Assembly: GCF_010093595.1 (NCBI RefSeq)
Contig: NW_022985446.1
Location: forward strand, 1,473,269-1,537,268
Direction of reading: 5' to 3'
Length of the DNA stretch: 64,000 bases
From: Mytilinidion resinicola
Taxonomy: Eukaryota; Ascomycota; Dothideomycetes; Mytilinidiales; Mytilinidiaceae
Shown: positions 1-64,000 of the stretch, one piece after another
How the letters are laid out: every line of letters begins with the position of its first letter
How positions within the stretch are numbered: position 1 is the stretch's first letter
Notes under the pieces: model-generated
The model's input: only the letters and a program-made list of their open reading frames with translations
Database searches by the model: none
Told to the model about the DNA's origin: nothing
Made by a program: the position numbers and the translations under genes

Positions 1-1296
1 GCTTCACGGTAATTCCTACTGCCAAGGCTGTCGCATGTGCGAACGCTGGAGCTCGCTGGTCTCAAAAGTAATAGAGCAAGTATTGCAAGGAAAAACACGC
101 GAGTTCGAAGCCATTCTGAAACTGCTTCTTTTCTGCTGGAAGATGTAGGATGAGCGGAAGCTTGAATGTGGATCGTTTAATGTGTAAGATGTGAAGGTAC
201 AGGGGCAATTACAGATAAATGAGAACTGAGTTGATTGATTGTAGTAAGCTAAAAGGCCTTATATAGGTAGGAGAGGTGTAACTATAGAAATAGTGGTAAG
301 ACCGCTAAAACTTATATGATTGTTCGGTAACATCAGGTGCTAATCTAAATGAGGCGTAGTGCGATATGAGTCATAATGAGTCTACTTTGCTCATGCACGT
401 TTATTATGTCTAACTAATAGGTTCCGTAATTTAATACAGGTTGAAAGGAACCTTTGAGAGCCAAAGCACACGCTTCTGCTACTAAAAGTAGCAATGTAGC
501 ACGTGATTATGTCGGGAAGTTTTTAAGAGCGCCGCACTTGAAACCCTATTCTTAACTAATGAGATAAGTAAATTACACCCTCATGATTATGTACGCTGCT
601 TCTCATTAGTTGTGACAGGCAGCTGCTTTGTTCGGAAGTACCGACCGCTGTGGCGACCGCCCTTGAATATGCGCGCTCCGTTAGATATAAAGGCCGACGA
701 TGAGTTCCCAGCTCGCCGTATGTTTCTCAGGCTTCGATAAGATAGCCTGTGAATGTCGTGGAGCAACGAGAGCTTGAAAGTAGTGCTATGGAGCAGGAAC
801 ATCGTAACGCTGAAGAACGAGGCTCTCTACGAATCAGGTATAAAGGCAATAATGCGAATGTAATCTATAGGTAGGAGTAGCCTATGGCGTTCGTGCTAGG
901 CAAGTATATGCAAACAATAGGCCTTCATGTGGGTGGCGCCATAGGTTCTTCACAATGCGATTGTAGGCGCTCCTCCGACCATCACAGTATGGCTACGTAG
1001 CCACAGAGCGTTCAAATAATTTAACGAGTTAGCAGCTGACTTTCCCTTCACATATCAGAATTGGTTAGAGAGAAAGAGCAAAGGTGGAGGGGTTGTATAA
1101 TACTTACTACGCTACTTTATAGCACAGCACTGTAATATATACATATATTCATCGCTCGTCGCTTGATGCGTGTCGTGCGATCTTGTCTCTACTCCAAACA
1201 AAGGACCGTTATATGTGATCCGGAAAGATAAAAAGTCCGCGACTTTTTCTTCGACAACACGACCAGTTTCCACATTCCCTACTGATCAAATTCCCC
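1..1296. other. Gene-free stretch at left edge
   Basis: No coding sequence that I can support. The only ORF above 60 codons is a low-complexity minus-strand frame at 587-802 with no recognisable motif. The last 100 bases are presumably the promoter and leader of the gene starting at 1297. Confidence 0.5.
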
Positions 1297-2594
1297 ATGA
1301 ATACTCAAGTTAGAATCAAAAACAGATCTTGCGGAATGGAATTCACCCACCTTCTGAGGCAAGGCCTCGATTTCCTCGGCCTAGAACATTTCCTTCGAAA
1401 CGTTCCCGCGCCCCCACAAGTAGTAGAGGGCTCAGGCCCAGATCTACCAACAAACTGCAATCAACCGGAGGAACCGGTACAGGAAGAACCTGTGCGGGAC
1501 TATTCCGAAGAGCCCCTAACCTCCCGTCTCATCGACGGGGTCTTCGAGTCCGAAGAGGAGGGAGACTACCACCCCGGACCAGCGAAAATCATACTAGTGA
1601 ACGAGGAGAACAAGCTTTCGGCGGCTTTACTGATGTCGTTTGACTTGTCCAGGAAGATCCAAAACGCTCTCATGAGCAGACGCTGGCTTCAACAGCTGGA
1701 TTTCGAGCTCGGTCAGCAACGCGATAGCATCGCTACACGGGACCAGGAGCTGATGCTTCGGATCCTTCGAACCGATAATAAAGTCGAGAGGTTCGAAATG
1801 GAGTTCGGGAAATCCGGCGAAGGAGCAACTGTCGAGCAACAGCAAGAGATCATCTTGAAGCACCTGGTGCGCCCGTTCCTGCTCGGCCGAGCTGATGATG
1901 TCTCGATATTCTGCGAGTTTGGTGTTATTCTCGATGACGTGTTCGTGAATTGTGCGCTGCTGCCCCAGCCACAGGCCCACGAGCGTCCGTTTTTGAAGGC
2001 TGTAGTGGAGCCTCAATATGCGCCATTACATCCTGATCTCGAAGAATCTGCCTATAGTGGTCCAGAACTCCATGGAGATGGAGCAAACGCACAGGATGCT
2101 GCTGTCGCCCAAGCAAACACAAACCTCGAGCATAGCAGGGTTGATCTTCTCCGAGACCAGCAAAATTTCGATGCTTATGAACATGGGTATGATCAAGACT
2201 TCCAAGCCTACTTCTCCACACAAATCAATCGCCTCCATGCTGATGTAAAAGCAGAGCATTATTTGCTCCATCTCTCAGGAGAGCTCGTGCAAGCCGAGAA
2301 AAAATTCGAAGACGTCAAGCTCGAAGCTAAAGCAGCGGGCATCTTCCTGCCTACTACCAGGAATCCAACTTCGTCGATTACCCGGATGACGGATATCGCG
2401 AGAGCCAAGAACTCGATATTGCAGCGCGTGTAGACCGCAAGCGAATTAGGCTATGGCTCGATGATGCTGAAGGCGAGAGCATGAGTGCGCCGTCGGAGCC
2501 AGACATGAATCATTGGCCCATTGATTCGGATAAACCGTTTGATAGTATTAGCGTGCTTGATGAGGACTCTAGTCGGAAGAAGATCGATCGGTGA
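1297..2594 (+). CDS. Hypothetical protein, coiled-coil-like, two-exon model
   Basis: I do not recognise this protein. The model joins exon 1297-2313 to exon 2361-2594 through a 47-nt intron (GTCAAG donor, ACCAG acceptor, phase 0), giving 416 residues. Unspliced, the first frame runs only to 2433 and the tail is lost; spliced, a hydrophilic tail (ESNFVDYPDDGYRESQELD and onward) is recovered. The N-terminal 90 residues are acidic and proline-rich. Residues about 110-180 and 260-330 are rich in E, Q, L and R and look helical or coiled-coil. There is no signal peptide or membrane segment. The donor is weak, so a one-base frameshift (decay or assembly error) near 2340 is the alternative. Confidence 0.55.
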
Positions 2595-2943
2595 CGGCAG
2601 AAGACTAGTCATTATTGACCAGCTTCCGTTTTCGGACGAGTCTTCTTATTTCTTCTTAATTTCGTAGCATATTAGCGTCTTTGCATCGTGATATGAATCA
2701 AGAACACAACTACAATTACCATATTCACTCAAAAATTCCTTTTTCCAATACTGAAACACCCAAATGTTTAACCTAGTGATTTACTGAAGTTTGACGTGTG
2801 AGTTCGTAATAGAATGGAAAATGCAGCATTGCTTCGACAATCGTGCAAGTGCTTGCTGCCGCGCGTTTGTGGAATTGGCTCGCTATTCGTGAGAAATTAG
2901 GCTGGAGAGTAGAAAGTTCGTTCTTAAAGGACGACGTGGTCAC
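2595..2943. other. Intergenic, convergent ends
   Basis: The 3' regions of the gene ending at 2594 and the minus-strand HET relic ending at 2944. No feature seen. Confidence 0.5.
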
Positions 2944-4926
2944 TCAAACGAGGACTATATCCTCTGATTCCAGCTGACCAGATTTCCAGAGCCCAATTAT
3001 CTCGCCCTTCATGATGCCATGGACATAGGACTCGCCCACTAATTGGTACCGATTGTGGTTTTCTTGCTCGTTATCCTCGGGAACCTTGCAAATCACGAAT
3101 GGGGTCCCGCCACCTAGCAATACGGCGACATCATCGCCAACATCCAACGCTCCTGGTCCTAGTCTTAGGTGTCCATCTTCCGTAATGAACAAGCGACGGC
3201 GGGGACACATCCTGATCATGCGATCTATCAGGTCAACGAACGAATCCGTGGGGAAGTCTGGATTTCGTTCAGTCCAAAGGTCTTCGGCAATATCATCAAG
3301 CGATAGGGCGGGATCCCACCCTCGAATCAACCCCCAAAGCATGTTGGACTTCGCTGCGAATTGCGGGTCGCCATCCGCCGTTTGCTTTTTAGAAGACATG
3401 TTCGTTGTGAGTGTTTTCACAATCACTACATCTAGCGATTCGCGGTCGCAACTGCAGACGCCATCAATGAACGACACAAAGTCTCGGATTATAGCTAAAA
3501 CTGGGCCCGGGTCAATCCACCCGCCTTGGAGGTCTCTATGCATGATGGGACTGCGCGTTGATACTTGCGATACTTTTACTCCGTGGAGCTTAAGACTCGT
3601 GAGATGAGGACTAGGAAGTAATCTGAATGCTTCTTCGCCAGAGGCTTGATACGTTCTTTCAGCACCTTCCAATACCTTCCAACGGCAAATTTATGGGCGC
3701 AAAATTCTCCTCGCCTCGCCATGAAGGGGCCCAGGTGGAAGTAGTACTCGATGAGAGCGCCGATCCAGGATCAACCAGTCCTAAGAATGCCAAATCTCGC
3801 CCATTCTCCAGGAGCTGCTTAGCCGCAGCTTGGAAAGCACATAGCGCGTCAACTGTGTAGTCTGGCTCAATAATTAGCTCCGGAAACATGTCCAGTATAC
3901 TGTATACCCGGTCGATGGATAATGCGCATTTGAACAAGTGGTTTGAGGTGAGAATATGCCATATGCTCCTGAATCTTTTGGTGACCTGGATCGCACAGGC
4001 GACAAGCAGGCGATGTATGCCCCTTATCACTCGCTCTTTATAGCGCACTCGAAGATGTTCAAAGGGACAGCCGGCAAGTTGGCGATGCGTAAGCTAGAGC
4101 GCAGCTTTCCCCACCCTGTCCTAAGGAATCTCCAGCTCGCCGAGCAGTACGAGTGCTTTAGTTGCTAAGACCACCCCTTGAACCACCCAGATTCTCTCAA
4201 ACCACTCCTTATCAAAGAACTCTAGAAGGGCGTCCCATTGTCCATCGTTGTGAGGGGGTTATCCGGATGGCGCTTCACTCGGAAAACCGAACACCGGAGT
4301 CGCTTCCCTGCGCGTAGCGTACTTGGCTCGGTCTTTCAGAGCTGCCGAAATAAATGGCAGTGCCTCGAGCTCTTTGCCGACAATTTCTCCGAGCAATACG
4401 AGTACTGTCTCTGCCTTTTTGTAAACGGAGCCCATCATCTTTACTTGATGAGACTTCTCTTCGTTGTTTTTCTGATCGACACACACGGCATCGATCCAAA
4501 GAACGCGCTCGGTGTTGCTCTTGCCGTTGGTGGACTGGTCTCTTTTCCGAAATATGGGCTTTTCCCCCCGCAATCGAAATCGTCGCCAAATCTCTGTGAT
4601 GGAACGTGAGCCCTTCGCGAGACCTCTTCGTAGAACGGAAAGTTCCTTGCTTGGAGCGTCAGGTAGTTGTGCTAATGACTTAGGAGACGAAGGCCATGAA
4701 GAGCAGCGAAGAGGCTAACGCCAACGGAGACCTCCTGGCCGTTTAGAGTTATTGATTTTGTAGGTTCTGGTGGACCCCAGACGTAGGAGAGTGCCTCGTA
4801 TTTTGGCGCTGAATCAAAAGGGAAGACTTTGAGCTCGCCGACAATATCGTCCTGGTCAAATCCAGCATGAAGGTAGAGCAATTGAAATGAGCCCTTCGGC
4901 AAGGGTGTTTGGTATAGGCCAGCCAT
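2944..4926 (-). pseudogene. HET-domain gene, multiply disrupted
   Basis: A heterokaryon-incompatibility (HET) gene scattered over three frames. In order from 4926: an N-terminal block with YEALSYVWG; a block with LWIDAVCVDQ (frame 4573-4259); a block with WFERIWVVQ around 4190 that runs into TAG; a block with the DRVYSILDM motif (4048-3659); and the HET-family C-terminus with CPRRRLF and YVHGIMKGE (3672-2944). These are the standard landmarks in the right order. Frames change near 4690, 4570, 4250 and 3665, and in-frame stops occur. No GT-AG set that I tried joins the pieces. Intact family members act in allorecognition and programmed cell death; this copy is very probably dead. Confidence 0.8.
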
Positions 4927-5941
4927 TTTATCTGGTCAAGGGATGTCTGGGTCGGAGGATCCAAGCACGATGGAAGAAGGCGGGGCGCCTGCACTTATAC
5001 TCCTGTCGCTGCGTCACAAGGCTGAGGCATCAGGCTGAGGCGCCAGGCTGAAATATGAAGATACCCCAGCGCCCAAAAATACTGCACCGTAAAAGGCGAA
5101 GACCATCTATGAATATGGGCCACTTGAGAAATCAGCCTGATCCGAAGAGCAACAGCTTGAACTTAATCCCGTCACTAGATGAACGCCGGATTCGATGCAT
5201 ATCGGAAGTCGTGGTGTGCTAGGAGGCACAAGCTGCGGAGACACCACCCATGTTTTATGGCACATTAGAGGATTATTCTGACACTGCGTTTGGGCTGACC
5301 TTGAAGGGCTGCCCTCGAAGCGTGCAAAAGTTGAAGATGGAGTTAAACGTTGGCTAAAGTGGAGGTTGCAAAGCTCGTGGAGGTTGGCAGGGCACGTAAT
5401 ACTCAGAACTTTGGGGCTTGCTTATTAACTTATTAAACCTGCCCTTCACAGCTTAGTTTCCCCGCATGAAAAGTATAAACAATAATCCGAAGAACTTGCC
5501 CATGTACGCAATAGAGGAGTCTTTTATGTGACAAATCTTGAGGTTCTATATACAGCGCCGTGTTGTGCAAGAGCTCAAGAAGTGGCAGGGTCAAGAATAC
5601 CATGCCACCTAGTAAAAATGTCCGACATGGTCCGATCCTAAAATTACTCAAGAATCACACCACCACAGCCCTCCAGGAAGCATCATCCACGCGCCGTTAT
5701 GTTCACGGCCTCCAGCGCTGCCAATGCGCGGGAGGCAGCGGCATATAAGAGCTGCCATCGTCCCGTCATGTGCACCATCCGTATCCTTCCTTCCGCCCGT
5801 CAGCCTTCACAGTGGCCTTCTTGAGTTCTACCTGCCTCAGGCTTTGCAAATTATATCTTGGACTCACTATCATACCTATCAAACCGAGTGTTCATCTGTT
5901 TCTTGTGAAGATTTGAGCCTTTGGCCCGCCAATCATCCATC
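4927..5941. other. Divergent intergenic region
   Basis: Separates the HET relic from the protoglobin gene. Overlapping small ORFs at 5433-5748 show no motif. Probably promoter and leader for the gene at 5942. Confidence 0.45.
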
Positions 5942-7165
5942 ATGGCTCCACCACAGCGCCGTATCATGCAGCACATTGACCGCAAGGAGCTGTATACGAA
6001 TCTCGAGACAAGAATACACTATTTGCATTCGTTCCTGGACTTCAGTTCCAGTACGTCAAAACAGCATATCCATGCACCCACCAGCGACGCTGACAGTTTT
6101 GAAAGACGACATCGAAGCCCTCATCTCCGGCTCCAAATACATCAAAGCCCTCATCCCCGCCATCGTCAACATCGTGTACAAAAAGCTCCTCCAATACGAC
6201 ATCACCGCGCGTGCCTTTGAAACTCGCAGCACATCCTACGAAGGGCCGGTCGATCTGAGCCTGACTGAAGACTCGCCGCAGATACTGTACCGAAAGATGT
6301 TTTTGCGCGGATATTTGAATAAACTGTGCTCCGATCCTAGCAGGATGGAGTTCTGGGAGTATCTGGATAAAGTCGGGTAAGAAGAATTTTCATGAAGTCC
6401 TCCAAAGCACGGTACACGCCTGCAGAAACTGCACGTGGCTCGTTTGAATCACGCTTTGGCCTATATCAAAGCCATCTATCTAATTCACGCCCCGAGGACC
6501 TTGATATCCTCTCCTTCCCATTTTTAGCCCACCCTGGGGCGTCTTCCATAACTACGTAAACCCGCAGCACTCATAAAAACCTCATTCAAACCAAAGTTCC
6601 GCTAACAACTCCTAGCATGATGCACGTCGGCCGCGGCCGCACCCACCCCCTGCACGTCGAATACGTCCACATCGGCGTCACCCTCTCTTTCATCCAAGAC
6701 GTGCTCACCGAAGCGCTCCTCTCCCACCCCCGCCTTCAGATGTCCCGAAAGATCGCTCTCGTCAAAGCGCTAGGGAAAGTAATCTGGATCCAGAACGACT
6801 TGTTCGCGAAATGGTACGTGCGCGACGGCGACGAGTTTGCTGAGGACATTAAAGTGCCTGAGGTGGAACGAGAAGGGTATCTCCATGGAAAGAAAGTGGT
6901 GCACGATGGGAGCGAGAGCGAGAGCGAGGCTGAGTCCGAGACGGGCGGTGGGTGTCCGTTCAAGGGAATGGCAAGGATGAATCTTTCAGGGGACGCTCCC
7001 GCTAGGCGGCCCAAGGAGAGCCCACCTCCAGTGCCTCAGAGCACGGGAAAGACGCCAGAACCGGCGGCAGCTTCCTCACCAGAAGCACAACTACCGGCTA
7101 GTCCATCGACACCGAGTCCGAATCCAAACCGGCTCTCTGGAAGTGCGATTCCGAGGCCTGTTTAG
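5942..7165 (+). CDS. Protoglobin-domain (globin-sensor) protein
   Basis: Three exons, 5942-6050, 6097-6376 and 6616-7165, joined by GT-AG introns of 46 and 239 nt with matching phases (1, then 2), give about 312 residues. The domain covers residues about 10-200: IDRKELYTNLETRIHYLHSF, then DDIEALISGSKYIKALIP and THPLHVEYVHIG. These match the fungal proteins of the protoglobin family (heme-binding, eight-helix globin-like fold). Histidines in the MMHVGRG...HPLHVEYVH segment are candidates for the proximal heme ligand. Beyond residue 200 the tail is acidic, then Pro/Ser-rich and probably disordered, with a GGGCPF segment. There is no membrane segment. Heme binding is inferred from the family. 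Confidence 0.85.
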
Positions 7166-7334
7166 CTGTTATATGGAGTACTTTGATAGGGCATCAAGTA
7201 GGGTATTTTGGTCTCCACACATGTTCAATATCCAGTCTCAGTATGCTTGCTGCCCTCCGGCGCATGATTCCCACTATCTATTCTATCTTACAAACGCTAC
7301 AAATCATCTCTAATTAAATGTCATTCTGCTACTC

Positions 7335-9291
7335 TCAAACACTGTTCTCAGCACCCTCAACCAGCTCAACACCCTTCCCATCTACACCCGCTTCCGGGGC
7401 AACTGGGGGCTTAACGCGCGTATCGACCCATTGGAGGCCGAAACAGATCGCGAAAGCTCCAAGCGCTCCCGCTAATTCAAGCCACTAAAACAACCACTCA
7501 TTAGCTCATCAAACCTTCAAAAGTCACCAAACAGGGTCAGAAGAACTCACAAAAGTCTCGGTAATAGCCCCGTTATATGCCTCCAGAACCACTCTCAGCT
7601 TATCCGGAAAGTACTGCGCCACCACTTTGCGTATCTCCACATTCCCCGCCGTTAGAAGTTGACTAATTTGCACCGCCTCTAGGCCCGCCGTATCCTGCAG
7701 GTTCTTGACCAATCCGTTGTGGTAAATGGCTGCCGCGATGGCTTGAAAGATAGCATTACCGAAGAATTGCCCGAAGAGGATCAACGAGATGGCGAGCGGA
7801 ATGTCGGCTGGTTTGTCTTTGAGGATAGAGGGAATTAAGATCATGGGTATCTGTAATGCGGAGCCTGTCCCGAGACCTTGCACTACCTGGAAGGCGACCC
7901 AGTGGCTGGTCTTGGCGTTGGTGCCAAAGGTAGAGAGAGTGGTGAAGAGGCCGCTGGCGATGCAGAGGACGGAGGTGCCGAATATCATGATTGGATTTAG
8001 GTACTTCAAGAATCGGGCTGGGTGGGGTTAGCCTTTGACAGCGTTGGAAAGGGGTTTGGGCACCACGAACCTAGGGTTCCGGCCGTTATCATGGTGATGG
8101 TCTGCATGCCTACGAAGGGGAGCAGCCGGATACCGCTGGCAGTGGGACCCACGCCCTTGACGACTTGGAAATATTCCGGGAGGTAATAGGTGGGAACGAC
8201 GATTACGCCACCTAGACAAGCGATGTAAAAGAAGCAGACGTAGATGGAGCGTCTCTTCATCAGCGAGAAGGGGATCATAGCCGTATCCCCTCGATGCCCC
8301 TCCCAGACGAAAAACAGCACCGCAACGACCGCAAAGCCAACGAATAGCCCAATGACAGTCGCAGAGCCCCAGGAGTACTTATTCCCACCCCACTGCAGCG
8401 CCAGGAACAGCATAACCATCGACGCCGCAAAAAGCACGCTCCCAAGCAAATCCAACAGCCGAAGCTTCTGCAGCAGCGACTGCCCCACGGGCAGCTCCTC
8501 CCTCGGTGGATGCAGAAACACAAGCAGTATCGCAATCGTGACGGCGCCCGTCGGCAGATTGATATAAAAACACCACCGCCAGCTCACGTTCTCCGTCAGC
8601 GCGCCGCCGATGATCGGCGACACGACCATCCCGATCGAGAACACGCTCATCACCATGCCCGTGAACATGGCGCGCGATTTGGGCGGCGACACGATGGCGA
8701 CGATGGACATGCCGCCGGACGAGATGCCCGCGGCGCCGATGCCCGCGATGGCGCGCCCCACGATGAACATGTTGGAGCTGGTGGCGGCGCCGCAGATGAG
8801 CGAGCCGAGAAGGAAGGTGCTGAAGAAGGATTGGAAGACCCAGCGCAGCGAGAAGATGGTGGCGAGTTTGCCGGTGAGGGGCTGCAGGGCGCATGTGCAC
8901 AGGGGGTAGGCGGCGCCGTACCAGCCGATGTCGGCGGTGGTGTGGAAGTGGGAGGTTATGGAGGGGATTGCCTGGGGGGTGGAGTGTCAGTGTTGTGTTA
9001 TAGGGGCAAGTGTGTTAAAGACGGCTGTGGAACGTGGAAATGGAGCGTTTGGACCGCAATGGACGGTGTGGCGATGGGGCGATCTGCGGGCTTGAATCGG
9101 GAGGGTTGCGGGCTTACTGTTGCGATTACGGCGATATCTAGGCTTGCGAGGAAGCCGGAAAGGCTGACGGCTGCTACGACGCTGTACAGCTTGATGCCTG
9201 TCAAGAATTGGGGTTCCCCCTTCATGGGGGCTTCGACGGCAGTTGTAGTCGTGGTGCCGCTTGGCGGAGTGTTTTCTTTGGACTCGTCCAT
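7335..9291 (-). CDS. MFS efflux transporter, DHA2 14-TM type
   Basis: Four exons on the minus strand, 9291-9118, 8971-8071, 8017-7551 and 7484-7335, with GT-AG introns and consistent phases, give 563 residues. The N-terminus is hydrophilic (MDESKENTPPSG). The first helix segment, FLASLDIAVIATAIPSI, carries the LD..IV..A.P pattern of drug:H+ antiporter family 2. GRAIAGIGAAGISSG follows, then the helix with WRWCFYINLPTGAV typical of 14-TM pumps. The family exports toxins and drugs across the plasma membrane and is often found in secondary-metabolite clusters. The gene is intact and convergent with the protoglobin gene (169 bp apart). A CTCCGACTCCG motif lies about 350 bp upstream of the start. 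Substrate unknown. Confidence 0.9.
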
Positions 9292-10528
9292 GGCGATAAC
9301 TGGTTGGAGGATAGATGGGTTGAGTGTACAGACACGAAAAAGGGACAGTATCGGAACCGAAACAGGAGACTTGTGAGAGGAGAGCACACGCTGTACACCC
9401 AAAAGTCAGTTCTGGGTCCACCAAGGATGGAGCTTTATTTACCTCTTCGAATAGTCGCGTCGAGTCAGCGTGGTGGCCGTCTAGGCAATCATGATCGGTA
9501 TCGGTATATTCTGAGCGTCCGAAACAGAAGGACCAACAACGCTTGAACACCACGATTGGTAGGACCAGACCACGCGAGCTCGAATTGGGAGAGAGTGGTT
9601 GTTGTGGTTGTTTTGAAGGCTGCCTGATATATATTCATTTCCGACTCCGACTCCGAGTCTTAGGCGATGGGTCCACGAGCGTGTAAGTGGCTTTCAGCAT
9701 CGTTCTTCGCGAGCCAAACAGAATGCTCATGAGCTCTCCCAGTACTACGGTCCGGCCCGGGGGTTTCCTGCTAAATCCGCGGCAAAATCCGAGCCGGCGG
9801 GTTTGTGGTTTGAATAGTCTTGGCTTGCATGTTTTTTCTTGTGGAATATTAGGCAGACGTATTTGAGGTCATGGCAGCAGCCCAAAATCACATATTGAAG
9901 CATGATGAAATCGAGGCGTGATGCTATTACGGGTCCTAGCGAGCTATTAGACCAGGTCCACCATCTATGATTCTGGCCTCAAGGTGGAAGAATTTCTGCT
10001 TGGAACACTAGGACCTATTGCGTTGCGCTGGTATCGAACGATCCTACTCAGTCTACAATCTCCCCGTTACTCGTTTCTCATATTTCTACAAGGCTGAAAA
10101 CTCCGACTCCGTCCTCCGCACCCCCACAGCTTTTTGCATGGTTCATGAGCAATTACATCGAGGGCATGTGGGGCCGACCCCTAGTCTGGGTCTCTATTCA
10201 CGACATGCTGTCGACGGTCGGAGCACGGTTTGACGCCGCGAGACCGTCAATGGCCTCATCAGCAGCCTCGTTAATTAAAGTAATCCAAGAAATGCTATCA
10301 AGCCAGAATCATGGGAAATACGAAGTTATTGTCGCCTTAGTCTTGATATATTTCGGTGGTAATGAGAATCTGAAGAGGCACATTTCATTGAAATAGATCT
10401 TTTGAGAAATATCAAGCCATTTAGACCGGAACACGGGAGACAGGATGCCCGAAAAGTCTTCTATCAAGCTAACTTGGCGATATCTGTACTCAAGGTATAT
10501 CCTTTTGCAAGGCCCACAGTCTGTGCAG
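9292..10528. other. Long intergenic region with repeated CTCCGACTCC motif
   Basis: Contains the transporter promoter and the 3' flank of the reductase gene. Pyrimidine-rich CTCCGACTCCG-type sites lie near 9637-9657 and 10100-10112. Small ORFs at 10018-10545 have no recognisable motif. Confidence 0.5.
9637..9657 (+). promoter_or_regulatory. Candidate regulator site, transporter promoter
   Basis: A triple CCGACT/CCGAGT run about 350 bp upstream of the transporter start. The core CTCCGACTCCG recurs near 10100 and 22077. CCG-containing direct repeats are typical Zn2Cys6 targets, and two such regulators lie nearby. Binding is inference. Confidence 0.3.
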
Positions 10529-11545
10529 TCAAAGCAACACCACAACCTTGCGAGCCGAAACTCCCCTGCGTACCATATCTACAGCTCCTTGCAAACTCTC
10601 CAGTCCCCTCCCCGCAACCAACGGCTCTGGCGCCGGAACGAACGACCCAGCCTCCAGCGCCGCCGGTAAGAAATCCTCCCACACCGCCTTGCCAACATGA
10701 TTGTCCTTGCACGAGGGCGCAAACACCTTTTTCATCACTATCCCGCCCGGGGGATCCGGGAATCCCCAGGCCACAGTAGCGACGACCTTGACGCCGTCCG
10801 TATTTCGAACCACTTCGAGCGTGGGCGCCCACGCAACGGCGCCAATGGCGTCGAAAGCCCCGACTGAGGATCTGCCCCTGAAGGCGTCTACGAGATCGGT
10901 TATGACAGTAGGGCTGTTGTAGTCGAAAGCAGAGCCTGCTCCAAGCCTCTTGACGTACTCGAAGTTCTTCGGCGACGCGGTCGTGATAACCTCGTAGCCG
11001 GCCGCGACCGCGAGCTGGATCGCATTGCTGCCAACGCTCGACGCGCCCCCCCACACCAACAGCGTCTTGCCGGTGGCCTTCTGCGCCGGCGCGGTCGGGA
11101 GTTGGAGGGCGAGGAACTCAGGATTGAAGAGCGCGTCGGCGGCAGTTGAAAGACCGAGCCCAAGCACGACCGCGTTCGCGAACGGGATGTTGTCCGGGAT
11201 CGGGCTGGCCATGTTGGTCTGCAGGATGGTATGGGATTGGAACGCCATCTCCTGCTCGCGTTTGGTGGACGCGCCAACGGCGAACCCGGCGACGCGGTCG
11301 CCTTTCTTGAAGCGTGTCACGCTGGGTCCGGTGGCGACGACTTCGCCGGCAACGTCTTCTCCGAGGATTGTTGGGAAGGTCAGCGGATATAAGGCTGTGT
11401 ATTGGATCTTGCCGTCGATGGGGTTGATGGCGATGGCGTGGTTTTTGATGAGGATCTGGTTTTCTCCTGGGGTTCCGAGGATAGCGGGCTTGACCTCGAA
11501 GGGAGTGGATAGGGCAGTGATCCAGGCGGCGGTGTTAGATACCAT
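10529..11545 (-). CDS. Zinc-type alcohol dehydrogenase-like / trans-enoyl reductase-like protein (MDR superfamily)
   Basis: A single-exon 338-residue medium-chain dehydrogenase/reductase. GroES-like N-domain: NPIDGKIQ, then LGEDVAGEVVATGPSVTRF and KKGDRVAGF. Rossmann NADPH-binding domain: LLVWGGASSVGSNAIQLA, with GGASSVG as nucleotide loop. The catalytic-zinc and structural-zinc cysteine sets are absent, so this is the zinc-independent quinone-oxidoreductase/enoyl-reductase type. Fungal relatives include stand-alone trans-enoyl reductases of polyketide clusters, but no polyketide synthase is in this window. Length and ends are normal; the gene looks functional. The substrate cannot be read from sequence. 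Confidence 0.88.
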   Translation of the reverse strand: MVSNTAAWITALSTPFEVKPAILGTPGENQILIKNHAIAINPIDGKIQYTALYPLTFPTILGEDVAGEVVATGPSVTRFKKGDRVAGFAVGASTKREQEMAFQSHTILQTNMASPIPDNIPFANAVVLGLGLSTAADALFNPEFLALQLPTAPAQKATGKTLLVWGGASSVGSNAIQLAVAAGYEVITTASPKNFEYVKRLGAGSAFDYNSPTVITDLVDAFRGRSSVGAFDAIGAVAWAPTLEVVRNTDGVKVVATVAWGFPDPPGGIVMKKVFAPSCKDNHVGKAVWEDFLPAALEAGSFVPAPEPLVAGRGLESLQGAVDMVRRGVSARKVVVLL

Positions 11546-12052
11546 GGTGTACTTGTGCTTGGTGGATAGGGATGTGTATGTGCTGGGCTGCCTCGTCTTT
11601 GCAATTGAAGACCTTCAAGGGTATGGGATTGTTAGAGAAGTCGTGAGATGTGAATATGAGGATCAGGAGGAAAGAAAGAGACACAAGAAGTTACAGTCGA
11701 TATTCAAGAAGTTGAAAGGCGCTTTATGTACTTGCGAGTCACTTTCTCTGCTCGATGATGTGTAGGTCTATCCCTGATAGCTCGCGCTACGCTAACTCAA
11801 GACAGTCCGAAGTGGCCCAATATATTCTTGGGAGATCTCATTAGAGCTAGCGTAGCGCTCCTCGCATCTCCGGTGTTAAGATGTAGCTCGGACGTGATAA
11901 AGATACAGGGTTAGAGAATCATCTTAAACTAGGGGATGAAATAGCTCCAATCTAGATGTCAAACGGGGAAGAGGGGTTACTCAAGAAATCCTGACCAAAT
12001 GATCATACACCCGCTTGCTAGAAATTCCCTATCAATTCCGGGGGTCTATGCA
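11546..12052. other. Intergenic, reductase promoter and regulator 3' end
   Basis: Promoter and leader of the reductase on the minus strand. An ORF running into 11765 is an antisense shadow extension. No other feature seen. Confidence 0.45.
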
Positions 12053-13799
12053 TTAAAAGAAGTCAGCTATTAGTTCCAAGGATGGCCCAAGCAACAGGTA
12101 CGTAGCTCCGCTCACATTTGCCAATAGAGTGGCTTGTCCAAACCCCATATTCGACCCAGTCCAAGCAAGGCATTTCCGCATATACGTTCGCATTCTTTCA
12201 GGAACAAAACGCATCTCTGAAGTGACGTAAAGCGGATGCATAAGAAGCAGGCCTCCCAGATATTTACCGGGATCTATGACTTCTTTGTTTCTTGACCGCT
12301 GGCTTATGAAGACTTGCAGATTATCCGTTAGGTGATACGGAATCGACGCAGCCATATCGTCGACAAGGCGATTGACCACATGCATATGCTCAACGTAGGA
12401 GTCATTCTCGCCAAGGGTCTCGGAGAGCTGGAAAATGAGAGCAAGTAGTAAGAGTCGAGCTGTACGGATCACGTTCCACACACCAGCAACATAAAGGTCG
12501 AAGTACGTGTGGATTTTCCCCGGCCAATAGCCAACGCCGATTTCAGATTCTGAATGGTTTTGTTTGACATTGCAGATGGTGGTGGGTTTGAATTCCGTGG
12601 CTCGGGAGGTTTCCCACTCGGCAAAGCGTTGGTCTAGAGCGATGCTTTCCTTCCTGAGCGCATTCAGATCTTTTGACGCAAACAACGATTCTGATCTTTT
12701 CCACAATGAATCTAGGCTAAGCAGCAAATCATCGAGACTTTCCCCTTGGCCACGCATAGCAGGGATGGAGAACACGCCAGAGACCTGCTTGATGCTGAAA
12801 CCGGCATTTGTAGCAGATGGGATCTTGTCGACTTGCACATTGGCGGTCCCGTGTGGCCCTTGATTGGATCGAACTGTGCCCAAGAGATTCAGAGGCGAGG
12901 TTCCAATTTGCATAAAAGCTGCTAAGCCCTTTGCATGAGCATCGTGGTTCCCAGGATTAGTCTCATCGCTCATCGTTATCTGTGTCCAGTTCAGTCCTCT
13001 GATAATTGCTATCCATGACTGCTGAAGTAGTGCGAAAAGTACGTACCTGGAAGATTCCCAGCAACATAGCAATCAATTTGGTTTCTGCAGCACTTGTGGA
13101 AGCTGGATCTTGTATAGCCTTGGCCAAGGAGCCGAGAAGTTCTTGGTAGAAAACACCAGCCTTATGTACAAGCTGTGGTCTGTTCAGCGGCTTGCCGTGG
13201 GTCGCAAATGATACCGCTTGGCAAGCTTTCACCAGGTCACACTTCGGTCCTCGACGATAAGCCATCATTTCAAGACCAGAGAGAAACCCTCGGGAAAGGT
13301 TTGGATTGGTCGAGATGATGCAGTAATCATAAAAGAAAGCTCTCAAAGAAAGCGCATTGCTCTCCGTCTGCGATGTTTCTACAGGCAGAATGTCTTCCGG
13401 AAGGCAGTCCGTACCTGGGAGAGGCACGCGCTTTGGCATTGAGCACTTTCGAGCCGTTGTAATAAAAGAGGACGACTGATTGGCACCGCGTGCTTCGTAG
13501 AGTCGGAACCCAGAGAACCCAGGGTCTTCATAGCCACCGCATGCGCGGTTTGCGTTGATACATCTCATACACGACTGATTACAAAGGTTAGACTTGTGGG
13601 AGTGGACTCTACAAGATGCTGGAGCCATCTACAAATAAAAGCTTCTATACACACCGGACGGGTGCCATCGCACTATAAGTAAGGCAACATACATCGTATC
13701 AGTCAAGTTGCATTCTTGGGAGCGAGGAGCAATAAGGCAAACCTTTTTCCGTCGCCGTTTACAGGAATTACAACCACGAGAGGGCCCTAGATAAACCAT
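12053..13799 (-). CDS. Zn2Cys6 transcription factor with split zinc cluster
   Basis: Four exons, 13799-13743, 13672-13655, 13574-13047 and 12979-12053, all phase 0 with GT-AG borders, give 509 residues. The zinc cluster is spread over three exons. Exon 1 ends CNSCKRRRKK, the 18-nt exon 2 codes CDGTRP, and exon 3 opens SCMRCINANRAC. Together they make a perfect C-x2-C-x6-C-x6-C-x2-C-x6-C binuclear cluster; without the micro-exon the third cysteine is lost. The rest is the helical fungal-specific regulatory region, with LLGIFQ followed by a GNHDAHAKGLAAFMQ-type segment. It is expected to be a nuclear DNA-binding regulator. It sits beside the transporter, reductase and methyltransferase genes and may control them. 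Confidence 0.88.
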
Positions 13800-14044
13800 A
13801 ATCCAAGACTATTTAGAAGGAGCTCTCTCACAGCGCCCATCTCTAAATGAAAGGGGAAGAGGTTTACGTCGTCAAGCAAAAGCTTATCAGATAAGTACTG
13901 AAAATGTTGAAGAAGGGATGACGTGAAGGCACGGACTTTATCCACTGTACTCCTTGCGGTTAGCGTTGCGCTGCTCTAAATATAGCTGCGAGTCGTCAGG
14001 TCATGCATCTGCGTGTAGTTTCCGCCAATGATGCTCCGCAATTT

Positions 14045-14345
14045 CGTAATGGTGCACTGTGAGGAGCCCGTTTGGGCTCTTGTCGTACTAGTAGATTCTC
14101 AGTAATGGTACGAATCATGCATTTCTCGTAATGGTGTAAAGTCCGTACTGGTCCCTTACATGCACCTTCGTATTGGTATAAACTTTGAAATGGCACGCAG
14201 CCCGTAATGGTCCCTACCTCAGTCTCTTCGTAATGGTGCGCCCTTCGGAAGGGTACAGATATCGTAACAATCCCCATGGCGCCAACTTTGTAATGGTACG
14301 CATCTCATACTAGCCCCGATTCTGCCGAATTTGTACTGGTATGTG
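14045..14345 (+). repeat. Cluster of CGTAATGGT nonamers
   Basis: At least eight imperfect copies of (C/T)GTAATGGT(A/G) at irregular 25-60 bp spacing, for example near 14045, 14102, 14130, 14168, 14203, 14230, 14290 and 14330. This resembles subterminal repeats of a decayed transposon or a degraded satellite. Confidence 0.55.
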
Positions 14346-14519
14346 AGTCGTACCAATCCCCATGACGCGGCTTAGGAGAACGAAAATTGCTCAGGTTGTC
14401 AATGTGGACTCTGCTTTCATTGTAGAGGCCGTACGGGCCGTATGTATAGAAGAAGGGTGATACACTCCCTAGGGCTACCAGCGCAGCCGAGCCGAAAGGA
14501 AAAACAATCATGCTAATAT

Positions 14520-14690
14520 AGGAGGAAGTAACAGGTAGTGCAACATCAGCGCAGCAGTAACGTATTACTCTGCGTATGAACCGTATGAGTTGTTGATCCT
14601 GGGTTGTATCTACAACCCGAGTAAAGTGGTTTTCCCCTTGTATTTCCTCCAGTTTTTCTTCTTCTTTTTTCATTTTTGTTCCTTTTATCC
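14520..14690 (+). repeat. Dispersed repeat, probable LTR relic (copy 1)
   Basis: GAGTTGTTGATCCTGGGTTG followed by an ACAACCCGAGT block resembles the repeat at 48540-48620, and both are followed by pyrimidine-rich sequence. TGTTGA ends and a pyrimidine tract suit a Copia-type LTR edge. A GGAGGAAGTAACAGG segment just upstream occurs inverted in the second copy, so at least one locus is rearranged. Confidence 0.4.
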
Positions 14691-14827
14691 TACTGCTTTT
14701 CTGAGTTTCGTTTCAAACAGTCTGTCAGTGAGTTCTGCTGCTGACCGTACATCCTGTACAAAGATGCGCTGATGTCCACCTGGGTAAGTCCCAGCGAGTT
14801 ATGGTCGCGCTCCGCTTCCGATGCGAT

Positions 14828-16047
14828 TCAATGTTTCGGTTCCTTGAATTGAACGAAGAAATCGAAATATTCCATCATCCAGTAGTTCGCCGTTCTTAGC
14901 CGTAGGTCTTTATACGCCCAGCTAATATCGAATCTTTCCAGCACCTTCAAAAGGAAGGTACGCATTTCTATCATCGCCAATTCACGGCCGACACATCCAC
15001 GGCAACCTTTTGCGAACTGCTGAAACGTCAGATGCGCTCTTAAGCAGTCGGAATATTACGTAACTTACCGTTAAGAAGTTCTGATCCATCATTTTTAATG
15101 AAGTGTTGTCCGCCTCAAGCCAGCGTTCGGGCCTGAAATCTTGTGCATCCGCTCCATATATATCGCGATCACGATGCGCCAAGTACTGAGGAATCCCAAC
15201 TGCTGTGCATTCGGGCACATGATAGTCATCAGCTTTGAGGCCTCCCTGTGGCACGATCCTTTCCATCGGAGGGCTGTTCGAGGTGTGGACCCTTAGGGAT
15301 TCTTTGATTACAGCGTTACTGATCAAACAGTTAGACATGCCTGCAGCAAAGCACTTGATAAGTACACATATGGGATCGCAGTATCGTTACCGTTGCGAAT
15401 GATGTCTATCAGTTTCCGATGGACACTTTCACTGAGTAGTAGATAATAGATAATTGTCGTGAGGCTGACAGCTACTTCGCGGGCCGCCGCTAAGCTATAA
15501 CATATCAGTCAAGCCTCCTTCATTGAGTAAGACTTACTAAGCCTCGAAAAGAACGTTCACAGCCTCGATGTGTTCTGACCCATTGCTCTCCAGGTCGCGA
15601 TTTGTGAGCACCGTACATAATAAAGAATTGCCGCAACGATGGGGCTGAGCACTGTGTTCGTATATCTTCTTCTCGATTTCCTGGATCGTTTGTTATATAC
15701 GATCTTTATCACCTGATGAAGAGGCTTACATCGAGTAACTGCTTAGGTGGGTCCGGAAAGCTAGAAAAGCTTCGACAGAATGTCATGAATCTATCTTTGG
15801 CCAGGGTCATTGGACACCATTGCGGAACCTGGCCAAGTACAGCAGCAATCCGAATGATAGTTTTGAAAGAATAAACCATCCGGTTGAAGCCGGATTTTGA
15901 CTCCATGTATCCTATCGAAATGTGCCGATTTGCTGCATGGAAGCGAAGTCCGAAGATGTCGTACAAAGGTACATGGAGGACGATAAATAGTCCCTCATTG
16001 GTACGCGAGAGATCAGCCAAAGGGCCATTCCTTACTACGTAGCAACA
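14828..16047 (-). pseudogene. Cytochrome P450, N-terminally truncated
   Basis: The C-terminal two thirds of a fungal P450. Exons splice in frame: about 16047-15730 (GFHA-type region, FKTIIRIAAVLGQ), two middle exons, 15318-15069 and 15019-14828. Landmarks: K-helix KESLR (ExxR), FRPERW, and heme loop FAKGCRGCVGRE with the axial Cys. The first 150 or so residues (membrane anchor to C-helix) are missing; upstream of 16047 the frame meets a TGA, and only about 60 bp separate it from the divergent methyltransferase gene. The I-helix reads LAAAREVAVS, lacking the usual AG-(G/S)-(D/E)-T-T. Truncation plus a poor I-helix make it a likely relic. Confidence 0.75.
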
Positions 16048-16107
16048 TTTTCATCTTCTGCAACTTCCAAAGCCACCTGGACACCCAAGACATAGTAATA
16101 GCTCGCT

Positions 16108-17500
16108 ATGTCCGGTACACAAAGCAAGATCGCAGAGCTCGCGGCTGTTGTTAGCCGCTTCGCCACTGAAATCGACGGTCACCTGCAAGCGCAAGGCCTC
16201 GAGAGCCCGTCGTTCTCCAACGGTGCACCACCAATTTTACCGCTTCCTCCAGCAGCCAGGGCCTAGCTGCTGTAGGCCACTTCTGAGCTTCGTGCACTAC
16301 TTATGGGCCCTTTGGGATACTTGAAGCACCTAGCAAGTCCTACGGTAAGTCCATAGTCCTCACTTTGCTGTCTTGCACAATGCAAATGTCCTGATTCAAC
16401 GTAGTATAACGTTCTTGCAAGCCTGCAGTTCATTCACCGATACGATATTGCTTCCAAGATTGGATCTGATGAGGAAGTTACCTTCGAAGACATCGCACGA
16501 AGATGCAACCTCGATGTGCAGGACGTTCGCAGACTTCTCCGTCTTTCCGTCGCTTTTCACGCTTTCGAAGAACCAAAGGATTGTATTGTGAAGCATTCCG
16601 CCGTTTCAAGATTTCTTGTGGACTTTCCACTAGCAAATCAATGAATCGGTCACTTCTGCGATGAGGTGTGGCCGGCCGGGTGCAAGACAATCGAAGCAAT
16701 CTCCCACTGGCCGGGCTCGCAGGAGCCCCACGAGGCGGCTTTCACTCTGCGACATTAGTCGGGACGCGGGTTTTTTGATGACCTACGAGAAAATCCCGAC
16801 CGCGCCTCGTGATTCTCAGGCGGTATGCGATTTCTGAAAACAACTCCAGAGTTCGACATCGCACACTTGATCAGAGACCTGGCGTGGGATACTCGGAAGT
16901 GTCCAGGTCTTGTGGTTGATGTTGGTGGAGGTGATGGCTCCATTGCTGCTGCTCTTGTGCGCAAGTTTCCGTCAGTCAAATGTATCGTTCAAGATGTTGC
17001 AAGTCCAACCTGCACCGCGAGCGTTCCAGATGCGTGGAAAGACCGACTCCAATTCCAATGCCACAACATGTTCACAGAGCAACCTGTCCAGAGCGCTGAT
17101 GTCTATTTCTTTCGCTCCACTTTCCACGACTGGTCAGACAAGTACGCAATCCAGATTCTACGGAACCTCATTCCTGCACTGAAGAACGGTGTAAGAATAA
17201 TTGCCAACGAGGTATGCATTCCCACTCCGAACACTTCCCTCATCTCAGGCTCAGCTGTTGTGGTAAGACAACCCGCGCTTCTATGCCTGCTAGTACCAGC
17301 ACTTTACTTACAAATTTCAAAGGGGATACGACCTGACAATGAAACAACTATTCAACTCAAAGGAACGTAGTGCACAGGAATGGATGGACCTTTTCGCAGC
17401 GGCTGACAATCGGTTCTCGCTCGAAAGAATTATTAGCTCGCCTGGCTCTATCCTGGCGGTTATCGAAGTAACATGGATGACGGAAGTTACTGAAACGTGA
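16108..17500 (+). pseudogene. O-methyltransferase gene with multiple in-frame stops
   Basis: A fungal class I SAM-dependent O-methyltransferase (caffeate/sterigmatocystin methyltransferase-like), recognisable throughout. Order: MSGTQSKIAEL start; two TAG codons near 16260-16280; ELRALLMGPLGYLKHL; intron; winged-helix region RYDIASKIGS; TGA in place of an expected Trp near 16640; TAG near 16757; TGA near 16810; SAM motif VVDVGGGDGS (16913 on); HDWSDKYAI; and the C-terminal exon ending EVTWMTEVTET. At least five stops, each explicable by one C:G-to-T:A transition, lie in otherwise continuous coding sequence. It was a full gene, now dead. It is divergent from the P450 relic and convergent with the second methyltransferase. 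Confidence 0.85.
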
Positions 17501-17645
17501 GTGGAGGGAAAGCGATAGGACACTCTCACTATTCGCTTTTTTGTCTTCAAATACATCCCCTCAGAATCGACACAGATTCCTATATATCATGCAAAGCTTT
17601 AGAAAGCAAATGCAGCCTTCCAAAGTTTGCCCTCGCCATTCCCAG

Positions 17646-19116
17646 CTATGATTTCCATTCCACCTCAATTATTCCAAGGTCAGAACCACGAGGCGTTCCA
17701 ATCTTCTCAATTTTGAAACAAGGGTCGGCTGAAGCGAGCAACGCCTCCCAGTCGCGAACCTCTCTCGCTTTGCCGTTCGTGAGCTCCCTCATGCCCGTGT
17801 CAAAGATCCTGCGATTGAATTCCTTAGTCTTTCGTTTCAAAGGAAGATATTCCAAGGTGCTCTTCTTAACTCACCTGAGCGTTCTCTCCTGGAGGGTAGG
17901 GGCCTCGCCGGGCTCAGGCAGAATGTGCTCGTGAAGCACGATCTTCGAACCGCTTTCAAGCGCCGGTACTAATGCCCGTAAAATGCGGATAGCGTATTTA
18001 TCAGACCAGTCATGCAACACCCACCGCAGAAGGTAAACATTAGCACCCTTTACTGGCTGCTCGGTGAAGAAATCGTGCGCCATGAAAGAGACTCGTTCCT
18101 TGAGATCGGATGGAAGGGTTGGACTGGCCTTTGTGATGACCTCTGGTAGTTCTTGAACGATGCATTTCAGGTCAGGGTATGCTTGTGCAATGGGAATGCT
18201 GTATTCCCCGCTAGATCCGCCAACGTCCACTATCGTCTCGCAACCGATATGTCCCCAGGGGTAGTTCTCCAGTAGCCACTTCGGGGAGTTTCCTGGGCCC
18301 TTACTAAAGAGCGCCATTGCTGCCGCGAATCTCTCAGAACGTCCAGGGAACTTGGCCATATGCGCGAAGGCGTGATCTTCCGTGCCATTTGCGAGGTTGT
18401 AGCCCTGCCAAAGGTGGAAATCAGCAATGCATGTGCTATTCTAGAACCATAGTGCGGATTTTGGGAAATGCATTGGGAATGACCAGAGAGATACGATGTG
18501 CACTTACGGTTTGGTTCGGCTCTTCTGAACCCGGCCATTTTTGCATTGCATCCGTAAATCTCAATGCCGCTGGATGTATCTCGCTCGCGGTCATGTCAAT
18601 CCACTAACACATAAGATGATTTCGAGCTAACTTCTTAGAAGCTGCTGTGTGCGCAACTATTCCATTACCTTTCTCCTGAAATATATATGACGGGAGCAAC
18701 GCTCGTACGATGCGTCTGACTTCTGGCTCTGGCAGCCGGCATCTTTCAGCTAGCTCATCGTACGTAGCGGTATCGTGACCATCAGGAAAGCTTGAAGCAA
18801 TATTGAATCGGCTAACAGCTTGAATATTTGCGAACTCGGTGGCCTGCTGAATTTTTAGCACGCTATATTATGGCATCTAATGCGCGCGTACTGTCTAAGC
18901 CGCCAAAGTGAAATAACCTGAAAGCAAAGCTAAAAGCTCTCTGCGAGCTATGATGGCGGCATCTCTAGGAGAAGCAAAATCTGGCTCGAATTGAAATTGG
19001 AGCGGAACGTCGTCCTCGATGGAGAGATCTGGGAGATTATTGGCCTTCAGATAATCCTGCAGTTTCGCCAGGTTCTCCGATACGGATGTCGCGAGCTCCT
19101 CTGTGCGAGAAGTCAT
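17646..19116 (-). pseudogene. Second O-methyltransferase, one in-frame TAG
   Basis: Same family as its convergent neighbour. Pieces: MTSRTEELATSVSENLAK start at 19116; winged-helix exon (FANIQAVSRFNIASSFP); DAMQKWPGSEEPNQT; intron 18507-18415; SAM motif TIVDVGGSSGEYS; HDWSDKYAIRIL with catalytic His; intron 17874-17809; C-terminal REVRDWEALLASADP. The last two introns fit perfectly. Two defects: a TAG at 18606-18604 within the winged-helix/dimerisation exon, where a CAG would fit, and no GT-AG pair I can find that joins the first exon to the 18861 exon in frame. This is either a recent pseudogene or a gene with an unusual splice and an assembly error. Typical role: methylating a phenolic metabolite. 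Confidence 0.7.
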
Positions 19117-19942
19117 CGTGTAGAAGCGGAAGAATCAAGAGACTCGAGTGTGGTCTTGGAAGTGATAGTCTGTTTCGTGTGTTTCTTGTTCACTTCCCTT
19201 CGGAAAGAAAGGGTGGAAGCGATGCCCGTTGCGACCTTGGGCTAGATTTGGGAGCTTTCGCAGCTTTCCAGCATGTCGGGACTTTGCTTGCGCCGTGAGA
19301 ACAAAGTGGAGGGAGCCAATGTGGTGCTGGGGGCAGAGTGTACACAGCAGCGGCAAACAGATGTAGAGGAGTGGGGTGTATTGATGAAGCTATTGAGTGG
19401 TGCACGGAGGTGCCTGACTAGTCGAATCTTTTCGAGCTGACATCACCTATGGCCAGAACGAGGACGTGAGGTAGCAAACTAGTCCAACGAGAGCTGAATT
19501 TCATCGCAAGCGGAGAAATGCAGACAAGACAGTCCGAAGGGGGGCAAAAATGTTCTGCCGAAATCGTTTTCCAAATCATGCGCATACCGCTAGGCCCGTA
19601 TGCTGGCGATCATGCACTCCAGACCGCCAATATTGTGGTACAGGCAACTCGGTCTCCGAAAATCCTAGCCATATGTCACGTATATTAACTTCCGCTCATA
19701 TGGGAGTTTCTAGGGGCTATACCCGGTACCCTGCAGCAAGCCAAAGCAGCTTGACATGGCATACGGTATGAGAAAGAAGCACTGGACTAGAGATATTGAC
19801 CGAGTCTTCGGTTCGTTTCACAATCGCAACGGGTATGAGTATATGAGAGTTTCTAGTCAAAACGCACAGTCATTCCCCGCATCAGCAGTCCGCGAATTCT
19901 GCAATTTTCAAGACTCAAACGAGACCCAAACATCAGCAAACC
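19117..19942. other. Divergent promoter region
   Basis: Between the methyltransferase and the small secreted-protein gene. Small overlapping ORFs with no motif. Confidence 0.45.
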
Positions 19943-20228
19943 ATGAGACTCCACATTGTCATGGTCTTCCTTTTTGGAACCACCATACTGGCGGTACCTG
20001 TAAGCATCGAAAGTGAGTCTACTCGAGGGGAGCGGGCCGCAAGGCGTTCCACTAACACATAAAGCGGCAAAAATCTCCGCGCCGGCCGAGCCTACAGGTA
20101 ATGCACAGTCAGCATGGTGGAGTTAAGCATTGACATGGCTCCCAGATAACGACGAATATGTGGTCTATCCCGACGTCGATCGCGACGAGGACGTGGTTTA
20201 CGCTTATCATGCTATCAACGATAAGTGA
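19943..20228 (+). CDS. Small secreted protein, 61 aa
   Basis: A three-exon gene too short for simple ORF detection: 19943-20012, 20065-20097 and 20146-20228. Both introns are GT-AG (52 and 48 nt), both interrupt codons after the first base, and the joined frame ends in TGA. The protein opens MRLHIVMVFLFGTTILAVPV, a clear signal peptide with cleavage expected around residue 18-23. The mature peptide is about 40 residues, acidic, with no cysteine: SIETAKISAPAEP, then DNDEYVVYPDVDRDEDVVYA. I do not recognise a family. Its size and secretion suit a candidate effector or a processed peptide precursor; that is inference. Confidence 0.6.
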
Positions 20229-20587
20229 TGAAGGGATGGTGGACGTTAAACGGTTGGGTGGAGATAAGATTTTACGAGGCCAGGGGCGACCTGTGAATTA
20301 TAGCACAAATCGACTGGTAATTTTGACGCTCGTCCACTTTTGCCTGTTGTGATGATATCAATGGTGATCAGCCTGTTCTTGTGATGGACTGCGGGGTGGC
20401 AGATGGCGGCAGGAAATCGACTAATGTATGAAGGCTCGTGTTTGAAGATCTATGGAATTCCGTTAGCTCCTGCTGCATCAGCGCGCCTAGACGCCCATTT
20501 GATAAGTGGAAGGTCTACGCCGCAGTTTACCAGCTTACTTGCTATATTGCATATCCTGTGTGTTTATATCATTCGACAAGCTCATTC

Positions 20588-20992
20588 CAGAGTGGTCAAT
20601 AATCCGTCCGCCGACGGATTGGGGGCAGAGTAGATTTCCTTCCCGTCCTAGTCCGTCCAGTCGGAGGCTTTCCCGCCTTCAATCTCTTCGTAGTCCGGAT
20701 TACTTCGGTAAACGTGCCAAGATTATGCGTTGTTGTGGTAGAAATACGCTTTTTAGGGGTAAATTCACCTAGCATCTCCGCCCCCATGCCCCCACGCGTT
20801 CCTCTCTATGCTAGATTAGGACAGCGCCTTACCTCTTCAAGTAAACACGTAATGTATCAATACAAATAATCCATCGTCTAGTCTGCTACTAACCGTCCAA
20901 TCCAATCGGTCCTAACTCAATAGGGCCAATCCGGGGCTATTATAATCCGTCAACCGAAGACGGGATTTTAGGACGGATTACTGACCACACTG
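20588..20992. mobile_element. MITE-like element with 22-bp TIRs
   Basis: The left end CAGAGTGGTCAATAATCCGT and the reverse complement of the right end, CAGTGTGGTCAGTAATCCGT, match at 18 of 20 positions over about 405 bp. No transposase is inside. Internal CCGTCCG/CGGATTG motifs repeat the terminal sequence. No convincing target-site duplication remains. Confidence 0.7.
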
Positions 20993-21700
20993 GCGTCGAG
21001 TAGCATCAAGTAGCGTCACGCCCCTTGGGGGCGTTCCTTTTTCTATATATTCTGTTAGATAGTCACTCAAGAAAATCAAAGTTCACAATCTAAACCTGAG
21101 TCCTGCAGACAGAGACCACAGGCGCCAATAAGGATTTGAGGAGGGCGGCACGCGCCATTTGCCCCGAAGGCAGCAGTCGCAGTTGGCACCGCCTGCGACG
21201 CCGGTGCTGCCTGGGCCTTGTGCGCCTAGAGATTGAGAGAGCATCGGAGGCAGAGAGGTGAGAATTGACAGCAACGGCGGAACGAGGGATTTGGGAATAT
21301 TCTAAATAATATGGGTGTTCCGCGAGGAGATCGATCGATGTGCGGAAGCTGCTTAATGCTGGCTTTGTAGACGATACCAAGTTGAAGGGGATAAAAGGCG
21401 AGCGGGCGAGGAGGCGCTAAAAGTTGTTAACGACGGTAAGATAATGGAAAGACGAGATGAGATGGCTCCGGACGAGGCGGTAAAGCGGTGAAGAGGCGGA
21501 GCGTGAGCTGTGGCATGTAGCCGAACACATGCCTTCTTCAAGCGAGAATTTGAAAGGGGGGGTGATCTGGTGGGAATGCATGAGACGAGAAAGTGGAGTT
21601 AGAAGCAGGGTATATGTTTTTATAGTTAACCTAACTTAGACGTTCGAAGACTGATTATATAAGGCAGAAAAACACGCTAAGCCGGAAGAGAAGGACCGCC

Positions 21701-21787
21701 TACGAAGGAGCTCGTTTTTCTTGAGTCCTACCCTGCCACTGAGATTAGGCGAGGGCATATGACTCAAGAAAAACGAGCTCCTTCGTA
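21701..21787. repeat. Perfect 27-bp inverted repeat (hairpin)
   Basis: Arms 21701-21727 (TACGAAGGAGCTCG...) and 21761-21787 are exact reverse complements around a 33-base loop. It could be a foldback transposon relic or a hairpin RNA source. Confidence 0.8.
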
Positions 21788-21836
21788 AACCTGAGGGGGA
21801 ATTCCCTCGAACCACTTTATAATAACGTTGTTCCCC

Positions 21837-21977
21837 CCCCCACCGAGAATCACCCACTACCGAGAATTGGTGAGAATTTAAGGGGGCCAAGCCGCTAGTC
21901 TAAATTCTTCTAAGCGTGCCCAAATCTGCTCGGAAAACACTCCACCAATTCTTAGTGGGTGATTCTCGGATGGGGTG
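21837..21977. mobile_element. Short foldback element
   Basis: Terminal arms of about 33 bp built on CCGAGAATCACCCACTA and AGAATTGGTG are repeated inverted at 21943-21977 with one 3-base gap. About 140 bp overall, non-coding. Confidence 0.65.
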
Positions 21978-22075
21978 CAACGTAAAGACTTGAATGAGGA
22001 GTAGCTATATTGCATGGCGCTAGTATAGATTGGTGCTAGTCAGTTTCAACCACCTGGGCACTCTCCAGGGCTGAA

Positions 22076-22090
22076 ACTCCGACTCCGTCT
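22076..22090 (+). promoter_or_regulatory. Candidate regulator site before Zn2Cys6 gene
   Basis: GGGCTGAAACTCCGACTCCG, 50-60 bp before the start of the regulator gene, matches AGGCTGAAAACTCCGACTCC at about 10092 over the whole block. Possible autoregulatory site. Confidence 0.3.
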
Positions 22091-22137
22091 CCGGCACCTC
22101 CACCCCATCGCTACACCCCTTTGGTGACACGACCACG

Positions 22138-24262
22138 ATGAATAGGCCTTCGCGGCGGAGAGTATGCAACCGGTGCGGCGAACTAAAGGTTAGATGCACA
22201 CTTCTGGAGGGCAGCGATACCTGCGAGCGCTGTGCAAGGCTGGGCCATCAATGTGTCTTTGTTAAACCCGCTCGGGCTCAGGCTCCTTCTAGAAGGTACG
22301 AGAAAGATCAAAGCAACCTTGCGAATTAGTACATAGGCTGACAGCATGTTTATAGGAAAGACCGCCTTGACCAGCTCCAAGACCAGGTTAACAGCTTGGC
22401 GGCCGAACTGGCTCTACGGGTGTGTTGTCATTTTGTCCTCCTTTATGATGGAGGCTATTCTAACATCAATGTTTCCAGAGACGGGAGGAGAAAGCTGCTG
22501 AATCGCCCGTGTCTGCTACTTCTATAGCCGAACAACGCTACCAATCTCGAGGACAGCACTTACTGGACTCGACTCCTAATCAGTCCCCCCGCCCTACTCC
22601 GATAGCCGAGCCGCAGACTGCCATAGCGCAGACTCACGATGTCTTTTCTCGCGGATTTCTTACCATCAGCGCGGGAGATCGACTAATAGCAAAGTTTCAG
22701 AAAGTGAAGATGCCACTATTTCCTTTTGTAATTATCCCGCCAGATACGACGGTCTTTTCCCTTCGTCTAGAATACCCCTTCTTACTCCTAGCCATCTTGA
22801 CAGCTTCAACAGAAGACGACTTGCCGTTGCAGAGGAAACTAGAGACCGAATTCAGAACCACCATATGCAACCGCCTGGTCATGACTGATGAGAGAAGTAT
22901 GGACCTGCTTCTGGGGCTCCTCGTTCACATTGCTTGGCACCATTACCACTTTGAAACTGTACGACGTCAACTTTACATGATTACCCAAATGGCCATTTCG
23001 ATTGTTGTGGATTTAGGGCTTGACAGAGACCACAATTTTGGGCTACGGGACATTGCCGCGGAAGTGCAAGGACACCTACAAGAAGACACAGATGCAGAGG
23101 CACGACATCATACTTCTGCTGAAAAACGAGCTCTTCTTGGTTGCTATTACTTGTACTCTGTGTAAGTAGCCCTCCATGGAGTCTAAACAGTGAGCGACGC
23201 TAACACCAGCTCAGGTCTTCTCTATTTCGGAAGCAACTCTACATGAGACATACCGACTGGATTGGCCGATGCTGCGAGGATCTTGCAACTCGGCCAGAGT
23301 ACCCCTCAGATGTATACCTCAAGACATTCATTGATATCCAGCTCTTATCAAGGGGCACTGAAGACATCATTACCTGTCAAGATATCCTGCACCAAGTTAA
23401 CGCATCTTTTGAGTGGCACCGACAGCTCAGCGACGTTAAAGAACTCGGCAGAGAGATCCTCGCGCGACACTCTCAAGATGATCCCAATATTCCACGTGAG
23501 TTCTTTAACTCTATTTCTTCGTTGATATCCTACTATAATACGCCTTGGCTCTAACTCTAGGTAGAGTCACTATTGCGCGACCTCCAAGCCATACCAATTT
23601 ACATCAACAAAAGCTTTCTCCATCACAACATCCCAATTATGTCTCTCCACCATCCCGAGTCAAGCCTCCCACGGGACTCGATCATTAAAGACCTCTTCTC
23701 TGGCTCCAAAAACTGCATCAGCACGATGTGCGAATTACCCAACGACGTCGTAATGCACCTCCCACAAACATCACACACCATGCTATGGTACAGCCTTCTA
23801 GTGGCCACAAAAACAGCCTTGTCCTCTTCCAACAGCGGCGCCGGCAGCCGCGAAGTCAAGCCCGTATACGACCTCGCCGTCGCAGCGAGCAACCTCCATA
23901 AGCGCCTCTCCATCGGCGATGACGTATGGGCTATCTCGCAACGCGCAATCGGCTTCGTCCTTTCGTGGCTGGAGCGATACGAAGCACAGGGCCTGCGACG
24001 GCAGCCTCCTAAAGAGGGCAGTACGCATCCAAAACCGGATGGAGGCATACCAAGGGTGGCCAATCCCGCGAACAATGGGCACAGCCTCCCTATGCCGGCA
24101 TGGGGTGCTCTCGATGCGCCGACTAACCAATCAGAAACTTTGTTCAATGGCCCCGGTTGGGACGAGGTTATGCAGAATATGATGATAGAGGACTTCTTTC
24201 CGTGGGATATTAGCGCGCAGCTGCCGTGGCCGCAGAATAATGGGGGCCCTGGAGTTTGGTGA
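22138..24262 (+). CDS. Zn2Cys6 transcription factor with fungal-specific domain
   Basis: Five exons, 22138-22295, 22356-22419, 22479-23161, 23215-23495 and 23565-24262, with GT-AG introns and matching phases, give about 627 residues. The zinc cluster (residues about 10-39) is C-x2-C-x6-C-x8-C-x2-C-x6-C, from VCNRCGELKVRC to CERCARLGHQC. It is followed by a short coiled coil (KDRLDQLQDQVNSLAAELAL) suited to dimerisation, then the fungal transcription-factor middle region with LLLGLLVHIAWHHYHF and LGCYYLYSV. The C-terminus has an acidic, aromatic stretch (EDFFPWDISAQLPWPQ) that may activate transcription. The last acceptor (GTAG before AGTC) is one of two close choices, but only it keeps frame. 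Targets unknown; it sits beside the aldo/keto reductase. Confidence 0.88.
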
Positions 24263-24403
24263 AGCAGAGCGTAGGATAGTAGCTAATGGACTGATTTGAT
24301 TCCCACGTAGTAGTCTGTGCTACCCCCTTAGTTTATGGACGTTGAACGTGCACATTCTTACAGAACCTTAGTCTTGATTCACAATTAGACCTAGCTTAAA
24401 CCA

Positions 24404-25478
24404 CTACAACGGCGGCGTATCCGCAAACAAAGCCACGGTCATAGCCGGCGGATACCGCTCTCCAAACACCTCCGCCGCCTCACTCGCATCCCGAATCCGC
24501 TTCGCCTCCTCCTCCGAGAGTTCGATCTTCAAACTTTCCACATTCTCCACCACTCTATCCACATTCGTCGTGCCGGGAATCGGAAAAATATCTTCCCCCT
24601 GTCTCAACAGCCACGCCAGCGTCACCTGGCTCCCCGTCACCCCCTTCGCCCTCGCCACCGCCAGAATCTGGTCCACAAGCTTAAAGTTCTTGGCGAAATT
24701 CTCCTCCGAGAACCGCGGCAGGAACGCGCGGAAGTCGCCCTCCGCGAAGTCCGCCCGGCTCTTGATCGCGCCCGACAGGATCCCGCGCCCGATCGGCGAG
24801 TACGCGACAATGGCTACGCCCAGCTCGCGCGCCGTCGCCAGCAGCCCGATCTGCGGGTTCTCGATGTCCAGCGCGAAGGGCGAGTACTCGAGCTGCACGG
24901 CTGTGATCGGGTGAACCTTGTGGGCCCGGCGCAGAGACTCGGCGCTGCATTCGGAGAGCCCGATGTGGCGGATCTTGCCCTCGGCCTTCAGCTCTGCGAG
25001 CGCTTGCACGGTCTTCTCGATGGGGGTCTTGCGGTCGAGACGGTGCACGTAGTACAGATCGATATGGTCGACGCCGAGCCGCTTCAGGCTGCGCGCGCAG
25101 GCTTGCTTGGCGTAGCCCGGCTCGCTGCAGTTTTCTGTATGCCCGGAGTCTTTGATGGGCGCGGCGAATTTGGTTGCGAGGAAGATGTTGGCGCGGCGGT
25201 CGGGGTGGGCCGCGAAGTAGGCGCCGAGCATGTCTTCGTTGTCGTTGTAGACGTCGGCTGGGTGGGGGGGTTTAGTTACGGGGAGGTTTGTGAGGGGATG
25301 GGGGGAGGGTACCGGAGTCCCAGAAGCGGTAGCCGAGCTCGTAGGCTTTGTCGAGGACGGCGAAGCGCTCGGCGTCTGGCTTTGGGGCGCCGTAGTAGGC
25401 GCTCAGGCCCATCAGGCCGAAGCCCAGGCGCGGGACGAGGGGGCCGTTTTTGCCTAGGGGGGCGGTTGGGAGGGACAT
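24404..25478 (-). CDS. Aldo/keto reductase
   Basis: Two exons, 25478-25313 and 25257-24404 (55-nt GT-AG intron, phase 1), give 339 residues, normal for the family. The (beta/alpha)8 barrel signature is complete: LGFGLMGLSAYYG, the catalytic Tyr in ADVYNDNED, Lys in ATKFA, His in YVHRLD, and the NADPH-binding C-terminal part IPGTTNVDRVVENV. The closest general type is the yakc/pyridoxal-reductase-like AKR group of fungi, a cytosolic NADPH-dependent enzyme reducing aldehydes or ketones. Coding GC is high and even, unlike the decayed genes to the left. Convergent with the Zn2Cys6 gene (141 bp apart). Substrate unknown. Confidence 0.92.
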
Positions 25479-26140
25479 TTTGATGGTGTAGGGCAGGCTC
25501 GGTTGAGGTAATGGAGGTTGAGAAGTGGATAGGTGGAGGAACAAAGAGGATCGACGAGGTAGATATACAAACACGTTTTCAACTACGGCAATTATAAATC
25601 ACTATCCTAGACCCGGCAAATATGAATGAACCACCCGGGTTCCATCTCCGCATTACTTGCACCATTCATAGCTAATCTAGGTGATGGAAATTTCGTACGA
25701 GGGGTAATTGAAGTGGGGAAAATCCATGACGTGAGTGCGGGGATAAGATGGAGTTAAGTGGCTATCAGGGTGACAATGGGTATACGAAATACTGTGTTGT
25801 CCCCATTCGTTGATGTTCTGCGGAGCGTCTCGTGAGATTTTGTTAAGTGTCGCAAGGTGTTGAGGGGATGAGATAGATTCAGGGGTGGGTAATGTCAGAT
25901 TGCTGGATCACGTGTGTCATCCTGCAATGCCAAGCCTAGGGCTCAACCTCATCTCATCGTCTTTTGCATCCCATCCATCTCGACATTACAAAGCTACCGG
26001 CCATAGTAAACTCAAGTTGATTGTGTATCTTGCTGCTACCACTAACACGACTTATTGACTGTACGAAGCTCCAGAATATAGTTTCATCGAACCAGGACGC
26101 TCTCCGGGACTCCCTTTTTCAATACTGCAATACAAGCAAG
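25479..26140. other. Divergent promoter region
   Basis: Promoters of the aldo/keto reductase and the PPCDC-like gene. No other feature seen. Confidence 0.5.
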
Positions 26141-26854
26141 ATGCCAAAGGACAAGACTCCTATCCCTCTCGGTAGCGGCAAATACCACATCCTGCTCTGC
26201 GCCTCTGGCTCTGTCGCCACGATAAAAATCCCCGTCATCATAGCTGCACTCGCACGCTACAGCAACATCTCAATACGCATCATCCTCACCAAATCCGCTA
26301 CCGCGTTCCTAGCCGGACAAAGCACGGAGCAACCGGACTTGGATACGATATTCACGTCGCCAAATGTCGATGGCATATACGAGGATGAGGACGAATGGAA
26401 ACAGCCATGGGTACGGGGAAACAAGATCCTGCATATCGAGCTCCGGAGGTGGGCGGATATCATGGTGGTGGCGCCGTTGAGCGCGAATTCGCTCGCGAAG
26501 ATTGCTGGCGGGCTCTGTGATAATCTCTTGCTGTCGACTATTCGGGCTTGGGATACAACAGGGGAGCTGGATGTGGTGCGTCACGGCTTGGAGAAGAAGG
26601 TGATTGTTGTGGCGCCGGCGATGAATACGGCTATGTGGAAGCATCCTATCACGGCGCAACACGTGAAGCTTCTAGAGAACGATTGGGGGGTGGAGAACGG
26701 TGGTTGGATTCAAGTCCTGCGTCCTGCTGAGAAAGAGCTGGCTTGTGGAGATACGGGTATCGGCGCGATGGTGAACTTTCAAGAGATTGTGGAAGTCATC
26801 GTCGCTAGGCTCGGACTGAAGGAAATTGTCAGGACACCGGATTCCGCAGTATGA
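26141..26854 (+). CDS. Phosphopantothenoylcysteine decarboxylase-like flavoprotein
   Basis: A single exon of 237 residues starting at the first ATG (26141); the open frame extends upstream but without an ATG. HFCD flavoprotein landmarks: ILLCASGSVATIKIP (FMN phosphate loop), HIELRRWAD with the active-site His, VVAPLSANSLAKIAGGLCDNLL, PAMNTAMWKHP (PXMNXXMW motif) and LACGDTGIGAM, whose Cys is the catalytic acid in PPCDC. The set is complete, so decarboxylation of 4'-phosphopantothenoylcysteine in coenzyme A synthesis is the likely role. In yeasts relatives (Hal3/Vhs3/Cab3) also regulate phosphatase Ppz1; here the long acidic tail of Hal3 is absent. Confidence 0.93.
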   Translation: MPKDKTPIPLGSGKYHILLCASGSVATIKIPVIIAALARYSNISIRIILTKSATAFLAGQSTEQPDLDTIFTSPNVDGIYEDEDEWKQPWVRGNKILHIELRRWADIMVVAPLSANSLAKIAGGLCDNLLLSTIRAWDTTGELDVVRHGLEKKVIVVAPAMNTAMWKHPITAQHVKLLENDWGVENGGWIQVLRPAEKELACGDTGIGAMVNFQEIVEVIVARLGLKEIVRTPDSAV

Positions 26855-27306
26855 GCATCAAATGGAAGATTTTTCAGGAACAACCAACACCCGAATATCC
26901 CAACACAGATACCCCTTCAAAGCGACCAATATACTCCCTGGGGAATGAATCAGGGCTCAAATCAATAGAAAGCTAATCAAACTTACACGCGACGATGCGG
27001 CAATGAACTATCAGCAAAGCTGCGGCGAAACACCTTCTGTAAGGTTTGGGCGCGATGCCAAAAACGGAAGCAAAGCAATGGTCTCGTTGCTATGGCATCC
27101 GTAAACTATTCACCAAATTCGAAAACCATTCACTACACACTCCCCAACTGTGTTCCTATAAACTGCGCGGGCTTTGCCCGTCCACGGCATCTTCCAAAAT
27201 CTCGAACCGAACTTGAACGTCTCCCACTGCCACCACATTACCTGATAATACAATCTCACCACGTCTGCCCCCAACATATTTGACTCTTGTTTCTATCTAT
27301 AGTAGA
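26855..27306. other. Intergenic, Aurora kinase promoter
   Basis: Flanking region between two plus-strand genes. A TAGAATGG context precedes the kinase ATG. No other feature seen. Confidence 0.5.
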
Positions 27307-28663
27307 ATGGCCGATCAAGGCTTTGCGAATCGGATGCGGCAACTTGTTGGGTTAGGCGGACCCACGAAGGGCAGGGTAAGGGATCTCAATTCCCAACTTC
27401 CTAATAATGCTAACTTAGGTTCAAAGCCCCCAAAGATCCTCAAAATCGCCGGACCCGCGTCCAATCTACGCCAGCGCGTTACCAAGCCCAACGTTCGAGC
27501 TCAAGGACCGTCTAAGGACCTCCTCAAGCAAGCGCTCCTCAACCATACCCAAAACGGAACAATCGCTGCTCTCGCGACTCTCAACCGGAACCCGCCTCAG
27601 CAAGATGTCGCGTCCGCTTCGAAATACCTCGATGATGCCAATTCCTCTGACGAGGAAGATGTCGAGAAATTGCAACTTGTCGAGCAAAGCGCCCGCCGAA
27701 TTTCCACCCCTAGGACCTTCACCCGAACCTCCCTCGACTACCACCCGCACCTCCACCTCGGCAGCTTCGAAATCGGCAAAGCCCTCGGCCGCGGCAAATT
27801 CGGCCGCGTCTACCTCGCGCGCCATCGCGACTCCTCCTTCATCTGTGCGCTCAAGGTCCTCACCAAAGCGCAGATCGCGCGCGAAGGCGACGAGAACCTC
27901 GTCCGCCGCGAGATCGAGATCCACTCCAACCTCTCGCACCCGGGCATCCTGAAGTTCTACACCTGGTTCTACGACGCCACGCGCGTGTTCCTAGTCCTCG
28001 AGTACGCGGCGGGCGGCGAGTTGTACGGGAAGCTGCAGAAGCAGGGCAAGTTCAGCGAGCACGTCGCTGCGGTGTATGTGGCGCAGGTTGCGGATGCGCT
28101 GGCGTATATGCACAAGAAGAACGTGATGCATCGCGATATCAAGCCGGAGAATATCTTGCTGGGGTTTCATGGGGAAATCAAGCTGGCGGATTTTGGGTAT
28201 AGCGTGCATTCGGCTTCGAATCTGAGGAGTTCGCTGTGCGGGACTATTGATTATATCCCGCCGGAGATTGCGAGGCAGCTGAGGAAGGTTAGAAGGGGGG
28301 AGGAGGAGTTCTATAATCGAAATGTGGATCTGTGGGCGTTAGGCGTGTTGGCGTATGAGTTGATGACGGGCAAGCCGCCGTTTGAGATGCCGTCGGCGGA
28401 GCTGACGCAGAAGAAGATTCTGACGGGGAGGGTGCAGAGGACTGGGGTTGAGATGTCGAAGGAGGCGAAGTCGTTTATTAGGGCAGTAAGTTTCTCCTCA
28501 TTAGCGTCTAGCGATTAGTTTTGATGGAGATGTACTGACGCTCTTCTAGCTTCTCGTCTTGAATCCAGACAAGCGGCTGCCGCTCGATGAGGTCCTGGAG
28601 CATCCATGGATCGTGTTGCACTGCGGTCGGGTTAGGAGCTCTAGAGGCATTTTCGGGTATTGA
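27307..28663 (+). CDS. Aurora-type serine/threonine kinase
   Basis: Exons 27307-28485 and 28550-28663 (64-nt intron, phase 0) give 430 residues. The N-terminal 150 residues are basic and low complexity, with [18 protein letters not shown] as in fungal Ark1/Ipl1. Kinase domain: [11 protein letters not shown] (P-loop), ALKVLTK (VAIK Lys), [11 protein letters not shown] (HRD), ADFGYSVH (DFG), and activation loop [14 protein letters not shown], the Aurora hallmark. It ends shortly after EHPWI. Expected role: chromosomal-passenger kinase acting with INCENP and survivin at kinetochores and spindle midzone. A GTAAGG...CTAACTTAG stretch at 27374-27416 looks like an intron, but removing it would break the frame into the kinase domain. 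Confidence 0.94.
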
Positions 28664-30425
28664 GAAGGCGTGTCGACTTCCAAGGCTGGCTTGATGCCAT
28701 GCAAGCTATTACTATTACCGATAGAGTCTATCATGTCATTGGGCGTTTGTGTAGTGAGTATGAAAATGCTCCTTAGCAGACAAAGAAGGAGCGTTAGCTC
28801 ACTCCTCCCAAGAGGCGTTGTTTATAAGGTCCGTCTTGTATAAACATGCTAACGACGCCTGTACGACTTCAATATCAAAGCTAATCTACATTTTTGAGTT
28901 TTGAATTATGGACAGTGCCATATGCGCATAAGAAGCAAATGTCTCTTTATCTGCAACCCGTGACTACGAAGACATAACAAGGAAGATATGCATGAACACC
29001 TGCTCATGAAACCGGAAAATACAGTCTAATGAAAACCCGACTCGATACCCCTTATGCATATATGTCCATCCAAGCAGTGCAAAACTGATACATGGACCAC
29101 GTGATTTCGCACGTGACGGTCGGCGTTCTTTCTTTCGGGCCTGGGTATAAAAGAGTCTCCACCTCTTGCTCGGATTCTTCTTTCAAGAAGCTAGACACGG
29201 CGTAAGCGTTGCTCAGACCGGAGGAGTTCCTCGTCGATGTGGGGAGCAGGGCATCGGTGGAGCAAGACTTAGCTGAACATGGCTCTGATGTGGTGGACAA
29301 AATCGCGAGCAGAAGTCCCGAATGGCGCTGCGAGACCCTGGGTAATCACCGCCGAAGAAGCTGTAGACGGCCATCATGGTCCTTTGTTGATGATGTTCAT
29401 TGTACTCTTACGAGGCTCGTGTCTGGATTTGCAAGAGCTCATGTCCAGGTTCTCTCGCAATTATGGACAGCGTCATCATCTGATCCAGTTGACGATAACT
29501 ATCAACTCTGGGGGGGCATCTCCACGCCCAAATCCCACATATTCAGCAATTGCTCTACCTTCTGCTCTGTTTTTCGAAGCCCAAGCCCCAGACATGGGGC
29601 TTTCTCGATACTCGATCAACGACCCCTCTCATATCCCTGGCTTGCAGTCAAGTTTGCTCCACACACCATGGCATTGGCTGCGTAGGCATTTTGCATGCCA
29701 GTGGGAACCAAGCGTTGATCTTTGACCAAAGGAGACGCACCGTCGACGGCTCTTATAGACGGCAGAAGCGTGATTTAGCAGCCACGTGATGCGCAGGTGA
29801 GCGCGCCAACTATGGGTAATCATACTTCTCGTTTTTTTGCCTACGAAAGTTGTGGGACATCGATACATGACCGAACCAATGAAAACATATAAGAGTCCAG
29901 GGAATGCGTATCTCTAGCTGCGCGATGGCGGCGGGCCATGCAGGTTTGCGCTGCCTCCGTCACAGACGTCGAGGTCAAGGGGCCGGAAGCGACAAGTGGA
30001 TGTCGCTGAGCTATGGCCCGAACCATAAGAGTTTGAGGCTGCAAGAGAGGTATGGGAGCCGGATGATGTTAGAAGGAGCGGAGCTGATCAATTCGCCGAT
30101 TGCGGCGCATTTAACAGGTCCGACGGGCGGGCAGATTGTGACGGAAAGGAACGGGGCTTTTGGCGCGCTGGAGTGGTTGAATGTTGGTATGTAGGATTCC
30201 ACCTCAAGTCTCATGCTGATTTATCGAGAAGAGGTCGTGTAGATGACGTAGGAAATACTCGTGGATCTCATACTACTCTTTTTTCTCGCTTGCTTGAAAA
30301 CATATCCGGGGTGAATCGATTTCTCGTGACTGACGTGATCAATCACCCGAGCTCAACGCCTAGAAATGCAGCGTAGCATCCAGATGCTTGTTCCCCTTCA
30401 TCGTAAGCTTGCACGGGGTGATAGA
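28664..30425. other. Gene-poor region
   Basis: No gene that I can support. Overlapping ORFs at 29052-29868 and 29904-30194 (96 codons) have no family features. The 29904 frame lies just beyond the 3' end of the HET gene. Confidence 0.4.
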
Positions 30426-32522
30426 CTAGCACAGTATGAAGCTTTGCAACGACGGAGGGAGATCACGGGTGTGAAATTCTCCGTCCATGCTTCCGTGCAC
30501 GTAGGCCATTCCTAAAACTTTCCAGCGAGTTTCCCCCGAGAACTCTTGAGCAGGAGTGGACGACTCATCTCCGGTACCGTCGTTGACCTTACCCCCTGTA
30601 TCTGGTCGCAAAACGCAAGGAACTGAAACCCCGGGGAACTTTACGATGTGATCGCCACTCTTGCAGCGGCGATGGACCAATCCCAAGGCACCTGATTGCA
30701 TTCGACAGACACAATAGCCGTGCTCAGCCAGATAGACGGCCATCGTGATATAGTGTAGAGTAACGGCACTCAAGTTGCGCAGTCCCCGGCTTTGGTCATC
30801 TAGATGCATAGCTCTCTTGATGCCCATCGTGATATATTGTAGGGCAATGACACTCAAGTTGCGTAGTCCCCAGCTTTGGTCACCTAGCCCCCGTACTGCT
30901 CGTTGTCCACAGGACGGGGTCCACTCCATAAGCGCCTCGTAGCTCTCAGCAGCATCAGGACCAAAAGGAGTCGGCTGCGAGACCATATTGGAATCCGCTA
31001 CAACAGTTTGCGCGAGACAGTTTTTGCTGGTATCAGAATGATCATCTGATACAGTACGTCTATTTCTCGATAACAGGCCTCTTGGAACATCGTTGACGAG
31101 GTGCTTCGTATCCAGTAACCATAACTGTAGCGATCTGATGAGGTCTTCATTTCCTTCATCGTTCGGAGTATTTTCCGCGTCAGGCCACGGGGGTGTCATG
31201 AATGAGATTGTGTCTAGAAGATACCCTCTAAGCGTGATCTCCTTTGTATCGGTGATATCGCAGTCGGTCACCATGGGCACTATGCCAGGTGACGTGTATC
31301 TGAAATGGGGCGTAGAGACATGAGACCAGTGAGGAACCCAGGAAGATAGGTCTTCGGGGTTCTCCTCCGGGCATCCTAGTAGGATCGTCTCGGTGTATCC
31401 CGAATATACCAGGCATCGGGCAATGGACGTGAAGATAACTGACACACTACTGGAATAATCAGGCATGATATTCAAAGTCTTCCTGTCGGAGGAGAGACCT
31501 AAAAGCGAGTATACAAAGTCGCGGGGGTCTGACGACTGGAGTGAGCTCGTCCCCTCGGAGGGTCCAAACGTTTGGAGAAGTCGGAAAAGCGTTGGTTGAG
31601 AAGACTCGGACCATCTTGGGGGAGGGAGAAAAGTAACACGTTTGTACAACCGTAAAAGCCGGGATAAGGGGGTAGCGACGATATTAAGCATTATGGCGTT
31701 GTACGACGCATGTTGCAACAGGTTTGAATGAAAGGTGTTCGAAGTGATGGCAAGCAAAGACAAGTCTAGACCACGTGCTACTTGGTTTCCGCATACGAAA
31801 ATCGACTTCTTGGCCGCTGCTAGCTCTTGGACAATCCATATACGTCTCCAGTAGGGCCGTTGATATAGTTGCTTTATTGCCTCAGGATTAGGGTAATTTT
31901 CCTTGCAGAATCTTTCAATTACAGAGTATAAGAGGTCATCAGCATTAGATCCTTTCGGAAGCTGAAGTGCCTCGAGCATCTTATACATGGCATCCAGATC
32001 GCGGAGGGCTCGATCGCTGTGATTGAACGACTGTCCGAGCCATGCAATGACGGCATGGGCTCTTGCGTATGTCTCAATCATCTGCTGGACCTGCCAGCCT
32101 TTTTCGTCATTGTCTGCCTGGTTGATACATATCGCATCGGCCCAGATCACATGATAATTTGTGTTTTTCTGAATGGATCCTAGAGCCTCGGCGAGATTCT
32201 TCGTGATCTTGGTGTGCTTTCCGTCGATCTCAATGTTTATAACTGGGGTAGGATCTCCCCAGACATAAGACAGCGCGTAATAGTCTGGCCGTGGTGAAAA
32301 TCCTGCGTCCTTCTCTAGAATAGTAGTGTCGTTGTCGAATGAATCGAGATTGGGGACTGGGGAGCCTTCTGAAGAGTAGAAACGCAAAGACGTATGAATC
32401 ATACGGCATTTCAAAGTGGTTGATCGGAAAATTGCTCTACTAGGATTGGGTGGGTCTTCTAGTATCAAGAGCCTGATTTCTTTCCTGGAGCGATCCAATG
32501 GCTGGTACTGGAAGGCTGCCAT
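30426..32522 (-). CDS. HET-domain protein, 698 aa
   Basis: A single intact exon. The HET domain spans residues about 75-240, with all landmarks in order: YYALSYVWGDPTPV, VIWADAICINQADNDEKG and YWRRIWIVQELAAAK; then SSDPRDFVYSLLGLS. The C-terminal half follows the usual layout, ending with VLGMAYVHGSMDGEF. Near residues 540-595 there is an imperfect tandem duplication with a 27-residue period (DQSWGLRNLSVIALQYITMG, then DQSRGLRNLSAVTLHYITMA). HET proteins mediate vegetative incompatibility; the domain is TIR-like in predicted fold and triggers cell death. It lies inside a housekeeping block, like an insertion. It is intact, unlike the HET relic at 3-5 kb. Confidence 0.93.
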   Translation of the reverse strand: MAAFQYQPLDRSRKEIRLLILEDPPNPSRAIFRSTTLKCRMIHTSLRFYSSEGSPVPNLDSFDNDTTILEKDAGFSPRPDYYALSYVWGDPTPVINIEIDGKHTKITKNLAEALGSIQKNTNYHVIWADAICINQADNDEKGWQVQQMIETYARAHAVIAWLGQSFNHSDRALRDLDAMYKMLEALQLPKGSNADDLLYSVIERFCKENYPNPEAIKQLYQRPYWRRIWIVQELAAAKKSIFVCGNQVARGLDLSLLAITSNTFHSNLLQHASYNAIMLNIVATPLSRLLRLYKRVTFLPPPRWSESSQPTLFRLLQTFGPSEGTSSLQSSDPRDFVYSLLGLSSDRKTLNIMPDYSSSVSVIFTSIARCLVYSGYTETILLGCPEENPEDLSSWVPHWSHVSTPHFRYTSPGIVPMVTDCDITDTKEITLRGYLLDTISFMTPPWPDAENTPNDEGNEDLIRSLQLWLLDTKHLVNDVPRGLLSRNRRTVSDDHSDTSKNCLAQTVVADSNMVSQPTPFGPDAAESYEALMEWTPSCGQRAVRGLGDQSWGLRNLSVIALQYITMGIKRAMHLDDQSRGLRNLSAVTLHYITMAVYLAEHGYCVCRMQSGALGLVHRRCKSGDHIVKFPGVSVPCVLRPDTGGKVNDGTGDESSTPAQEFSGETRWKVLGMAYVHGSMDGEFHTRDLPPSLQSFILC

Positions 32523-33382
32523 GGCCTTTTTCGATTTGGACGCACCAAGTTTGTAGTGGGGCAGTGCTTTGTAGCCTAGAAAGGCTGATGGAGACGGTGA
32601 AACAAACGCTTGTGTGAATGGAAACAGGAGTTCGGCGCCCCTCTCGGAGACAGTTCTTTATTTGAGAGTCTTGAAGATAGTTGATCCGTCAGTCAAGAAA
32701 TGTGAATAATGAAATCAAACAGTGGGAAGGGAAAAAGAGTAAAGAAGCTGTGCGATATGACAAGGTGTTCAGTCTCGATAGCCACGGTGTAGCATGCGCC
32801 TCAGCCGTGCGAAGGCCAACATCCCCAAAGCATGAAAACCTTATGGCTAGATCAAAAACAGAATATATCTGCACTCAGATTGCGAAATGAAGTTCTGAAG
32901 ACAATGGCATACATTGTTGTAAGGTATGGGTGAAGGTATTTTAGGACGAAAGACCATCGACTAGTCTTCCATGCCTCAGCATTCAACCACGTGACCTTTC
33001 ATGAACTACTCGATTCCAAAGTGCAGCAATCTCATGAACTTTTTGATCCCCAGAGCATATCCCAATAATCTCTAGTTGGATCCACATTCAGTGCAAATAT
33101 AATCCTCCATAAAACCCATCCATGCCCGGGGAGTTTTCACTACCCCTGCACATCTGGGCATCTCAGAACCTCAACCCAACTCTATCTCGTCACCAAAACC
33201 TCATCCTTCCCAATATCAACACCACGACCGCGAGTGCACCCGCTCTAGCCGCACCGAATCCCTCTCCGCGAGGCGATCTCAACTCTCCACCATTAGCATT
33301 GGGCCCACCGCTCCTCTCGCGCGCCGGCCTCAATCAACCCATCACCCACCACCTCAACACCACACGCAACACCACCCACACG
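32523..33382. other. Divergent promoter region
   Basis: Between the HET gene and Mic12. Small complementary ORFs around 32690-32890 are not supported. The 5' leader of Mic12 is C-rich from about 33120. Confidence 0.5.
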
Positions 33383-33804
33383 ATGGGTTTCACAACCGGC
33401 CTCGTACGCCCCCCATCCCCACCCGCCTCCCTCCCCCCCCTCTAACCTCCCCCCAGCTCGCCGGCACAACCCTCACCTCCCTAACCCTCTACCTCACCCT
33501 CTCGCTACATACGCGCAACCGCCTCGTCCAAGCCTCCCTCCTGCGTCAACAAACCGCCGTCCTCTCGAATATCCTAGACCCCCAACCGCCCGTCCCGGAA
33601 CCGACGACTCGGATAGCGCGCGCGGGGCTGCTGGAGACGGCGAAGGATCGGTGGAACGGGGAGTTGGAGCGGGAGGTGCGGTTGGTTTATAACACGGATT
33701 GGCGGCGCGTGAGGGAGGGGGTGGAGGATCGGCTTGCTGGTGTGATAGGGAGGTTGCGGGCGAAGGGGGAGGAGGTTAAGGAGGAGGTTAAGAGGGAGGT
33801 GTGA
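33383..33804 (+). CDS. MIC12: MICOS complex subunit Mic12
   Basis: Exons 33383-33403 and 33457-33804 (53-nt intron, phase 0) give 122 residues. The first exon codes only MGFTTGL; the second begins LAGTTLTSLTLYLTLSLH, one N-terminal membrane helix, then TRNRLVQASLLRQQ and a C-terminal amphipathic part with ETAKDRWNGELEREV and DWRRVREGVEDRL. This order matches the fungal Mic12/Aim5 family, inner-mitochondrial-membrane proteins that link MICOS subcomplexes at crista junctions. An open frame beginning at 33122 upstream is leader, not coding, because the family starts at MGF. Coding GC is very high. Confidence 0.82.
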
Positions 33805-34470
33805 GGGGGAGATACCCAGCATCCGGCATCCAGCAGCCAGCACCCGGGGACAGTCGGCGGTGTTTTAATGGACGGGCTCAATGGCTGCAGCGGGAGGGGG
33901 GATGAGGGACGATCAGGTGGTGTACAATTATGTATTGTATGAGTTCGGAATCAGAAGACAGCTTTTTGGGTTTAATTGCTACAGTGCGTCGTTGTTGATA
34001 CGTGTATGCTGCTCTGCTGCTATCTGTGGTGCGCTAACATGTGCATAGAAATCTGGAGCGATGGAAAGCACAGTTATGTGGGCACTTCTATTAGCCACCT
34101 CACGAGCTTACTGATTGTTCCAATCAACAAAGTGCAGATTTTCGAAAATGTATTCAAGGAGCTTCAAGCAGCGGTAGACGAGTGTCCACGGAGCTCTGAT
34201 AAGTCATTGTAACGGAGAAATGACTCGTTGGATACGTTGATATGCGAAGTTGAGTAGTGAGAGTCTGATATGCATAACATTCGACTATCTGTTCTTACAG
34301 AATGGTATATGCAATAGCTTCCACGCTATGTCTACAAAATGTGCAATAGAGAAAAAGAGGCGTACTGTACAGTGAGATACACGAAGGGGGTATGTGATAT
34401 ATACTCGACTATTCCAAGAGCATTTCCGCAGGCTGGGTTCTTATCAACCTGTATTCCTAAAAGGCCCCTG
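33805..34470. other. Convergent intergenic region
   Basis: 3' flanks of Mic12 and the PPR gene. An ORF at 33976-34212 has no motif. Confidence 0.45.
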
Positions 34471-37197
34471 TTACGTCTTGACCCAACCAGATACAGCATC
34501 ATGTATCTCGCCATAATGTCCATCATATTCGGGTCGACGGACATCGTCCACCAGGGCATCCTTCCTATCCCCACTCGACTCTCCACGCCCGGTAGGATGA
34601 AACATCGGCGACGCAGAGCTCCAGTCATCTTCCACCACCCCCTCATCCCCATCCTTCTCCACCTCCCCCCTCAGCGCCCTAATCAACTCCGCTCGATTCC
34701 TAATCTTTCCCAACGCCGTCATCGTATACCCAGCCTCCAGCTCCGGTGCCTTCGCCCGCAGCTCCACCGGCATCCGCTTCATCTTCCCATACACCTCCGC
34801 GACCTTCTCCACATTCTGCGCCGCCGCGTACCCATTCAACAGCGTCCCCCACGTGATCTCATTTGACTCTATGTTGCGCTTGCGCATGAGCTCGACGACC
34901 TTCTCCGCGGCGGCCATCTGGCCGGCTTTCACGAAGCCGTGGCTGAAAATGTTCCAGGTGATTGCGTTCGGGGCGGCTTGTCTGAGAGGGCGGTTCTCGG
35001 TGGCATGTCTGGCGGAGCCGGGGAGTTCGGAGGCCATGTCGCGGATGATCATAGGCGCGAATTTGATGAGAGTCGGGCGGTCGCAGAAGGCGAGGAGGAA
35101 GGCGTTGTGGGTCTGGGTTGTTTCGGCGAGGGGGCCGATGATGGGGTGGCCGGCGCAGACGAGGGCTCGGAATCGAATGTACAGGTCGTAGATGCTGCCG
35201 TCGTTGAGCTGCTGCGAGGAATGAAGGTAGGAGGTGATCATGATGAAGAGAGCAGGTAGAGAGGGCGGCATACAGCCCGGCTGAGAGGGGACGCCGCGTG
35301 GGAATATGTTCAGGTCGATGAGCGGTTGGAGGTCGAAGAAGTGGCTGTATTTGCTCCGGAGAATGCGGATAGTGTCTTGAGCGCCGTCTCCTTCATAGCA
35401 GACGTACATGTAGTGTAGGTATTCGGTTGCGAGCCACTTGTCTTTCCACTCGTATGCACGTTCCGCACAGAAATCCGCAAAGTCTTGATGCTTGGATGGA
35501 TTCTCGTCATGTTTGAGTCCCCAAAGAAGGATGCCAAGGGTATAGCCATCGGGCTTCACACCAGCTTCACCTGACTCTAGGAGGTCGTAGATGCGCCAGG
35601 CGGTCTGGTAGTCTCGGGCTTCAACGGCGTTGTGAATGATGATATTGTAGAGTTGGGTGTCAAGAGACACACCGAGTTCTAAGAGTCGGGCTACTATGCC
35701 GGCAGTCGCGTGGTAGGATTTTCCATCCCCGGCACTGCAGCGCAGGACCGCGGAAGCAAGCTGTATGAATCCGTGCTCCGAAGAAGAGTGACCAAGTTCT
35801 ATGGCTTTTCCGAGAGTCTCTAATCCAACTTGGTGCTCGCCCATGCCTACGAACCTTGCTGTAAACGCTAGAACTGTTCTAGGGTCAAGCTTGACACCGT
35901 GGCAGGCTAGATCTTTATAAAGGCTCTGTAGCTCCTCGTCTGGACACGTCTTCATAACAAGTAGGACAAGTCGTTGAGAAATGGTCTCTATGAACGGAGG
36001 ACGGTTTTGTCGTAGATAAGCCAAGAAAGTCGAAAGAACATTTTCATTGTATTCCTCGATCTTTTTCTGATAACTGCCGGCGTTCGTTTGCCGACTTTTG
36101 TTTGCTCGATTTTGTAGGTAGGACGCAATATACTCCAGACTATCGACTGCAATAAAGGACGGAGGATAAGGATGGGTGTAGGAGATCTTGAGAAAGTCAA
36201 AAGCCCTATAGACGTCATGTTGTAGTAGCCATAGTAGAATGGCAGGCCACATTTCAAACTGTCGTCGGTGACGAAACCTCTGCCATATCCGTCGTTGAAC
36301 AGAGGGAGATCTACGCCCTTTGTAGAATAAATGAGCCCAACGGGCACATTGTGGGTCAAGTTCAAGAGTACGGCGGATCCGATCAAAATCTATTTGATAA
36401 GAGTTGAGAACTGCGAATCCTTTCGTCCAGGACTCTATAGGGAAAGCTCCGTCTGTAAAAGACACTTTGGTTACGGATCCTGGAGGAAGAGAGCGAAGAA
36501 ATCGGCGGCGACTTTTCAGCCGAACCACGGCATCGTTGGTTATGTTTTTGAGATCTGGCGAGAGGAACTTGGTTTGGAAATGAGATCGCGGAACATTTGC
36601 GTATGCAGCCGCCTTTCGTCGACGGCGGGGTGGACGAGTAGTGGAGTCCTCCGAGCGTTTCATCCAGTTGCCGAAGATCTTTTGAATGTACCTGCCGGTG
36701 TAATATTGCTCTTGGTCTTTATTTGACTCTTCCAAACGCCTTTTCGTTGCGGTTTTAGACGGTGTATAGCTTTTCCTACTCGCCGATGGAGCTGCGTGCT
36801 TACGGGTCCGAAGCTGGCTCCTGAAGAAAGCGGAGATCTCGGAATAGAGCGGCGCAATATGGGATGAGCTTCGGGCCCTCTTTTGCGAACTGGATAGCCT
36901 TCGTGGCCCTCGTAGTCTCCCCCGACCGACATTGGTGTTGAGTTCTCGATCGACTTGTGCTTTTTGCTCTCCGTTCACCATTGCCTTTCCATCTTGACCC
37001 GTCACCTCCACTTCCATCCCAGCATTTGCGTCCTCTTGTCCCCTTTTCGTCGATCCAACACCGCCCGTTTTCCATCTCTTCCCACATCCATATCTCCAGG
37101 GCGCGTTCGGCACGAACAGTCTAGGGGCAAGGAACTGGAGAACGGGCAAATCTGTGCTGGCAAAACACCTGGCATTTGCGAGGAGACAGCGGGGCAT
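34471..37197 (-). CDS. Mitochondrial pentatricopeptide-repeat protein
   Basis: A single exon of 908 residues. The N-terminus MPRCLLANARCFASTDLPVL is basic and lacks acids, as in a mitochondrial presequence; the next 200 residues are Arg/Lys/Ser-rich. The rest is helical-repeat sequence, with PPR-like units such as LYNIIIHNAVEARDYQTAWR-IYDLL, YTLGILLWGLKHD, and the C-terminal pair ITWNIFSHGFVKAGQMAAAE and ITWGTLLNGYAAAQNVEKVA. PPR proteins bind organellar RNA and act in processing, stability or translation; the RNA target cannot be read here. No intron is needed. The minus-strand start lies about 520 bp from the Cwf18 start, a divergent pair. Confidence 0.85.
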   Translation of the reverse strand: MPRCLLANARCFASTDLPVLQFLAPRLFVPNAPWRYGCGKRWKTGGVGSTKRGQEDANAGMEVEVTGQDGKAMVNGEQKAQVDRELNTNVGRGRLRGPRRLSSSQKRARSSSHIAPLYSEISAFFRSQLRTRKHAAPSASRKSYTPSKTATKRRLEESNKDQEQYYTGRYIQKIFGNWMKRSEDSTTRPPRRRRKAAAYANVPRSHFQTKFLSPDLKNITNDAVVRLKSRRRFLRSLPPGSVTKVSFTDGAFPIESWTKGFAVLNSYQIDFDRIRRTLELDPQCARWAHLFYKGRRSPSVQRRIWQRFRHRRQFEMWPAILLWLLQHDVYRAFDFLKISYTHPYPPSFIAVDSLEYIASYLQNRANKSRQTNAGSYQKKIEEYNENVLSTFLAYLRQNRPPFIETISQRLVLLVMKTCPDEELQSLYKDLACHGVKLDPRTVLAFTARFVGMGEHQVGLETLGKAIELGHSSSEHGFIQLASAVLRCSAGDGKSYHATAGIVARLLELGVSLDTQLYNIIIHNAVEARDYQTAWRIYDLLESGEAGVKPDGYTLGILLWGLKHDENPSKHQDFADFCAERAYEWKDKWLATEYLHYMYVCYEGDGAQDTIRILRSKYSHFFDLQPLIDLNIFPRGVPSQPGCMPPSLPALFIMITSYLHSSQQLNDGSIYDLYIRFRALVCAGHPIIGPLAETTQTHNAFLLAFCDRPTLIKFAPMIIRDMASELPGSARHATENRPLRQAAPNAITWNIFSHGFVKAGQMAAAEKVVELMRKRNIESNEITWGTLLNGYAAAQNVEKVAEVYGKMKRMPVELRAKAPELEAGYTMTALGKIRNRAELIRALRGEVEKDGDEGVVEDDWSSASPMFHPTGRGESSGDRKDALVDDVRRPEYDGHYGEIHDAVSGWVKT

Positions 37198-37718
37198 GAG
37201 ATGCGGGGCGTCGCGACGGTCATCGGTCCATGAATGGCGAGGAGTAGAGATAGGAGCAAGCTTGGGATGGATAGGACGCAGTGGTGTTGCGGTTCGGCCA
37301 AAAAGTTTTGGGTTGTGGCTGGAGCTTCCGATGTGGCTGAAGGCATTTCGACTTCACCTCGACCTTTGCGACGAGAACATAGGTAGCATCCACGCGCTGT
37401 CTTTACTATAACACGTGGAGATTACCTTTCTCCAGCTCTAGACACTGTACCTGAGTAAGAGACATCTCGAATTATCCTCCGACACCATCAAGTCGACCCT
37501 CCCGCGAACAGCGAGCCGTTTTCACCATTTGCGATCCACCTCGAAATCCTTTCTACACGAACTGTTTTTGCAACAACGCGACAGCGCCCGAGGTGCTACA
37601 ACTCCGTATACCCCACCGCACCAGCAACCGTCTTCGCCTGCCTTCCGACACTACGGCTCTGACCTCAAACGCGTCCCCCCAGCTTTTCTCAAGCTTGCGA
37701 CACCACACCACCGCAACC
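37198..37718. other. Divergent promoter of PPR and Cwf18 genes
   Basis: Shared upstream region. The frame of the Cwf18 gene is open from 37593 but the family start is at 37719. Confidence 0.5.
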
Positions 37719-38348
37719 ATGTCGGCCCAAACCAGGCTCAACAAGCTCAACGCCGCCACCGACGCCCGCAAAGCCCGCCTCGCCGCCCTCAAATCCCTCA
37801 AGCGGAAAGCCCCCTCCGACTCGACCTCCGCCGCCCACCCCGAGCCCTCCTCCCCCCCCACCGCCCTCACAAATCTCCAACCCCCCTCCGCCACAACCCC
37901 CCCAGAAGACCAACCCTCCACAGCCCCCTACCTCTCCGGCCGCAACTACGACCCCGCCACGCGCGCCCCCAAGCTCGGCTTCGACACGCTCCCCGCGCAC
38001 CTCGAAACCGCCGCTACCCTCGAAAAACGCGCGCACGACCTGCACATCGCGGTGCGCAGCGAGCAGGCGAAGGAGCGCGCGGACGAGCCGCTGGATCTGT
38101 TTAAGCTGCAGCCGAAGCGGCCGAACTGGGACCTGAAGCGGGATTTGAGGGAGAAGTATCAAGGCTTGGAGGCGGAGACGGAGAGGGCGATTGCGCGGTT
38201 GGTGAGGGAGAGGGTGGAGGGGGGGAAGAAGGCGGTGGGGGAGGGCGAGAGGGAGGAGGTGGGGATGGAGGGGGTGGCGTTGGTGGAGGCGATGCATCGG
38301 CGGGAGAGGGAGGGGGAGGGGAGGGGGGGGGAGGAGGATTTAATTTGA
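37719..38348 (+). CDS. cwf18: Pre-mRNA splicing factor Cwf18 / CCDC12 family
   Basis: A single exon, 209 residues. The N-terminus has NAATDARKARLAALKSLKRK, a basic helix typical of CCDC12/Cwf18, then a Pro/Ser/Thr-rich linker. The conserved core is SGRNYDPATRAPKLGFDT followed by DEPLDLFKLQPKRPNWDLKR and DLREKYQGLEAETERAIARL. These are the family signatures. Cwf18 is a component of the Prp19/NTC-related part of the activated spliceosome. The last 50 residues are Gly/Glu/Arg-rich and low complexity. The downstream neighbour also looks like an RNA-processing protein. Confidence 0.9.
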   Translation: MSAQTRLNKLNAATDARKARLAALKSLKRKAPSDSTSAAHPEPSSPPTALTNLQPPSATTPPEDQPSTAPYLSGRNYDPATRAPKLGFDTLPAHLETAATLEKRAHDLHIAVRSEQAKERADEPLDLFKLQPKRPNWDLKRDLREKYQGLEAETERAIARLVRERVEGGKKAVGEGEREEVGMEGVALVEAMHRREREGEGRGGEEDLI

Positions 38349-38718
38349 GGGGGAGAGTGGGAGAGGGGGTTTCCAGGGTTTGAGGTTTGAGGTTTGGAGT
38401 TTTGGCTGTATTGGGGTAGGTCTGGTGGGAAAGCTTTGGGTTTTCATAGGGCGTTGATGTATCACCACGGCGTGCTGGTGCTGGCGTTAAGTCGCGCGTT
38501 GCGTAAAAAGCGAAGGACGACAAATTGTCAACATCATAAACATCACATGCCCATGCAAAGAGTGTGCTGCGCATATAGAGATGAGACTGTGGTTGATTCA
38601 AGTATTGGGTATCCGTACTAAGCTACGCCCCTATTCCAATTATCATGCCCAAATGAAATACCGCACCAATGAGAATACCCATAACCAGGCCTCCGATGAT
38701 GACAGTTGGTTTTATTAT
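38349..38718. other. Convergent intergenic region
   Basis: Begins with the G-rich 3' end of Cwf18 followed by a GGTTTGAGGTTTGAGG-like run near 38380. No gene seen. Confidence 0.5.
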
Positions 38719-39933
38719 TCAGCGTCCCATGGCCTGCGTCAGAGCAAGACGTTTGCTGTAAGGACTCAGACTCCTCTCCTTGCGGACTGGCGGAGGCGCA
38801 GCATGTCCGTTGCCCATAGCATGCTGGGGCAGCGCTCGTCGGCCGTCAGCAGGCAGACCACGACGATCCTCGCGCACACCATTGCGATTGCCAGCATACG
38901 GGGCATCCCTAGGGCGAAACGGGCTGCGGGATCGAGAGCGGATTCGACGCGGGCCGGGACTATTGAAGTCTCCCAATCCATCAGGGCTGCGCGGTCCTCC
39001 TTTCGGCGCCATTGTGCGGCGGGGCGGCGACGAGCGTCTCCTGGTACGCCGGCTCCTGGACTGACTGCGGCTCCTAGACAACGACATGCGTCTTCCAACG
39101 GGTGAGAGTCTTCGCCTCCCGAAGCTGCGACTGCGCGACTTCATCCTCGTGTCCGGAGAGGCGCGTTGCGGCCTGCCACGTCTGACTGGGCTCCGGCTCT
39201 TCGACGTGTCCATGCGGTTGGACCACGACCTGCTTCGACGCCTGCCTCGCTGCGCCGGGCTGAACGAGCTCATCCTCCGCCTCGTGTTGCGATCCCCTCT
39301 GCCCCTGACGCCGTCCTCGTCCGATGAGCTATACGCTTCCGACAGGGACTCAGACTTCCGCCGCCTCTTTCGGGCCTCGGTCGGCTTGCGCGGGGATCCC
39401 ATGGACGTGTCTCGGTCGACGCGCCTGTCTTTCCGGGGCGGTGGTGAGGGAGAGCGGTTCGTAGAGATTGTCGACACAGACGAGGAGTACGAGGAAACAG
39501 AGCGCGAGCGCTTGCGCGGTGAGTGAGAGGCGCCGTCGTCGTCTCGGTCGTGCTTGCGGCCTCGCTCAGCGGCGGCGATCTTGGCGAGTTGTTCGTCGGC
39601 TACGCCTTTCCTGTGACAAAGAGATTAGAAACTGGAGAGAGGTGTAGGAGTGGATGGTGTGGTGGTGGGCCTACTTTCGGAGAAGGTCGTTGGGCACATC
39701 GCTCATTAGCTTTGGGGCTAGCTTTGGGTTGTGCAGCTGTTGGGTTCGGGAGGGCCGGGAGGTATACGGGCGTTCTTGGGCGGTTGCTTTGCATTCGTAG
39801 CTGTAGTGCCGTGCAGAGAGGTCAGTACAGAAGGCGGGCTGGGAGTGAGGGCACGCGTATCTTTTTTCAGGCACTTCTGACACAGCGTGGTAGCTGTCGC
39901 CTTGGAGCGACCACCGTTGGGACCGCGAAACAT
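38719..39933 (-). CDS. Zinc-knuckle, RS-rich nuclear protein; AT-AC intron
   Basis: Three exons: 39933-39861, 39810-39675 and 39610-38719, 366 residues. The second intron is a normal GT-AG (64 nt). The first must be 39860-39811, which starts ATACGC and ends GCAC. Joining there (phase 1) gives CQKCLKKGHYSYEC, an exact C-x2-C-x4-H-x4-C zinc knuckle, and continues ATAQERPYTSRPSRTQQ and VPNDLLRKKGVADEQLAKIA, the conserved fungal sequence. No GT-AG choice that I found keeps frame. The C-terminal 250 residues are Arg/Ser-rich (RRSRSWSNR, KSRSRSFGRR), as in splicing-related proteins. A nuclear RNA-processing role is inferred. Confidence 0.85.
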
Positions 39934-41029
39934 GGTCCGGCGTGGCGGTGCGCTTTGCTAGGTGTTGAAAGGGATCCAAGGCGGTTCGAGGAGAAGTAGG
40001 AGGCGGCCTCAGCGAGAGCGGCAGGTGAACTCTCGGCGAGGTGAGGTGCAGTTGGAGATGCCTGGCGGTGATGCGGCGAGCTGAGGCCCAAGGCCGCGTA
40101 CGAAAAATGCTGCCAAGGCCGCGATCTTTACGAAGTCATGTGCTCCGTGAGCGGAAACGTGAAACAGGTCGAGATTTATTTCATTGGCTCATACAGCGTG
40201 AAATCATGCTTTTGATTGTGCATTCGCTGGAAATGTGAAATTCTGATCGCAGCCAGGCCAACATGAAGCGGCAGCCCAATGCTGCCCGTCTGAGGCGGCA
40301 GAGATTCTTGGACTGCCACTTTTGCTCAAGCACCCCTGACAGTCTTGATGCCCATTGGCTGGGTGCGTGGTTCAAGGAGCAGGTGGAAATGGTCTGCTAC
40401 CGTCCGACGTGCTTTCGTTGATGAGCAATTGAACGAAACAGCTTTGTTGACGTATCCACATCCATGGATATCTTGCTGGCACGCAATTGTGCATGCCAAG
40501 AGCCAGCAGTTTAGGCAGGCCCGGTGCAAACCGCCCAAAGACGCCAAGTCCTCCCGGCCCGTCTCCGGCTCCAGAATTCCTGTGATGGAATCCCACCACG
40601 GCCACCTCTCCGCCTCCCTCCCATCTCGCACCTCCACCGCTGCCTCCATTGCTGCGGACTGTTCAGCGCCCGACCTCGTCCTCTCTTGCACCCAGCGTAG
40701 GACACGCAAACTCGCAGTGCAAGCCCGTCCGTTCACCGCGCTGCCCTACGAAGGCGCAGCAGCTCTCTCCGCTGGGCTCTCTGCACCCGCCTGGAGCTCA
40801 TCCACCCTCCCCCACCTCCTCTTCACCTTCACCTTGCTATGTTGAATACCCATCATGTCCAGTACTCTGGCCTTGGCTACTTTGACTTTCCTTGAGAACC
40901 CCGTTTCCTGAGATTTGCTCCCTGTCTTCTACATCCTACTTCCTTATTTGGACGACATCACATATCGCTCCGAGCGCCCCAGCACCGCAGCTCCGACTTT
41001 CACTATCATTGGCGTTCCTGGAGTACAAC
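39934..41029. other. Divergent promoter region
   Basis: About 1.1 kb between the zinc-knuckle gene and the R3H gene. ORFs at 40326-40885 on both strands lie in C-rich sequence and show no motif. Confidence 0.5.
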
Positions 41030-44000
41030 ATGGCCTCTACAGCGGCCGTCCCTGTCGAGAACGTATCGGTGAAACCCTCATTTGCAAAGGCGGGTGAAAT
41101 CAAGCTTCGACCCCAGATCGCCGCTCAATCTCGCTAATCTTCACCAGGTCGCAGCATCTACATACAAACCAATTCCGAATATGAAGGATTCTACTCCCAA
41201 TGCTCACCGCTCTCCGCCGAGCCCGAAGCTCCATATACAGCCCACCCCGATGACGGGCTCTGGTGCCGACGCCGCACACCACCTGCATAATAACGATTCC
41301 GCGCGGGGACCCCAAGAGACATCTTGTAGTACAGACTCCCGTACTGGACAATGGGCCAACATGACCGGCAAACAGGTCACCTCCGAGCCTGGGTCGAAAG
41401 ACCAGGATGTCGAGAAGCCGCCTCCCTCTATCGCCCTCGTCAAGTCGCTCGAGACGGATGACAACACTACGCAGCTGTCGTCGTCGGACGGTTCCGTAAA
41501 GCTTCCCAGCTTGGATGGCAAAAGCGTGGCCTCTGCGACGACCTTTGCCCTGGACGAGAAGGAATCAATTCGTCCCGATGACAGTGCCAGTTTGCGCGCC
41601 GTTGAAGAGGAGGATGTCATTTCGCCTCCCGACTCTGTTGCAACAGGCTCGCGAGTTGGCTCGGACAGTGGCGTTGCGCGGGCATTCCGCGACCAGCTTC
41701 ATGAGATCTCTGCTATTGGCCCAATACCTCCACGAGGAGCTCCGCCTGGCCGATTCCAGACGCCAAACGTCGGTGGCACTCACGTGCTATTCGATCCGGC
41801 TGCTCCCACGGATGCCGCTCGACCTGTGTCCCAACCGCTTGTGAATGGCGCTATAAATGCTGCCCAACCACCAGCGATTCCCGACGAAAAACTTATCGAA
41901 GCCCTAGAGTCCCCACGAGACCGCTTGTTTGTCTTGAAGCTCGAGCAGGATTTCATCGACTTTGTCAAGGACTCCAAGTACGTCGCATCGGATACTCATA
42001 CGTTGAAATCCGAGCTGATCGTGACTAGCGAGAGTGAGCTGTCACTACCCAACTGTAACACGTTCTACAGGATGCTCACGCATCGACTTGCGGATTATTA
42101 TTTGCTTGGTCATGTTGTCGATGACTCGATGACTGCTGTCAAGATATCGAAGACGTCCTATTGCAGGATGTAAGTGTCATACCCTTTCTTAGAATCTTTT
42201 TTTAGCGACAGCAACGACAACAGCAACGACGAAGTCGAAATCGAAGGCAATGGCGATCAGACTAGCGGTTGGGATTGGCCAAAGGGTGGGAATTGGGAAG
42301 GGATTCAAGATGATTATGGCGATGGCGTGGGCGACGGCGACGGCGACTAGGACCACGACTTTTTACATTCTCTCGCGACCTGGAGCCGTTTGCAACACCC
42401 CCAAGCTCATAATTCGGAACCTCCCCTACAGAGGTTCTCATGCTGACAGTTACATCACAGTCCACCGCCGCTTTCGGCCTTGCCAGTTCACTCGAAAATC
42501 GCGGCTACACCGCCTTCTGATCTACCCGCTCGGAAGATCATGCGTCGTGGTGGTGAGAAGTCTGGTACTAATACAAATGCTAACTCTGAGAATCCTTCCA
42601 AGACTACTTCTGAAGCAGGCGGCGGTAGTAGTGACGGAGGAGACGAGGGCAAAGACAAGTCGGCCTTGACAAGAGAAGAGAGAGAGGCGAGATATAAAGA
42701 GGCTAGACAGCGCATTTTCGGTGCTGCGGAAGCGGAGGAGAATGAGTCCACGGCAGCTGCCGCCGGTTTGAATGAAGAGACAGATATTTCAAGATCGAGT
42801 TCTGCGTCGGGCAAAAAGAAGGGGAAGAAGCAACGCAATTACGACGACGATGGCTTCGAAGCTCGATCGCGGTTCAATGTTTTCTATCCCCAGCCCTACA
42901 GTCCGCCGGCTTATACGGGAGATCCGGCCGCCGCGTATTATGGTCAGTATCCTCCTGTTACGATGCAGACTCCGCAGCAATTTCCCACCATGGGTCCTAC
43001 CGCTTCGCCTGCAGCATACACTGGAGCGTATCCTACGATGCATCAGGAAAGCCAGGCACAGTATGGGTGGCCCAATCAAGGTTTCCAATCTGGGAACGTC
43101 CCCGCGAGTTACCCTAACTACACTGGCGCAGCCCCGACTGGATACGACCTGTCCGCCGAGTTCCAGAGAGGCATGTCATTCCAGACGTCACCAATGCCCT
43201 CTCAAGTCACACCCAAGATGTCGGTTCCAACAATGGCATCTTACCAGGAATCGTACCGGCAACAGACTATGCCAATGAACCAACAGTGGCCACAGGCACC
43301 CCAACAACACGGATTCCCGATGAATCCGCAATTTGGCCAGAACAACCTTAACGATCGTCCGATGTCGGCCTCCGGGCAGGTGCCCGTTCCAGGGGCATAT
43401 CCATATGGTCAATTTCCCAATGCTGGGTTTAATGGCGGGAAGAACAGGAGCCAGCATCCTCTCCCAGGCAGTTTCAACCGCCAGCAGTTCAATCCCCAAA
43501 GCCAGGCATTTGTTCCGACTCATCGTAATGGCTCGTTTCCGATGCAGCAGCAGATCATGCAGTCTAATATGCAGCAGATGCAGCATCAGAGCACGAACGG
43601 TTATGGCAGTTACCCGGTCCCTGTGCCGATGGGAAACCAAATACAAATGGCTAACCAGCTACCGATGATGAACCAGATGCAGCGCCCTAGTCCCCCTTCC
43701 ACTCAGCCAGTATCTTTCAATGCTCCCCGCGTCCCGCAAAGCTCTAACTCCACTCCCTCCAAACCCAGTGGACAGGGCATATCGCACCCGCTTCCTCAAC
43801 CCGTTGCTATGTCGGCGTCGTCTCAAACCACGTCGACGCAGTCGAGCAACTCTTCGGTCCCGCTTCAGAGCAGCATCGCGAAGTGGGGTGTGCCATCTCA
43901 TCTCCCACCGAAGCCACCTCCACCAGCCCAGCCTCCGAAGTTCGCCTTACCAGGCCACGGCTTTGCTGCTGTCCCTCGACCTGTCAACAACATGCCGCAG

Positions 44001-44084
44001 AGCTTCCCGATGAACGGTAGCGTCTCTGTGCGGGGTGGAAATGGTATCGCTCCAAGCGACGGCGTGAACGGCCGCCCAGCCTAG
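41030..44084 (+). CDS. R3H and SUZ domain RNA-binding protein
   Basis: Exons 41030-41093, 41155-42169 and 42461-44084, phases 1 and 2, give about 900 residues. It starts MASTAAVPVENVSVKPSFAK. After a disordered N-third comes the R3H domain (residues about 280-355): ESPRDRLFVLKLEQDFIDFV, then NTFYRMLTHRLADYYLLGH. The R-x3-H signature, found as THRLADYYLLGH, is present. The SUZ motif follows after the 291-nt intron: PARKIMRRG and TREEREARYKEARQRIFGA. The remaining 400 residues are Q, P, M and Y-rich, prion-like. R3H-SUZ proteins bind mRNA in the cytoplasm. The long second intron contains an acidic open stretch with no apparent family homology. Confidence 0.9.
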
Positions 44085-45953
44085 TAGCGCAGAACGACTT
44101 TGACGACTCTCCTCGGTTTCTGGAAGCATGGATACGGTGCATTGCGATGGTGCTGCGATAATCGAGCATGATTTTGAACGACCTGGAAACTCGCGAGGCC
44201 ACCCCCAGGCGTTGCCGTCTGCTGATGGTGATCCGAGAGAACTGTGGGCAGTTCAACAGATTGTGGATCATGGAGCTGTGTAGGCGCTGGGATTGTTGGG
44301 TCTTTTTTTCTTCCTATGGTAGGTCTTCTCTTTGCTTTTTTTATACTAGGTATGCACCACTGTGGTGAGCTCTCTGGGTGGATCGATGGGTGGTCGGCTG
44401 GAAGGTTCGAAGGCTATGAGTGGATGGCTGGATGGCTAGACTGCTCGAAGGTCTTCCACCTTTAGAAGGCTCGACGGCTGAATGGTTCGATTGCTGGACT
44501 GCTCACGGTCTGGAGAGAGCAGAAGGCAGAGATGGTGGGGTGCCTGGTACGTGGTGGAAAAGCATTTTCTTTTCTTCCTTTGGTTTGTGGGTGGATGGAA
44601 GTTTAGTAGGGACAGTAGTACGGTCTAATATGAACCCCTTTTAGAGTATGGTGGGTCCGTGTGGTGATGTGAAAAGTGCACCCTCAAGTTTTTCCAGTTT
44701 CAGTGTGCTAGTGAGTTCCCTTGCCGTCACTCTTCAGCACCTCAAAAGGTTTGAGCCTCTATTCTTTGTCCTTGTTTTCCCATTTTTAAGTGAACTTCCA
44801 TGGTTCTCTGTGGACGAACAACGGCCTAAGTTCTTGAATGTCTTTCGATAATTTTCTGCAATGCCAAATTAGGACTTTCTCCTTGATCTGCCGGATCTTC
44901 TTGGTACTCTTCACCCCTCCAGCAACGGGTCTTTCTCCCCAAAATTCCAACATTATCCGTAATTGATATTCCATAGGCTCAAGAATCCATCGCCTTCAAT
45001 ACACCACCGAACCCGGGCCACTTCCGAAGCTCCCATCCCTTTCCTAGCGCAGTTATGAGCATGCCCATAACGTGGTCAGTGGAAAATCGGACGGAGCTAA
45101 AATCGGGACAAGGTGATGTGGTAACTGGGCCTGCAGCCTTACGGCAGGGCTGGGGTCTACCTAGGTTTACAAGAGGGGCAACAGGGGCAACAGGGGATAA
45201 TGCGTGGGGGTGACGAGGCTGGGATCGACCTTCCAAGGGCACCATTCTGAGCAGACGCCGTGGGCCAGCAGACTCACGCAGCCAGGGGTCTGCGTTTCAC
45301 CTGACTGTATTGGGTATCTTTTCAAGAGGTCTTCAGCCTCGTCGCCATACGCATTAACGACCTCTTTTTGTTTCTGTCAAGGCTTACAGGCCGTAAAATA
45401 CGCCGAGGCCTGCATGTACATTGTAGCTAATGTAAGACAGCCAGCCGCTAGCGTCAGCTTTGAGCTACCGCGGACCTCGAGTTGATAAGGGGGTGCGGCT
45501 AACGTAATGCCCACGCTGCAAGCGCTTCGCCGACAAATATGTCGAGCACGACTTTGTAGTGCTTTTCATTGACCTTGTCTTTTTGCTGCGGCGATCCATA
45601 ACGCGCTATCGCCGCTGATTGGCCCCCCCCAGCAAAGCACCCTCGTTGCACTCCCCGCCTGCATTGCTCGCACGACTCCCGCTCTCTTGACCACACCTAC
45701 CAGGGCGTCGCCCGCATACGTCGGAGGCCTTAGGATCCCCGAAGCAACGAAATCGAGATCCTCACAAAAACCGCCTGTACGACAGCGCATATGCACTCTA
45801 ACGCCCACAACCCCAAAACATATATGTTCGGCTCAAGTCCTACCCTTTCTCTTCTAACATTCCACTAGATCGTTTGCATACTGGATGCTTGATTCTTGAT
45901 CCGCTTCACACTGTCTACGCGTGCCGCCAAAAAGACGCAATCTTTCGTTAACA
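44085..45953. other. Gene-free region between core block and array
   Basis: 3' flank of the R3H gene (44085-44650, with imperfect GGATGGNTGG-type repeats near 44380-44450), then about 1.2 kb with no supported gene. GGGGCAACA is tandemly repeated at about 45174-45195. Confidence 0.5.
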
Positions 45954-46288
45954 ATGTCAACGCAAACTCCGCCAATGACCCGGCCCAGTCTCTCCGTTGA
46001 AGCGGTCCCTGGAATCATCTTCGGCATTCTCATCCTCGCCACTACGGTCGCTAGCATACGGTATCAGGACTCTATTTGTGCGCTTGTGTTTAGCGTCTAC
46101 TGAGGATCTCGTTGGCGGAGAGGTGTGACCACTCGCTCACATCTTGAGATTCAGTGCTAAGTTTAACCCGAATCTAGTTGATCTCGAAGCTATGACTATT
46201 CTAGAAGTGCCGAACGGAGATGGTACTCCGCCAAGGGATTCTTTAGAGCTACGATCCATACACCTAGACTGGCCATGGCCATGGCCAT
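45954..46288 (+). pseudogene. Small membrane-protein family, copy A (broken)
   Basis: First of seven tandem paralogues. Exon 1 (45954-46122) codes MSTQTPPMTRPSLSVEAVPG, then the family helix with GIIFGIL and TTVASIRYQDSI. It is interrupted by TGA at 46102-46104, exactly where copy B has Cys before its Arg cluster; the frame then continues GSRWRRG up to the conserved phase-1 GT at 46123. Exon 2 matches the family (LVDLEA, DSLELRS, HLDWP) but no acceptor puts it in phase, and after LDWPWPWP it is cut by the 509-bp TIR element at 46289. Dead by stop, frame loss and insertion. Confidence 0.8.
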
Positions 46289-46797
46289 CAGTGATCTATC
46301 TGGACTGGACCCATTTGGAGTTGGACTGGGATGGAGGCACTCGAAAAAAGCACAAGACTGCACTGAGTTCCTATTTAGATGGAGTGGATTTAAGGCTGTA
46401 GATGATCCTGGAGCTCTAATGGTTTATATATACGTATATATGTATGGTGCTGGTGATTCCAGTCTCCAATTAGTTTGACTGTTAAGTTACGTGACGTACG
46501 CTTCACGTGCTTCTTTAGCAAATGCACCTATCTTATAAGCATATATGGCCTTTCTATGTAGTGAAAATATAACATTACTAATCTTCCTACCTAAGGACGA
46601 GATAGAATTAGCTGTATAGCAATACCATTAAGCGTTAACTCTTAACGCTAAACTATTTCAGGAAATTACAAGCTATTTTAGGTGACCCTCAGCCTTATTA
46701 TAGAGCTCCTGGAGCTCCAGGAGCTCTATAGCGATTTTGCTGGACTAAAGTGGATTTGAGGCTTAATCCACTCCACTCCAGTCCAGATAGATCACTG
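46289..46797. mobile_element. TIR element inserted in copy A
   Basis: The left end CAGTGATCTATCTGGACTGG is found inverted at 46778-46797, exact over 20 bp. Subterminal GTGGATTTAAGGCT/GTGGATTTGAGGCT repeats lie near both ends. About 509 bp, AT-rich interior, no transposase: a MITE-type non-autonomous element. CAGTG ends recall hAT-type elements, but no target duplication is visible. Confidence 0.75.
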
Positions 46798-47625
46798 AGA
46801 TTCGCCAAACCAAGTCAGCGCGGCGGAGCGAGCTGCGTAGCTTCCGTCCGGATCTGCCTTCAACCGCTACACAACGGACAAAATCAAGGCCTCGCCTTTC
46901 AAGATCGACGAATTTGATGCCTGGCCCTTTTCCAGCTCCGCGCCATGTTATTCGTCATTGAAAATTGCAGACCCTAGAACTTCCACTCCGGGACACGTAG
47001 AGACGTGTTGTGGCAGTCGTAATTGTCAAGGGTTCGCACGAGAGCTAATACTATTGGTTTCCCTTGGAGGCTATCTCCAAGGGAAACCAATAGTATTGGC
47101 TCGCGTGCAGAGTGGCATGCTGCATGCTGCAGCAGCTATCGTCTTCACAGCCTCCCTCGCATCACCCCTCTCGCAGCTGCCTTAACCAGTGTAAAAGAAA
47201 AACCATATAAAAATGCACTCGGCGTCTCTCAGAGACTGTGCATACTCCGACCACGTTTCATTCCCGAAAGAAGATCGTCTTACACCTTTGGTCTTTTTAA
47301 TCACGTGATAGCTGTTGTAGACAAGAAGATTGTTGCCAGGTACGTACTTCATCTTGGCTCATAGCCATTCTGGACGGCTACATTGTCAATATCACCAGAG
47401 AAAAGGTCCCCTTGTGTTATACTCTCACGTCATTAGGAGACTTTTCTACTTGCTCCCCTTGATACGAAGTCCAGTCTCATGATACTCCTTCCTTTCTTTT
47501 AGGCAATGTTCCTCCTAACATCATACGTCAGACCCAGCCCAAATTATACTTCAACTAGCAACGCACCTAATCTACCCTGACGGCACAAGCATCAAGACCG
47601 CTCCGACATCCCTCAATCCTCCACA
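46798..47625. other. Intergenic, with hairpin
   Basis: Between the TIR element and copy B. Holds the inverted repeat at 47036-47108. No sequence clearly continuing the exon of copy A was found right of the element. Confidence 0.5.
47036..47108. repeat. Near-perfect 34-bp stem hairpin, 5-base loop
   Basis: The arms meet at TTGGAGGCTATCTCCAA. The inner 23 bp are perfect complements and the outer 11 bp (GCACGAGAGCT against its partner) have two mismatches. Resembles a foldback element or a small-RNA hairpin. Confidence 0.8.
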
Positions 47626-48040
47626 ATGACAGAACAAGACTCCCACTCGCTTCACTCCCACCTCTCCACCGAAGCAACCCTCGGCATCATCTTCGGCATC
47701 CTCACGATCGTGGCTACCATCGCCAGTATCCGATGCAAAGATTCCATCTGCTCTCACATCGCGCGCTTTTATTGCCGGTCGCGTCGGCGGAGAGGTATAG
47801 TCACCCCTTTCCGAACTCATGAAATCAAACGCTCACGGAGAAGCGATAGCTGGTGCGTGTGACCTAGAAAATGCGGCTACGGTAACGCAACGATCGGAAT
47901 GTATCGTGCCGTGTCGTGATACGCTGGAGTTGCGGTACTGGCCATCGCCGTATGAGGCTAGCCAGATGGAGATGAGGGAGTGGGATCGAGTGAGGAGGAG
48001 CGGGAGTGTGGAAGAGGAGAGGGGGCTGGAGAGAGGGTGA
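47626..48040 (+). CDS. Small membrane-protein family, copy B
   Basis: Two exons: 47626-47794, then 47844-48040 (or from 47850, both acceptors in phase), about 120 residues. The N-terminus MTEQDSHSLHSHLSTEA precedes one hydrophobic helix, LGIIFGILTIVATIASIRC, then KDSIC and a basic stop-transfer CRSRRRRG. The intron splits the Gly codon after its first base, as in every copy. Exon 2 codes a soluble tail with a shortened signature, DTLELRYWPSPYEASQMEM, then REWDRVRRSGSVEE. By the positive-inside rule the tail faces the cytosol. No signal peptide. Function and family unknown to me; intact. Confidence 0.72.
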
Positions 48041-49797
48041 GAGTATGAAAAGGCCTGAGACGATTGGCCATGACTTGTGTGAAGGAGCGCTCGATTGGAG
48101 CTTCTTTTGGAATACCTTTTGTATGTACTATATACCCCAGATAAAAAAGTACCTTATTTTTTACTCCGTTTTTTGAATCCAAACAGCTGCCCTCGCCTTC
48201 GAAAGTTGTCGCCCATCTGAACATATGCCTAGCCCAGAAGTGGGTCAGGAAGCGGTATGTCGCCGGGTGATGAGGTGGATGAGGTCAGGATTAACATCGG
48301 TCAGGGTCTCCTTTGGTACTCAGGTTGAAATTGATGTGAACTCTGATTTCTATGGGTGTCTAGCTCGTTGTTTATATACTAGGGGAAGGAGGGGGGCCAG
48401 CCCCGGGGGCATAACGTGGTATCTCTTCCTGACGCGTTACTTGATTCATCCTGTTTCCTGATACAGTACTGATACCGTGCTGCAGCACTGCTGTTGCACT
48501 ACCTGTTACTTCCTCCTGTATCAGCATGCTATCCTGATACGTTACTGCATATGAGTTGCTGACCCTAGGTTGTAGTGCTGCAACCCGAGTCATCATCTCT
48601 TTGATTCAACACTCTTCATCTCTCAATCTATCAGCTCATCATTTTCATCAATTCCCGCAATATCTTGCCTGTCTCATTCGAGGTCAGACATGGAAGAATA
48701 CGAGAAGGTTTGAAGTCTATATTTGTTTGTTCGTCAGTATTATGGACTGAAACCGCATCCACCCTCCCTCAAATTTAGACTTCGCATGTAATCTCTCGAA
48801 ACCACCTCTTCGCCTGAAGCGAAGCATAACGAGGCTGAAACGGCACGTGCCTTTGTGGATAAAAGGAAGCCGGATTGATGTTCAGCCTTGTCGTTCCAGC
48901 ATCTGCGGCATCACCGGCATCACCATCATCGGCATCTTCTCCGAGATTCCATTGCCAATCATGAGCTCAAGGTCACGTGTTTGGACCAGGCCCACATCTG
49001 TAGCTTACCCTTGCTGCTCCAGAGAATCTCCAGGCGACGCGCCGTCCCTTCCCGGGTTTCGCGCTGTGACTGCTGGCATCGAAGCTTCCGCCTCAGCTAC
49101 CGCGCTATCTCCTCGTCGCAGGCCCGCCGAGGGGTACTCCTGTGTTCAACGGCACGCTCTATTAAAAAATCGTCGGGAGGAGGCCGGCAGGAGGCCGGCA
49201 TGCTCTCCTCAGAATGCGCAAGGTCGGGACCAGAAAGTGAATCCTTCAGGCACCGATCCACTGACCAGCCGCGCTCTCAAGAGAGTGCTGCTAGTCCTGA
49301 TGCTAGAGCTCGGTCCAATCGCCAGCGTGATGCTCAGATGGTCTATCTATATGTTCTTTCTTATAATTCCCCTGCAAGGCGTCGGCCCTTCACCAGCTAC
49401 TAGTCTTCCTCAATCCTCCACTCCGCCAATCGCCCATCTAGCCATTATAAAGGCTCTCCTCTCGCCAGAATTGTACTAAACCAGTATAAAACCTGCGCAC
49501 TTCACGTCGCCCTTACAGTACTCTTTTAGGTTTCATCATCCACATCATTTCTACTGTATTCTGCATCTCAACTCAGTCGAGAGACGGCCCTCCTAATACG
49601 ATCTACGCAAATCACGAGAGCTGGAAATAAGTTCGCAGAGCCTTATCATCCGCTTTGACCTTGCTCAGTGCTCGCGGTCCTTGCATCTCTCAGACGCTTT
49701 CCACTTTAACAAGGGTGTACACAATCGGCCCAGGCTCTGCCCAACAATTACATCTCAACAACTTTCGCCAAAATCGCCAAGAGAAACATCGTAAAAT
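48041..49797. other. Spacer between copies B and C
   Basis: Contains an LTR-like repeat (about 48440-48620) and two overlapping open frames at 48847-49479 (210 and 171 codons) with no recognisable domain. The longer ends in a hydrophobic stretch, but low complexity and the overlap argue against a gene. Confidence 0.45.
48440..48620 (+). repeat. Dispersed repeat, probable LTR relic (copy 2)
   Basis: GAGTTGCTGACCCTAGGTTG and the CAACCCGAGT that follows match the repeat at about 14590-14630. A CTACCTGTTACTTCCTCC segment just upstream is inverted relative to the other locus. Palindromic CTGATAC/GTATCAG runs surround it. Confidence 0.4.
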
Positions 49798-50179
49798 ATG
49801 GCTCCCGGGCCAATGGTCAGTATCATCTTTGGGATCCTAACGCTCACGGCGACGGTTGCGAGCATTCGATACAAAGACTCCGTAGTACGCATCTGCTGCA
49901 TGTCTCGTCAACTCAGAGGTATGGGTCCTCTGCCCGTTAAGATCTCTCCGGAAGTGCTGAAATAATTTATGTCCAAATGATGTCGAGGCTGTTCCAAGTG
50001 CCATGGCGTCCGTATGGCCTACAAATACCACGACATTCCAGGGCTCTTTCGAGCTGCGTGCGCTCTCCTTTACATCCTTGGACTGGCCATCACCGTACAA
50101 TATTAGCGAAGCAGAAATAAGAGCATGGAATCATGCCGTTGGTACTGATTCGAACGACGCCGGGTGGCTACAGCATTAA
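49798..50179 (+). pseudogene. Small membrane-protein family, copy C (frameshifted)
   Basis: Exon 1 (49798-49918) codes a shortened N-terminus MAPGPMVS directly joined to the helix IIFGILTLTATVASIRYKDS and a weak basic end CMSRQLRG, with the conserved phase-1 donor at 49919. Exon 2 shows the family tail clearly: DVEAVPSA, GSFELRA, SLDWPSPYNISEAE, IRAWNHA, ending TAA at 50177. However, every acceptor in the intron leads to a stop or the wrong frame: the segment like copy E (SAEIIY) and the DVEA segment are one base apart in frame. Probably dead by a one-base indel near 49978, unless an unseen acceptor is used. Confidence 0.68.
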
Positions 50180-51584
50180 TGGAAACGGAAAGGAGTGTTT
50201 TGGGACATTCAACGATTTCAAATGGAAGTTGAGCATGAATACGATGATAAACTTGCACATTTGTACGCATGCACATGGCGACGTAGGCTCTCTCATGTCG
50301 TGTTCGACTCACTGCTGCAAAGGTGTTCTGCTATTGCTGGGCAAGGCTGAAATTTGGATATGCCGTGGCGGGGTAAAATCCCGTGTGCGGCACAGTGTGG
50401 GGGTGGGGTTCGTGAAGGAGTTCTGGAAAACGGGTACTGCTAGAGTATCGTTCAATCATGGAGCCGTTGAAACGCCTGGGTGATTGAGTATGTACGATGT
50501 CCACGTCGGGGGGCCCGGGATGCTCAGAGCTCCGCTCCCTTCTCCCCCTAGCTCAAGTTCAAACTACCTGACTACGGCCGGAGGTGCTAGAGCATGTGTG
50601 CTTGTCCAATACCCTCTTGGCCGGGTACCAAGCCTGACTAGCTACAGCTGATGCCGGACAGGGTGAGCGAAGAACGATGCATCTGCAGATCTGGTGTGAT
50701 TGCAGACCTTCAGCCTTGTCAGATGGTTTTATGCATACAGTTTGATGAAATGCCTATCCTACTAACGCTTCTGCTTACCTTTTCAGATTGCTTCAGCTAT
50801 ACTATAATTGACCGAAAGTTTAGAGGTGGTATCCTTGCACCCAAGAAAGTCAATGAGAGAAGTGCGAGAAGATACTTTGTGAGCAGCCCGTAGACCATTT
50901 GGAGCTACTTTCCACAGGAAAAAGTTCTTAGCGCGGGTTCGAGATGAGTATAGTACTGCTTTTTTTCGCATCAGGCCTCTTAAACATAACAAATGGCACT
51001 CAGATGCTAGACTGTATTCGCCTTAGGCCATGCGCTTACTAAAATGCTTATCCCCTAAGCCGCACAGACTCATGGACGCCACCCAGATTCGCTAGGCGTC
51101 CCCAGATTCGCTGAGCGTCCCCAGATTCGCTGAGCGCCCCCATATACGCTGAGCGCCACCAAGCATCGGATGCTGAGCGCCACCAAGCATCGGATGCCAC
51201 CAAGCATCGGATGCCACCAAGCGTCGGATGCCGCCCCACTCCACCCGCGACATCACCATTATCACACTGACCAAAGGCGACGACCTCTGCCTTAAGGTCT
51301 GCAGTTCGAATTCGATTATTTTCTACTCATTCTATCGAACACCGCCAGAAGTCGCAGGCTAAACGCTTAACATCAGCCCTCTATTGCGCTACGAGACAAA
51401 GTCACTGGACGTCGAAGCCACTTCGTAATATTATTCCTCGCCGCCGTGTAATGATAAAGCTAACAATTTCTTGCCCACAGGAGCTGCTCTGGATTGAGAG
51501 TTAAATCTGCTTCTCATAGCCCAACATACGGCAGCACCCAAATTACTCCTTTTATTTTATGCTAAACGTACCTCACATCTCGCG
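50180..51584. other. Spacer between copies C and D, with minisatellites
   Basis: No gene supported. Two abutting tandem-repeat arrays lie at 51078-51231. Confidence 0.5.
51078..51231. repeat. Two abutting minisatellites
   Basis: First a unit of about 20 bp (CCCAGATTCGCTGAGCGTC) in about four copies, then a 17-bp unit (CCACCAAGCATCGGATG) in about four copies. Confidence 0.85.
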
Positions 51585-52038
51585 ATGCTCGAACATGCTC
51601 AATCCCACCTTCATCTTTCCACTGAAGCGATCATTGGCGTCGTTTTCGGCGTCCTTACCCTCACCGCCACGGTCGCCAGTATCCAATTCAAGGACTCGAT
51701 GGTTCGTTTTTGCTGCACTCCTCGTCGGTCAAGAGGTACTGTCCCTCAGGTATCCTCCTATCAGCAGGGGCTAAAGCCCTCAAGATTTAAACGACGTCGA
51801 GGCAACTGCTGGTACTACTACCTCAGCATCATGGCCTATAAGAACTGTTCCGCTTCTAGACCCGCTCGAGCTGCATACAGTACCGTGGAGTTCTCTGCAT
51901 CGGTCATCGCCATATGAAGTTTCTGAAGCGCAAATAAGGGAGTGGGATCGTGTATGGAGAGGTGGCAGCACGGAGGAGGTTGCCGAGCGGATTGGCCCGT
52001 CTCTGAGACATCACGGGAATGCTGAGGGTCCACGATAA
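51585..52038 (+). CDS. Small membrane-protein family, copy D
   Basis: Exons 51585-51735 and 51785-52038 (49-nt intron, phase 1) give 134 residues. The N-terminus MLEHAQSHLHLSTEA is closest to copies B and G, then the helix IIGVVFGVLTLTATVASIQF, KDSMVRFCC and RRSRG (the Arg cluster is weaker than in B, E and F). Exon 2: DLNDVEATAG, a linker, DPLELHT, then a divergent signature where LDWP is replaced (PWSSLHRSSPYEVSEAQ) but REWDRV is kept. It ends in a hydrophilic tail. Intact frame and splice sites. Predicted single-pass membrane protein with a cytosolic tail; function unknown. Confidence 0.72.
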
Positions 52039-54144
52039 GTAGTGAAAGTGTGGAGAAGATGGAACGAGACGAGGTCTATGATGTATACGAAAGTTACCTT
52101 CGTTGGACCATTCTTATTGAGCGTTATCAAGTCTTATCTCTATAATCCTGTTGCCTAGATCTTGAGGTGTGGCTGGACAAGGCTGAGAGCAATGTAAAAC
52201 GGTACGGGCGCAACACGTGTGCAGGTCAGTGAGGAAATTGGGGTTGTGAGTTGGAATATTAGAACACCGTTATTTTTAATCACGATGAGATTGAGTGCAC
52301 TCTTAGGTCCGGTTGATGGCTCCAGGTCAGATGTTTATTTGGGGTTTAGAGTTTAGACACGGAAGCCCGGAGCGCCTGATACGGGCGTAATAGAAACCCT
52401 GTGTCGACCAATGAGACTTGTCCAACGCTTCTGCCTACAGCCGGGGAAACCGTCCGCGTCAACGCCGTCAGCTTCACTTTTTCTCAGCGTTCTCCCTGAT
52501 TACTCCGCGGACACGCGAGGACTCAGCCTTGCGTAGTTTCGCTTTAACAATGCCCGCCAGCATAATGGTTCTTTAATACTACATTTTAGACTACTTATTA
52601 GAATCAATCTAGGATATGTATGTGATGACTTTGCAGCTATCGCTGGACCCGTCGCCTGTGAAGTGTTCAAAATAACCGACACTGTGAATGTGTCGTAACG
52701 AGAAACCGATTGTGAGTAAAAAACGAGCTAGAACAGCAGTATCTCAGATCATTATTTCATAGAAGCGTTTTACCATATGGAGGAATAGCAGAACCGTCGC
52801 TAAAACAATCTACTCTTCGCTTGGTGAGATTTGGAAAGAGCTTATCTTTTCATCATCAGGTATGAGCTTGCGAAATGCTTCTTCCTTTTCGAATACGCCC
52901 GCACCTTTTCCCTTAATAATCCGCTTCTATTTAGTCTAGCTGCTTCACACTAACATGGCTTAGCGCTAGCAGGGTAGAACACCGGCGTAGAACACCAAAC
53001 TTACAAGCTCAGACGTTGACATCTCGGGCCACGGGAAGGCCGACTGTCGTTTGTAGCTCAGGAGGCTGTGCCATAGCTCAGGAGACTGGCGAAAGTCACC
53101 CAGCACCATCCCTAGGCAGGCTATAGCTTCGGACGGTGCGGGGAGCCCAAAGGCCGCAGTCAGTGCCCGAAGGTGCCGGGATTTTGACAGGGCGCGCGGC
53201 TCTAAAGATCATAGGATGGTCCGTGCAGAGGTGTGGCCATGAACCCTAGCGGTGATCTTACGGTGCGGATTGGTCTCAAGTTGCTTTTCAACACGCTTTG
53301 GCCATGGACCCTAGCGGTGATCTTACAGTGCGGATCAGTCGGTGGACTTTTCATAAGGCTCTGGCCTGGGACCCTAGCGGTGATCTTTATAGTGCGGATT
53401 AGTCTCTTAAGTCAGTGTGCTTTCAAAAAGCTTTGGCCATGGACCCTAGCGGTGATCTTCCAGTGCGGATTCGTCTCTCAAGTCAAAGCTTTTTAAAAAG
53501 CGGTGGCTTTCGCCAGCTTGTCTGACCCTCCAGCGAATCCACATCTCCAAATTTTCCTTGAAACGCATTTAACATTGCACAAAAGCACACATTCCGCACC
53601 TTACATCCCCTCTTAAAGCAGCACAAAGCCTCCTTATAGTCGTGGGATATTTTAGCCTACGCAAAAAGCGACCTTATCACGCTGAACATTACATCATTAC
53701 CATTCACTCGCGAGTCCACCTTGAAGCCTCCGTAACCACCATCCGCTCAGCCCTTTGCTTCCTCGCAGGTATCTGAGATCGTAAGCCTTCTCTCCCATCC
53801 ATCCAGTCAGCTCAGTCGCAAAAGAGCGGTCAAAGTAGAACAGTACTACTTCGACGTAATCGATTTACTCGGCTTGCTAATCTTGCAATGCAGCAATACC
53901 ATTTGCAGACTGCCCATCACCACGCCTCTTGATCTATTCTATGTGCCATCTCGAATTAGGTACGTAGCTCAGCCTTGATCAGCCACGCTTGTCACCTCAA
54001 ACCGCCATCACTCGTCTCTCGTGCTGCCTGCGGCAACCAAAATATGCTGGTCAAAATGATCCACCCTTTCTTTCCGCCCGATCACAAGGCTGACGTTCGA
54101 ATACCACGAAGCGGCTCTGACAAAAGTAAAAGATTCGTCCCGCA
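52039..54144. other. Longest spacer, between copies D and E
   Basis: No gene supported. A four-copy minisatellite lies at 53235-53500, directly downstream of a GC-rich block (52980-53230) of unknown nature. The last 350 bp are probably the leader of copy E. Confidence 0.45.
53235..53500 (+). repeat. Minisatellite, period about 65 bp
   Basis: Four copies anchored on GGACCCTAGCGGTGATCTT begin at about 53235, 53300, 53363 and 53435. A short open frame over it is repeat-driven. Confidence 0.85.
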
Positions 54145-54552
54145 ATGACTGAGCACACAAGATCCCATTCCCACGTCTCCGCCGAGGTGATTGCGGAGAT
54201 TGTATTCGGCGTGCTTACTGTCGGCATTGCTCTTGCAAGCATTCGATATCATGACACTAGCCTATTCGTCCTTGTGTTTCGTGTATGCCGGAGGTCTCGT
54301 CGGCGTAGAGGTATGTACCTATTCCGCTATAACATCTTTCTCATCTTCTCAGACACTTGTGCTGAACTAAGGATGACAGATCTCCGTGATATCGAAGCAC
54401 ACCTAACCTCGCTCGAAGACTCGTTCGAGCTTCAAACCACATCGACATTCTTAGATTGGCCTATAGTACCATCGCCGTATGCTGTCGGGGACATAGAGCG
54501 AATTGAATGGGAGGACGAGCGAAACTTTGAGAGAGCGGATGAGGATAGCTAG
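54145..54552 (+). CDS. Small membrane-protein family, copy E
   Basis: Exons 54145-54310 and 54353-54552 (42-nt intron, phase 1) give 121 residues. N-terminus MTEHTRSHSHVSAEVIAEI, helix VFGVLTVGIALASIRY, then HDTSLFVLVFRV and the strongest Arg cluster, CRRSRRRRG. Exon 2: DTCAELRMTDLRDIEAHLTS, EDSFELQTT, then the full signature TFLDWPIVPSPYAVGDIERI, EWEDERNFERADEDS. The intron is divisible by three and has no stop, so unspliced RNA would code 135 residues with a 14-residue insert after the Arg cluster. Intact; this and copy F are the best reference members. Confidence 0.78.
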   Translation: MTEHTRSHSHVSAEVIAEIVFGVLTVGIALASIRYHDTSLFVLVFRVCRRSRRRRGMYLFRYNIFLIFSDTCAELRMTDLRDIEAHLTSLEDSFELQTTSTFLDWPIVPSPYAVGDIERIEWEDERNFERADEDS

Positions 54553-54992
54553 GCAGTGATTGCCTCGACTAGAATATGCGAAAAAGGGGCGCCTCCACGT
54601 TTCGAGAACGTTGCTGTAAAACTATTCAGCATTGCGGATGATTGAAAGGCGCCGTATTGGCCTATTTCCACATTGCTAGTATCACATAGGCTGTGTGCTC
54701 CATATCCGTGTCTGGTCTCGTAGGACTAGTTCCTGGAAGTTGCAGAGGTTCGTAGAGCCAACGCAGAGTATAGGAAGACCTGGGTGGAGTCTGTGCGCAA
54801 ATATTTCGCAAGTTATTCGGGTCGCGTCGAGAGGCTGAATCTTGCGGTACCACTGGCATTACCCAAAAAATGGGAGCGCGGCTCCACTAACTGGTCCGGA
54901 GATCCTAAACTGGCGCTGTCAGCGGAATGCTCGGTCATGCCAGTGAGTGACTTGAGAGTGACGATAAACAACCTGGTGGTAGCAATGAATAG

Positions 54993-55100
54993 CCTGGTAG
55001 TGTCAGAACAGAGATGCGGCCACTGCGCGCCGTGAGGATCAGCCTACCACGTGATGATCGGGGCGCAGCTGAGGCAACGCCCCCCTCTAACACTGCCAGG
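54993..55100. mobile_element. Small TIR element, copy 1
   Basis: Begins CCTGGTAGTGTCAGAACAGA and ends with the near complement CTAACACTGCCAGG (15-bp TIRs with two mismatches). About 108 bp, non-coding. Flanked by GAATA on both sides, a possible target duplication. Confidence 0.7.
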
Positions 55101-55162
55101 GAATACAGGGACCTCGATTTCTCTAAACACTAGTATTTTTGTACCAATCACTCGACGAATAG

Positions 55163-55269
55163 CCTGGTAGTGTCAGAACAGAGATGCGGCGGCAGCGGGC
55201 CGTGAGGATCAGCCTACGACGTGATGATCGGGGCGCAGTTGAAGCAAACCCCTCTCTGACACTACCAGG
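55163..55269. mobile_element. Small TIR element, copy 2
   Basis: Same element as at 54993; its TIRs, CCTGGTAGTGTCAGA and TCTGACACTACCAGG, are perfect complements. Similarity to copy 1 continues past both ends (about 145 bp in all), so this is a tandem duplication of an element with its flanks. Confidence 0.75.
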
Positions 55270-55816
55270 GAATACAAGAACCTCGATTTCTCTCAACGCC
55301 AATTCTCTTGTGACAGTCACTACCCTCAATTCTAGAGAGTAATCTACGTTCGTTGCTAGTCTCACAAAGTCTCGGAAGCCATTAGACAGTAATATCATCC
55401 ATCGCCGACCGCCAACTTGAACTCACAGAAGCCAACGATTTTTTCTTTCGGAACTTTAAGCACTCATTCTCTCGCTAATGCCCGTTCCAACTGGAAAACG
55501 TGAAGGTCTACCGCGTCTAAGCGTTGGGCTAATCAGGTTAGCCTTTGGCAAAGTACGTACCTCGCTCAGCCTTGCGAGTCTCCCTCATTTTTCATCCTGG
55601 CTTGAAGTAAACACCTTTCTCGAGTGTCAAAGTATCTCTTTTTGGTGCAAAATGCCTGCACATTCCATGCATTTCCCGAATATTCATATCCTTGAGACTG
55701 CGTGCTACTGGCAGCGTGCTGCTTGCAGTAATGATATCTTTACTTTCAAAGCTGACACTCCTTTAGATTCATATCGTGTGCACTCGTAAAGGAAGATTTG
55801 ACTGCATCGTCTAGAT

Positions 55817-56294
55817 ATGTCTATGGAAGCTATAGTAGGGATCGTCTTCGGAATCCTCGGCATCGTCGCGGCGATCGCAGGTATCCGGTACAAAGGCTCG
55901 ATCGGTTTTATTATTGTCTGCATCTGTTGCGGTTGCCGTCGACGTCGAGGTACGTCTATAAACTTCAGTTACACCTTCCCACTCGTGGCGCTTGTCTGCA
56001 GAACTTCCGAGTGAACCAGAGCTAAAGAACCAACTGAACTTAGCTTCTACCGACGTTGAAGCCGTCGATATTGTCGGTCATCTTGCTCCCACTCAGCCCC
56101 CAGCTGATACCGCAATTGAGCTCTTACCAATAAGGTCTAGTTTCCTCGATTGGCCAGTGGTGCCATCTCCGTACGACGCTAGCCATATTGAACGGATGGA
56201 ATGGGATCATGAGCGGAGGAGCGAGAGTGCCGAAGATGAGATGGAGGACCGCATAGTCGGAACAGCACCTGGAGCATGGAGGAGTGGATGGTGA
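55817..56294 (+). CDS. Small membrane-protein family, copy F
   Basis: Exons 55817-55949 and 56002-56294 (52-nt intron, phase 1) give 141 residues, the longest member. The N-terminus is very short (MSMEA) before the helix IVGIVFGILGIVAAIAGIRY; a second hydrophobic stretch, IGFIIVCICCGC, carries four cysteines next to RRRRG and could be palmitoylated (inference). Exon 2: ELPSEPELKNQLNLASTDVE, a Pro-rich linker, then SFLDWPVVPSPYDASHIERM, EWDHERRSESAEDEMED, and a unique tail ending AWRSGW. Intact. Confidence 0.78.
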
Positions 56295-57535
56295 TACTAT
56301 AAACTCGAAGAGAAGCCGGAGATGTGGCATCATGCCAATATTGTCCGTTACTGTGCCTTCGCTATCGAAGTCCGAGCACGGTGTTTTCAAGGCCCGGGAG
56401 ATAAGTGACCGGAGTTAGGCTTATTTCTATCATGTAAAAATACACTCGACTTGCTTCAATCATTGTCGCTCTACCTCAATGTGAGGGTGCTTGACCCTGC
56501 CTGCTGCGTCATCTCCCTGCAGAGATAGGCCTTGTGCTACTTGCCTAATTTGGACGTCTTCCCCTCTCAGCCTTGATAGCCGCGTCACAGATCCGGTTGC
56601 GAATCTCCAGTGGCACACAACGTTCAGGTCAGGGGCTAGGGACTCGGGGTCAATGTAGAGAAGAAACGTGGTGTTTCATGATTCTCAGCCTTGTGAGTGG
56701 GGTAAACGGGAAGTCCTATCCCGAAGCAGCTAGGAGACCCATGCAAGACTGAAGATCCCCGGCCCGTGCCGCACCAATCCACACTCGCTAACGCCCGGGC
56801 GGGTAGTTTGAGCGAAGTGGGGCTGTATCGTGGGCCACGCGGAAGGGGTTGCTTCTAGAAGCCGTTTTCATACCCCTTCCCATGGAGTCGGGGGGATTAG
56901 CCGAAAGATGGGGGTCGCTTCGGTGCCGGCTGGTTATGAGAATGGCAAATCAAATCCACCATCCGGGCGACGCGATTGGCGGGAAGGAGCGTCGCCAATC
57001 GCTCGGGGAAGAATCAGCCTAATTCCTCTTCGTTAGGGAGTAAGGCCGATATCGTGGGGTTTGAGGATCTGAGAATCACCGCCACTCAAGTTTCATCCCT
57101 TTGGAGGCCAGCATGGTCTCTGCCTGACGCGGGTGTGTATAAAGACGACTTTGTACATACATACATACCTCGCTTTTTAATCTTGGGTTTAGCTCTTTGT
57201 GTTCATCGTCTTGATGCAGTCTCTCCTCTATTTTACTAGTACCATCTTCTTTTGGAATTTTCTCTTTCAAACCACTTATCCAGTGCTCCGATCTATGAAA
57301 CGTCGCCGTGAATTGCAAGGATTTGCGACGTTGAAGTCTTGAAGGATTTGCGACGTTGAAGTCTTGAAGGATTTGCGACGTTGAAGTCTTGAAGGATTTG
57401 CGACGTTGAATCTTCCCAGGACCTGCGACGTTGAAAATCTGAAGGATTTACGACATTGCGGCCTCTATTGCGACTTTGTAGCCTCCCAAGCTTTGGACAG
57501 TTCTTCTACAAGAAACTAGCCTGTCTTTTGCCACC
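56295..57535. other. Spacer between copies F and G
   Basis: No gene supported. 56700-57010 is GC-rich with no recognisable RNA or protein. A 25-bp minisatellite lies at 57317-57460. Confidence 0.5.
57317..57460 (+). repeat. Minisatellite, 25-bp unit, upstream of copy G
   Basis: AAGGATTTGCGACGTTGAAG-type units: four near-identical copies with a 25-bp period and then two decayed ones, ending about 75 bp before the start of copy G, so probably in its promoter or leader. Confidence 0.88.
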
Positions 57536-57963
57536 ATGGCCACACACACTTTCCACCTCTCCACCGAAGCTACTCTGGGGCTCATTTTTGGCATCCTGAC
57601 CACCATTGCCACACTCGCAAGCATCCGATATAGGGATTCTCTTTGTGTCCTAGCATTTCGCATTTGCTTCACTTCTTGGCGGCGCCGAGGTGCGTACACA
57701 TTTTCATCATATCTATCGCGCTAAAGTCCGCAGAAATCCCCGACATGGAGAGAGCACACAATACCGATAGGCGGGTTAGATTCACGCTGGAGCTGCAACG
57801 AAGCCATTCCACGTTCCTGAATTGGCCAAGCGTACCGTCTCCGAACAGTGTTGGTGATGCGGAACGAATGGCCTGGGCGGATGAAGGAGATAGTGGAACC
57901 GTGGAAGAGGGCATCAATGCTATATCCACTACGCAAGTAGTACCAAGAATAGATATTGGCTGA
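57536..57963 (+). CDS. Small membrane-protein family, copy G
   Basis: Exons 57536-57689 and 57734-57963 (44-nt intron, phase 1) give 127 residues. MATHTFHLSTEATLG precedes the helix LIFGILTTIATLASIRY, then RDSLCVLAFRIC and SWRRRG. Exon 2: EIPDMERAHN, RFTLELQRSHS, then the signature with two changes, TFLNWPSVPSPNSVGDAERM (Asn for Asp in LDWP, Asn for Tyr in SPY), AWADEGDSGTVEEG and a hydrophilic end. Intact frame and splice sites. Last member of the array; to its right the sequence turns AT-rich and gene-free. Confidence 0.74.
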
Positions 57964-59998
57964 GGGTGCCCGGGAAAAGTACTAACGGGGTGATGAAGTG
58001 TGTTTCGTTGAACCATTCAACCGATGTGTTCTTCATGAAGTTTAGGGGAGATTTGGGTACTGGAGCGGCTGGAACTCTATTATGGCACTGGAACGAGGAG
58101 TATTAAGTGTTCACTGTATGTTTAGGAACTCCGGTAAGTACTGTGTCTTTTGATGTGTAAGAGTCTTGAAAGAATGGGCTGAGTCTTGTGAAGCCCCTAG
58201 AGGAATGCAATGGAATTCTCCATGAACGATTGTTAATTCCGCCTTGTCTCTTCGTTGGTCAGGATGGTACTGGATTCTTGGTCCTCTTAATTTTCTTGAC
58301 TCTAGTTTCTGAACATGCTGTTTTAACACCCCAATGTGCACCCTACCTAACCCCTTCTGCGCACGTGACTTGGCGCTCCTCAGGTCTGCTCACCCTTGCT
58401 TACCCTGTTACGACACTACGCCAGGCTGCCCGCAGGCCAGCCCAAAAGAACAGAACGACTGCGCTTTGATTGGAAGCGCAGGCGTGGCCGGAGCCTCGGG
58501 CCATGCAGGCCCCGAAGCGCACGTGATCAGGCGTCACCTGATCTATAGCACGTGATTGTGATCGTTGCTCGTGCTAGGGGGACGTAACATACCCTTACTT
58601 ACCCTTACTCACCCTTCCTTACCGGCTGCGGCATAGTCTTAAATATATCTTACTAAAAACTATTAAGTTTTAGTAAGGGGTCTTAAATCTATTCCTAGGT
58701 TACAAATTAGGGCTCTATACTATTTTATAAGCCTTATAAGCTTAAGCTACTTTTTAAAAAGTGTATTTCACCCTTATTCTTATTAATATAAAGTGTGCTA
58801 TTTTACTAAAATAGCCAACCTTCTCTTACTTTATTATCTGGGGAAAGGGAGCGCCTGCATATGAGGATATCCGCATTTAGAAACTTGACCGTAAGCTGGC
58901 CTGTGTCCTGGCCGAAAAAATACATAGAGAGGCGAACGGATCGGGCACGCTAAAGCGACGACCAAAATTGAGAGCTGTTTTGAAGCTTCAAACATAGAGC
59001 TAGGTGATGCTCCGGATAGTGTGCTGGAGAGAGGAGGCTAGCAACAGGACGGAGAGCGCAAAGGCGAAGAACTCCTTGGCGCTTTAGTTTCCATTGCCAT
59101 AACCTATCTAACGCTGTCGGGGCGATGGCCACAGAGTTGAAGTGTTCTAGAGTCCCGCGACGCAGATGACTTCGCAGACGAGCGTAAGAGTGAGCGCGGC
59201 GAACAGGTCGCCCGTAGTAGAGACCCAAAAAAGAAGCCAGGGAAGCAGAGAGACTCTGGGAGAAGGTTAACATGAAACACATAAGCCTTCAGTGGTTGGG
59301 TTTTGTTCTGGAATAGACGGTGACTCTAAAGGGGGTTTCGGCACACTGGCTTCCAGCCGTGCTGCGTGCCCGCCCGCCCACGAGCTGTGGTGGAGGGATT
59401 AATCCTCTGAATTTCACGAATCTAGGTCGAGAGGCTGGGTCGAGGATCAGCCTGGTACTATTGAACTACGAGGCAAATCAAGAACCACGCGTAGAGAGCC
59501 AGGAGATGCAAGGAGGCGCATAGAGGATATAGGTGGCAGGAAGGGCGCCGACAGAGAGGCAGGTGCAGGATGGGGGCTACCAAGGTGGCTAGAATCTGCC
59601 ACGCTTCTATCTCGTGGAGAGGGCCCCTGCATGCCGAAGTGCGAGTGTGAGTGGAGTAGAGAGGGTAGGTAAATGAGGAAACCGGGGACGCTGGGGCACT
59701 TGTACAAACCGGTGTTGAGGACTCAAGCTGTTGGCGTTGAAGAGTGGCGCGAGAGAGGGACAGCGTGAGAGAGGTCTAGAGGAGCATGAGGCCGACAGGG
59801 CACAACGTGACGATTGACGTTGTCTCTGAGGTACTGCAAAGCAGTGTATATTCTCCAATCGGGTTTAGGACATAGGCAACTCATAAAATACCACAATTGG
59901 TGCAAGGACAGGACTATGTATCCCTGAGTGCACGCGTAGCTGCTTTATATACATAAACAACAACAAGAAAACAACTGAACGTGGTGCGGTCATCCTAA
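57964..59998. other. Gene-free, partly AT-rich region
   Basis: 58610-58820 is strongly AT-rich with repeated CTTACT, TTTTAGTAA and TATAAG words, like decayed transposon sequence. ORFs at 58950-59907 have no motif and overlap each other. No gene supported. Confidence 0.5.
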
Positions 59999-60763
59999 TT
60001 AAAACACGGCCATGTTCCTCACCGCCCCGCCCGTCTTGCTAGCACTGGCAATGCTGACAGCAGTGCTGGTGCTGGTGGCAGGGACAGTGCCGGTGCCGGT
60101 GGTGGATGCGGGCGCCTGGTTCTCCTGGGCCTGGAAGACATTGACAAGTCCCTTTCCACCACAGAATGTCTTCTTGTCGCCGGTGCAGGGGGTATTACAA
60201 TCAGTCTGATTGCTCGCCCACTCGCCGCCAACGTAAGTGCCGCACCAGCACTGGTTGCCCGCCTGCACGCCCGCAAAGCCGTACGCGCGTCGATAGCAAC
60301 TTTCCTTGCAGTTCGGGACAGTCAGAGATACGTTTCCACCAGCCGGGCTCACGTTCTGCTCAAGAATTGGCAGCTTGCTATCCTCCACATAACAGCCCAT
60401 GGCAATCCAAGCTGTAGGAGAGGGACCCAGAGTGGATGTGCTGCTGGTGGGGGTAGCAGTTGTCGAGGATGAAGTTGTCGTGTTTGGCCTGTTGTCCAGT
60501 CTCTCCTGGGTGACGATGCAGTATGATGTATGTATCCACCACGGTTTGCAGTCGAGACCAACGGAAGGGTTCCATTTGTGGAACTCCTCGGGAGTGATGC
60601 CATAGTATGCACGCACTCCTTCGCATGATTGACTGTCGTCGTCAATGTTCTCCCACTCGACGCAATCTGCCGCGGAGGCTGGATCCCATTGATATTCCGG
60701 TAAGCGGGTGGAAGCGACGTGGCGGGCGATGGCCACAAGAGACAGTACGATGGAGGTCTTCAT
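59999..60763 (-). CDS. Secreted LysM-like and WSC domain protein
   Basis: A single exon. I place the start at 60763 (MKTSIVLSLVAIARHVAS, a signal peptide) rather than the upstream in-frame Met, giving 254 residues. Residues about 25-95 are LysM-like with paired cysteines: AADCVEWENIDDDSQSCEGV, then YYGITPEEFHKWNPSVGLDC and SYCIV. A Thr/Ser linker follows. A WSC domain spans about 130-220: MGCYVEDS, CKESCYRRAYGFAGVQAGNQ, CWCGTYVGGEW, CTGDKKTFCGG. The C-terminus is Ser/Thr-rich. LysM binds chitin and WSC binds glycans, so a cell-wall role or masking of chitin from hosts is plausible. Confidence 0.88.
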   Translation of the reverse strand: MKTSIVLSLVAIARHVASTRLPEYQWDPASAADCVEWENIDDDSQSCEGVRAYYGITPEEFHKWNPSVGLDCKPWWIHTSYCIVTQERLDNRPNTTTSSSTTATPTSSTSTLGPSPTAWIAMGCYVEDSKLPILEQNVSPAGGNVSLTVPNCKESCYRRAYGFAGVQAGNQCWCGTYVGGEWASNQTDCNTPCTGDKKTFCGGKGLVNVFQAQENQAPASTTGTGTVPATSTSTAVSIASASKTGGAVRNMAVF

Positions 60764-61531
60764 GGCCGGTGCGCGTGCAAGCCAAATGGCTGAAGAATCG
60801 AGGAAGGGGGCGGTATCGGTGATTGACGATGGGATGGACAATGGGGATGGGAGGATACTACCGGGTATAGCTATATCAAAGTCTAGAAGGAAGGAAAAAA
60901 GGAGAGTCTTAGCGCGTAGCCAAACCCATGCCTTGCTCTCTTCTCTGCTCCCGCTGTGGTCCAGAATCCGAGGCATCTGGATACCACAGCGGGTCCCATG
61001 CGTCTCCGCAATTGGGACGCGGCGCCGGTCATGTCCACGCTACACTGGAATGTGGCGGCCCGGGCAAAGATCAGACCCGAGCCATGGGACCAACGGCGCA
61101 CCCCCCTGTGCACGGGCTCCCGTGAGGCTGTTGGCCCCTCACGGCGTGGCGTGTGGTCGATCCGGAAGGTGCCAAGATGGGACGGCCCGCATAGGTGTCC
61201 ATTACAGCCGCCAAGCCTGCGCCCCCCGAAAACGGGCCGTCTCACCAACATCAGGCCCTGCATCCGCCTTGGGTCACATGCAGATATCGGTCGTGATCCT
61301 TCGAATTTCCCATATATCTGGTCCCGCCACGTCTGAACCCATTCCTCATGTCTTGGCCTCATTCCGCAACACGGCTCGGGAACCTCTAGTGAAAATTCGA
61401 CTCCGGAACGCTTAGAATCGGGCCATCGCTGGGTAAGTCTTTTCGTCCACCTTCTCACTGCAGCAAACGAGTCGCACACGCTGACCACGCCGGTTGGCTC
61501 CCAAAATCAGATCTCGGCAGTGATTCAGCAG
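60764..61531. other. Divergent promoter region
   Basis: Promoters of the LysM/WSC gene and the 2EXR gene. Long antisense frames at 60883-61488 are not supported. Confidence 0.45.
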
Positions 61532-62185
61532 ATGGCCACTTTCCACCCATTTCCTCGTTTGCCAGTCGAGCTCCGTGCTCGGATATGGGAAATGACTGTC
61601 GAGCCTCGCACCGTCGAGATCCGCCTCGCTCACGCGGCCCAGCCATCGATCTGCCATCTGTTCTCATCTACGCCAGTACCAGCGACACTACAGGCCTGCC
61701 ACGAAGCCCGGACCCATGGATTGTACCAACAGGCCTTCTCCGAGATTTATTACCAGGTGCCGTCGGACGGCGCCGAGTGGCGCTATGTCTGGTTGAACTT
61801 GGACATCGATATGATATCCATCGGGCAAACTTCCTTCTTTGTCTTCAAATCGGTTGCACCGACCATTAAGCGGCTGAAATTTGAGCGCGAAAACTCAGAC
61901 GAAGGCTTCTACCACTGGGAAAGTAGCGAAATTCGTGACTTTGTCAATGTCAAGGAAATCCATGTAGTCTGTGCAGACGGCATGGGCGCGTGGCATAAGG
62001 CTACGTACGAGCACTACTTCCCTTGCGGCCCGGAAAACGTGTTCTATATCGACCCGGGTGGTCAGATGATGAGAAGCATCGAGTTGGATGACATGTGTGA
62101 CCGTGAGCTAGAGGAGTCATACAGACAAGACGGATACGACTACCATAGCGGTTTGCCTCTTGACGACGGCGATACGGCTCTGTAG
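61532..62185 (+). CDS. 2EXR domain protein
   Basis: A single exon of 217 residues from the first in-frame ATG at 61532. It opens MATFHPFPRLPVELRARIWE, the defining start of the fungal 2EXR domain (F-x2-F-x-x-LP-x-ELR-x-x-IW), then EPRTVEIRL, PVPATLQACHEART and YQVPSDGAEWRYVWLNLDID, all in the family's usual order. No signal peptide or membrane helix. The domain is abundant and lineage-expanded in Pezizomycotina, with no known biochemical activity. Acidic C-terminus. Confidence 0.88.
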   Translation: MATFHPFPRLPVELRARIWEMTVEPRTVEIRLAHAAQPSICHLFSSTPVPATLQACHEARTHGLYQQAFSEIYYQVPSDGAEWRYVWLNLDIDMISIGQTSFFVFKSVAPTIKRLKFERENSDEGFYHWESSEIRDFVNVKEIHVVCADGMGAWHKATYEHYFPCGPENVFYIDPGGQMMRSIELDDMCDRELEESYRQDGYDYHSGLPLDDGDTAL

Positions 62186-62566
62186 CCTAGCAGCTACATC
62201 CGCATCTGGAAACGTCTCGTCTCGTGTCCAACACCTCGTCTTGTGTTGTAGCTCGTTGTTGTTCGTGTAGGAGGGTTCTACGTGGCCGTTTGTTTTGTTG
62301 TAGATGCCAAAACAACGTCACCACATACATCTTAATTAGGAACCAAATAGCAACCCCGACACCTCGTTTCGTAACCAAAGAATGTGAGCATTTGGACGGT
62401 TTAAATATCCATTGTTTCTTCTGAAATTAAACTCTGTACACTGGATTGTCAGTGCCTGGATTCCTTTGGCTTGTGATTATAAAGTCGGATTACAGCCTTT
62501 TGAAAAATCTTTCTGCTTGCTGGACCACCCCAGACAATGGTAGCCTTGGCCTTGCCCCCACCCATT
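62186..62566. other. Convergent intergenic region
   Basis: 3' flanks of two convergent genes; no feature seen. Confidence 0.5.
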
Positions 62567-63424
62567 TCAGTGCTTCCGACAACTGGTGTTTCGATCTGCT
62601 ACCCGCTTGTATGTCCTGAGGACCTGGAAATGTTCCCTAGCACTTCTGTGGTCTCTATCAGGTTGAGTTCCGCGATACCAACTATCGAGAAAATCCCGAA
62701 TGCGTGTCTGGGCATCGGCTATGCCGCTGGTCCTGGCTTGACTGGCCGTCTCCTTCCAATCCACCGTCTCCCACACGGCGCCAGTCGCCGGATTGTTGCC
62801 CAAGTTCTGCGTGTGTATCGTCATCGTGCCGCCCAGCGAGGCCCTGGCCGCATTTAAGAGGTAAGGGCCATGGTCTCCGGCGCGCGCAACACTAATCTTC
62901 TCTCTGGTACTGTCGAAATCCTCCCACAGTTGCTTGTTGGCGACGGTACTCTTTTTCATCCACACGTCGTTGACTTTTTTGGTGAGTTTTATGAGGTAAT
63001 CGTTGTATTCGTACGTATTCTTCATGGCAGAGTAGGGCGGAAAGTTGGGAACCCTGCCGCGGCCCCGTGTGGTAAAGATTCGATAACAATTTTCGGCGGT
63101 TCGCTGAGTATCAAGCCTTCTAGTGGCGGGGTCCAAGACTTGCCAACCCCTTGGCGTAGGCGCATTGCCCATAAAATGCGTGAGTTCGTCGAAATTGCAT
63201 CGGGTGCCAGCTCTGGAGCGACATGGGTTCCAGTCACCATCGCACTGTTTGGTGCCGTCATTCCACCGACTGCATCTGAAGCCGAGTGTTTGATCCATCT
63301 CAGGGTTGAGTGCATCGATTTCGTAGGCCTGGAACAGCCAGACGCGCTCAAGGCACCCCTGATATCCTCCAGCCCAAACGGCTGCGGAAAGGTAAGAAAG
63401 AGCGAGGAAGAGAGAGACCCTCAT
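62567..63424 (-). CDS. Secreted cysteine-containing protein, unknown function
   Basis: A single exon. The best start is 63424, giving MRVSLFLALSYLSAAVWA, a signal peptide cleaved about residue 18-20, and 285 residues. The mature protein starts GGYQGCLERVWLFQAYEIDA, followed by FRCSRWNDGTKQCDGDWNPC and GTRCNFDELTHFMG: six cysteines within the first 80 residues, probably disulfide-bonded. The middle is hydrophilic (YNDYLIKLTKKVND), with no catalytic motif I recognise. Similar GCLERVW proteins occur, as far as I know, among secreted proteins of plant- and insect-associated ascomycetes, but I cannot name a function. It could be an effector. Confidence 0.75.
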   Translation of the reverse strand: MRVSLFLALSYLSAAVWAGGYQGCLERVWLFQAYEIDALNPEMDQTLGFRCSRWNDGTKQCDGDWNPCRSRAGTRCNFDELTHFMGNAPTPRGWQVLDPATRRLDTQRTAENCYRIFTTRGRGRVPNFPPYSAMKNTYEYNDYLIKLTKKVNDVWMKKSTVANKQLWEDFDSTREKISVARAGDHGPYLLNAARASLGGTMTIHTQNLGNNPATGAVWETVDWKETASQARTSGIADAQTRIRDFLDSWYRGTQPDRDHRSAREHFQVLRTYKRVADRNTSCRKH

Positions 63425-64000
63425 ATTGACTGCAGCTAAAGGAGGCAGTACAGAAGAGCTGACGGTGACGACAAAAGAGGTGTCCAAGTTCGAGAGACGG
63501 AGCAACGGATGGATGATATTAATTGACGAGTTCCTTAGTCTAGGAATATTGATCAGTTCTGCAGCTCACGTCTGCCCGCGCCACGGACTATCCGACAATG
63601 CGGGCCCAATCGAATGGTGCGTGGCACGAGTACGGTGGGCTCAGATCAGCCCGTGTCCTATTAGAACCTCGAACCTTTGGCGGACTTGGCCGCTTCATTC
63701 CTTTCCCCTTGGCATCTGACTGTTAAACTGTGCCGCATATGCAATGTTCGGCGGGATCCACTATCCCTTGAGTTAGCACTGAGTTAGCAGGTAGTATTTG
63801 GTTGGGGATGTCTTGGCACCGGCCAATGTTGCTTAATGAAGCATATATGTACAACGACACTTAATCTATGCGTCGATAGAGGCCGAGGCCGTTCTTGTCA
63901 GCTTTGTGTCGGACACGTTACTAGGCTACTCGAAGAGTTGTTTTAGGCTCGAAAATTCGTGATCCGGGATCACCAGCTTGAGATCTGCATTCCAAAGTCA
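63425..64000. other. Right edge, upstream of secreted-protein gene
   Basis: Promoter of the minus-strand gene; otherwise no supported gene to the window end. Confidence 0.5.

Follow-up and report, generated by a model that had tools for sequence, protein, structure and literature searches.

A tandem, order-restricted family of small predicted single-span membrane proteins kept by purifying selection in Mytilinidion resinicola

Background

The window studied here (the whole stretch of 64,000 nucleotides) carries a row of small, distantly similar open reading frames on one strand, and the question it raises is whether these are genuine members of one gene family and, if so, what such a family might do. 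The first-pass annotation had proposed a tandem array of seven same-strand paralogous genes with two exons each, coding for small membrane proteins of no recognised family. We examined the gene models, the extent of the array, the constraint on the proteins and their relatives, and then weighed the functions that could account for them.

Extent of the array and gene models

The start codon ATG is present at all seven proposed positions (45954, 47626, 49798, 51585, 54145, 55817 and 57536), and the stop codon of copy 7 lies at 57963. Profiles built by leaving out one copy at a time were searched against a six-frame translation of about 174 kb, which comprised stretches of the array contig (C10) and of contigs C2 and C27 (14 runs). 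The first exons of all seven copies were recovered at E <= 4.3e-15 and the second exons of six at E <= 1.1e-8, exon 2 of copy 1 reaching just E 0.016; the best match outside the family across all 14 runs had E 0.23. The seven same-strand paralogs are thus real, and their wide divergence was also confirmed. However, the array does not end with the seventh, since five more copies on the same strand follow within 40 kb past the window, reaching to about contig position 1,577,040. The M. resinicola genome contains 15 loci of the family, 12 of them in this array, two on C27 (C27a and C27b) and one on C2.

All exons in the window lie on the forward strand. Copy 2 (exons 47626..47794 and 47850..48040) and copy 7 (57536..57689 and 57734..57963) give proteins identical to the public models BDZ99DRAFT_521123 and BDZ99DRAFT_521125, respectively, which were met only after the splicing had been chosen, and this agreement supports the two-exon structure. 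Copy 4 consists of exons 51585..51735 and 51785..52038, with AAG as acceptor. Both exons of copy 5 (54145..54310 and 54380..54552) and exon 1 of copy 6 (55817..55949) are supported by the profiles; for exon 2 of copy 6 (56044..56294) an earlier in-frame acceptor, leaving an intron of 52 bases, is also possible. The family proteins of M. resinicola are 94 to 134 amino acids long. Protein searches turned up public gene models for three of the 15 loci, so that annotation seems to have mostly missed the family. The acceptor of C27a was adopted from the public model P0006, and its agreement with that model is therefore no independent check. The C2 model ends three bases before its GT donor, which costs one residue and keeps the frame.

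The expectation that every copy is intact was not borne out. Exon 1 of copy 1 (45954..46122; held-out profile E 4.3e-15) has an in-frame TGA at codon 50, and its exon 2 survives only in its first part (46178..46287), up to an inserted MITE-like element of 511 bp (46288..46798, no strand assigned) with perfect terminal inverted repeats of 22 nt and partial matches at other places in the genome. The status of copy 3 is uncertain. Its exon 1 runs from 49798 to 49918 if the donor site of the family is used, a longer exon to 49935 being possible, and inspection by eye found no AG at the ancestral acceptor place, so that this acceptor is lost. An alternative in-frame intron (49936-50041) would give exon 2 at 50042..50179, and the exon-2 profile matches at 49976-50167. 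Counting three copies beyond the window together with copy 1, there are four broken loci among the 15, and one further locus is uncertain; some copies must therefore be dispensable. Copies 3 and 10, having no settled model, and P0007, which reads through its own intron, were left out of the alignment, selection, tree, hydropathy and motif counts.

Sequence constraint and relatives

Comparison of the five intact array copies (1070 codon pairs) showed that codon positions 1, 2 and 3 are identical at 0.60, 0.65 and 0.39, against a chance level of about 0.25-0.27. The NG86 dN/dS was 0.22-0.57 in the six of ten array pairs with measurable dS, and 0.23 for the C27a/C27b pair; dS was saturated in the other four array pairs, between copies 11 and 12 and between copy 8 and C27a. 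At the DNA level, identity among the intact array copies fell from 0.61 in exon 1 to 0.51 in exon 2, 0.48 in the intron and 0.43-0.44 in the flanks, shuffled exon 1 giving 0.43. The exons are thus kept mainly at the first and second codon positions with dN/dS not near 1, indicating purifying selection, as the conserved architecture had suggested. These ratios are the opposite of strong diversifying selection, with the proviso that pairwise averages can mask single sites.

Two proteins of Lophium mytilinum are orthologs of array members. One, BU16DRAFT_144852, shares 67% identity with copy 4 (132 columns), and the other shares 82% with copy 8 (107 columns); in the tree they are sister to these copies with support of 100/99 and 87/87. 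Both are listed on a contig 1,613,766 bases long. A search of 5.8 billion proteins found family members in no genus beyond Mytilinidion and Lophium, so far confining the family, as far as it is searchable, to one small order, Mytilinidiales. The family proteins had no Pfam match above a cut-off and no PDB sequence match at E <= 1, in agreement with the view that they belong to no recognised family, and a literature search found no description of this gene family.

Protein architecture

Each of the 15 aligned proteins has a single hydrophobic segment (mean Kyte-Doolittle hydropathy 1.95-2.73; next best segment <= 0.88). In all 15, zero or one Lys/Arg precedes this segment, four to nine follow within 25 residues, and acidic residues outnumber basic ones in the remaining tail. 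These features predict one membrane span with the N-terminus outside and the C-terminus inside. The flank on the C-side is net positive in 13 of the 15; in C27a and C27b acids exceed bases by one within the 25 residues, which weakens the predicted topology for these two.

Among the 12 unbroken sequences (10 from M. resinicola and two from Lophium), F-G, D-x-E, S-P and the final W are kept in all 12, and E-L in 11 of 11. Broken copies included, F-G is found in 14 of 15 sequences, copy 9 having F-S. The C-terminal tail had been described as centred on LDWPxxPSPY plus ERxEW in all seven window copies; the motif does recur, but four of them deviate from its full form. Its upstream half varies, LDW being absent from copy 2 and from copy 4, which reads LHRSSPY; copy 7 has SPN, and in copy 1 SPY is missing owing to the element inserted in exon 2. 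An AlphaFold2 model of copy 2 places helices at 5-57 and 90-106 with a low-confidence stretch at 51-88. Since it was built on five sequences and has a mean pLDDT of 58.5, the tail helix it predicts is weak evidence.

Growth and decay of the array

The copies in the window are spaced 1672-2560 bases apart, and the first-pass annotation had taken this to reflect repeated duplication of a unit near 1.7 kb. Such a unit cannot be shown: blastn (E <= 1e-3) detected no DNA common to copies 1-7 outside their exons, and the flanks of the five intact copies are no more alike than shuffled sequence. A 39-nt pair, 72% alike, that follows copies 3 and 4 at a distance of 110-133 bases may be a remnant of duplication or a chance likeness. 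We also considered a duplicated unit that would include another gene lying between the copies. When 2,435 six-frame ORFs from 44-134 kb of the array contig and from the stretches of C2 and C27 were compared all against all, 200 pairs reached E <= 1e-4; among the best 120 of these no intergenic ORF recurred among copies 1-7, and since the DNA comparison concurs this candidate was rejected. An ORF of 242 amino acids at 48751-49479 gave no match in Pfam. DNA is shared between copies 11 and 12 across the gene and in two downstream stretches, so that a segmental duplication explains the setting of copy 12. The 400 bases upstream of seven intact copies (2, 4-8 and 11), searched on the same strand, contained no common motif above random sets, and co-regulation is thus not indicated. 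The array would have been built by old tandem duplication, with copies being lost ever since.

Copies 9 and 12 have an in-frame TGA or TAG in sequence that is otherwise well kept. Four stops occur in copies 1, 9 and 12, three of them TGA, a context not known to be favoured by fungal A-to-I editing. This counts against the most far-fetched reading that we considered, which we think very improbable: a new fungal membrane recognition system whose paralogs combine a common docking motif with divergent linkers and N-termini, and in which A-to-I editing of the mRNA restores the stop copies 9 and 12, and does so in the sexual stage only. Copy 12 fits this reading in part, since in the tree it has a shorter branch (0.11) than its intact sister, copy 11 (0.44), and its TAG falls on the invariant Trp of the family. 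Its stops also fit RIP leaking out of a RIP-mutated block that adjoins the copy. A-to-I mRNA editing of UAG codons is described for Fusarium graminearum in the available text of PMC5496914.

Likeness to known systems and possible functions

As read from the sequences, the family is best understood, tentatively and with a probability of roughly 0.42, as a birth-and-death family of membrane-tethered adaptors. The short N-terminus would lie outside the cell or in a lumen, and the membrane would be crossed once by the helix marked by F-G. A juxtamembrane helix with Arg and usually Cys is predicted to follow, leading into an acidic, mostly disordered cytosolic tail. The tail would end in [YFL]LDWPxxPSPY, in its full form, and a short helix with the strictly kept Trp, usually as E-W. 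This motif would dock a cytosolic partner and recruit it to a membrane, and the paralogs may have different membrane targets or vary in fine specificity.

This layout resembles that of Rcr1/Rcr2, Commissureless, PRRG, CYYR and Shisa-type PY adaptors, which, in the available text of PMC5578492, are short proteins with one span and a cytosolic tail motif centred on Pro-Tyr. Unlike the Rcr, Comm, CYYR and Shisa-like adaptors, the proteins studied here have no Cys-rich ectodomain, and PPxY or LPxY occurs in none of 15 sequences (copies 3 and 10 left out). CYYR1 is the only Pfam model touched by several members, namely four of the seven window copies (best E 0.012) and three of a second set of seven sequences (E 0.076-0.27, with 12.1-13.9 bits where the cut-off is 31), and no Rcr model was listed at E <= 1 for either set. 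Membership among the PY-motif adaptors or in CYYR1 was therefore rejected, and the likeness is an analogy of layout with no family link.

The nearest competitor, possible and less probable than the adaptor reading, is that these are small regulatory subunits acting through the transmembrane helix on a transporter, channel or synthase, the tail serving trafficking or turnover only. It would explain the near-universal F-G and the finding that DNA conservation is highest in exon 1, where the membrane segment is encoded; yet the tail is equally strict, S-P and the final Trp being kept in every unbroken sequence from loci on three contigs. Rather doubtful is a set of anchors that act as cargo or as a stress sensor rather than as adaptors, with SP as a candidate kinase site and the tail as a sorting signal. 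The minimal site of proline-directed kinases is S-P, which is invariant in the 12 unbroken sequences, but two-residue matches are common and the near-terminal Trp would be left without explanation. Less plausible still, the array could be the remains of an orphan family, largely neutral and eroding through drift, most of its copies being silent. The broken loci and the scarcity of public models agree with it, whereas the codon-position bias, the low dN/dS of the intact array copies and of C27a/C27b, and the conservation to Lophium argue against it.

An allorecognition or effector-type role had been suggested as speculation, and we consider it improbable that these are selfish killer or allorecognition genes, damaging the membranes of partners or spores without a matching copy and kept as an array that diversifies while copies rapidly arise and vanish. 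In its favour, the paralogs are small, far diverged, tandem and restricted to one order, some are broken, and copies 11 and 12 are followed, at 0.3 and 1.3 kb, by HET ORFs. The available text of PMC8092558 describes Neurospora SPK-1 as a protein of 134 amino acids with no known domains and nothing similar outside Neurospora, and that of PMC7032740 describes overlapping poison and antidote transcripts for wtf of fission yeast; as far as these texts go, both systems share with the family small or membrane-associated, lineage-restricted products and diverged paralogs, and wtf has pseudogenes. However, SPK-1 has two spans and wtf proteins multiple ones, against a single predicted span here, and the purifying selection and between-genus orthologs set the family apart from both. 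The HET genes are the only positive evidence. These domains sit in separate genes near the array, PF06985 not being among the families listed for the seven window copies or the second set of seven sequences, and apart from weak matches the two HET proteins show no relationship. The genome has at least 151 HET matches (150 of 364 first-look candidates scored); none of those listed falls within the 20-kb stretches around the C2 and C27 loci, and the 10 ORFs scanned there, of 36 with at least 150 amino acids, contain no HET gene. A HET linkage was rejected on these grounds.

No new kind of system can be recognised in this family. Tandem families of small, uncharacterised proteins confined to one lineage are a general kind in fungi, and the one described here shares with them tandem duplication, the lack of a known domain, and birth and death; it differs in its predicted membrane anchor and strictly kept cytosolic motif. 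It pairs clear purifying selection with a compact membrane-plus-motif design, and the motif is short and testable. Order-restricted families of this kind may give rise to new membrane functions in fungi.

Extent and layout of the family

The window corresponds to positions 1473269–1537268 of contig C10 (1,675,696 bases) in the 47.1 Mb assembly of M. resinicola (Dothideomycetes, Mytilinidiales). Whole-genome searches with eight protein queries gave converging results and revealed 15 family loci, of which 12 share one strand of C10, two lie on contig C27 and one lies on contig C2. The first-pass annotation had described an array of seven paralogous genes; the paralogous genes are real, but the family is larger than that and less intact. 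Copies 1–7 start between 45954 and 57536 on the plus strand, at the positions originally assigned to them, and copies 8–12 follow on the same strand beyond the window at 72256, 74342, 74975, 76500 and 103366 (window numbering continued). The remaining loci lie at about 2520547 on C2 and about 96426 and 98523 on C27. The spacing between copies is 1672–2560 bases within the window and 633 to 26,866 bases from copy 7 onward. Runs of N occupy 69600–71034 and 116988–117417 of C10 in the same numbering.

The likeness among the seven window copies is not due to chance, since profiles built with the tested copy held out recovered the first exon in all cases (E ≤ 4.3e-15) and the second exon in six of seven (E ≤ 1.1e-8), the exception being exon 2 of copy 1 (E 0.016). 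The strongest match outside the family across all these runs had an E value of 0.23.

Gene structure and damaged copies

In the window copies, exon 1 spans about 120–170 bases and exon 2 about 140–255, and in six of seven they are separated by a short intron (44–94 bases) of the same phase, located 3' of the Arg-rich stretch. Copy 3 is the exception: it has no AG where the family acceptor sits, and an alternative intron (GTTAAG..TTCCAG) would leave the frame open. Two window-encoded proteins exist as the public models BDZ99DRAFT_521123 and BDZ99DRAFT_521125, and the two-exon structure proposed earlier is borne out for copies 2 and 7, whose splicing, chosen beforehand, is identical in every letter to public protein models found later. 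The acceptor of C27a, one of the two C27 loci (C27a and C27b), was taken from its public model, BDZ99DRAFT_576172; the contig given for that model has 590,201 bases, against 571,599 for C27 here.

Ten loci read unbroken (copies 2, 4, 5, 6, 7, 8 and 11, C2, C27a and C27b) and four are broken (copies 1, 9, 10 and 12). Copy 1 has a TGA in exon 1 and, inside exon 2, a 511-base MITE-like element (46288–46798) with perfect 22-nt terminal inverted repeats; 3' of the element, a family-like SPN..AER reading resumes by eye. The element has 20 further matches in the genome, all partial and one inside the element itself. Copy 9 carries a TGA and copy 12 a TGA and a TAG, and no exon 2 was found for copy 10 by profile or by eye.

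Selection on the array copies

Over 1070 codon pairs from five intact copies of the array, the fraction of identical bases is 0.60 at the first codon position, 0.65 at the second and 0.39 at the third (chance level about 0.25–0.27); the underlying alignment is protein-based, which favours the first two positions. The mean DNA identity of the same copies, which is independent of this bias, declines from exon 1 (0.61) and exon 2 (0.51) to the intron (0.48) and the flanks (0.43–0.44), the latter at the level of a shuffled control (0.43). Selection had been proposed from the kept architecture, and the NG86 dN/dS ratios agree, being 0.22, 0.22, 0.23, 0.25, 0.27 and 0.57, not near 1, in the six array pairs with finite dS, with dS high (1.0–2.7) for most of them and four more pairs saturated. 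The C27a/C27b pair gave 0.23 by the same method.

Genomic setting

Twenty of the 44 window ORFs of at least 180 aa were scanned. Ordinary genes lie 5' of the array (SUZ-domain, sub-threshold R3H, cwf18, PPR and HET) and WSC, 2EXR, LysM and GH18 genes lie 3' of it. Just beyond the window, at 64022–67279 in the continued numbering, a LysM gene precedes a GH18 chitinase-like gene of the same orientation. HET-domain genes were located at 30429–32657 of the window and, in stretches of C10 beyond it, at L023:3221–5014 and L026:1052–2794. HET genes come after copies 11 and 12, which is weak evidence because the genome holds at least 151 HET matches. A gene for a BCS1-like AAA protein lies near the far end of the array (L026:8199–10000).

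Copies 11 and 12 are separated by an AT-rich 20-kb block (about 80–100 kb, L023–L025) with degenerate repeats and strong signs of RIP (composite index 0.84–1.52; TA/AT 1.55–1.83); the window array is without RIP mutation (-0.22 to -0.57). Other repeats include a 34-nt inverted repeat between copies 1 and 2 (47036–47108; 94% complementary, 5-nt loop), a dispersed repeat 3' of copy 2 (48310–48590) with an 88% alike inverted copy at about 101.2–101.5 kb, and short tandem arrays between or upstream of family genes (51077–51232, 53234–53475 and 57317–57458) with periods of 17–24, about 65 and 25 bases.

Relatives and phylogeny

Two alignment queries against 5.8 billion proteins matched, outside M. 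resinicola, only Lophium mytilinum, of another genus of the order, and a query with copy 5 alone matched nothing; because these searches depend on 5-residue words in common, they could miss Dothideomycetes relatives that are remote or unannotated. BU16DRAFT_566069 of Lophium is 82% identical to copy 8 and BU16DRAFT_144852 67% to copy 4, and BU16DRAFT_91099 holds a near copy of C27a exon 1, its model reading on through the intron. For BU16DRAFT_566069 and BU16DRAFT_144852 alike, a contig of 1,613,766 bases is given, hence the array is probably older than the Mytilinidion/Lophium split. The tree, which covers 13 of the 15 family loci together with two proteins from Lophium, showed three branches: C2, the C27 copies, copy 8 and one Lophium protein (98/96); copies 11 and 12 (100/99); and copies 1, 2, 4–7 and 9, joined by the second Lophium protein (89/87). 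In keeping with the original view that the genes belong to no recognised family, Pfam gave nothing above a cut-off and PDB no match. The locus-tag prefixes occur in no paper of the literature searched, and the papers listed give no sign that such a family has been described.

Protein anatomy and proposed function

All 15 aligned sequences have one hydrophobic segment, preceded by a short stretch with 0–1 Lys/Arg and followed by 25 residues with 4–9 Lys/Arg and an acid-rich remainder. Read by the positive-inside rule, this charge pattern predicts an N-out/C-in topology. The prediction is clear for 13 of 15; C27a and C27b are the exceptions, their charge being cancelled by acids just past the Arg cluster. 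Twelve unbroken sequences keep F-G, D-x-E, E-L, S-P and the final W without exception wherever these align. An AlphaFold2 model of copy 2 (5 sequences, mean pLDDT 58.5) has a long helix (5–57), an unstructured stretch and a helix at 90–106 that starts within SPY and extends beyond EW.

The family is real and selected, is found in one fungal order and is apparently undescribed so far; its function we can only infer. Regulation via the transmembrane helix, the main rival, seems less likely to us. A short conserved motif ending a variable, disordered, membrane-tethered tail is a common layout of a docking site, and because the kept motif at the tail end matches this layout, we tentatively favour the reading (probability about 0.4) that the family proteins are membrane-anchored adaptors, in which the short tail motif would be a putative docking site.
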